The notes beneath the pieces are model-generated. The model did not search any database. It was given only the letters and a program-made list of their open reading frames with translations, and was not told the DNA's origin. Positions 1 through 29,086 of a DNA stretch of 29,086 bases are shown here, in pieces. Position numbers and translations under genes: made by a program. The DNA comes from a virus. The stretch is from the IMG/VR virus record IMGVR_UViG_3300014913_000055, positions 1-29,086 of that record; one strand, written 5' to 3'. Positions within the stretch are counted from its first letter, which is position 1. Each line of letters starts with the position of its first letter.

Positions 1-513
1 ATACATCCCTGCTGCAAGATATTCTGTTCCATCTCCACCGTTTGGATTTCCATCTATCGTTACGGTTGTTGAAGAGGACCCTGCACCATTCGCTAAACAA
101 AGTTTTCCTGTTCCTGCGCCATGCAAACATCTATTGATATCAGACTTGAAATCATCTTTTAACGCCATGATTTCAGTAGATAAGATGCTAGCAATTGCTT
201 TAGGACCAACTTTATCAGCTGCTGATAGAGCTTGATCACTAAATTCTACTGTTCCGAATGAGAACTTAATAGGTGCAACTGGTTGCAAATAAACAGATTT
301 ACCAGTCCATGGAGCAGTTCCTTCAGCTACCGAATAAATACCTGAGTGTCTTCCTGTTCGAGCAGCAATATAAATATTGTTATTCATAACAGTAACGCCT
401 ACATTCTTCTTTATTTTATCATAAAGAAGCACTTCTTTCCTAAGCTGTGGTACGATTTGAGGTTTAATGATCTTCTTTAAGATCGCTGCTGCATTACTAA
501 TAGTAAAAGCCAT
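1..513 (-). CDS. Major capsid protein, N-terminal part (cut by window edge)
   Basis: The frame is open from an ATG at 513 to the left edge, giving the first 171 residues. The protein starts MAFTISNAAAILKKIIKPQI and continues with regions typical of phage coat subunits: an N-terminal helix, a segment rich in Gly/Thr (RTGRHSGIYSVAEGTAPWTG) and an alternating strand/helix region with EFSDQALSAADK. It is the last gene of the order terminase, portal, scaffold, coat, which is the main reason for the call. An HK97-fold coat is the expected family, but I identify it by position and general appearance, not by a diagnostic motif. The gene follows the scaffold gene by 15 bases with GAAAGGAT as ribosome-binding site. 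The C-terminal half is outside the window. Confidence 0.8.
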   Translation of the reverse strand, partial: MAFTISNAAAILKKIIKPQIVPQLRKEVLLYDKIKKNVGVTVMNNNIYIAARTGRHSGIYSVAEGTAPWTGKSVYLQPVAPIKFSFGTVEFSDQALSAADKVGPKAIASILSTEIMALKDDFKSDINRCLHGAGTGKLCLANGAGSSSTTVTIDGNPNGGDGTEYLAAGMY

Positions 514-528
514 GATTTTTTATCCTTT

Positions 529-1671
529 CTACGAATTCCCGCTTTCAAGATCTGATAGAATAAACTTCTCCAGAGATTCTTGATTTACATCCTCTTCGGT
601 TTCCGTATTTTGATTATTTTGTTTTTTTTCTTCTTTTGGTAGCTTATTCTTCTTACGAAGATAGTCATTCCTGATTTCTTGATGATAGTCCTCAAGATTC
701 TTTTTAGCGATCTTGACCGATTCGCTAATAATTCTCTTATAATCATCATCATTGGCAATCTTGTCCGCTTGCCCGGCAACTAGCTTTTTAACTTGCTTCT
801 CAAACTGTTGCTTTTCAGAATCATTAATGAAAGCTACTTCCTTTGTTGCTTCTGTATATCCATCTTTGAATACTTTTTCTGCTGCATTTACAGCGGCTTG
901 ATATGTTTCATTCTCTTTTGCTTGGATTGCATCTTGATTCTTTTTATCTATTCCTTCAAGTTTAGATGCGAAATTATCTATCTTAGATAATGCACCTTTA
1001 AGTTTTTCTTTCTGTGCTTTCATAATCTTGATATTTTTCTTCAATATCATTGCTTGAGAACTATCTGGATCCAATTCTTCTAATAATGCTTCGGCTTCTT
1101 CGATATCTTCGTCCTTATCCTCAATTCTATCTTCAACAACATCTGCCTTAGCTTCTAAAGTCTTTAATGTTTTACTTACAAAATCGGTGTTTAATGTGTC
1201 ATCCTCTCCAAAAGACTTAGATATTATCCCTTCCATAAGCTTACCGAACTCAGGGTTCTTTAAAGCTAACTCCCGAACTTTCATTGCTCCACCAAGAGCT
1301 TTACCATTCTCTTTTAACCATTTCAGGTTAGATTTGATTTCAGACAGTTTTAACTTAACTTTTTGTCCATCTTCCTCATAGTCCATTTCAATTTCAGGAT
1401 CTTCGTCTTTATTCGTATTCGCATCATTATCCTTAGTAGCATCCCCTTTATTCTCCGTATTAGTATCTTCATTCTCGCCCTCTTTATTCGTATTATTCTC
1501 AGTAGAAAGATTTTCTTCGTTTCCTTCGGTATTATTCTCGTTTTCGACTGCTCCTTCTTCCAAACTCTCATTTACTAAATCTTCCATAGAAAAAACTTCT
1601 TCGCCTGTATTCTCTACTTCTCCTCTTTCGTTCATTAACATTGTGAATAATCTGCTTAACATGTTTTTCAT
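529..1671 (-). CDS. Scaffolding-like protein
   Basis: This 380-residue protein lies between portal and coat, the usual place of a head scaffold. Residues about 17-100 are extremely acidic and low in complexity, with runs of Glu, Asp and Asn. The middle (about 160-250) is rich in Lys/Glu/Leu helices that look like coiled coil, and the C-terminus is again charged. Scaffolds of tailed phages guide coat assembly inside the prohead and are usually helical, acidic and weakly conserved, which fits. No protease motif is visible, so a protease-scaffold fusion is unlikely. The ATG at 1671 has GAAGG six bases upstream. The product is assigned from position and composition only. Confidence 0.72.
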   Translation of the reverse strand: MKNMLSRLFTMLMNERGEVENTGEEVFSMEDLVNESLEEGAVENENNTEGNEENLSTENNTNKEGENEDTNTENKGDATKDNDANTNKDEDPEIEMDYEEDGQKVKLKLSEIKSNLKWLKENGKALGGAMKVRELALKNPEFGKLMEGIISKSFGEDDTLNTDFVSKTLKTLEAKADVVEDRIEDKDEDIEEAEALLEELDPDSSQAMILKKNIKIMKAQKEKLKGALSKIDNFASKLEGIDKKNQDAIQAKENETYQAAVNAAEKVFKDGYTEATKEVAFINDSEKQQFEKQVKKLVAGQADKIANDDDYKRIISESVKIAKKNLEDYHQEIRNDYLRKKNKLPKEEKKQNNQNTETEEDVNQESLEKFILSDLESGNS

Positions 1672-1688
1672 TTTTCCTTCGCTCCTTT

Positions 1689-3575
1689 TTATTGTGGTTG
1701 TTGCGGAATTGCAGGCGCAGGCATACCGCCTTGAGATACCTCTTGTTCAGAAAGTAAAAATTCTTGATGTTGTTTTGCTAAATCATCAATAGCCTCTCTG
1801 ATATCTGGCTCCAATCTTGCATACCTTGAACCTTTCCTGAAATCATTAATAACTTTAAGCCTTATTGTATGATCTTCAAATGGCTCTGCTAATACCTCTA
1901 CTTGCCCCTGGTTTTCTATGATATTAAGGAGGTCTTGTTTTGCACCTATCTCATCTAACGATGTATATGCTCCGTCTATGTCTCCAAACTCAAGCATTTT
2001 CTTAGCTCTGTCCGGACTAATCAAACCTTCTTTCTTAAGCATTAAAATATATTGTTGTCTTTCACTTCTTGCTGCAGGTAAGCCAGTTCCCATCTTAACT
2101 GATATCCTTCTATTCCCGACAACGCTAGAACCTTTGAAATGATTAACTTCATACGCCATGTCTTCGCCTGTTATTCCGATAAGTCTTGGCTCTATATACT
2201 TTTTCTCAACTATCCCAAGTATACAATGGCACATCTTAGACAAAGTTGCTTCAAACGTAATAAGTTCAGGGCTTATCATTGAAAAATCATTTTCAGATAG
2301 GCTATCAATAGCAACGCCGCTTTTGACTCCTCCTGGTCTTCCCATGGAAGTATCATGCGAGTTCATAGCATCTTCCATATCTCTCCGAATTCTCATTAAC
2401 TCATTTATGATATATGAAGGGATAACTGCACCATTCTCATATGAAGGCTTAAATCCTTTGTTGTAATTCAATATCTGTCCTGTTTCATCATCATACTTTG
2501 TTGATAACTTAGATCCTCTAGGATTCAATAGTTTTCCGGTAAGAAGTTTCTTATATGATGAAATTCTTGTCAATGTCTCGTTATAATCTTGCTGAAGGTC
2601 TACAACTTGCTCAATGGCTCCCTGAGAATGAGAAGTAAATCCTAAATCTTGATATTTGCAATTAAATACAGGAATTTTCTTCCCTAATTCTTCAGGCATA
2701 TCTTCATTAAATAATAATTCATTATCAGTACATACAATCATCCTTCCATTCTTATGTTCTTTATTTGGTAAAGAATATTGAGTATAAACATAAACACCTT
2801 CCTTCTCATCCTCTTCGTTTATTTCACCTTCAAGCAATCTCTTAATTTGAGATTCTACTAAATCATTTTCTCCTTGAACAGGTTTAACATCTTTCCCATA
2901 CTCATAATATACTTGTTCAGGACTTATAAACCTTCTTTCCGTTATTGACCTGCCAAACCTATCTCTAAAGATATTTAATGGACTCGCTACTCTTACTTCT
3001 GCTTCTCCTACATCAGAATAAATAACATCTTTTTGCATTTCATCATAAACAAAAGCCTCTGCGTTTGGATTGTAATAAGGGATCATATATCCATTTCCAA
3101 TACTCAACATATAAAGCACTAACTTCATTATGATAGATTGCATCCCCGTAAAGTCTTGAGCTAACCAGATATTTCCTGAATTGCAAGTTTCCCAAAAATC
3201 TTCTAATACTTCCGTTGCTACTTTTGCAGCATCTCTATCCTTTTCTGTAAATGTTGTCGGCGCTGCGTGAACACTAGCTTTCATCCTAATTAATCTTGAG
3301 TATAAAGACCTAAACAATGGAAGAATATAATTGCTAACACGCCTTACATTACTTGCTTTCCTTATAGCCTCAATTTCCCAAACAATACGCTGTTCTACAG
3401 ATGTTAAATTTGCATAGTTGCTTTTCATGTCAAAATGATGTTTGCCATATAGAAACATAATATTAATCAATGCTTGTTTCTTAAATACTGTTCTGCCTTG
3501 ATCTATCTTCTTGACCTTCGTCTTTACATCAGAAATGATTTTCTTGTCTGGTATACTTATATTTATTTCAACCAT
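1689..3575 (-). CDS. Portal protein
   Basis: The protein has 628 residues, in the size range of portals of podovirus-like phages. It is expected to form the dodecameric ring at the head vertex through which TerL pumps DNA. The sequence is mixed alpha/beta with long helices. It has a Gln-rich segment near residues 330-345 (GAIEQVVDLQQDYNETLTRI), characteristic of the portal stem/wing region in related proteins, and a flexible Gln/Pro-rich C-terminal tail. It sits downstream of TerL with two small genes between, and 17 bases before the scaffold gene. The ATG start is at 3575, one base after the upstream stop codon. Order and size make the call fairly safe; the subfamily is not resolved. Confidence 0.85.
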   Translation of the reverse strand: MVEINISIPDKKIISDVKTKVKKIDQGRTVFKKQALINIMFLYGKHHFDMKSNYANLTSVEQRIVWEIEAIRKASNVRRVSNYILPLFRSLYSRLIRMKASVHAAPTTFTEKDRDAAKVATEVLEDFWETCNSGNIWLAQDFTGMQSIIMKLVLYMLSIGNGYMIPYYNPNAEAFVYDEMQKDVIYSDVGEAEVRVASPLNIFRDRFGRSITERRFISPEQVYYEYGKDVKPVQGENDLVESQIKRLLEGEINEEDEKEGVYVYTQYSLPNKEHKNGRMIVCTDNELLFNEDMPEELGKKIPVFNCKYQDLGFTSHSQGAIEQVVDLQQDYNETLTRISSYKKLLTGKLLNPRGSKLSTKYDDETGQILNYNKGFKPSYENGAVIPSYIINELMRIRRDMEDAMNSHDTSMGRPGGVKSGVAIDSLSENDFSMISPELITFEATLSKMCHCILGIVEKKYIEPRLIGITGEDMAYEVNHFKGSSVVGNRRISVKMGTGLPAARSERQQYILMLKKEGLISPDRAKKMLEFGDIDGAYTSLDEIGAKQDLLNIIENQGQVEVLAEPFEDHTIRLKVINDFRKGSRYARLEPDIREAIDDLAKQHQEFLLSEQEVSQGGMPAPAIPQQPQ

Positions 3576-3576
3576 A

Positions 3577-3915
3577 TTATCCCTCGTTCAATCCATCCTC
3601 GATTGCATCTTGTAAAGTTTTAAAGTTCTTTGGTGCTTTTCCGAAATCTATTGAGATTAATTCTATATCCATTGAATCATTCTTTTTGCTTTCCTTCCCA
3701 TCTTTAATAGTCGTTCTCTCGTTTATCTCTTTTATCCTAAGAGTTACAGGAACGGTTATAGTCTTACCCACAATCCTAGAATCAACATCATCTAGATTAA
3801 TGTCATGTATATACGCAGTAGGATAACTAATCTTCATTTTTTTAGGTTTCTCTACTTCCTTGACTTCTGGTTCACTGCTATAGTCTTCAATCTTTCTTCC
3901 TAAGTTTAGTTTCAT
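3577..3915 (-). CDS. Hypothetical head-region protein
   Basis: This 112-residue protein has a charged N-terminus (about residues 1-28, Lys/Glu rich). A likely beta-rich domain follows (YPTAYIHDINLDDVDSRIVG, then strands with VPVTLRIKEINERTTI and MDIELISIDFG). The ATG overlaps the upstream stop by four bases (ATGA, 3912-3915) and the stop lies just before the portal start, so it is probably translated with its neighbours. I do not recognise a named family. Position between terminase and portal suggests a small head or packaging accessory protein, or an internal protein of the prohead, but this is inference. Confidence 0.6.
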   Translation of the reverse strand: MKLNLGRKIEDYSSEPEVKEVEKPKKMKISYPTAYIHDINLDDVDSRIVGKTITVPVTLRIKEINERTTIKDGKESKKNDSMDIELISIDFGKAPKNFKTLQDAIEDGLNEG

Positions 3916-4103
3916 AATCCAATCGACTCCTTTACAATAGGTCTGCCTTCATCGTCAACTTCTTCTTTCTGCTCTTCAATAGGCAAAGCCCCCGAGTCAG
4001 ACAAATCTGGCTTAGGGGCTAATTGGAAGAGAAGTTGCTCGACTAGACCTCTTAAATGTTTATTTTCATCTTTTAAGACTTCACATGTCTTGCATTTAAA
4101 CAT
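3912..4103 (-). CDS. Small CxxC/coiled-coil protein
   Basis: This 63-residue protein starts MFKCKTCEVLKDENKHLRGL. It has one CxxC pair followed by a heptad-like helix and then an acidic, proline-containing tail. I take the ATG at 4103, eight bases after AAAGGGA, instead of the in-frame TTG at 4109, which is too close to that site. One CxxC pair could contribute to zinc binding only if the protein dimerises. Similar short CxxC-plus-helix proteins are common near phage portal genes but their function is not known to me. The gene contains a strong hairpin at 3987-4020 (see findings). It is the first gene after the 440-base non-coding region. Confidence 0.6.
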   Translation of the reverse strand: MFKCKTCEVLKDENKHLRGLVEQLLFQLAPKPDLSDSGALPIEEQKEEVDDEGRPIVKESIGL

Positions 4104-4140
4104 AACCAAAATCCCTTTTCTTTATATATTTATTATTGAT

Positions 4141-4547
4141 TAACTGTGTTGGAATTTGTTTTAGTAGGAAGTTTTACTTGTTATCCCCTGCTCAAGTTCT
4201 CTTATCTTAAATATAGCTCGGGTTAAACTCTTTTTCCTAGGATACCCTAAGAGTGAGTTTACTGCACTTTAGTGCAACTATATCCAAGAAAGAGATTTTA
4301 TATATTTATCCGACTACTAAGTTGCATCCTAGTCGAGGTTGAATGGTTATACCCGAGTTCATCCTTCAATCAATCCTCTCTTGTAGACCTGAGTCCTCAT
4401 GCGTTATTACAGCAGTAAGTTTTGTTGTAGTAAAAACCTAGTGAAAAACCTTTTATATATTCCCAACAAAAAAGGACAAATCCACATTGCAATGAATTTG
4501 CCCTACATATATTGTTGGATAACTAGGAGCGACCTAGTTATTTTTTA
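4141..4547 (+). ncRNA. Candidate structured non-coding RNA, plus strand
   Basis: About 440 bases (4104-4550) between terL and the next gene hold no supported reading frame but many mutually compatible helices. Visible pairings are 4171-4178 with 4429-4437 (one bulge), 4191-4200 with 4385-4393 (one mismatch, one bulge), 4211-4216 with 4278-4283 enclosing hairpins at 4225-4260 and 4263-4276, 4311-4316 with 4330-4335, and 4463-4469 with 4512-4518. Two pairings cross these helices: CTCGGGT (4218-4224) with ACCCGAG (4351-4357), and TGCAAC (4273-4278) with GTTGCA (4321-4326). The 3' end is a terminator that works only on the plus strand. No clear -35/-10 pair was found near 4105-4140, so the 5' end is approximate. 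I cannot match it to a named RNA class. A minus-strand RNA is not excluded. Confidence 0.6.
4521..4547 (+). terminator. Rho-independent terminator, plus strand
   Basis: TAACTAGG (4521-4528), loop AGCGA, and CCTAGTTA (4534-4541) form a perfect 8-bp stem followed by TTTTTT (4542-4547). On the minus strand the stem is followed by CCAACAAT with no U tract, so termination is expected for plus-strand transcripts. It lies four bases beyond the terL stop and would stop antisense transcription into terL. It is the only convincing intrinsic terminator I saw in the window. Confidence 0.75.
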
Positions 4548-4550
4548 ATC

Positions 4551-6011
4551 TTAGTCTAAACTTCTAAATCCTATATCCTCATCTAGATTAATATCTATAT
4601 CTGCATTAGTCAAGGTATTTTTTGTTTTGTTTATCATGTCCTGTTTTACCTTACGCCAGAAAAGTTGGTTCTCAGTCAATGGCTTCTTTTCTTGGAAATC
4701 ATCTAAATAAAGAAAATCCCTTGCTCCCCAAATTGCCAGAGATAAACTTATTACTGCATCATCATGATAAATATCATTTCCCATCTCATCTTTTCCAATA
4801 GGTGCAGCATACTTAAACTTGCCAGATGATGACTTTGTTGCCTCAAATTGAATTAATTCTTGAATTTGGATTTCTTTGCCTTCTGAATTCTTTATCCTTG
4901 GTATCCTTATTGCCTGAACCTCAATTACAACCTTTAGTTTTTCAATTAAATTCTCTTTCGATACTCCAGTAAATTTAACTCCTGAAGTGTTCTTCCCAGA
5001 CTCTGTTTCTTCGTAATAAACATTCCCTCCCATTCTTTCAAGATCTTCCACAATAGGGTCCCCAACCCCTGTGCTATCAGGAACAATTAAAGCATTATTG
5101 TATCTTTTGCTTATAGCCAATGTCTTTTGCTTCTGATAAAACCAACTAGCCTTATTCTCGTTCTCTAGTCTCTCCCAATATACTTGGCATTTAAGTTCTA
5201 CGCAGATAACCGTAAACACAGTATGATCAACACTCTTTGCATAATCAGCTCCTAAGACATAATGAAATCGTGGATCAGGAGGTATCTCCGTTGGTAAATT
5301 ATCGTCAACAATCCCCTCAACGCCTCTAAACGCTGCACTATTAGCTTGATCCATTGGAATACCTAACCAATGATGCCTATAATCTTCTATGTTCTTTGAT
5401 TTAAGCAACATAGCCTCATTTATTGACTTCTGAGGACAAAAAGGATTCTCAAAGTAATCAATGTGAATATGCAAACAGTCTTCCCTGTCAGCAAACTCAA
5501 CGAAGATAGGGTCATGCTTCAGGTATCTGTTCATAGTGTAATAAACTTTTGCATTTTGTTCTCTTATCGTAGGAATAATAATCTTTAGGGTTTCAGCGGT
5601 TATTGATTGGGCCTCATCAATCCATAAAACATCAACACCCTCTAAACCTTTGATGCTTACTTTTCCTTTCTCCCTGAATCCCTTAAATGTTATTTCTGTG
5701 CCTGATACTCGATGTACTAATCTCTCGGCATAGATTCGATAATTGAGCTTATATTCTAATATCAAATTCTTTAGAAGAGCATATACAGATTCTTTAATGT
5801 CATTCTGGATTTCTCTACCACAGACAATTGTTAACTTTTCCATCTCCCCAAGGACTGAAATTAATCTTCCTGCTGTTTGAGACTTCGCAGAAACTCGTCC
5901 ACCTTCAATAAGAAAATAATTGTACGAATCTATATCAGTTATTAGTGGCATTAATTTAGGAGGGATATTTAATATTGCAGGTAACTTGATTTCTTCTTGG
6001 AGGTTGTTCAT
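4551..6011 (-). CDS. terL: Terminase large subunit
   Basis: This 486-residue protein is the packaging motor ATPase and headful or cos nuclease. The ATPase half shows a Walker A-type loop, EGGRVSAKSQT (about 36-46), and a Walker B strand, VDVLWIDEAQ (126-135), with D132 and catalytic E133. The RNase H-like nuclease half has acidic residues D256 (GADYAKSVDHT), D312 (IVPDSTGVGDP) and D417/D418 (YHDDAVISLSLA). This pattern fits the PBSX/Terminase_3-like group. The length is normal and all key residues are present. ATG at 6011 overlaps the terS stop (ATGA). It acts with TerS and docks on the portal encoded about 1 kb downstream. Confidence 0.95.
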   Translation of the reverse strand: MNNLQEEIKLPAILNIPPKLMPLITDIDSYNYFLIEGGRVSAKSQTAGRLISVLGEMEKLTIVCGREIQNDIKESVYALLKNLILEYKLNYRIYAERLVHRVSGTEITFKGFREKGKVSIKGLEGVDVLWIDEAQSITAETLKIIIPTIREQNAKVYYTMNRYLKHDPIFVEFADREDCLHIHIDYFENPFCPQKSINEAMLLKSKNIEDYRHHWLGIPMDQANSAAFRGVEGIVDDNLPTEIPPDPRFHYVLGADYAKSVDHTVFTVICVELKCQVYWERLENENKASWFYQKQKTLAISKRYNNALIVPDSTGVGDPIVEDLERMGGNVYYEETESGKNTSGVKFTGVSKENLIEKLKVVIEVQAIRIPRIKNSEGKEIQIQELIQFEATKSSSGKFKYAAPIGKDEMGNDIYHDDAVISLSLAIWGARDFLYLDDFQEKKPLTENQLFWRKVKQDMINKTKNTLTNADIDINLDEDIGFRSLD

Positions 6012-6517
6012 TCTTTTTTCTTTTTTTGTTTCCCTATTTTAGGCTCCCATTTCTTACCGCCTATGGTTATTTGAGGCATTACTGTTACATTTACAGTAGT
6101 CTCTCGTTCGTCATCAGTAAACATCTTTAAGTATTGTCCTAAAAGCTTATTAGCACCCAACGCTCCAGAAGCATCAAACTTAGATTTAACTATATTTCCG
6201 TTTTTGTCTTTTGTTTCAACTTGCCCTAAACAAGTTTCACTGACCTTATCTATATTTCTCAATACTTTCTTAATGTCTATTTTAAGAGCCTTTATAGTGT
6301 TCTGGAGCAATGATTCATAGAACCTCTGGACGTTGATATACTGAGGAGCTTTCAATAACCTACTTCCAATCGTAAAAGCTGCTTTCTCGCTGAATCCTGC
6401 TCTCTTAGCCGCCTTTGTAATATCTTTCTTTGGATCAGAAGCAAGTTCATAGCAGAACAACCTTTGTCTGGTTGTTATCACATGTTCAAGATCTTTAATT
6501 TTTACTCTCTTAGCCAT
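6008..6517 (-). CDS. terS: Terminase small subunit
   Basis: This 169-residue protein starts with the pattern of the Terminase_2/small-subunit family: RQRLFCYELASDPKKDITKA followed by AAKRAGFSEKAA, a helix-turn-helix for recognising the packaging site. A helical oligomerisation region follows (about 60-100), then a beta/loop region and a strongly basic C-terminus ending in KKKKE, which may contact TerL or DNA. The gene directly precedes and overlaps terL by four bases. The ATG start at 6517 is preceded by GAGGATAA and lies four bases past the stop of the upstream zinc-ribbon gene. Confidence 0.88.
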   Translation of the reverse strand: MAKRVKIKDLEHVITTRQRLFCYELASDPKKDITKAAKRAGFSEKAAFTIGSRLLKAPQYINVQRFYESLLQNTIKALKIDIKKVLRNIDKVSETCLGQVETKDKNGNIVKSKFDASGALGANKLLGQYLKMFTDDERETTVNVTVMPQITIGGKKWEPKIGKQKKKKE

Positions 6518-6520
6518 TAG

Positions 6521-6691
6521 TTATTTATCCTCGCAAGGTTCTTCCCACCCGTAGCCACAAGTAGAACATTTCCTCAAAAGACACTCTTCAGCCTTCTCAG
6601 AAACCTTATCTTTGCTACTGGTGCTAGCCTTACAATATTTCACAGTAAGATCTTTACCTCCGCACTTCACACAATTTATTGTCTTTGCCAT
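6521..6691 (-). CDS. Small zinc-ribbon protein
   Basis: This 56-residue gene starts MAKTINCVKCGGKDLTVKYC and carries CVKC near the N-terminus and CSTCGYGWEEPC near the C-terminus, with extra cysteines between them, as in a zinc ribbon. The ATG at 6691 is nine bases after GGAGG; another ATG six bases earlier is too close to that site. It ends four bases before terS, suggesting coupled translation. It may bind nucleic acid or be a packaging accessory protein, but no specific role can be read from the sequence. Confidence 0.7.
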   Translation of the reverse strand: MAKTINCVKCGGKDLTVKYCKASTSSKDKVSEKAEECLLRKCSTCGYGWEEPCEDK

Positions 6692-6827
6692 AATCATTTT
6701 CCTCCATGCTTTTTATATTAGCACTCTTCTCCTTTAAGTGCAAATCATTTCTTGCATAAATTTTATCTATATGATGGTAAATCTCTTCATTTACCTTTAT
6801 TTTACTTGATGGGTTTTGAGTGAGCAT
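6654..6827 (-). CDS. Small hypothetical protein
   Basis: The 57-residue frame begins MLTQNPSSKIKVNEEIYHHI at an ATG placed eight bases after GGGAG, which is a good ribosome-binding site. It overlaps the upstream gene by 26 bases and the zinc-ribbon gene by 38 bases. The last 20 or so codons run through the ribosome-binding site and start of the zinc-ribbon gene, so that part may be non-conserved tail. The region has no better frame, and without it 6698-6801 would be a gap in a very dense gene array. No family recognised. Confidence 0.45.
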   Translation of the reverse strand: MLTQNPSSKIKVNEEIYHHIDKIYARNDLHLKEKSANIKSMEENDYGKDNKLCEVRR

Positions 6828-7092
6828 AGAAACAACTCCCATTTAACTCTTCAATTATTACTTTGGCTAAAGTAACATCATCTAATATTTTATTTGTAGT
6901 AAAATACCCTGCATGACTTCTATGCCCTTTCATAATAGCATCTTGAATCCTCTCCTCATCCAACCTAGATACTATCTCTAAGGCTTTTATGGCTAAGGCA
7001 GTAGCTTCCATTCTCTCCAATCTAGTGTATTTATTATTAAATTGGACTTTGTTTTCTTCTTCTAACACTTCTATCGCTTCTCTTGAGTCCAT
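6802..7092 (-). CDS. Hypothetical early protein
   Basis: This 96-residue, mostly helical protein starts with MDSREAIEVLEEENKVQFNN and continues with helices rich in Ala, Ile and Glu. The opening (acidic residue-REAIEVL) resembles many small phage proteins that begin with a 'D..EAI..L' helix, whose function is unknown. It lies in the array of small accessory genes between the radical SAM gene and terS, four bases after the preceding gene. ATG at 7092. Confidence 0.6.
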   Translation of the reverse strand: MDSREAIEVLEEENKVQFNNKYTRLERMEATALAIKALEIVSRLDEERIQDAIMKGHRSHAGYFTTNKILDDVTLAKVIIEELNGSCFYAHSKPIK

Positions 7093-7096
7093 TGTC

Positions 7097-7279
7097 TTAC
7101 TCCTTAGTAAATTGGTGACACGCTTTGTTATAAACTTTAATTTTTAATAATTTATTGTATGTTCTATTTGATTTTCTTACTCCGCAATACTGAATAACCC
7201 TTCCACCACATTGCCACCTTTGCCTATGCTTACAGTTCTTGCAAAATCCTTCTGGTAGCTTTATATCAAATAGATTCAT
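7097..7279 (-). CDS. Small Cys-rich protein, probable zinc binding
   Basis: This 60-residue protein has four or five cysteines in a compact pattern: FCKNCKHRQRWQCGG, then IQYCGVRKSNRTYNKLLKIK, then ACHQF. Small phage proteins with C-x-x-C-x-H-R-x-R-W and Q-Y-C-x-x-R-x-S-N-R-T patterns are frequent in accessory regions and are expected to bind zinc; no function is established to my knowledge. ATG at 7279, four bases downstream of the DUF551 gene stop. Confidence 0.68.
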   Translation of the reverse strand: MNLFDIKLPEGFCKNCKHRQRWQCGGRVIQYCGVRKSNRTYNKLLKIKVYNKACHQFTKE

Positions 7280-7283
7280 ACTC

Positions 7284-7484
7284 TCACTCCTTAGTTGGTG
7301 GTTCTGGTAGTGGTTGCCAATGGGTGAAAAATTCTAAATCTGCAAAATAATCATCTCCATCTAAAGTGTCCCAGTTTTTGTAATGCTCGTTAAAATACCC
7401 GACTCCTACACCATCTTTATTTGTTGTAAGAACTAATCCATCTTCTTCAGGTAACCTATCTTCGCATTTAATCCATTTACTCAT
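7284..7484 (-). CDS. DUF551 family protein
   Basis: The 66-residue protein has the hallmarks of DUF551: an N-terminal WIKCEDRLPEEDGLVLTT and a C-terminal FFTHWQPLPEPP, separated by a short beta-rich segment with aromatic residues. DUF551 proteins are common in phages and prophages, and their biochemical role is unknown. Both conserved ends are present, so the gene looks intact. It belongs to the early accessory array; ATG at 7484 follows GGAGTGAGAGT. Confidence 0.82.
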   Translation of the reverse strand: MSKWIKCEDRLPEEDGLVLTTNKDGVGVGYFNEHYKNWDTLDGDDYFADLEFFTHWQPLPEPPTKE

Positions 7485-7511
7485 ACTCTCACTCCTTCCA
7501 TTATCTCCAAG

Positions 7512-7775
7512 TTAACCTGCATCTCTAACTCTGAAATGCAATACAGATACATGAGGGTCGTATCCTTCAATGTTTTTGTAAATAGATTGTGTAAATACCC
7601 AAGAGGTGTAATCTTCATCATTCTGTTCTAATAACTCCTTCTTAAACTTTTCTACAAATTCTAAATGCTCTTTCTGAGATTCTCCACCTCGGACAACATA
7701 AGATATTCCCCCAAAAACATCTTTCTCATTCCATTCATCTTCTAATAAAAAATTATCAACTCTGTAAGTGTTCAT
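7512..7775 (-). CDS. Hypothetical early protein
   Basis: This 87-residue protein has an acidic, aromatic-rich composition with likely mixed beta/alpha fold: MNTYRVDNFLLEDEW, a helix HLEFVEKFKKELLEQ, then HVSVLHFRVRD at the C-terminus. No cysteine motif, membrane segment or known family is visible. ATG at 7775 follows AAAGGGGAGAAT, a strong ribosome-binding site, supporting it as a real gene. Confidence 0.58.
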   Translation of the reverse strand: MNTYRVDNFLLEDEWNEKDVFGGISYVVRGGESQKEHLEFVEKFKKELLEQNDEDYTSWVFTQSIYKNIEGYDPHVSVLHFRVRDAG

Positions 7776-7798
7776 ATTCTCCCCTTTCTTTTTATCTC

Positions 7799-8041
7799 CT
7801 ACTTGGAGATTTCTTTGATTTTAGCATTTATCCGTTTGTTAAGATTAATAGCACACTTTGTATGAACATTATTAATGTCATTTTCATCTTTATACTTCAA
7901 TCCTTCAAGCACTCTTACCATCTCTGCTTTCCACCACGCATCTAGTTCGTCATGGCAATCATTGAACCCATCCATATACTCAAAAGATACTTTTCCACTT
8001 GTGAAATCTTTTCTTTTAATTCTTTGTGGTTTCTCTATCAT
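7799..8041 (-). CDS. Hypothetical early protein
   Basis: This 80-residue protein contains the segment YMDGFNDCHDELDAWWKAEM, a pattern seen in small phage proteins that start with a 'GYNxCxxE' helix. The rest is helical and basic. Its ATG overlaps the stop of the radical SAM gene by four bases (8038-8041), so translation is probably coupled to it. Function unknown. Confidence 0.6.
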   Translation of the reverse strand: MIEKPQRIKRKDFTSGKVSFEYMDGFNDCHDELDAWWKAEMVRVLEGLKYKDENDINNVHTKCAINLNKRINAKIKEISK

Positions 8042-8832
8042 TCTTCCCCCTCAAATATATTCCTAGTTATAGCAGGTCTTGACATGATCCTTTGATATTG
8101 TTTCATCTCTTTTGTATATGGAGTTTTCTTATCTTTATAATTCATAAATAACTGTGCAAATGGCATTACTCCCATCTCCCTTACTGCCCTTAATCTTTGT
8201 TCTTCTTTACCGATTAAAACGTAAGAATATAATTGACTATTAAACCCAACTTTCTTTAATATTTCAGTAGCTTTTCTTAATGGCTCAATATCTCTGTCAT
8301 TATCACAAGCTAACCATAACTCTGAAATTCTTAATGATCTTAATTCCTCTGCTATTCTTGGTGTTATTCTACGACTTTCAAGACCACCTTTAAATGAGAT
8401 GTTCTTCTGATTTTTCAACATCTTATAAACAAGGTTTCTATGTCTATCTGAACAAGCTAAGAAATTATTATCTTGGATTATGTTTCCTTCAGGAAAAATA
8501 TCAAACTCTTTAAGGTTGTTCTTAATTATGCAAAATGAACAATTATTTGGACACCCCCGTGATGTTATTGTTATGCCTTTCTTTAAATACATACCAGAAA
8601 TAAAAGGTTTGTCAGACTCTCCATCAATAGCAACTCCACCTAATTTAACTTCTGCCTTAGAGCGACTTTGCCAATCTTCTTTTAATCTTTTGGCTTTGTC
8701 AATATCCCAACTAAAAGTGCAAGATACATGAACTTCGTCATATTTAGGTGTAAACATATTGGGTGCATCAAAATAAGCATTTTCATCTGTTGGACTCATA
8801 TTAGTCTTAGATGGGAAAACTCTTGCTATCAT
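8038..8832 (-). CDS. Radical SAM family protein
   Basis: This 264-residue protein carries the radical SAM iron-sulfur motif CxxxCxxC in SRGCPNNCSFC (C94, C98, C101). Members bind a 4Fe-4S cluster there and cleave S-adenosylmethionine to start radical chemistry. Upstream is VHVSCTFSWDIDKAKRL and a Gly-rich strand LGGVAI; downstream are NNFLACSDRH and FKGGLE, which fit successive strands of a partial TIM barrel. The N-terminal 30 residues and the length are compact, with no room for a large extra domain such as a full TRAM or SPASM domain. Substrate is unknown. It sits beside RusA in the early region; an RNA- or nucleotide-modifying role is possible, not shown. ATG at 8832. Confidence 0.85.
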   Translation of the reverse strand: MIARVFPSKTNMSPTDENAYFDAPNMFTPKYDEVHVSCTFSWDIDKAKRLKEDWQSRSKAEVKLGGVAIDGESDKPFISGMYLKKGITITSRGCPNNCSFCIIKNNLKEFDIFPEGNIIQDNNFLACSDRHRNLVYKMLKNQKNISFKGGLESRRITPRIAEELRSLRISELWLACDNDRDIEPLRKATEILKKVGFNSQLYSYVLIGKEEQRLRAVREMGVMPFAQLFMNYKDKKTPYTKEMKQYQRIMSRPAITRNIFEGEE

Positions 8833-8841
8833 TCTTCCTCC

Positions 8842-9231
8842 TCAAATCTCTATAATTTCAATTTCAACTCTTGGGTTCTTCCTGTCTAATTCAACAGGTT
8901 CGTAGATTGATCTAGCAATATATTCATCTGAATCATCTTTAATGATACCATAGTAAACCAATGCATCAGAAAAGAATTTCTCTTGTATTGCGTATATATT
9001 GGCTCTGTCGCATTTTCTTTTTGAAGGCTTGAAGTACTTGAATGAAAGCGTAATCGTTCCACAGGGCTTAATCTCGCTTAATTGAGACCGCATTTCAAGA
9101 CAATACCTTGCCTTTATCTGATTATTTACGATATAATGCCAATTTCTGTAATTATTCAAATTCAGAATATGCTTCTTATCCTTCATTGTCTTTCTTGGTA
9201 GATATACTGCTAATGGGCTTATTACTTTCAT
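8842..9231 (-). CDS. rusA: RusA-family Holliday junction resolvase
   Basis: This 129-residue protein has RusA family features. The N-terminal segment is LNLNNYRNWHYIVNNQIK, with a conserved Asn/Tyr/Lys pattern, followed by KRKCDRANIY (D75) and FFSDALVYYGIIKDDSDEYI (D89, D99/D100). These acidic residues correspond in pattern to the metal-binding aspartates of RusA, which cleaves Holliday junctions symmetrically. It would resolve recombination and replication intermediates made by the ERF/exonuclease module before packaging. ATG at 9231 overlaps the HNH gene stop (ATGA). Confidence 0.88.
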   Translation of the reverse strand: MKVISPLAVYLPRKTMKDKKHILNLNNYRNWHYIVNNQIKARYCLEMRSQLSEIKPCGTITLSFKYFKPSKRKCDRANIYAIQEKFFSDALVYYGIIKDDSDEYIARSIYEPVELDRKNPRVEIEIIEI

Positions 9232-9515
9232 TTATCCCCCTTAAATTCCCCAAGCCATTCTTCTATCACAGAAGCCTTATCCTCGTTTATGCTATTAAGT
9301 TCTTTGTGCCTTGTATATTCTTTATGATGTTTCTCGCATACTCCGATACAATTCATAGGGCTGTGAAGATACAAAGGAAATTTCTTCTGCAAATACTTTA
9401 TATTATGCACTATATGATGAAAACCGGTTATTCTTTCATAGCAACCATCAACTCCACATACTCCGTTTTGAGCATTAAATATAGATTCTCGTACTTTAGT
9501 GCTGAATGTTTTCAT
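9228..9515 (-). CDS. HNH nuclease
   Basis: This 95-residue protein carries a compact HNH/zinc-finger core: C20 and C25 (CGVDGC), the H33-H34 pair (GFHHIVHN), then N55 and CIGVCEKHHKEY (C56, C60, H63, H64). This is the beta-beta-alpha-metal fold with a structural zinc site, typical of phage HNH endonucleases. It is short and has no extra DNA-binding domain, so it is more likely a DNA-processing enzyme of the phage than a homing nuclease. It overlaps RusA and the next upstream gene by four bases each, so it looks like a stable part of the operon. Confidence 0.85.
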   Translation of the reverse strand: MKTFSTKVRESIFNAQNGVCGVDGCYERITGFHHIVHNIKYLQKKFPLYLHSPMNCIGVCEKHHKEYTRHKELNSINEDKASVIEEWLGEFKGDK

Positions 9516-9694
9516 TTAAACTTCCCCCAATACTCTTTATTGATCTCTCTCTTTTTCCTGTATCTTGTATTAACTGCCTTAAAATCTTTACAAGCCATTA
9601 TGTTTTTAGGCTCAAAAGGAGATCCGTCATCATCAAGGCTTTCTTCACATAATCCTGTTTTTTTATCGTAGAATACGCAGTTATCGCATTTCAT
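9512..9694 (-). CDS. Small zinc-binding protein
   Basis: This 60-residue protein opens MKCDNCVFYDKKTGLCEE and has a fourth cysteine in IMACKDFKAV, giving C-x2-C-x8-C-x(about 17)-C. This spacing is common in very small phage zinc-binding proteins of unknown role. The C-terminus is basic and tyrosine-rich. Four-base overlaps at both ends tie it to the neighbouring genes in the operon. Confidence 0.66.
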   Translation of the reverse strand: MKCDNCVFYDKKTGLCEESLDDDGSPFEPKNIMACKDFKAVNTRYRKKREINKEYWGKFK

Positions 9695-10005
9695 TCCCCT
9701 AGTCTCCTATAAACAATCTTCTGATGTAATTTATTCGCATGATCAATGCCTAGCTTCATTCCTTCTGATATTCCTCTATCCTCGTAGACTACTGTATAAT
9801 CTGCTGCTTTTCTCCAAGCAAATCCTGCTTTTATGCCTAGTATTCTTTCGTCCGGAATATTATCATCAAGGCATTGAGTATAAAGCAAATGTGAAGCCAT
9901 AGGGCTTTCACCACGCATTAGACAATCTTTCATGCACTTTCTTGCGTATTCTATGTTTTGTTCTATGTCTCCCGATAAAGGGCTTTCGAGTATTACGAGT
10001 TTCAT
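9691..10005 (-). CDS. DUF7768-like (nucleoside deoxyribosyltransferase-related) protein
   Basis: The 104-residue protein starts MKLVILESPLSGDIEQNIEY and continues with ARKCMKDCL, SHLLYTQCLDD, ERILGIKAGFAW, VVYEDRGISEGMKLGIDHA. This series (ESPLSGD, N/YA, HLLY, GISxGM) fits a small Rossmann-like family related to nucleoside 2-deoxyribosyltransferases, found in many phages and called DUF7768 or DUF4406-like. A role in nucleotide salvage or sensing is plausible, not proven. I place the start at the ATG at 10005, preceded by AAGGAAGGGAAG; an in-frame TTG at 10065 would add 20 residues encoded by the hairpin leader, which is unlikely. Confidence 0.75.
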   Translation of the reverse strand: MKLVILESPLSGDIEQNIEYARKCMKDCLMRGESPMASHLLYTQCLDDNIPDERILGIKAGFAWRKAADYTVVYEDRGISEGMKLGIDHANKLHQKIVYRRLGE

Positions 10006-10022
10006 ATCTTCCCTTCCTTTCT

Positions 10023-10090
10023 TTCTATCCCCTGAAGCCTCATAAACTCCCGAGATGACTGCCAAGTCCTTTAGTTTTAAGGGGATAGAA
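10023..10090 (-). promoter_or_regulatory. Structured 5' leader (11-bp stem)
   Basis: TTCTATCCCCT (10023-10033) and AGGGGATAGAA (10080-10090) are perfect 11-base inverse complements enclosing a 46-base loop region that can form smaller helices, such as AAACT with AGTTT and GACT with AGTC. On the minus-strand mRNA the structure ends about 17 bases before the ATG of the DUF7768-like gene, next to its ribosome-binding site. This suggests a translational control element or aptamer-type leader. I cannot assign a riboswitch class, and no terminator follows it. Confidence 0.45.
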
Positions 10091-10119
10091 TATTTTAATC
10101 TCTGGTAACCTTATATTGA

Positions 10120-10254
10120 TTATTTTTTAAATTTTGTAAACCCTTTATTTTCAACGCCTTCAACAATCTCTACAACTTTACCGTTAAAAAGTTTCATTAC
10201 GTATTTAATATACTGGATTTCTTCTTGAATAAAAATATCACTAGCTTTTACCAC
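10120..10254 (-). CDS. Small hypothetical protein
   Basis: A 44-residue frame begins at GTG 10254 (or TTG 10257), 8 (or 5) bases after AAAGGAGGGG, the strongest ribosome-binding site in this stretch. The peptide starts VVKASDIFIQEEIQYIKYVM and ends in basic KGFTKFKK. It overlaps the preceding gene end by 14 bases. No family recognised; the strong ribosome-binding site is the main support. An internal ATG (codon 20) is possible but lacks a site. Confidence 0.5.
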   Translation of the reverse strand: MVKASDIFIQEEIQYIKYVMKLFNGKVVEIVEGVENKGFTKFKK

Positions 10255-10483
10255 CAAAATATCCCCTCCTTTTTAAATGTCTTATATTAGCTTGATATAT
10301 TTCTTCAATCACAAAATCCTTGCATTTATCCATTAATCTTTCAGAAAAGTCTGGATATCTCAATATTTCTACACACTTACAATAAATACTGAAATCTTCC
10401 TTACAATCCCAATCAGAAATAATAACCTTTACAGCAATCTTAAACAACTTCAAATCATTGCTCGGACTCTTTATTTTTATCAT
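10241..10483 (-). CDS. Hypothetical protein downstream of helicase
   Basis: This 80-residue protein is basic and helical: MIKIKSPSNDLKLFKIAVKV, then CKEDFSIYCKCVEIL and a C-terminal IRHLKRRGYFGGK. Three cysteines occur in the middle (C26, C34, C36) but not in a convincing metal-site spacing. It overlaps the helicase gene by 29 bases, so it is probably co-translated. A replication accessory role is possible by position only. Confidence 0.55.
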   Translation of the reverse strand: MIKIKSPSNDLKLFKIAVKVIISDWDCKEDFSIYCKCVEILRYPDFSERLMDKCKDFVIEEIYQANIRHLKRRGYFGGKS

Positions 10484-11501
10484 ATTCCCACCTTTGAAGT
10501 TTGTTTTTACACCAATAAGGCAATTTGTTATATTCTATCGGGTCCATTGATACTCCAATCTCATTTATCACTTGATGCAACGTATATTCCTTCTGATATC
10601 TTCGTGTATTCATATCATAATTAACTCTCATGGCGTAACTATCTCTTATTCCAACTCTTGATTTAACAAACCTGATAAAAGTAGGATATAACCTGTCTGA
10701 ATAATCTGCTTTCGCTTTATCGCTTGAAATCATTATAGCAGTTGATGAAATCTTTGGGATATTGCTTGACCCATAAAAATCATCCTGTGAAGGCAATCCT
10801 CTATCTTTACCTTTCTTTCTAAGATGTGATACCAAAATAACAGGAACTTTGTATCTATCAGTTAATTTCTTCAACTCTCTTAAAATCTGCGTGGTCTGTT
10901 GTATCTCGCTTTCTCTACCTGTTAATTCAAAATACTGTAAATGGTCTATGATAATTAACTCCAGATCAATCTTTCCATCTTGACCAATCCATTCATCAAG
11001 CGAATGAAACCCGTATAAAGAACTAACCAAATCATTAACATTAAATCCATCTTTAATCTTATATAACCAAAGATTATCTTTTATTCTTTCTTTTAAATGT
11101 TCTTGAACAAGCTTCTCTGCTTCTTTGAACATAGCATTATCTATCATATTGCACCGCCATGATACATAATCAAAATATTGTGGCTTACCCATTTTCTTTG
11201 ATATTGTTGACGTAATAAGTTTGAACTTAACTCTTGCCATATACTCATTATCCCCGCCTTCAAGGTAAAATACAGCCACTCTCTTCCCCCCCAACACATT
11301 ATATAAAGAAATATCTTCTATCAAACTGCTTTTCCCTGCCCCTGAATCAGCTCCTATTACAACTAATTCATTCTTTTGTATAAAAGGCATAGCATCATCT
11401 AAAGGCTTTATCCCAAAATGACATAATTCTTTAATGTCAATGCTCTCTCTTTCTTTTGTCTCTGCTCTCCAAGCTTCTTCCCATGATGTTAAATCTGACA
11501 T
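10455..11501 (-). CDS. DnaB/RecA-fold replicative helicase-like ATPase
   Basis: The 348-residue protein is a RecA-fold ATPase. Walker A is GADSGAGKSS (50-59), Walker B is LELIIIDHLQYF with D186, and a later VPVILVSHLRKKG (219-231) with H226 fits the sensor/H4 region of DnaB-type helicases. EGGDN after strand 2 resembles the catalytic glutamate region. It lacks the DnaB N-terminal domain and any primase or zinc domain, so it is a short phage-type helicase that may rely on the initiator encoded just upstream for loading. The ATG at 11501 is nine bases after the initiator gene. It acts at the phage replication fork. Confidence 0.85.
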   Translation of the reverse strand: MSDLTSWEEAWRAETKERESIDIKELCHFGIKPLDDAMPFIQKNELVVIGADSGAGKSSLIEDISLYNVLGGKRVAVFYLEGGDNEYMARVKFKLITSTISKKMGKPQYFDYVSWRCNMIDNAMFKEAEKLVQEHLKERIKDNLWLYKIKDGFNVNDLVSSLYGFHSLDEWIGQDGKIDLELIIIDHLQYFELTGRESEIQQTTQILRELKKLTDRYKVPVILVSHLRKKGKDRGLPSQDDFYGSSNIPKISSTAIMISSDKAKADYSDRLYPTFIRFVKSRVGIRDSYAMRVNYDMNTRRYQKEYTLHQVINEIGVSMDPIEYNKLPYWCKNKLQRWEYDKNKESEQ

Positions 11502-11510
11502 AATTCCCCC

Positions 11511-12206
11511 TTATATAGCAGCAAATCTTATTTCTTTCTTCTGATTAAGATAATCCTCGAATTTAGGTGAGTATAATGTAGATGGTCTTAAATATTTCCT
11601 CATTTTCACATCATCTTTCCAATCTCTGTGTTTAATGCTGTGAACCTTTTTAAAGTCATCAACAGTAAATCCTTCATTAAGTCTGGCTATGATAAGACTT
11701 CTTATCTTTGATGTTGTAGGTCTGTATGAAGTATCAAGAATATGGTTGAGGTCTCGCACAATTTCCGTAATTGCAGGACTATATATATTATTCTTTATTA
11801 CATTCTTTACATTATTGTTAGTGTCTTTCTGTTGTCTTTCTGTTGTCTTTCTGTCGTCCTCTTTGTTGTCCTCTTTGTTGTTACTACTTTGGTATGAATC
11901 ATAGTTAACTATTGTAATTAAACGACTTCTGCTAGATGTTTGCTGTTTAATTTGACCTTGTTTTTTAAGCTCTTTGAGTATTTTTTCGACATAAGATTGT
12001 GAAATTCCTGTGATGTCGGCGAGGTTTACTCTACTAGTAATAAGTTGCCCTCTTTTTACTTCATATAGGTTCCCTTTGAACAGCCATTTCTTAGGTTTAT
12101 GGTTAGCTAGTAGCAACAGATGTATCCATAAAGACATTCTTGCAGGGCTTTTACTTCCATACCATTCTTTAAGACTTCTATGTATTTTTATATATCCGTT
12201 TCTCAT
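11511..12206 (-). CDS. Phage replication initiator (winged helix plus Phg_2220_C-like domain)
   Basis: From the ATG at 12206 the protein has 231 residues. Residues 1-105 (MRNGYIKIHRSLKEWYGSKS onward, with DITGISQSYVEKILKELKKQ as recognition helices) match the winged-helix N-terminus of phage replication proteins of the DnaD/replisome-organiser type. A low-complexity linker (106-140) separates it from a C-terminal domain (145-222, with ITEIVRDLNHILDTSYRPTT) like the conserved phage C-terminal domain Phg_2220_C, which contacts the replisome. The linker DNA contains direct repeats (11822-11878). An in-frame ATG at 12257 would add 17 hydrophobic residues overlapping another frame; I prefer 12206. 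It probably loads the helicase encoded next. Confidence 0.82.
   Translation of the reverse strand: MRNGYIKIHRSLKEWYGSKSPARMSLWIHLLLLANHKPKKWLFKGNLYEVKRGQLITSRVNLADITGISQSYVEKILKELKKQGQIKQQTSSRSRLITIVNYDSYQSSNNKEDNKEDDRKTTERQQKDTNNNVKNVIKNNIYSPAITEIVRDLNHILDTSYRPTTSKIRSLIIARLNEGFTVDDFKKVHSIKHRDWKDDVKMRKYLRPSTLYSPKFEDYLNQKKEIRFAAI
11822..11878. repeat. Iteron-like direct repeats, candidate replication origin
   Basis: Three perfect tandem copies of the 11-mer TGTCTTTCTGT (11822-11854) are followed by two near-identical 12-mers, CGTCCTCTTTGT and TGTCCTCTTTGT (11855-11878). Immediately to the left (11781-11821) the sequence is almost pure A/T with TATATATTATT. Repeats plus an adjacent AT-rich tract inside the linker of an initiator gene is the arrangement of the lambda O-gene origin. 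The 11-base period is not a multiple of three, so the copies are read in different frames, which argues for selection on DNA rather than on protein. Confidence 0.6.
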
Positions 12207-12216
12207 ATAAATATGT

Positions 12217-12321
12217 TTAAATAAAAATCCCCCTAAAAGGATAGCGGTCAGGCACATTTTCTCTGGGTTGAGAATAATCTGTGTAAATAAAATGTTTAGG
12301 TTTTATTTTAGTCCATTCCAT
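12217..12321 (-). CDS. 34-residue ORF resembling the start of a replication protein
   Basis: The frame starts MEWTKIKPKHFIYTDYSQPR at an ATG two bases after the DUF559 gene stop and ends 10 bases before the initiator start. The opening W-x-K-I-K-P-K-H-F-x-Y resembles the first residues of many phage replication-initiation proteins. It could be a small coupled gene, a leader for the initiator, or a remnant of a longer replication protein broken when the DUF559 unit arrived. Its ribosome-binding site is weak (AAGAAA). The function is open. Confidence 0.4.
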   Translation of the reverse strand: MEWTKIKPKHFIYTDYSQPRENVPDRYPFRGIFI

Positions 12322-12323
12322 AA

Positions 12324-12965
12324 TTATTTCTTATTTTTTTGATTTATAAAAATACAATCACATTTAGACTCTTTTTTTGTAATTCCTAGTTTTCTATAAT
12401 AACAATAATGGTTTATTGAATCACAATATATTCTTATATTAAAACTTTTATATAGAATATCTCTTCTCTCTCTTGTGTATTTTCGTGTATTTATCTTATT
12501 ATTTGGACTTATTATTATATCTAACCAAGAATATACAGATTCAAGATTTATTTTTTTGGATCTTTTTTCCATGTTTCTTAGTATCCTAGATACCCTATCC
12601 ATACGAGCGCTCAGTATTGCAATATCTTCTTCTGTCCGGTTTTTAAATGAATCAACATCTTTTAATATTTTCTCATGCTTAGCATTATTTTTGTATCTTA
12701 ACACGCACAATCCTAAAGAAAACAAATATGAATCACGCCTATCATCATTAGAAATATGTCTCTCATGGACTCCCCCGTCTAATTCAACAATGACTCCTTT
12801 GCATGGGAAAAAGAAATCAACAATAAATGGGTGAATAGCAAATTGCTTTTTATGCTTAACATTATTGCTATTTAAAAAATTAGAGAAGAGCTTCTCTGGG
12901 ACTGTTTCTCTAGACAGTAAAACTCTCCTAAATTCTTTCCGTTGTTTTACTACATTGTTTTTCAT
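12324..12965 (-). CDS. DUF559/Vsr-like PD-(D/E)XK endonuclease with C-terminal extension
   Basis: This 213-residue protein has a clear DUF559 core in its first 95 residues. E25 is in TVPEKLFSNFL, D50 in FIVDFFFP, E61-x-D63 in VIVELDGGVHERH, then DDRRDSYLFSLGLCVLRYKN. This is the Vsr-like PD-(D/E)XK fold used by mismatch nicking enzymes and several homing-type nucleases, and the catalytic residues are intact. The remaining 115 residues are unusual for the family: a coiled-coil-like helix (about 110-140) and a basic, Tyr/Cys-containing tail that may bind DNA or RNA. The gene has its own probable promoter and structured leader, so it may be a mobile unit. ATG at 12965 follows AAGGATAA. Confidence 0.82.
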   Translation of the reverse strand: MKNNVVKQRKEFRRVLLSRETVPEKLFSNFLNSNNVKHKKQFAIHPFIVDFFFPCKGVIVELDGGVHERHISNDDRRDSYLFSLGLCVLRYKNNAKHEKILKDVDSFKNRTEEDIAILSARMDRVSRILRNMEKRSKKINLESVYSWLDIIISPNNKINTRKYTRERRDILYKSFNIRIYCDSINHYCYYRKLGITKKESKCDCIFINQKNKK

Positions 12966-12977
12966 TAGGTTATCCTT

Positions 12978-13113
12978 CTATGAAACTGCCCCTCTGCGAC
13001 CTTGCTAAGAGGATGATTCAATTATATGTCAAGAGACATACGAATCACGCAGAGAGACAATATATGTAAAATAGGTTTTTTATTTTGATTTAATTTTAGC
13101 AAGGTTTTCATAG
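12978..13113 (-). ncRNA. Pseudoknotted leader RNA of the DUF559 gene
   Basis: On the minus strand the 18-base arm at 13113-13096 (CTATGAAA then ACCTTGCTAA) pairs with two downstream pieces: TTAGCAAGGT (13008-12999, 10 bp) and TTTCATAG (12985-12978, 8 bp). The 13 bases between those pieces form a bulge whose CGCAGAG (12998-12992) pairs with CTCTGCG (13054-13048), giving a 7-bp pseudoknot. Directly after it, TGATTC (13047-13042) pairs with GAATCA (13019-13014), capped by TATGTC/GACATA with a four-base loop. In total 37 bp of perfect helices lie in 136 bases. The fold ends at the AAGGA ribosome-binding site of the nuclease gene. I know no named RNA class with this order of helices. Confidence 0.65.
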
Positions 13114-13118
13114 TTCAT

Positions 13119-13147
13119 ATTCTCTCATACTTCATTTAAAAAGTCAA
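13119..13147 (-). promoter_or_regulatory. Predicted sigma70 promoter for the leader RNA and DUF559 gene
   Basis: TTGACT (13147-13142, five of six consensus) and GAGAAT (13124-13119, four of six) are separated by 17 bases on the minus strand. The expected start point, about seven bases on, is 13112-13111, which is where the pseudoknotted RNA begins. It lies just after the stop of the preceding gene. The -10 box is imperfect, and chance matches occur in AT-rich DNA. Confidence 0.5.
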
Positions 13148-13151
13148 GCGT

Positions 13152-13406
13152 TTATTCGCACACTTCAAACCATGCAATCGGTCTATGGTTAGGTTTTACA
13201 AGCCCACGTTCTTTTGACTCTGCTAAAGGTATTCTTCTAAACCTGAACATATCAGACAAGTTTAATCTTGTCGCTTCAACAATTTCTCTCATTCTCCGTT
13301 CTGCTGATGTTAATCCTACTTCCCTGCCTATGCTCTGGACAGTAACGCTTGAAAATACACCGATATGTTTTAGTCGGTGGAATAGTAAGTCTTGTTTAGT
13401 TTCCAT
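13152..13406 (-). CDS. Small DNA-binding-like protein
   Basis: This 84-residue protein looks like a winged or simple helix-turn-helix: LFHRLKHIGVFSSVTVQSIG, then REVGLTSAERRMREIVEATR, then RIPLAESKERGLVKPNHRPI leading to a C-terminal strand AWFEVCE. The IGREVGLTSAERRMREI stretch is a plausible recognition helix region. It could regulate early genes or act in replication. No named family is assigned. ATG at 13406 lies one base after the stop of the zinc-finger gene. Confidence 0.6.
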   Translation of the reverse strand: METKQDLLFHRLKHIGVFSSVTVQSIGREVGLTSAERRMREIVEATRLNLSDMFRFRRIPLAESKERGLVKPNHRPIAWFEVCE

Positions 13407-13784
13407 TTAAAGGCTCTCCTTATTTAATTTATTAAACCAACTATTAGTTTTGCATAATTCTATTATTTTCTTGCATAATTCTATATTCGCCTCTCCTATA
13501 TGTACATCAAATCCAAATCTACTTTTAAGAAATCCATATGCCTTATCTCTGGTTATAGTTTTATTTCTCCATGCAACATCAAAAACTTTATGAGTTTCTT
13601 TTCTGAAAGTTCTTAATTCCTTGTTAGCCATAGTTCCTAAAGGCTTCCTTGTATTTTGATGGCATCCAACATAAGCATCACATTTACGACATAGCCATAT
13701 CATTACAGACTTACCATAGTTCTTGCCATAAACTTCTTTATTCTCTACCCATTCAGCTTGGTTTAGACAATATGGACAATTCAT
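13407..13784 (-). CDS. DUF3268-type zinc-finger protein
   Basis: This 125-residue protein matches the phage zinc-finger-containing family DUF3268. It has CPYC at residues 3-6, LCRKCDAYVGCHQN (C32, C35, H42), PLGTMANKELRTFRKETHKV, a helix FDVAWRNK, and a C-terminal FGFDVHIGEANIELC. The two cysteine pairs form a zinc ribbon; a role in nucleic acid binding is likely but not demonstrated. It is intact and of normal length. ATG at 13784 follows AAGGAGGGATAA, a very strong ribosome-binding site. Confidence 0.82.
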   Translation of the reverse strand: MNCPYCLNQAEWVENKEVYGKNYGKSVMIWLCRKCDAYVGCHQNTRKPLGTMANKELRTFRKETHKVFDVAWRNKTITRDKAYGFLKSRFGFDVHIGEANIELCKKIIELCKTNSWFNKLNKESL

Positions 13785-13794
13785 TTATCCCTCC

Positions 13795-13929
13795 TTAAAC
13801 CTTAACACCATTAATAAGTTTTATACAATCACACGATGCAATCTTATGTTTCTTAAATTGCTCATGTAAGCTTTTGTAAGGTTTCTTCCAGATATGATTC
13901 TTAGATGGTTTTCTTCGTTTGGTTTTCAT
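13795..13929 (-). CDS. Small basic protein
   Basis: A 44-residue frame starts MKTKRRKPSKNHIWKKPYKS and ends CDCIKLINGVKV. It is strongly basic, with a CxC pair. Its ATG overlaps the stop of the upstream gene by four bases (13926-13929, ATGA), and it ends 10 bases before the next gene, filling what would otherwise be a 140-base gap. It may bind nucleic acid. No family recognised. Confidence 0.55.
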   Translation of the reverse strand: MKTKRRKPSKNHIWKKPYKSLHEQFKKHKIASCDCIKLINGVKV

Positions 13930-14285
13930 GGTCTATACCCTTCAATTTTCTTTAAAGCCATAAGATGCTCATGTATAGCATCTCGTTTATTTCTTAACTG
14001 GCTTATAGCTGATTTCCCTTCCTTGAACGTGATATACCTCTCTTTTGTTTCAGGATTGCCTCTATCAAGCGTTAACAGCTTAATCAACTTATTATCCTTC
14101 GAACCCTTATCATTGATTTCTTCGCCATATTCTGCGATTCTAAGCAGTAATTCCATTTCTGCTCGCTTAGTAATCATAATTACTGTATTTAGTAATCTTG
14201 TAATTTTGGATAATTGCTCACTTGCTTCTCTTACATTTTCACAATGATGCCAATCTAGTGCATCAGTATAGTTTGGTAGATTCAT
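13926..14285 (-). CDS. Hypothetical helical protein
   Basis: This 119-residue protein is predicted by eye to be almost all helix: MNLPNYTDALDWHHCENVRE, SEQLSKITRLLNTVIMITKR, MELLLRIAEYGEE, and ISQLRNKRDAIHEHLMALKK. It may form a coiled-coil dimer. There is no catalytic or metal motif. It lies between the exonuclease gene and the zinc-finger genes in the recombination region. ATG at 14285 follows AAAGGAAGAATAA. Confidence 0.6.
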   Translation of the reverse strand: MNLPNYTDALDWHHCENVREASEQLSKITRLLNTVIMITKRAEMELLLRIAEYGEEINDKGSKDNKLIKLLTLDRGNPETKERYITFKEGKSAISQLRNKRDAIHEHLMALKKIEGYRP

Positions 14286-14301
14286 TTATTCTTCCTTTCA
14301 A

Positions 14302-14328
14302 AGTCGAGGGAGCAGAGGATGCTCCCCC
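14302..14328 (-). promoter_or_regulatory. GC-rich intergenic hairpin
   Basis: Between the exonuclease stop and the next start, GGGAGC and GCTCCC pair, extended by CGA/TCG after a two-base bulge, with a seven-base loop. It stands out as GC-rich in AT-rich DNA. No U tract follows on the minus strand, so it is not a normal terminator; it may be an RNA-processing or stability element. It sits 17 bases before the next ATG. Confidence 0.35.
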
Positions 14329-14349
14329 TCGCCCAGCGGCATATCTGGA

Positions 14350-15042
14350 CTATCTCCATTTTAGTTCTTTCTTAATATCATAAATAGATTTACACATTAA
14401 AAACAATTCTTGATATTTGCTTATATTCGGAATAAGTCTTTCTTCTGCCTCTGTTCCCTCTTCTTCGGATCTCCCTATTCTAATGATTCTTGCTTCTTCT
14501 ACAGGTAAATCTTGTTCTTTCAATAATGGGAAATAACCACCACCAACTTGTAGAAAATGATCGTTATATATTGCTTTGCAAGTTTTAATATCAATGAGGG
14601 TGTTGATTCCATTTAAAATACAATAAATGTCGATCATCCCACCATATTGGTGTTTTTCTGAAATTGATTGCATTTCTGATTTTATATAAATAACTTCATT
14701 CTTTTCTTCCCAGTTAATGAATTTTTTAAAGCTGACTTCGGCAGATTTTATCTGGTTAGGTGTTGAGTCCTCAAGATTCGGCAATATATCCTCTTTTCTG
14801 ATTATTGAGTTAATATGGCACTCAACCATATAATGAGCAAGAGTTCCTATTGCAGCAAGATCATCTACATATTCCCTGACTTTAATTCCTTCAAGACCAA
14901 GATTATTTGCCCATCCCACAAGTGCAGGTTTATTCATAACGCCTGTTATTGTGGTGACTCCAGGTACTCTTTTACCTTCTTTATTCTTATATACTGTGTG
15001 TTGCTTTGCTTTATTTGCTGAATTTTTTTCTAAAGATACCAT
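14350..15042 (-). CDS. PD-(D/E)XK exonuclease (Cas4/RecB-like)
   Basis: The 230-residue protein shows the RecB/Cas4-type nuclease pattern. The order is GVTTITGVMNKPALVGWANN, GTLAHYMVECH (66-76, with H70), YGGMIDIY with D138, LIDIKTCK with D151 and K153, and a following Gln (FLQVGGGYFPLL, Q165). These are the metal-binding and catalytic residues of the PD-(D/E)XK fold. No C-terminal cysteine cluster is visible, so it lacks the iron-sulfur site of Cas4. It follows the ERF gene by 12 bases, which supports a paired exonuclease plus annealing protein, as in lambda Red or similar systems. ATG at 15042. Confidence 0.86.
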   Translation of the reverse strand: MVSLEKNSANKAKQHTVYKNKEGKRVPGVTTITGVMNKPALVGWANNLGLEGIKVREYVDDLAAIGTLAHYMVECHINSIIRKEDILPNLEDSTPNQIKSAEVSFKKFINWEEKNEVIYIKSEMQSISEKHQYGGMIDIYCILNGINTLIDIKTCKAIYNDHFLQVGGGYFPLLKEQDLPVEEARIIRIGRSEEEGTEAEERLIPNISKYQELFLMCKSIYDIKKELKWR

Positions 15043-15054
15043 TTTAATCTCCCT

Positions 15055-15681
15055 TTATTGTTGCCAAGTTCTCCAGATATCTGCATCTGTTTCAAAAGAT
15101 TTTAATATTGTACTTAAATCTTGTTTCAAAATTTCCTTTACTTTCTTATATCCTAGCTTACCAATTATCTCGTAAACTTCCTCTTGTGTATATCCTTTCA
15201 TCTTGGAGATAGACATGATTGATTTAGCTGATGATTCAGAAATAGATCCATCTTCATTATCGACTTCTGGGATTGATACTTTTTTTGGCTCTGATTGCTT
15301 ATCATGCTTGTTTGTAGCATCTGAGTCTTTAGTATCGTCGATAGCGAATAATCCGTTTAAAGCATATTTCCTAGCATAACTTGACGCTGCTCCTGTTATT
15401 TGAGCAGAATCCATGCCTTTTTTAGTTTCTGATTCCCTCGCATAAGCACTTACTGATATAGATTTATTATCGTTAGTAAGCGTAGCTGTTGCTTTGACAT
15501 AGTATCTATCCCCTAATTGCATAACTTCATCTGATAAAGTAAGCGTTGACTCTGTTTCTTGCAATAAAGGCTTTACTGCTTCAAGTATATCTTCGCAACT
15601 TCTATACTTATAATTCCCAAAAGAATTATATTGACCTTTTGGCGCTACTAACTTTGATTGTATTGTTTTTAATGCTTCCAT
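15055..15681 (-). CDS. erf: ERF-family single-strand annealing protein
   Basis: The 208-residue protein (from ATG 15681) has the ERF family pattern: FGNYKYRSCEDILEAVKPLL, ATATLTNDNKSISVSAYARE, and MDSAQITGAASSYARKYALN followed by GLFAID. ERF proteins anneal complementary single strands and promote phage recombination or circularisation. The C-terminus (about 135-208) is a variable region with an acidic linker and a helical tail (YTQEEVYEIIGKLGYKKVKE). I prefer 15681 because GGAGAAAGGAATT precedes it; the in-frame start at 15741 lies inside the upstream gene. It works with the adjacent exonuclease and with RusA. Confidence 0.9.
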   Translation of the reverse strand: MEALKTIQSKLVAPKGQYNSFGNYKYRSCEDILEAVKPLLQETESTLTLSDEVMQLGDRYYVKATATLTNDNKSISVSAYARESETKKGMDSAQITGAASSYARKYALNGLFAIDDTKDSDATNKHDKQSEPKKVSIPEVDNEDGSISESSAKSIMSISKMKGYTQEEVYEIIGKLGYKKVKEILKQDLSTILKSFETDADIWRTWQQ

Positions 15682-15682
15682 A

Positions 15683-15877
15683 TTAATTCCTTTCTCCGTA
15701 TATGTTCTTAATATCTTCTCTGCACTTATCGCAAATCCCATCTAGCCCTGTTGCCAGCTCCTCTTGGCAATAATCACATGACAAAGGCTCTGTTTCTGTT
15801 TCAATAAAATCAAGGTGTGAGTTTAAAGCATCATCTTCGTGTCTTGATATTACAGCGCATCTGCTATGATATGACAT
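15683..15877 (-). CDS. Small zinc-finger protein
   Basis: The 64-residue protein has CDYCQEELATGLDGICDKC near residues 34-52, two CxxC pairs about 12 residues apart, which is a classic small zinc finger. The N-terminal half (MSYHSRCAVISRHEDDALNS) is polar. It overlaps the upstream gene by 14 bases and ends one base before the ERF start codon region, so it is in the same operon. Function unknown. Confidence 0.68.
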   Translation of the reverse strand: MSYHSRCAVISRHEDDALNSHLDFIETETEPLSCDYCQEELATGLDGICDKCREDIKNIYGERN

Positions 15878-16022
15878 TATTCTCCTCCTTTATTGCTTCT
15901 ATTGATTTAACTTCGTGAGCAAATGCTCCAGGAATTTCTAGCCTATACTTAAATACTTTCTCTCGTGCTTCTTCCTCGCTATCTGCATAGACTTCGAATA
16001 TAATATCGGCAATGTATCTCAT
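15864..16022 (-). CDS. Small hypothetical protein
   Basis: A 52-residue frame starts MRYIADIIFEVYADSEEEAR and continues EKVFKYRLEIPG. The beta-helix-beta look (strand, acidic helix with EEEARE, strand) resembles small phage proteins of the 'DUF1381-like' or sensor-fold type, but I make no family claim. Its ATG overlaps the upstream stop (ATGA, 16019-16022) and its end overlaps the next gene by 14 bases. Too short for many gene callers. Confidence 0.6.
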   Translation of the reverse strand: MRYIADIIFEVYADSEEEAREKVFKYRLEIPGAFAHEVKSIEAIKEENNVIS

Positions 16023-16330
16023 TTCTTCTCCTTAATTCTAGCGATAATTTGAATTACTCCACCTTTTTGTTTGCATTCTGATTTAACTACTTTATGATCC
16101 AAATACTTTAATGCTATCGAATACTTGTTTAATGTTTTAGGTGCATGAATAATCCAGACGTTAGCTTCTATTAAAGTATTGAAGTATTCTCTTATCTTGT
16201 TTTTCTGCATAACACAAAAGATTGTTCTGTTTAATCGTGGGACTTCTTTATTACACCAATCTTGGTATGTGATATCTCCGTATTCTGACATGACATGATC
16301 AGTAGGTCTTTTTCTAATTGTTATTTTCAT
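16019..16330 (-). CDS. Hypothetical early protein
   Basis: The 103-residue basic protein starts MKITIRKRPTDHVMSEYGDI and contains VPRLNRTIFCVMQKNKIREY and YSIALKYLDHKVVKSECKQK. It looks like an alpha/beta protein with a positively charged surface. No catalytic, zinc or membrane signature. ATG at 16330 is preceded by GGGGGGAGAAAAG, a strong ribosome-binding site. Confidence 0.58.
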   Translation of the reverse strand: MKITIRKRPTDHVMSEYGDITYQDWCNKEVPRLNRTIFCVMQKNKIREYFNTLIEANVWIIHAPKTLNKYSIALKYLDHKVVKSECKQKGGVIQIIARIKEKK

Positions 16331-16342
16331 CTTTTCTCCCCC

Positions 16343-16498
16343 CTAGATATTAAGAAAATATCCAACTGCGATTAATAATAATGTGCCACCTAAACAACAA
16401 ACTACTGTAAAAGCTGAGGCTTGTTCTTTTCTAAACTGACTTTTGCTTATAATTATTCCTTCTCGTTTTAAGGTTAAAAAGTCTTTATTCAATTTCAC
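16343..16498 (-). CDS. Small membrane protein, copy B
   Basis: A 51-residue frame starts at GTG 16498 behind a purine-rich GAGGAAAGAAAGGAAAGAAG. The N-terminus is basic (KLNKDFLTLKREGIIISKSQ), then FRKEQASAF, then one membrane helix (TVVCCLGGTLLLIAVGYFL). It is clearly related to its upstream neighbour: both have L-x-R-x-G, K-S-x-F-R, Q-x-S-A-F, then a Gly-containing membrane helix. Expected topology is N-terminus in the cytoplasm. Function unknown; membrane-targeted host takeover or lysis-related roles are possible. Confidence 0.6.
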   Translation of the reverse strand: MKLNKDFLTLKREGIIISKSQFRKEQASAFTVVCCLGGTLLLIAVGYFLNI

Positions 16499-16519
16499 TT
16501 CTTCTTTCCTTTCTTTCCT

Positions 16520-16672
16520 CTAGTTAAACATTTTTGAAATTATACAAATTAATGCTGCTAGTCCTAGTGCTGTAATAAAAGCAAAAGCTGAATCTTGATT
16601 ATTCCTGAAAGTGCTTTTCTTAACATTAAATCCTTTCCTCCTTAGTTGTGAATAATCTCTATTTATAATCAT
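16520..16672 (-). CDS. Small membrane protein, copy A
   Basis: A 50-residue frame from ATG 16672 begins MIINRDYSQLRRKGFNVKKS and continues with TFRNNQDSAF before a membrane helix (AFITALGLAALICIISKMF). It is the paralogue of the gene that follows 21 bases downstream, with the same basic N-terminus and the same S-x-F-R-x-x-Q-x-S-A-F junction. Its start overlaps the HNH/AP2 gene stop (ATGA). Too short for many gene callers, but the internal duplication supports both. Confidence 0.62.
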   Translation of the reverse strand: MIINRDYSQLRRKGFNVKKSTFRNNQDSAFAFITALGLAALICIISKMFN

Positions 16673-17154
16673 ACTATCTCCTTCTTCGCCCATAAATATC
16701 CTCTATATTTATGTTGTTTTTTATTTATGCTTCTCCATACTCCTGTTATTTCAAAGCCATCTTTTTTTACTTCATCTAATCTTTCATATACTTTTACATT
16801 CTTCTCGCTATCAATCCTGCAAACCTTATAGTTTCTACGAGTATTTCTTAATTGCTCAGTATATGTAGCCCACCTAACATTACCAGGCTCATAATTACCA
16901 TCATTGTTTATCCTATCAAGAGAACATCCTTCTGGTCTTTCCCCCAATTCATTTAATACATAATTCTTAAAAGAAAGAAAATTATTCCAATCTTTAAATA
17001 GTGAAATTCCCCTACCTCCGTAGTTAGGGAAATCTTTATTTTTACTATTTAAACATCTTCTTTTCATGTTGTCCCATGCTATATATAGATAATGCGAAAA
17101 GCCTTTTCTTCTATATCCATGTTTTACCTTTTCTTTTTTGATTGCTTCTTTCAC
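16669..17154 (-). CDS. HNH/AP2-type endonuclease, probably free-standing homing type
   Basis: This 161-residue protein follows the pattern of a widespread phage endonuclease family: YIAWDNMKRRCLNSKNKDFP, NYGGRGISLFKDWNNFLSFK, then ERPEGCSLDRINNDGNYEPG and NVRWATYTEQLRNTRRN. The LDRINNDGNYEPGNVRW core is an HNH-like beta-beta-alpha motif with the first His replaced by Asp, as is usual in this group. The C-terminus has an AP2-like or repeat DNA-binding look. The start is GTG (17154), overlapping the RHH stop. Members are often mobile and inserted between conserved genes, as this one may be. Confidence 0.8.
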   Translation of the reverse strand: MKEAIKKEKVKHGYRRKGFSHYLYIAWDNMKRRCLNSKNKDFPNYGGRGISLFKDWNNFLSFKNYVLNELGERPEGCSLDRINNDGNYEPGNVRWATYTEQLRNTRRNYKVCRIDSEKNVKVYERLDEVKKDGFEITGVWRSINKKQHKYRGYLWAKKEIV

Positions 17155-17285
17155 TTTTTACCTTTCATCCATTTGTCTAGCAATGTCTCAACAACTTGTT
17201 TCATTGTTTTTCCAGACTTAACACATTTTTCTTTGATTTTTTGATGCTTTTTTTCTTCAATTTCTACTACGATTCGTTTTATCAT
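17151..17285 (-). CDS. Ribbon-helix-helix DNA-binding protein
   Basis: A 44-residue frame starts MIKRIVVEIEEKKHQKIKEK and ends VETLLDKWMKGKK. The N-terminal strand with alternating residues (KRIVVEI), helix 1 (KKHQKIKEKCVKSG) and helix 2 (TMKQVVETLLDKWM) are those of a ribbon-helix-helix (CopG/Arc-type) repressor, which binds DNA as dimers through the strand. ATG at 17285 follows AAAGGAGGACATT. It is the first gene after the promoter at 17312-17340, so it may regulate the early operon, including itself. Its stop overlaps the next start by GTGA. Confidence 0.75.
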   Translation of the reverse strand: MIKRIVVEIEEKKHQKIKEKCVKSGKTMKQVVETLLDKWMKGKK

Positions 17286-17311
17286 TTTTAATGTCCTCCT
17301 TTCTATTGAAA

Positions 17312-17340
17312 AGACTAACATTTGTTTATTTGTTTGTCAA
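17312..17340 (-). promoter_or_regulatory. Early promoter (TTGACA, 17 bp, extended -10)
   Basis: A perfect TTGACA (17340-17335) is separated by 17 bases from TAGTCT (17317-17312), preceded by TGT, the extended -10 motif. The expected start is near 17305, giving a 20-base leader before the RHH gene. The spacer holds two tandem 8-mers, TTTGTTTA and TTTGTTTG on the plus strand (17321-17336), a possible operator for the RHH protein. It lies eight bases after the stop of the preceding gene. Confidence 0.68.
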
Positions 17341-17348
17341 GTGTTTTT

Positions 17349-17576
17349 TTATAGGATGCAAAATAATACTGCCATTAAAAATCTTAATGGTTCAGTCATT
17401 ATCGTCGAGTGAAGGCATGAAACGAGGAGTAAAAAAATAAATGAAATAAAAATTAAACATATTATCAAAGCTAAAGTTTCTTTTGTGTTATGAGTTATTG
17501 AAATGAGAGGTTCAAATATTATTACGTTGCTCAATGGTAAGATAAATAATCCTGCGGCAAGAATCCTTAATATCAT
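17349..17576 (-). CDS. Small membrane protein, holin-like candidate
   Basis: The 75-residue protein is very hydrophobic, with two to three likely membrane helices: ILRILAAGLFILPLSNVII, then LALIICLIFISFIFLLLVSC, then PLRFLMAVLFCIL. There is no ribosome-binding site at its own ATG (17576), but that ATG overlaps the stop of a 13-codon minicistron with a strong site (ATGA), so translation is probably coupled. A holin or membrane-associated virion helper is possible. The gene closes the virion block before the early promoter. Confidence 0.6.
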   Translation of the reverse strand: MILRILAAGLFILPLSNVIIFEPLISITHNTKETLALIICLIFISFIFLLLVSCLHSTIMTEPLRFLMAVLFCIL

Positions 17577-17614
17577 TTTGTAGAAATATCGGTGGGGTAT
17601 TTTGATTTTCTCAT
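17573..17614 (-). CDS. 13-residue leader minicistron
   Basis: ATG at 17614 follows AAGGAGCGATCTAA and encodes MRKSKYPTDISTK before a TGA that overlaps the ATG of the next gene (ATGA, 17573-17576). The next gene has no ribosome-binding site of its own. The arrangement suggests translational coupling, with ribosomes loading at the minicistron and re-initiating on the membrane protein gene. Confidence 0.45.
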   Translation of the reverse strand: MRKSKYPTDISTK

Positions 17615-17630
17615 TTAGATCGCTCCTTAT

Positions 17631-20600
17631 CTAAAGTTTATCTCTAATTTTCTCCTGTGAAGATGCTGAGTAGGTCCTGATTAACATTGCTCTTTCTTCT
17701 TTAGGCATCTTTCTTATTATACGGATATTCTTTATATCGTCAATATTTCCTTCAATTTTATACTGATCCCTTAAATCTCCCCTAAGCCAACTCTTCGCAT
17801 CTTTAGATACTTTAGAGATAGATAAGCCTTTATTTTTAACTTTCCGATTAATCTCTTTTATCTTAGAAAGTCTTTTTGTCTTGTCTGTTTCTCTTAAAGC
17901 GTCCATATACTGATACTTCATTCTAGTGGCTTGGCTTTCTCCTCCGAGTATCTTTTGTTGAAGATCTTTACCATAAAAAGCCCTTACAATAGATGCTCCA
18001 CCAGGCACACCTATGCTAATCCCAATCGTTTCTAATGATGATTTAATTCTTTTCTCTTTTGTCCTTCCTCCTCTAATTCCTTTAATTTTAGACAAGAAGC
18101 TGTTGAGCAGATCCGAATCATAATACGGAGTGATATACGCAGATAATAGTTGCCCTAGAAATGGTAATCCCCCTAACCCAAAATTCAGAAGATCTTGCGA
18201 AACTTCTTTTTTGTCTCGTTGTAATCTCTTTCTTGACAACATTCCCCACATAACAGCAGGAGCTAAAAACCACCAAAATGCATGAGATCCGAACTCTTTG
18301 AAATCCTTAAATTCCTTATTGGATCTAGCAAACTTCTTAATGAAATCATACATTAAATTGATATTCTGGCTAGGTTGGTTCTTTAGCCTTGTAATTTGCC
18401 TCATCAAAACATTTCCTCTAAATGTCTCAGGTAAATTAACAATTCCTCCCATAGGTTGTGTTCTTCTAATAGCTTTATCAGCATATTTAATCGCATCCTC
18501 GATATTCACATTCTTAGCAATCTGTGAATCATAAGCCCCTTTCCATATAGCCAAAACTGTTGACATATCCATTATCTGTACTGGCATCATACTTACTTCT
18601 TTAACCTTTTGACTAATCTCTATATCGGTATCTTTAACTCCGAATCTTCCGGCTGCACTTTTTCCTCCAAAAATCTCCTGAAAATCTCTTTCCTGGCTAA
18701 AAAATTTAACTCTTGTCCTTATTAGCGTACTTCTATTGCTTGCAAATTTTAATACAGCCATAGGATTAGTTGTAACTTGAAGGAGACCACTCATGGCGTT
18801 TGCTTCCCCGATATATCCAAGCCCTTGTAAGAAAGATGCAATTTGTTTTATCGCAACTGAAAGACTTGATCCTATAAAATACATTACTGCGTTCTTCCCA
18901 ATAGTATCAACTATGGTCTCAAAGATATTGCTAGAGTAAGGAAGCCTATTAGTAGTTACATCATCAATCCATTTCTTGTTTACTCTGTTTAATGAATCTC
19001 CGTATATTTCTCGTATTGATGCCTTTACAGTAGGATTGAATAGAAACTTTGAAGCATCCCTTATAGGTTCAGACATGTTAATATAATAAGCCACATTATT
19101 GATATGTTGATATAATGTGCTGAAGAAGTCTAGTTTCTTAAATGCTTTTGTTGATTTATCAACAACTTCTCTTTCTTTTACAAAACTTTTATATATGCCT
19201 GATCGTTTATATTGAGTCCTTGCGTTTAGATCCATCTTTACAGATTCGACAGATCCATTGTCTAACAAATTAATTATTGGAAAATACCTATCAATTAAAT
19301 TTAAATGAGTGCCGGTTAATGCAACATTAGTTTTATCAATTAATGGAAACATATTTTTTGTTAAATAATCTATTATCTCATCAACAACCTTCTTAAATTC
19401 AGGTTTAAGCTGATTAATAACACTATCAATCATTTCTTGCGTAAATCCCATGGCTTTTAAATGTGCCTTATTTGCACTATTTTGAGAATGAGCATATACT
19501 GCCATTGCATCAGAAATAGTAATCTTTCTCTTCATCCCTGGTATAGCGATAGACTTTTCCCCGACATTTTTCCCTTTGATTTTCAAAGCTATTTCTTTTA
19601 CGTCTTTTATAAAATTTTCTAAGTCGGTATGATATTTATAAAATCCTTTTATAGTTGGATCCCAAACAACTTTCGTGAACACTCCTTCTTTATAATTATC
19701 CAATTCTTCAAATATTGCTTCTGGTCTTCTGTTTTCATAAAGATATTGATTTACAATCCTTTTTATTCTGCTCTCAAAAGTCTCCTCTTTAAGAATCTTC
19801 TCCAAGGGGATTACTTCTTTATTAAAGTTCTTAGTCTTAATTTGTTCAGTCGCTTGAATAACCGCCTTGTCAAAATCCATACGTATTTCATTTTGTAGAA
19901 ATCTATGCTCATGTACTCCGCTATGATAAATTTGGCTTACTAAATCTTCGACTTCTTGAAGATCTGCGAGTGTCATATCTTCAGCATTAATAGAAGCAAG
20001 TTCTTTTGCCGATTCTCTGACATCTTCATCAACAAGTTTAAGTGCCTTCTCTCGTTTTAATATGTTAGATAATCTTACTTTCTCGAAGTCAATGTTATTT
20101 TTAATCTCTTCTATCGCATCCTTGTATTCAATAGGCAAATCTTTAGTAGGTTTGCTCTGAATGTTCTTAATCAATCTCTTGACTTCTGCTGAAAGTTCTT
20201 TTCGTTCTTTTGACCTCTTAAGGACTTCTCGGACTTTCATCTTTCCTTCTTCCTCTCCGACCTTAAAAGCTTTCTTAGTTACCTTCTCTTGCCGCTTTAG
20301 TGATACTTCAAGGGCTTTCTTTTCAGATATAGTTTTAGGTTCAATCTGTGGTTGTCCTGTGGCTTTTCTAATCGTAGGCTTAACCTCTGACTTAGACAAT
20401 ACTGGCTTTGGCAATTCTGGTATATCAGCATCGGTAATTTTTCTCATAGGTTCAGGTTCTTCCGGTGTTCCTGCTGCAACAGGTGGCTTCTTTGGTGGCT
20501 TTGGGGGTTTATGGGCTTTGTTCCAGATGTCGGTTAGCTGAGATTCTGTTTTTGTCCAGCCAATTTTAGGATCATAACCCCACTCGTGTATTGAGTTGCC

Positions 20601-22286
20601 ATCTGTGAATATTTCATCAGCTCTAACAGTTTTCTTTAATATTTTATAGTTATTATTTAATGTTGACTGTCCATGCTGAATCGCATATTTCCTATTTATT
20701 GTAACCCAATCTCCTGGATTAATCTTTTGTTGAATAATTGCAGGATCATTCTTGCCTTGAAGATTCCTTATTTCGTTATCGATAAAGTCATAATATTCAG
20801 AACTGTTATTTAAATTATATGCTTTTGCAGTCTTATAGTCTGGTATCTTACCATTCTTTAATATTTTTTTCTTTTGATCCTCATACATCGAAATCATTTC
20901 AGTATTTGTCTTTGTGCTTGGTATAGCTCTATAAATAGTAACTTTCTGTTTTGGGTTTCCTCTCATTCCTGAAATTATAGATATTGATTGATTATCTATT
21001 AATGGTTCTCCATGTCCGTAATATATCGCACCTTTAGAGCTATAAATATCGTCAGGATAAATATCTTTCAAATCATGCCCTTCCGCGGCATATCCATCGC
21101 TTCTATTAGGAGCTTCATGCTGTCCTTTATATTCTTGTCTTTGGCTTTTAATAAACCCCTCAACCGTATCATACTTCTTGGCTTCTTCGATTAAAGCCTT
21201 TTCAGACTCGGCTTTAACAACTGGCTTTTCTTTTAAAGTTTCTTTAACTTCAATCCCTATCTTTTCTTTTGCGCTATCTACAGATCGCTTAACAGCTTCT
21301 AAAGCTCCCTTGCTCATAACTTGCCCGGCTATATTTTTACCAGACTTAAGAATCATTTCGCCTTCGCTTATGCTATTTTTTATTTGCTGAATCTTCGCAG
21401 GATCAGTAATTATTTTTTTCTCTCCTGCCTCGCTTGCCAATGCCTTTTTAACGCTCTTAACCCAATCAGAAGTCAACTTCTTAGGAGTTTGTTTCTTGTA
21501 AAGTGCTTCTCCCACTCCCGGCTTGGTTATCTCAGTAGGTTTCTCACTCCCTAGAATAGCTTTTCTTACTGTTGCCCTAATATTCTTCACGTCTTTAGAT
21601 ATTTCTGTTGTGTTTCTCATCTTATGACGTTTTTTTAAAATACTTTCGGTAATATCATCAACTAGCTTTTCTCCTGTTCTAAATGCGCCTTTAGTCTTTA
21701 TGGATTGTATGCCTTGTTTTACCATTTCTGGGAGCTGTCCTGTTCCTATGATAGCAGCTGCGATATCTCCTGTTGTTCCTAATAATGCCGATGTTATATT
21801 GGCAGGTGAGAACATGCTTTCTTCTTGTTGAGGAGCAGGGAATAATTTCCTAGCCTCTCCTCCAATATATCCTGCAGGAGTTAAATCAGGACGAATAAAA
21901 CCTTGCCATGCTTCTTTAGGCACAGATGAAATGTTTCCGCTTACAATCTCCGGAATAGCTCTTTGTGTTGATGTTATCGTTCTACTCATTGGTGATAAAT
22001 CTGATATGGATTTTAAATCTTTCCCTGATTCTTTTAAATGCAAGAAAGGATAAATAGGATTTGTCGCAGTTAATGTTTCTCTTGCTATTATCCCAGGAAT
22101 ACGTTTTATAGCATCAATCTGATTTTTCTGATATGCTTCTGCTTCAGGTAAGGTCTGTCCTGCGGATATGAAGTCAATCGCTTTCGAAATGAAAGGATTC
22201 TGAAATGCCTTCTGATATGGTGTTAATTTATCAATCGGTTTAGCAGATGTGTCCTTCTGCTTTTTAAAAAAATCAAATAATCCCAT
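17631..22286 (-). CDS. Large polyvalent virion protein with ADP-ribosyltransferase-like domain
   Basis: This 1551-residue protein is the largest in the window. Residues about 370-575 match the ART fold of polyvalent proteins: VEGFIKSQRQEYKGQHEAPN, YPDDIYSS, IYYGHGEPL, VTIYRAIPS (R453), GDWVTI (T529) and HEWGYDP (E568), in R-S/T-E order. A proline-rich linker follows (593-615), then coiled coil, then a long helical C-terminal half with a hydrophobic stretch (about residues 1130-1180). Large C-terminal domains of this kind (LPD type) occur in ejected phage proteins. It is encoded next to the lysozyme and putative ejection proteins, so it is probably packaged and delivered into the host, where the ART domain could modify host proteins. 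The last point is inference. Confidence 0.78.
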   Translation of the reverse strand: MGLFDFFKKQKDTSAKPIDKLTPYQKAFQNPFISKAIDFISAGQTLPEAEAYQKNQIDAIKRIPGIIARETLTATNPIYPFLHLKESGKDLKSISDLSPMSRTITSTQRAIPEIVSGNISSVPKEAWQGFIRPDLTPAGYIGGEARKLFPAPQQEESMFSPANITSALLGTTGDIAAAIIGTGQLPEMVKQGIQSIKTKGAFRTGEKLVDDITESILKKRHKMRNTTEISKDVKNIRATVRKAILGSEKPTEITKPGVGEALYKKQTPKKLTSDWVKSVKKALASEAGEKKIITDPAKIQQIKNSISEGEMILKSGKNIAGQVMSKGALEAVKRSVDSAKEKIGIEVKETLKEKPVVKAESEKALIEEAKKYDTVEGFIKSQRQEYKGQHEAPNRSDGYAAEGHDLKDIYPDDIYSSKGAIYYGHGEPLIDNQSISIISGMRGNPKQKVTIYRAIPSTKTNTEMISMYEDQKKKILKNGKIPDYKTAKAYNLNNSSEYYDFIDNEIRNLQGKNDPAIIQQKINPGDWVTINRKYAIQHGQSTLNNNYKILKKTVRADEIFTDGNSIHEWGYDPKIGWTKTESQLTDIWNKAHKPPKPPKKPPVAAGTPEEPEPMRKITDADIPELPKPVLSKSEVKPTIRKATGQPQIEPKTISEKKALEVSLKRQEKVTKKAFKVGEEEGKMKVREVLKRSKERKELSAEVKRLIKNIQSKPTKDLPIEYKDAIEEIKNNIDFEKVRLSNILKREKALKLVDEDVRESAKELASINAEDMTLADLQEVEDLVSQIYHSGVHEHRFLQNEIRMDFDKAVIQATEQIKTKNFNKEVIPLEKILKEETFESRIKRIVNQYLYENRRPEAIFEELDNYKEGVFTKVVWDPTIKGFYKYHTDLENFIKDVKEIALKIKGKNVGEKSIAIPGMKRKITISDAMAVYAHSQNSANKAHLKAMGFTQEMIDSVINQLKPEFKKVVDEIIDYLTKNMFPLIDKTNVALTGTHLNLIDRYFPIINLLDNGSVESVKMDLNARTQYKRSGIYKSFVKEREVVDKSTKAFKKLDFFSTLYQHINNVAYYINMSEPIRDASKFLFNPTVKASIREIYGDSLNRVNKKWIDDVTTNRLPYSSNIFETIVDTIGKNAVMYFIGSSLSVAIKQIASFLQGLGYIGEANAMSGLLQVTTNPMAVLKFASNRSTLIRTRVKFFSQERDFQEIFGGKSAAGRFGVKDTDIEISQKVKEVSMMPVQIMDMSTVLAIWKGAYDSQIAKNVNIEDAIKYADKAIRRTQPMGGIVNLPETFRGNVLMRQITRLKNQPSQNINLMYDFIKKFARSNKEFKDFKEFGSHAFWWFLAPAVMWGMLSRKRLQRDKKEVSQDLLNFGLGGLPFLGQLLSAYITPYYDSDLLNSFLSKIKGIRGGRTKEKRIKSSLETIGISIGVPGGASIVRAFYGKDLQQKILGGESQATRMKYQYMDALRETDKTKRLSKIKEINRKVKNKGLSISKVSKDAKSWLRGDLRDQYKIEGNIDDIKNIRIIRKMPKEERAMLIRTYSASSQEKIRDKL

Positions 22287-22289
22287 TCT

Positions 22290-23018
22290 TTACATCTCCG
22301 GGTATAAACTCATTAATAGTTTAAGTCTGTCTAAAGCTTCTTTGTTTCCTATAAATAAAGGTATTAACTGTTTTAAAAGACTTCTCGGATCCATCCCTTC
22401 TTCATAGTTTCCATTTTCATCTTTAAGAGATTCTGTTTTATCAATGACGTCTGCTATTTTAAGCTGAAAATCTTTAGGTACGTCTTTAGAAACCTTTTGC
22501 TTAATGTCAAAAGCATTACTTATAGCTTCTTCTTTAGGAACTCCTGGCTGAGTCCTTTCAAGTAAAGTATTTCTTACAATATCTCCATATCCAGGTGTCT
22601 TAACAGTCTGCATTTGATTCGGATCATACTCTCCACCTGAAGGACCAGGAAGAACTGCCCCTCCATCTGCTAACGGAAATCCTTGGACTTGTTCTTTTAA
22701 TCCAAGTTTCTTACCCATCTCTGGAATGTTTTCATCCGACATTAAAGCATCTTGAATAGCCACCTTTGGGTTAATAAATTTAGATTCTTTTTCTTTTCGT
22801 TTCTTAGCTTTATATTCAGGATCTCCGTATTCATCAAAGCCTGATATTTCGGTTTCGTAATCATCACCTAAAGCTTCTAGATACTTATTTATCTTGGATT
22901 GTCGGACTTTTCTATTTCTCTCCATGCTATTTTCTCTGTCTGTAAATATATTCGTTGTTGCAGGTCCTAGAAAAGTATCACTCAGTCCTGTTAAAACTTT
23001 TTTTGTATAACTTGCCAT
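22290..23018 (-). CDS. Putative internal virion/ejection protein
   Basis: The 242-residue protein starts MASYTKKVLTGLSDTFLGPA and is mostly charged helix with a Gly/Pro-rich middle (GKKLGLKEQVQGFPLADGGA). The opening 'S-D-T-F-L-G' resembles short N-termini of phage internal proteins. It lies directly before the 1551-residue virion protein (three bases apart), and this position plus low complexity suggests an ejection protein. No enzyme motif is visible. ATG at 23018 follows GGATAAAAAG. Confidence 0.55.
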   Translation of the reverse strand: MASYTKKVLTGLSDTFLGPATTNIFTDRENSMERNRKVRQSKINKYLEALGDDYETEISGFDEYGDPEYKAKKRKEKESKFINPKVAIQDALMSDENIPEMGKKLGLKEQVQGFPLADGGAVLPGPSGGEYDPNQMQTVKTPGYGDIVRNTLLERTQPGVPKEEAISNAFDIKQKVSKDVPKDFQLKIADVIDKTESLKDENGNYEEGMDPRSLLKQLIPLFIGNKEALDRLKLLMSLYPEM

Positions 23019-23034
23019 ATCTTTTTATCCTCCC

Positions 23035-23826
23035 TTATGCTTTTCTTGCAAATAAATTTGCTTGATCAAAATTTGATCTAAATAAACTTCCTAATCCTGT
23101 CCAGTTGCTAGGAGCTTGATTTACATACATCGGAGGTCTCTGCGTTTGTCCTGCCATTTGTCCAATTTGCATAGGATATTCTACATTAGCTCTTAACCAT
23201 TCATTATAGGCGGCTTGATTCTTTGCTTGTTCAATCTCCCTTGGCAATGCACCTAATGTTTGATATGCAGTTGCTTTTTGTAATGGCTCTAGAGATTCTG
23301 TTTGAGCAATACCCAAAGCTTGAGGGATAACACTTAATTGGTTTTGTCTTTCTTTAAGTGCTAACTCTCCTAAAACTTTATTAAGTCCTAAAGCATTTTG
23401 AGTAGCGGCTTCTCCTTGCTCTTTTAGCCTTCCACCGGTCCAATATCTTCCTGCTCCTGCCGAATTAGAAGCTATATTCTTTTGGACATCTTCTAAATTC
23501 TTTGCAGATTCAGCTTTTACAGCTTGATAATAAGGTGATGTTGTAGGGTCATATCGATTAGTTAGAGTGTCAGAGATAACCTTCTTAGATTGTGTCTGCA
23601 TAGGAGCTTGAGAAATATCGCCTTCCCCATACTTTCTAAGGAAATCAAAACTTTGTGCTTCTTGAGTTGATTGAGGAGCAACCATTTGACCCTGATAACT
23701 CTCTCCCGGTTGTCCTATTTGACCTTTAAGCCAATCAAGATAAGGCTCTCTTACTCTCTGATATGGGTCTGCTGCAACTCTAAGCTTTTGTTGATCTGTT
23801 CCTAGAAATCCCTCTATAAATCCCAT
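23035..23826 (-). CDS. Putative internal virion/ejection protein (Ala/Gln-rich)
   Basis: The 263-residue protein starts MGFIEGFLGTDQQKLRVAAD and is rich in Gln and Ala, with a helical core (SAKNLEDVQKNIASNSAGAG, KVLGELALKERQNQLSVIPQ). Proteins of this appearance are common next to the large ejection protein in podovirus-like phages. It overlaps the lysozyme stop by one base, so the two are co-translated. No catalytic motif. Assignment rests on neighbourhood and composition. Confidence 0.58.
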   Translation of the reverse strand: MGFIEGFLGTDQQKLRVAADPYQRVREPYLDWLKGQIGQPGESYQGQMVAPQSTQEAQSFDFLRKYGEGDISQAPMQTQSKKVISDTLTNRYDPTTSPYYQAVKAESAKNLEDVQKNIASNSAGAGRYWTGGRLKEQGEAATQNALGLNKVLGELALKERQNQLSVIPQALGIAQTESLEPLQKATAYQTLGALPREIEQAKNQAAYNEWLRANVEYPMQIGQMAGQTQRPPMYVNQAPSNWTGLGSLFRSNFDQANLFARKA

Positions 23827-24371
23827 TATTCCCCTCCTAATTGTTTAATTAGTTCATTCTCTAAAATTTTAGCTTTAATTGCTTTTAATGCTTTATAATG
23901 TTGTTTTGCTCTGCTTTTCGTATCAGTCCAGTATCCAGTCAACCTTTTCTTCTTATCCGGATTATACCACTTTAACTCTTCTGCTGCCCTATCGTAATCT
24001 TTTGCTTTTATAGCTTTCTGATACCCTGTAAACTTCTTAAGTTTTGTATTCCCCATATTATAGAATAAGTCAGTAGTTACCTCGATAGCATCTTCGTCTG
24101 TATTGTCGTAATCCTTGCCTATAAACTTTTTAGCTTCTGCGATTGAATTATCATATAAATTTTTAAAAATTGGATCTGCCATTTTCTTTGTCATTATAGG
24201 TGATTTTGTCGTATCTCCTCCGATTGCAGCAAGATAGTCTTTAGATAATTGGCTTCTAATGCTAGGATCATCTAAATTAAAACCATATCCCGAAGTTAGA
24301 TTCCCTTTAGTATCTACATAAGGCAACTCTTCAAACCCTTCAAAATCTTTTGTTGTTCTTTTTTTAGACAT
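23826..24371 (-). CDS. T4-type lysozyme (glycoside hydrolase 24)
   Basis: This 181-residue enzyme cleaves the beta-1,4 bond between N-acetylmuramic acid and N-acetylglucosamine in peptidoglycan. From the ATG at 24371 the N-terminus reads MSKKRTTKDFEGFEELPYVD, continuing TKGNLTSGYGFNLDD. Glu11, Asp20 and Thr26 fall at the same numbers as the T4 lysozyme catalytic triad. This supports 24371 and not the in-frame ATG at 24392, which lacks a ribosome-binding site; GGAAAGAG precedes 24371. The C-terminal lobe includes DLFYNMGNTKLKKF and AAEELKWYNPDKKK. There is no signal peptide or membrane anchor, so it needs a holin or, given its virion-gene neighbours, may be a virion-associated lysozyme for DNA entry. 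Confidence 0.88.
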   Translation of the reverse strand: MSKKRTTKDFEGFEELPYVDTKGNLTSGYGFNLDDPSIRSQLSKDYLAAIGGDTTKSPIMTKKMADPIFKNLYDNSIAEAKKFIGKDYDNTDEDAIEVTTDLFYNMGNTKLKKFTGYQKAIKAKDYDRAAEELKWYNPDKKKRLTGYWTDTKSRAKQHYKALKAIKAKILENELIKQLGGE

Positions 24372-24660
24372 AAGAAATCTCTTTCCACTCATAGGATGAA
24401 GTACTTGTGTTATAGATGCAGATATATAATTTGTCTGAGGCTGATCCTTGCGTTACAGTCATAAAACGATTTAGATATTCACTTCCGGCACTAGGTAAAG
24501 ATGAAACTGTTTCAGGCAATATCCTAGACAGATCATCATACACGTTCTTATACATATCGTTTAATTGCTTGACTAGCTGCGTTAAGACTTTCTGCGTACC
24601 TTCATCCTTCGCTAACTTAATGTCAGGGGAAATCATTGTAACCTTGTGTCTTAATTCCAT
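24364..24660 (-). CDS. Small tail-region protein
   Basis: This 98-residue protein is mixed alpha/beta: MELRHKVTMISPDIKLAKDE, then a helix VLTQLVKQLNDMYKNVYDDL, then a beta-rich end DKLYICIYNTSTSSYEWKEI. The C-terminal pattern (RFMTVTQGSASDKLYICIYN) resembles short beta modules found at ends of phage tail proteins that describe a measured surface, but no family is certain. It overlaps the propeller protein by 10 bases and the lysozyme gene by 8 bases. Confidence 0.55.
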   Translation of the reverse strand: MELRHKVTMISPDIKLAKDEGTQKVLTQLVKQLNDMYKNVYDDLSRILPETVSSLPSAGSEYLNRFMTVTQGSASDKLYICIYNTSTSSYEWKEISYV

Positions 24661-26441
24661 GTTTTGCTGCCTTTCGGGTGAACTCCATTTACAAAACCTA
24701 ACAAACTGAATCCATTTGTTGCACTTATTTCGGGTTGAAATGTCTGTGCATGTTTATCCCATCTTATAGATTTTTTGATTATATCTTTATCTGCATCCGT
24801 AGAGGTAAGAGTGATTGTTTTCGTCTCTGACTCATAAGATGTTCGATCATCTAGTCTCAGTTTTATTGTTACGCTTCCGCTTGTATCTCTTGATAACCAC
24901 CATGTTTGATATTTTAATCTTTTTCTAGTATAAGGTTCTCCAAAATTAAATCTTTTAAATCTTAATAACCTAGTAAATGTGGATCCATCATCTGTGCTTC
25001 CACTATCTGCTAATCTTACTATTCCATCATAACCGCCATAAATAAGTATTCTCGAAGCATCTAAGAACTCTGCATCATCAGCATAACCGCTTGTCTCATC
25101 CGCGTATTGTTCGCCATAAACAGGATCATCTGCATAGATATCTGTATTCCTTACATAACTTCCCATTGAGCAACAAGCATCTTCTTCTTCATATTCCCAT
25201 ACTAGAGGGATGCTCTGTTTGTAATCGTAGACAACAACATAATTATTTTTATCAGCATTATTGTAAGGACAAAACCATCTAATCTGGTTTTTCTTTTTTA
25301 TTAATGCTCCCTTGATATATTCTTCGTTATTTGGATCAAACTCTTTTGTCTCAGGAAATAAGGATTCCGTTATTACATCGTCTTGTAATAAATTCCATCT
25401 ATGAAACTTTCTATCAGTTCCGTAATAAAATATGAAATCATCAGTCTTTAATACTGATTGAGGAGCCGGAGTCCCTTGACAAGTTGAGTTTTCCTCATAA
25501 TCAAAGATAGAAGATCCACCTACAAATCTACCGATATAAGCATTTTTTTCTTTAATGACAACATGATAGCCATTAAACACTATAGATCCTCTTATCTCAT
25601 CTGTGTTTTCTTCGTTAAAATATCTGAAATTAGAATCTTGCCAACTCACGCAGTTTGCCACATCTGACAAAAACTCTAGTGTTGGCTCGTTGCTTCCTAC
25701 AACGCACCAGAGAAACAATAACCGACCTTTGTATGAAGTTACATACTTAGCTGCTGTAAAGCCTGTTGGTGTGCCTGTGAGGGCTACTACTTGCCCTGAT
25801 CCAGTCCAATAGACAGGCATGTCAATTCCATTCGTGAATATAATAACTTCGCCTAAGTTTTCATCAATGAAAGGCTCATAATCCCAGTAGTCCGTATTTC
25901 CGCCAGTAAATATCTTTCTTGCCACATAAGCGCTTCCTGCGCAATCTGCCGCACTTGCTGTTAAAGTTAGCTGAGTATCGCTATCAACAGAGTCTATCTC
26001 ATACCATGTAGAGCCTGTGTGTATGCCTCCTGCCCCAATCTTTATATAACCCCCTGCTGCAAGGTTCGTACTCCAAGTTGTTCCTGATCCAGTTACGATA
26101 GTAGGAGTTCCTGCATCTATGGTTATTGTTCCTGTCGTGTAAGTAGGTGTAAGAATATCAAACCTTGAGCTAGTGAAATCATAAGAATATAAATCTTTAG
26201 GCGTGGCAAAGGTAACAAACTCCGTACCACTAAACAATACAAGGTTTGCGACTGCCATAACATAACCGCTTAAAGCAGTAGTGTCGAATTTAGATAAACC
26301 TTCTCTTCCTTGAATAAGTTCGTTATAAAATTCCATGTTGCGAGTATACGGACTAACTTGCTCATTTAAAAATTCTTCAGGTTTATCCGCGACCATTCCT
26401 TTATTTGCAAGGAATACCGGGAATTTAGTTTCTGTTGTCAT
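24651..26441 (-). CDS. Propeller-like tail hub/DNA-stabilising protein
   Basis: The 596-residue protein begins with a short extended segment ending NMEFYNELIQGREGLSKFDT. It then shows repeated blade-like beta units (VMAVANLVLFSGTEFVTFAT, DLYSYDFTS, LGEVIIFTNGIDMPVYWTGS, SYKGRLLFLWCV, HVVIKEKNAYIGRFVG, IFYYGTDRKFHRW). Residues about 103-168 hold an inserted small module (TGTITIDAGTPTIVTGSGTT) common in phage structural proteins. The overall pattern fits tail nozzle or plug proteins of podoviruses such as P22 gp10-type proteins, which form a beta-propeller ring at the tail end. The fold is inferred from the repeat pattern. Confidence 0.68.
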   Translation of the reverse strand: MTTETKFPVFLANKGMVADKPEEFLNEQVSPYTRNMEFYNELIQGREGLSKFDTTALSGYVMAVANLVLFSGTEFVTFATPKDLYSYDFTSSRFDILTPTYTTGTITIDAGTPTIVTGSGTTWSTNLAAGGYIKIGAGGIHTGSTWYEIDSVDSDTQLTLTASAADCAGSAYVARKIFTGGNTDYWDYEPFIDENLGEVIIFTNGIDMPVYWTGSGQVVALTGTPTGFTAAKYVTSYKGRLLFLWCVVGSNEPTLEFLSDVANCVSWQDSNFRYFNEENTDEIRGSIVFNGYHVVIKEKNAYIGRFVGGSSIFDYEENSTCQGTPAPQSVLKTDDFIFYYGTDRKFHRWNLLQDDVITESLFPETKEFDPNNEEYIKGALIKKKNQIRWFCPYNNADKNNYVVVYDYKQSIPLVWEYEEEDACCSMGSYVRNTDIYADDPVYGEQYADETSGYADDAEFLDASRILIYGGYDGIVRLADSGSTDDGSTFTRLLRFKRFNFGEPYTRKRLKYQTWWLSRDTSGSVTIKLRLDDRTSYESETKTITLTSTDADKDIIKKSIRWDKHAQTFQPEISATNGFSLLGFVNGVHPKGSKTWN

Positions 26442-26740
26442 TTTGTCTCGCTTAATATGTTTATTAGCTCTCTTATATTCCTATTTAATTCAATCGTTAA
26501 GTCTGCCTGCTGAACATGGACACATTGCCAAAACTCTACAGTTTCTTTCGTTTCCGAGTTGTAAGAGTTATATGATTTAAAATGCTCACAAGCTCCTCCA
26601 ATGCACTTGCTTCCCATCAAAAAAGGGCAACAATGAGCATCCTTCATATTCTCAGAAAAAGCTTTTCGCACTAATGAAGAATTGCCTAAAGCGTTTTCCT
26701 TTATCATTAGATCTCTTTTTTTCTTTCCTAATCCAAACAT
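26438..26740 (-). CDS. Small Cys-rich tail-region protein
   Basis: The 100-residue protein has a cysteine cluster in the centre: AHCCPFLMGSKCIGGACEHF, then FWQCVHVQQADLTIELNRNI. CPF, CIxxxC and a later C could form a zinc or iron-sulfur site. The flanks are helical and basic at the N-terminus. It lies between the collar fibre and the propeller protein with a four-base overlap to the latter. Function unknown; a structural or chaperone role in tail assembly is possible. Confidence 0.6.
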   Translation of the reverse strand: MFGLGKKKRDLMIKENALGNSSLVRKAFSENMKDAHCCPFLMGSKCIGGACEHFKSYNSYNSETKETVEFWQCVHVQQADLTIELNRNIRELINILSETK

Positions 26741-26752
26741 AAGACTCGCTCC

Positions 26753-27445
26753 TTAATCTTTTTGATACATTCTTAATGTTCTGTAGGCTGTTGTTGCTCC
26801 TGCGTTCTCTGTGTCTCCTGAAGCTGCGCCTGAAGTTCCTGCTCCTGAACTAGCAATATGATTTGTATTCGCTGCCGCTCCTCCTGCAACTGTTTCTAAA
26901 GTATCCCTACCACCTGCGCTAGTATTAGAATAAAGATTATGCAAATGATTTGGTGTGCTATGTGTATGACTATTCATTCCATGAGCATGAGTCTGAACAG
27001 GCATTGTGCTTGTCTGTAGCGTTGCTCCTGAGCTTACCCTGATAAACTCATTATTGTAAGTTGCTGAAACATCTGTCCATCCTGTAGGCGCTGAAGTGCT
27101 AGAGGATAACAGCATATCTCCTGCCCTGAATCCCAATAATGGGCTGCCTCCGTTTGTTATTTGCATAACATTTCCATCTTCATCTTGTGCAAACAACTCG
27201 GTCTTTCCACTTACTTCTTTCCCATAAACCCTAATTACATCTGATCCTGCCCCTGGATCTCCTGCCTGATCCCTAAACTCAAGCCTCTTAATTCCGTCGT
27301 TTGTTTCCCCTGTAGAGAATCCGTATTGTTGAGCTTTTAATCTCTCATCAATATCAACTCTTATTTTTCGATCTTCTCCCGGCCAGTTCTTATTTAGACT
27401 ATGATCTACGGGATTTGTATTCAGCCAATCTCTTGTATAACTCAT
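26753..27445 (-). CDS. Tail collar-domain fibre protein
   Basis: The 230-residue protein has an N-terminal attachment region (1-100) with the beta segment RLEFRDQAGDPGAGSDVIRV. A collar-type domain follows: FRAGDMLLSSSTSAPTGW (106-123), NEFIRVSSG, the His-rich AHGMNSHTHSTPNHLHN (154-170), and a C-terminus with AGATTAYRTLRMYQK. The His-x-His motifs bind metal ions in trimeric fibre tips of this family, and the final strand motif matches the collar fold end. It probably contacts the host surface. ATG at 27445 follows AAGGGGGAGTT. Confidence 0.82.
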   Translation of the reverse strand: MSYTRDWLNTNPVDHSLNKNWPGEDRKIRVDIDERLKAQQYGFSTGETNDGIKRLEFRDQAGDPGAGSDVIRVYGKEVSGKTELFAQDEDGNVMQITNGGSPLLGFRAGDMLLSSSTSAPTGWTDVSATYNNEFIRVSSGATLQTSTMPVQTHAHGMNSHTHSTPNHLHNLYSNTSAGGRDTLETVAGGAAANTNHIASSGAGTSGAASGDTENAGATTAYRTLRMYQKD

Positions 27446-27454
27446 AACTCCCCC

Positions 27455-27907
27455 TTAAATAAATAACAATAAAGTTAAAACCAATAATGCCCCTCTTCCT
27501 GCTTCCTCAATCCATGCTTTATTTATTAAAATACTCCAAACACAAGTTAATACTGCCAAAACAACTGACCTGATCAAAACAATCTTCCATTCATGGTATA
27601 TCGGCATTAAAGCAAATCCTGCTGCAAAACCATGCATCGCCCAACCATACCACTTGACATCATCCTTGCTATCTCCAAACAACTTATTAAGCCATTTATG
27701 ATACGTTGTCATTGAACCATACATCAAACCGAAAGATAAGAATAAAGCCCATACAGGTGCCTTTACGCCCAAAATAAGCACTAATGTAAGCAATGTTATC
27801 AAAGGACATCCTATATCCCTATAAAGAGTATTGCCTTTACTCCATCCTCCCAATCTGTATAACACACCTGAAGCAATAACTGATAATATGAATAGTGCTA
27901 TTATCAT
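27455..27907 (-). CDS. Multi-pass membrane protein
   Basis: The 150-residue protein has four or five likely membrane helices: IIALFILSVIASGVLY, CPLITLLTLVLILGVKAPVW, ALFLSFGLMYGSM, GFAAGFALMPIYHEWKIVLI, VVLAVLTCVWSILI and a hydrophobic end GALLVLTLLLFI. It has conserved-looking Gly/His residues between helices (GGWSKGN, HKWLNKLFGD, WAMHGF). It may be a holin or a phage membrane factor. It overlaps the upstream gene by one base. No named family is claimed. Confidence 0.62.
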   Translation of the reverse strand: MIIALFILSVIASGVLYRLGGWSKGNTLYRDIGCPLITLLTLVLILGVKAPVWALFLSFGLMYGSMTTYHKWLNKLFGDSKDDVKWYGWAMHGFAAGFALMPIYHEWKIVLIRSVVLAVLTCVWSILINKAWIEEAGRGALLVLTLLLFI

Positions 27908-28149
27908 TAATCAATCCTCCTAAATAGTCGTTTGTACTTAAATATTAGGTCTTTCATTTTGGCTATCTTCTTGCTATCTTTCTCTGCTCTTATTAAATCC
28001 TCAAGCTCAAATACATTTTGAGCAAACCCTTTTGCTTTTCTTAATCTTCGGATCTGTTTTATGTAATACCTGACATTAACATTCTTCTCATGCTCACTAG
28101 CAAACCCGAAGATCTTTCCTACTGTCTTAACAATAGGTCTTATTATCAT
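27907..28149 (-). CDS. Hypothetical basic protein
   Basis: The 80-residue protein is basic and helical: MIIRPIVKTVGKIFGFASEH, YYIKQIRRLRKAKGFAQNVF, and KDLIFKYKRLFRRI-like repeats of Lys/Arg and Leu. It overlaps its neighbours by four bases (28146-28149) and one base (27907). No family recognised. It may bind nucleic acid or a membrane surface. Confidence 0.58.
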   Translation of the reverse strand: MIIRPIVKTVGKIFGFASEHEKNVNVRYYIKQIRRLRKAKGFAQNVFELEDLIRAEKDSKKIAKMKDLIFKYKRLFRRID

Positions 28150-28409
28150 AACTCTGCCTTCACTGCTTCGATTATTTCAAATACTTTAGCAACTAATTGA
28201 GTAGCTTCTGCTGAATCTAAGTCTTTAAACTCATCATCAACTTGGTCAATGCCTTCAAACGCATCTTTATACACTTTAAACCCTTGTGCTACCTCAACTA
28301 ATGCTCCTAAATCGCTAACTTGAACGCCATCTTTGAAAGTCTTTGTCCCCAATACTGCTGTTTTCTTAACTGCTTCCAATGCTTCTAAAGTTTCTTTAAT
28401 TCCTGCCAT
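28146..28409 (-). CDS. Hypothetical helical protein
   Basis: This 87-residue acidic protein starts MAGIKETLEALEAVKKTAVL and has likely amphipathic helices (KDGVQVSDLGALVEVAQGFK, AEATQLVAKVFEIIEAVKAE). The look is that of a small oligomeric helical protein. The ATG at 28409 follows AAGGAGAACAATC, a strong ribosome-binding site. No known family or motif. Confidence 0.6.
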   Translation of the reverse strand: MAGIKETLEALEAVKKTAVLGTKTFKDGVQVSDLGALVEVAQGFKVYKDAFEGIDQVDDEFKDLDSAEATQLVAKVFEIIEAVKAEL

Positions 28410-28433
28410 GATTGTTCTCCTTTTATAATTGGT

Positions 28434-28607
28434 TTATAGCTCAAATCTAATTGCTTCATCTTCCATATGTTTAATATCTGATTCTGCTCCTGCTAAATTC
28501 AATTCAGCTTCTAACCTATTAATTCCTGCTCTGATAAGCTTAATTGCCTGTCCAAGCTTTTCATAATTAACTTTGACTAACAATTCGCCTCGTTTTAAGC
28601 TGCTCAT
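28434..28607 (-). CDS. Small helical protein
   Basis: A 57-residue frame starts MSSLKRGELLVKVNYEKLGQ and continues with an acidic coiled-coil-like helix (AIKLIRAGINRLEAELNLAG). Its ATG overlaps the upstream stop by four bases (ATGA, 28604-28607), which supports translation. Function unknown. Confidence 0.6.
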   Translation of the reverse strand: MSSLKRGELLVKVNYEKLGQAIKLIRAGINRLEAELNLAGAESDIKHMEDEAIRFEL

Positions 28608-28885
28608 TGTCCTCTCCTCTCTAATTTAGTTTCAATCTTAGCTAATCTTTGAAGAATCTCCGTCTGCATCTTATAAATACAATCTCGCATTTCATTACTC
28701 TTTTCAGCGGACTCCTTTATAACCTCAACCAACTCTTTTCTAATGGCGGTATGCTCTTTTTTATTTTCAACATCATTTGCCTTGACTGTATTTCCCATAA
28801 ACAATATTACCATAGTTATTAATGAAAATATTGTTGCTACTGTCCAATGAAGCCACTTTTTAGTACCATTTCCATTAGTTGTCAT
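28604..28885 (-). CDS. Single-pass membrane protein with coiled coil
   Basis: The 93-residue protein has a polar N-terminus, one membrane helix (WTVATIFSLITMVILFMG) and a long charged coiled-coil tail (EHTAIRKELVEVIKESAEKS, MQTEILQRLAKIETKLERRG). This architecture is shared by XhlA-type lysis helpers and by some spanin or injectosome proteins. It may take part in lysis with a separate holin. ATG at 28885 overlaps the upstream stop. Confidence 0.62.
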   Translation of the reverse strand: MTTNGNGTKKWLHWTVATIFSLITMVILFMGNTVKANDVENKKEHTAIRKELVEVIKESAEKSNEMRDCIYKMQTEILQRLAKIETKLERRGQ

Positions 28886-29058
28886 CTACTTAACCCCTCC
28901 ATTAGTTGTAATACTTCGGTTGATTTTTCTATGATTGATTTTAAAAACATCTTTACATCATTTGTGTAATTAGCGGCATAACAATGGTCATAAGCTATGA
29001 TTGCTTTCTTTCGAATATCCCTTAATCCTTTCTCAATCTTTATCTTCTTCAATGTCAT
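28882..29058 (-). CDS. Small hypothetical protein
   Basis: A 58-residue frame starts MTLKKIKIEKGLRDIRKKAI and continues AYDHCYAANYTND. It is basic and helical. Its stop codon overlaps the next ATG by four bases (ATGA-type), and its start overlaps the preceding partial frame by 26 bases. No family recognised. Confidence 0.55.
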   Translation of the reverse strand: MTLKKIKIEKGLRDIRKKAIIAYDHCYAANYTNDVKMFLKSIIEKSTEVLQLMEGLSR

Positions 29059-29086
29059 GCTTGTATCTTTCTAGGTATTGTTCTAT
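29033..29086 (-). CDS. C-terminal end of an unknown gene (cut by window edge)
   Basis: The frame open from the right edge encodes IEQYLERYKHDIEEDKD before a TGA at 29033-29035. It would be the last 17 residues of a helical protein whose start lies outside the window. The evidence is only an open frame of 17 codons, so it is a weak call. Confidence 0.4.
   Translation of the reverse strand: MEQYLERYKHDIEEDKD

Follow-up and report, generated by a model that had tools for sequence, protein, structure and literature searches.

The gap between terL and the portal operon

The DNA analysed here (the window) is a virus record of 29,086 bases, in which the main genes lie on the minus strand, referred to below as the gene strand. 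The terminase and portal genes were recognised by PHROG searches. Between terL, the upstream neighbour on the gene strand, and the first gene of the portal operon, which encodes a protein of 63-65 aa (MFKCKTCEVLKDEN...), there is a gap of 441-447 nt (Table 1). The gap extends from 4110 to 4550, or from 4104 if translation of the 65-aa gene begins at ATG 4103, as it does in its relative; 72% identical relatives of this gene were found in loci L012/L013, and their ATG lies at the position corresponding to 4103.

There was no ORF of more than 49 aa in 4110-4550, and the gap was the longest internal stretch of the window that lacked a gene-strand ORF of at least 40 aa. The next such stretch measured 186 nt. 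The earlier note's identification of 4104-4550 as the longest non-coding stretch was borne out, and its description of the genome as otherwise gapless was roughly true. At 34%, the G+C content of the gap matched that of the window as a whole (35%). Neither a tRNA nor a tmRNA was found in the gap, and a search against Rfam 15 returned no family at the gathering threshold; the matches obtained up to an E value of 10 were at chance level.

Table 1. Positions of genes and sequence features in and around the gap
Feature	Position	Strand	Details
Portal gene	1689-3575		recognised by PHROGs
63-65-aa gene	3912-4103	minus	first gene of portal operon
AATATATAAAG box	4120-4130	minus	consensus resemblance only
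Three-way junction	4198-4295	minus	98 nt; MFE -37.3 kcal/mol; z -6.0; 0/1000 shuffles
CTCGGGT/ACCCGAG	4217-4223/4351-4357		long-range complementary pair
CTAGGAT/ATCCTAG	4237-4243/4326-4332		long-range complementary pair
TGCAACT/AGTTGCA	4273-4279/4320-4326		long-range complementary pair
AATATATAAAA boxes	4296-4306 and 4451-4461	minus	consensus resemblance only
Hairpin UUAUUACAGCAG/UUGUUGUAGUAA	4404-4415/4422-4433 (region 4400-4437)	plus	12 bp; z -3.95 vs -0.82 on minus; P 0.95
Gene-strand terminator	4504-4473 (region 4463-4518)	minus	13 pairs; loop 6; T6
Post-terL hairpin	4519-4547		directly after terL; A6 tract before hairpin on gene strand
TerL (large subunit, 486 aa)	4551-6011	minus	phrog_2/3717 (phrog_3717, E 1.5e-36)
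TerS (small subunit)	6008-6517		phrog_51 (5.8e-19)

Folding of the gap on the two strands

The folding strength of both strands was compared with that of dinucleotide shuffles. The whole gap (4110-4550) gave z-scores of -3.3 on the plus strand and -4.2 on the minus strand. Within it, 4461-4550 (z -6.1 minus, -4.2 plus) and 4198-4295 (z -6.0 minus, -3.6 plus) folded better on the gene strand, whereas 4216-4437 (z -3.8 plus, -2.2 minus) and the region of the 12-bp hairpin folded better on the plus strand; these sub-windows were picked after the folds had been seen, which somewhat flatters their z-scores and leaves the ranking of tiles unaffected. When the whole window was scanned in 1160 tiles of 100 bases each, 4451-4550 on the minus strand had the lowest score of all (z -8.1) and 4201-4300 on the minus strand ranked fourth. 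The gap is more folded than expected by chance, with the evidence divided between the strands and its strongest parts on the gene strand. These results support the presence of a structured non-coding region in the gap.

In the 4104-4440 part of the gap the best-folding domain was the gene-strand three-way junction, located about 95 nt before ATG 4103 and on the strand opposite to the plus-strand RNA proposed in the earlier note. It consisted of a 20-bp closing stem (6+14; P 0.95), a hairpin GCAC-UAAA-GUGC and a hairpin of 7+7 bp. The closing stem includes three G-U pairs and forms on the minus strand only. The 12-bp hairpin at 4404-4433 also has three G-U pairs and is stable on the plus strand only.

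The proposed plus-strand fold depended on long-range helices that were said to be mutually compatible and to include a pseudoknot. The individual pairings were there. The complementarity of CTCGGGT and ACCCGAG was unusual, a GC-rich 7-mer complement of this kind being present in 3 of 200 shuffles, and its left arm lay one base from the position first given; the six-base loop pairing of TGCAAC (4273-4278) with GTTGCA (4321-4326) was likewise found. Four complementary 7-mers with at least three G/C were seen in comparison to 0.84 expected, a number reached by 2 of 200 shuffles. The mutual compatibility of these helices was not confirmed. Bases 4273-4276 also take part in the hairpin TGCAC 4263-4267/GTGCA 4272-4276 (P ~0.95), and the energy model paired GCTCGGGTT with a rival partner, GACCTGAGT at 4386-4394, and not with the partner that had been proposed, a pairing that forms on the plus strand only; CTCGGGT was paired with this rival at P 0.83-0.93 in shorter folds and 0.52 over the whole gap. 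Furthermore, the three long-range pairs within 4217-4357 are all nested in one another, so that the two helices of the proposed pseudoknot are mutually nested and would form pseudoknots only with the local hairpins 4311-4335 and 4337-4371. The two partners of CTCGGGT 4217-4223 could possibly allow mutually exclusive folds. On the plus strand, ACCCGAGT (4351-4358) and ACCTGAGT (4387-4394) resemble a repeated partner site for CTCGGGT.

A separate hairpin, AGCCCC...GGGGCT, was observed on the minus strand in the coding sequence of the 65-aa gene (3975-4022). It is kept in L003 with a paired change (CAGA/TCTG vs CTGA/TCAG) at synonymous third positions, and the tile around it (3951-4050) had a z-score of -5.7 on the plus strand.

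Terminators, promoter-like elements and related loci

There were nine terminator-like sites in the window, and the two with the longest stems (minus 4504-4473 and plus 4517-4543) were both in the gap. A stable stem-loop followed by a T-run, as in an intrinsic terminator, was present at 4504-4473 on the minus strand and at 4519-4546 on the plus strand. The gene-strand terminator is enclosed by an additional stem, CCAACAA/TTGTTGG (4518-4512/4469-4463). The post-terL hairpin is terminator-like when read on the plus strand, with a stem at 4519-4527/4533-4541 and T6 at 4541-4546; counted over about 4517-4546, the site has 11 pairs and a loop of 5. The plus-strand hairpin with T6 that had been reported is present, its T-run lying one base away from the earlier position, and the statement that the terminator is usable only on the plus strand is true of the hairpin 4519-4541 but overlooked the longer terminator on the minus strand. 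The arrangement is like the intrinsic terminators and convergent terminator pairs of phage operon boundaries in that GC-containing hairpins followed by T6 stand on each strand after terL. It differs from convergent pairs in that the hairpins are offset and one predicted hairpin is enclosed by an extra stem.

A consensus scan of the gap revealed no sigma70-like promoter site of at least 9/12 on either strand. Three AATATATAAA(A/G) boxes occur within 340 nt of the gap on the minus strand and are possible -10-like promoter elements; ATATATAAA was found five times in the window in comparison to 1.6 expected.

Relatives of the locus were taken from TerL searches. Two IMG/VR contigs carrying the same stretch (L002/L003; TerL 72-73% identity) and a contig in a Desulfobacterales MAG (L039; TerL 50% identity) share the window's order of flanking genes, and the other TerL relatives were more distant, most of them with almost no gap after terL. 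The gene orders in L003 (terL, extra gene, 65-aa gene, 112-aa gene, portal) and in L039 (terL, extra gene, 52-aa gene, 59-aa gene, portal) show a slot whose content varies. In the position of the window's gap, L003 has a gene for a 167-aa protein (6607-7110) and L039 a gene for a 280-aa protein (2627-3469); the window lacks the slot protein gene. No PHROG or Pfam family was found for the L003 protein and no PHROG family for the L039 protein. Both proteins begin with a signal-like segment and, as judged by eye, are possibly related.

L003 keeps a gene-strand terminator in the same place (AAGGAATCACTCACCCGGGTGGTTCCTT and a T8 run), with CCCAAA/TTTGGG as its enclosing stem in place of the window's CCAACAA/TTGTTGG; none was detected in L039 by the consensus scan. 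An A-rich tract and a hairpin directly after terL were common to the window, L003 and L039, and the stem sequences differed. The arms are ATAACTAGG/CCTAGTTAT (AACTAGG/CCTAGTT) in the window, ACGCTT/AAGCGT with an inner mismatch in L003, and ACCCTGGT/ATCGGGGT in L039, where two G-U pairs exist only in the gene-strand RNA. Since GGTCG and CCARCAATATAT are still shared around the hairpin, the hairpins of the window and L039 appear to be one element that has undergone several paired changes, as read by eye from an alignment in which the 3' arm is shifted by one base. In the plus direction the hairpin is followed by T6 in the window, TTTCTATTT in L003 and T7 in L039. The L003 and L039 hairpins were not listed as terminators by the consensus scan, owing to loop size and bulges, and their strength is uncertain.

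Searches for homologues of the core of the gap (4198-4437) returned the window alone. Comparison of the gap with phages by blastn gave only short chance matches, blastn over the TerL-related loci found no homologue of the core, and scans of IMG/VR with exact 16-mers from three core parts matched only in unrelated contexts. The best plasmid match (E 0.09 over 50 nt, in Acinetobacter plasmids) was unannotated, lay next to a repeat of TGCAACTATA and was judged to be due to chance. Single-sequence covariance models of the minus strand (R1) and the plus strand (R2), which are weak enough that absence is not proof, detected only the window itself over 89 loci, and R1 found nothing in 6 related records or in 390 genomes of the order to which the genome of L039 belongs. 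Among the titles and abstracts that literature searches returned, none described such an RNA at the terL-portal position. A group I or II intron or known ribozyme was rejected: there was no Rfam match, and terL is uninterrupted and can be aligned over its full length with that of L003. When the group I P3/P7 layout was examined by hand on both strands, the plus strand had no room for P8 and the minus strand was nested. The elements of an HDV-like layout were in the wrong order.

Possible functions of the gap

We favour, if only tentatively, a reading in which the gap combines a terL 3'-end insulator/terminator with an orphan gene-strand leader, structured and belonging to the portal operon. 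The gap, read chiefly on the minus strand, would separate transcription of the terminase genes from that of the portal/capsid operon. The conserved hairpin would come directly after the terL stop codon and be followed by the gene-strand terminator, at which the terminase transcript most likely stops, around position 4467; for transcription arriving from the opposite side the same hairpin, with its T-run, would prevent antisense reading into terL. From this boundary to the 65-aa gene, the protein gene of the relatives would be replaced by some 350 nt that fold strongly and are not translated. The 98-nt junction most likely lies in the 5' leader of the mRNA that carries the portal operon, and the leader may influence how that mRNA is processed, stabilised or translated. 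This reading is consistent with the strongest folds of the gap being on the gene strand, with the putative 13-pair minus terminator and its similarly enclosed equivalent in L003, with the apparent retention of the post-terL hairpin in both relatives despite changed stems, and with the variable slot in their gene orders. The failure to find a homologue of the 98-nt domain, a minus promoter of at least 9/12 in the gap or a gene-strand terminator in L039 argues against it, as do the hairpin 4404-4433 and the fold of 4216-4437, both of which favour the plus strand.

Phage late operons have structured 5' leaders, including RNase III processing stems and cis-regulatory leaders. The gap would resemble these in its long 20-bp duplex, branched at one end, which stands ahead of the first portal-operon gene on the same strand; it differs in having no recognised promoter or family match and no known ligand or cleavage site.

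It is somewhat unlikely that the gap is a former cargo slot without RNA function, from which a protein gene was lost and in which repeat-rich sequence now stands, its folding a by-product and its short inverted and direct repeats serving as promoter/operator boxes or other DNA-level elements. The protein genes at the same place in L003 and L039, the many imperfect repeats with the three boxes, and the lack of detectable relatives of the sequence agree with such a history, and a possible 3'-end leftover was found at the gap edge, where GTTAATCAATAA is shared with the 3' end of the L003 protein gene and NSNTVNQ* resembles, by eye, the last eight codons of that gene (NSCTVNQ*). The fold energies and GC-rich complementary pairs, however, exceed those of dinucleotide shuffles. 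A decayed copy of the 167-aa gene was rejected, as tblastn detected no trace of it. Because nothing beyond the last eight codons remains of the L003 gene, we infer that the slot was refilled and not slowly decayed.

The earlier note proposed a divergent plus-strand RNA gene. Such a gene, for a non-coding RNA that is about 330 nt long, starts inside the gap, ends at 4541-4546 and is perhaps antisense or regulatory, is unlikely, even though the fold of 4216-4437, the plus-only hairpin 4404-4433 and the terminator-like hairpin with T6 would suit it. No plus-strand promoter-like site in the gap reached 9/12, the most significant sub-domain favoured the minus strand, and the R2 model had no homologue in 89 sources. 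The plus-facing terminator-like element regularly accompanies the end of terL in these phages, where it occurs without an RNA gene; since L003 and L039 carry a protein gene at the slot and keep the hairpin with its T-rich tract, it is no evidence for one. A terminator that faces the other way beside terL does not have to signify an RNA gene, because it persists in relatives that lack the RNA. A more specific version is quite improbable: here the plus-strand RNA of about 330 nt would be confined to this lineage, have a kissing-loop or pseudoknot core and stand in place of the slot's protein gene, working in trans or as an antisense regulator of the packaging module. If a protein gene was replaced by a folded RNA, the terL-portal slot would be a place in which to seek phage regulatory RNAs. 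In size (a few hundred nt), multi-helix folding and occurrence in a phage genome the gap is like the large structured phage RNAs in Rfam, from which it differs in having only chance-level matches to Rfam 15.

The suggestion of a packaging-linked RNA was without support: a phi29-like pRNA working with the terminase motor, to which the gap is alike only as a candidate phage non-coding RNA near the packaging ATPase gene, is very unlikely indeed, because this genome encodes both TerS and TerL, not a phi29-like ATPase without the classical pair, and there was no Rfam match; relatives with the same TerL family also lack the RNA.

The second-longest ORF-free stretch of the window (12966-13151) gave no credible match to an Rfam family. 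It adjoins a DUF559 endonuclease-like gene (12324-12965), contains an inverted repeat (CTATGAAA..CCTTGCTA / TAGCAAGG..TTTTCATAG) and folded with a z-score of -3.3 on the minus strand.
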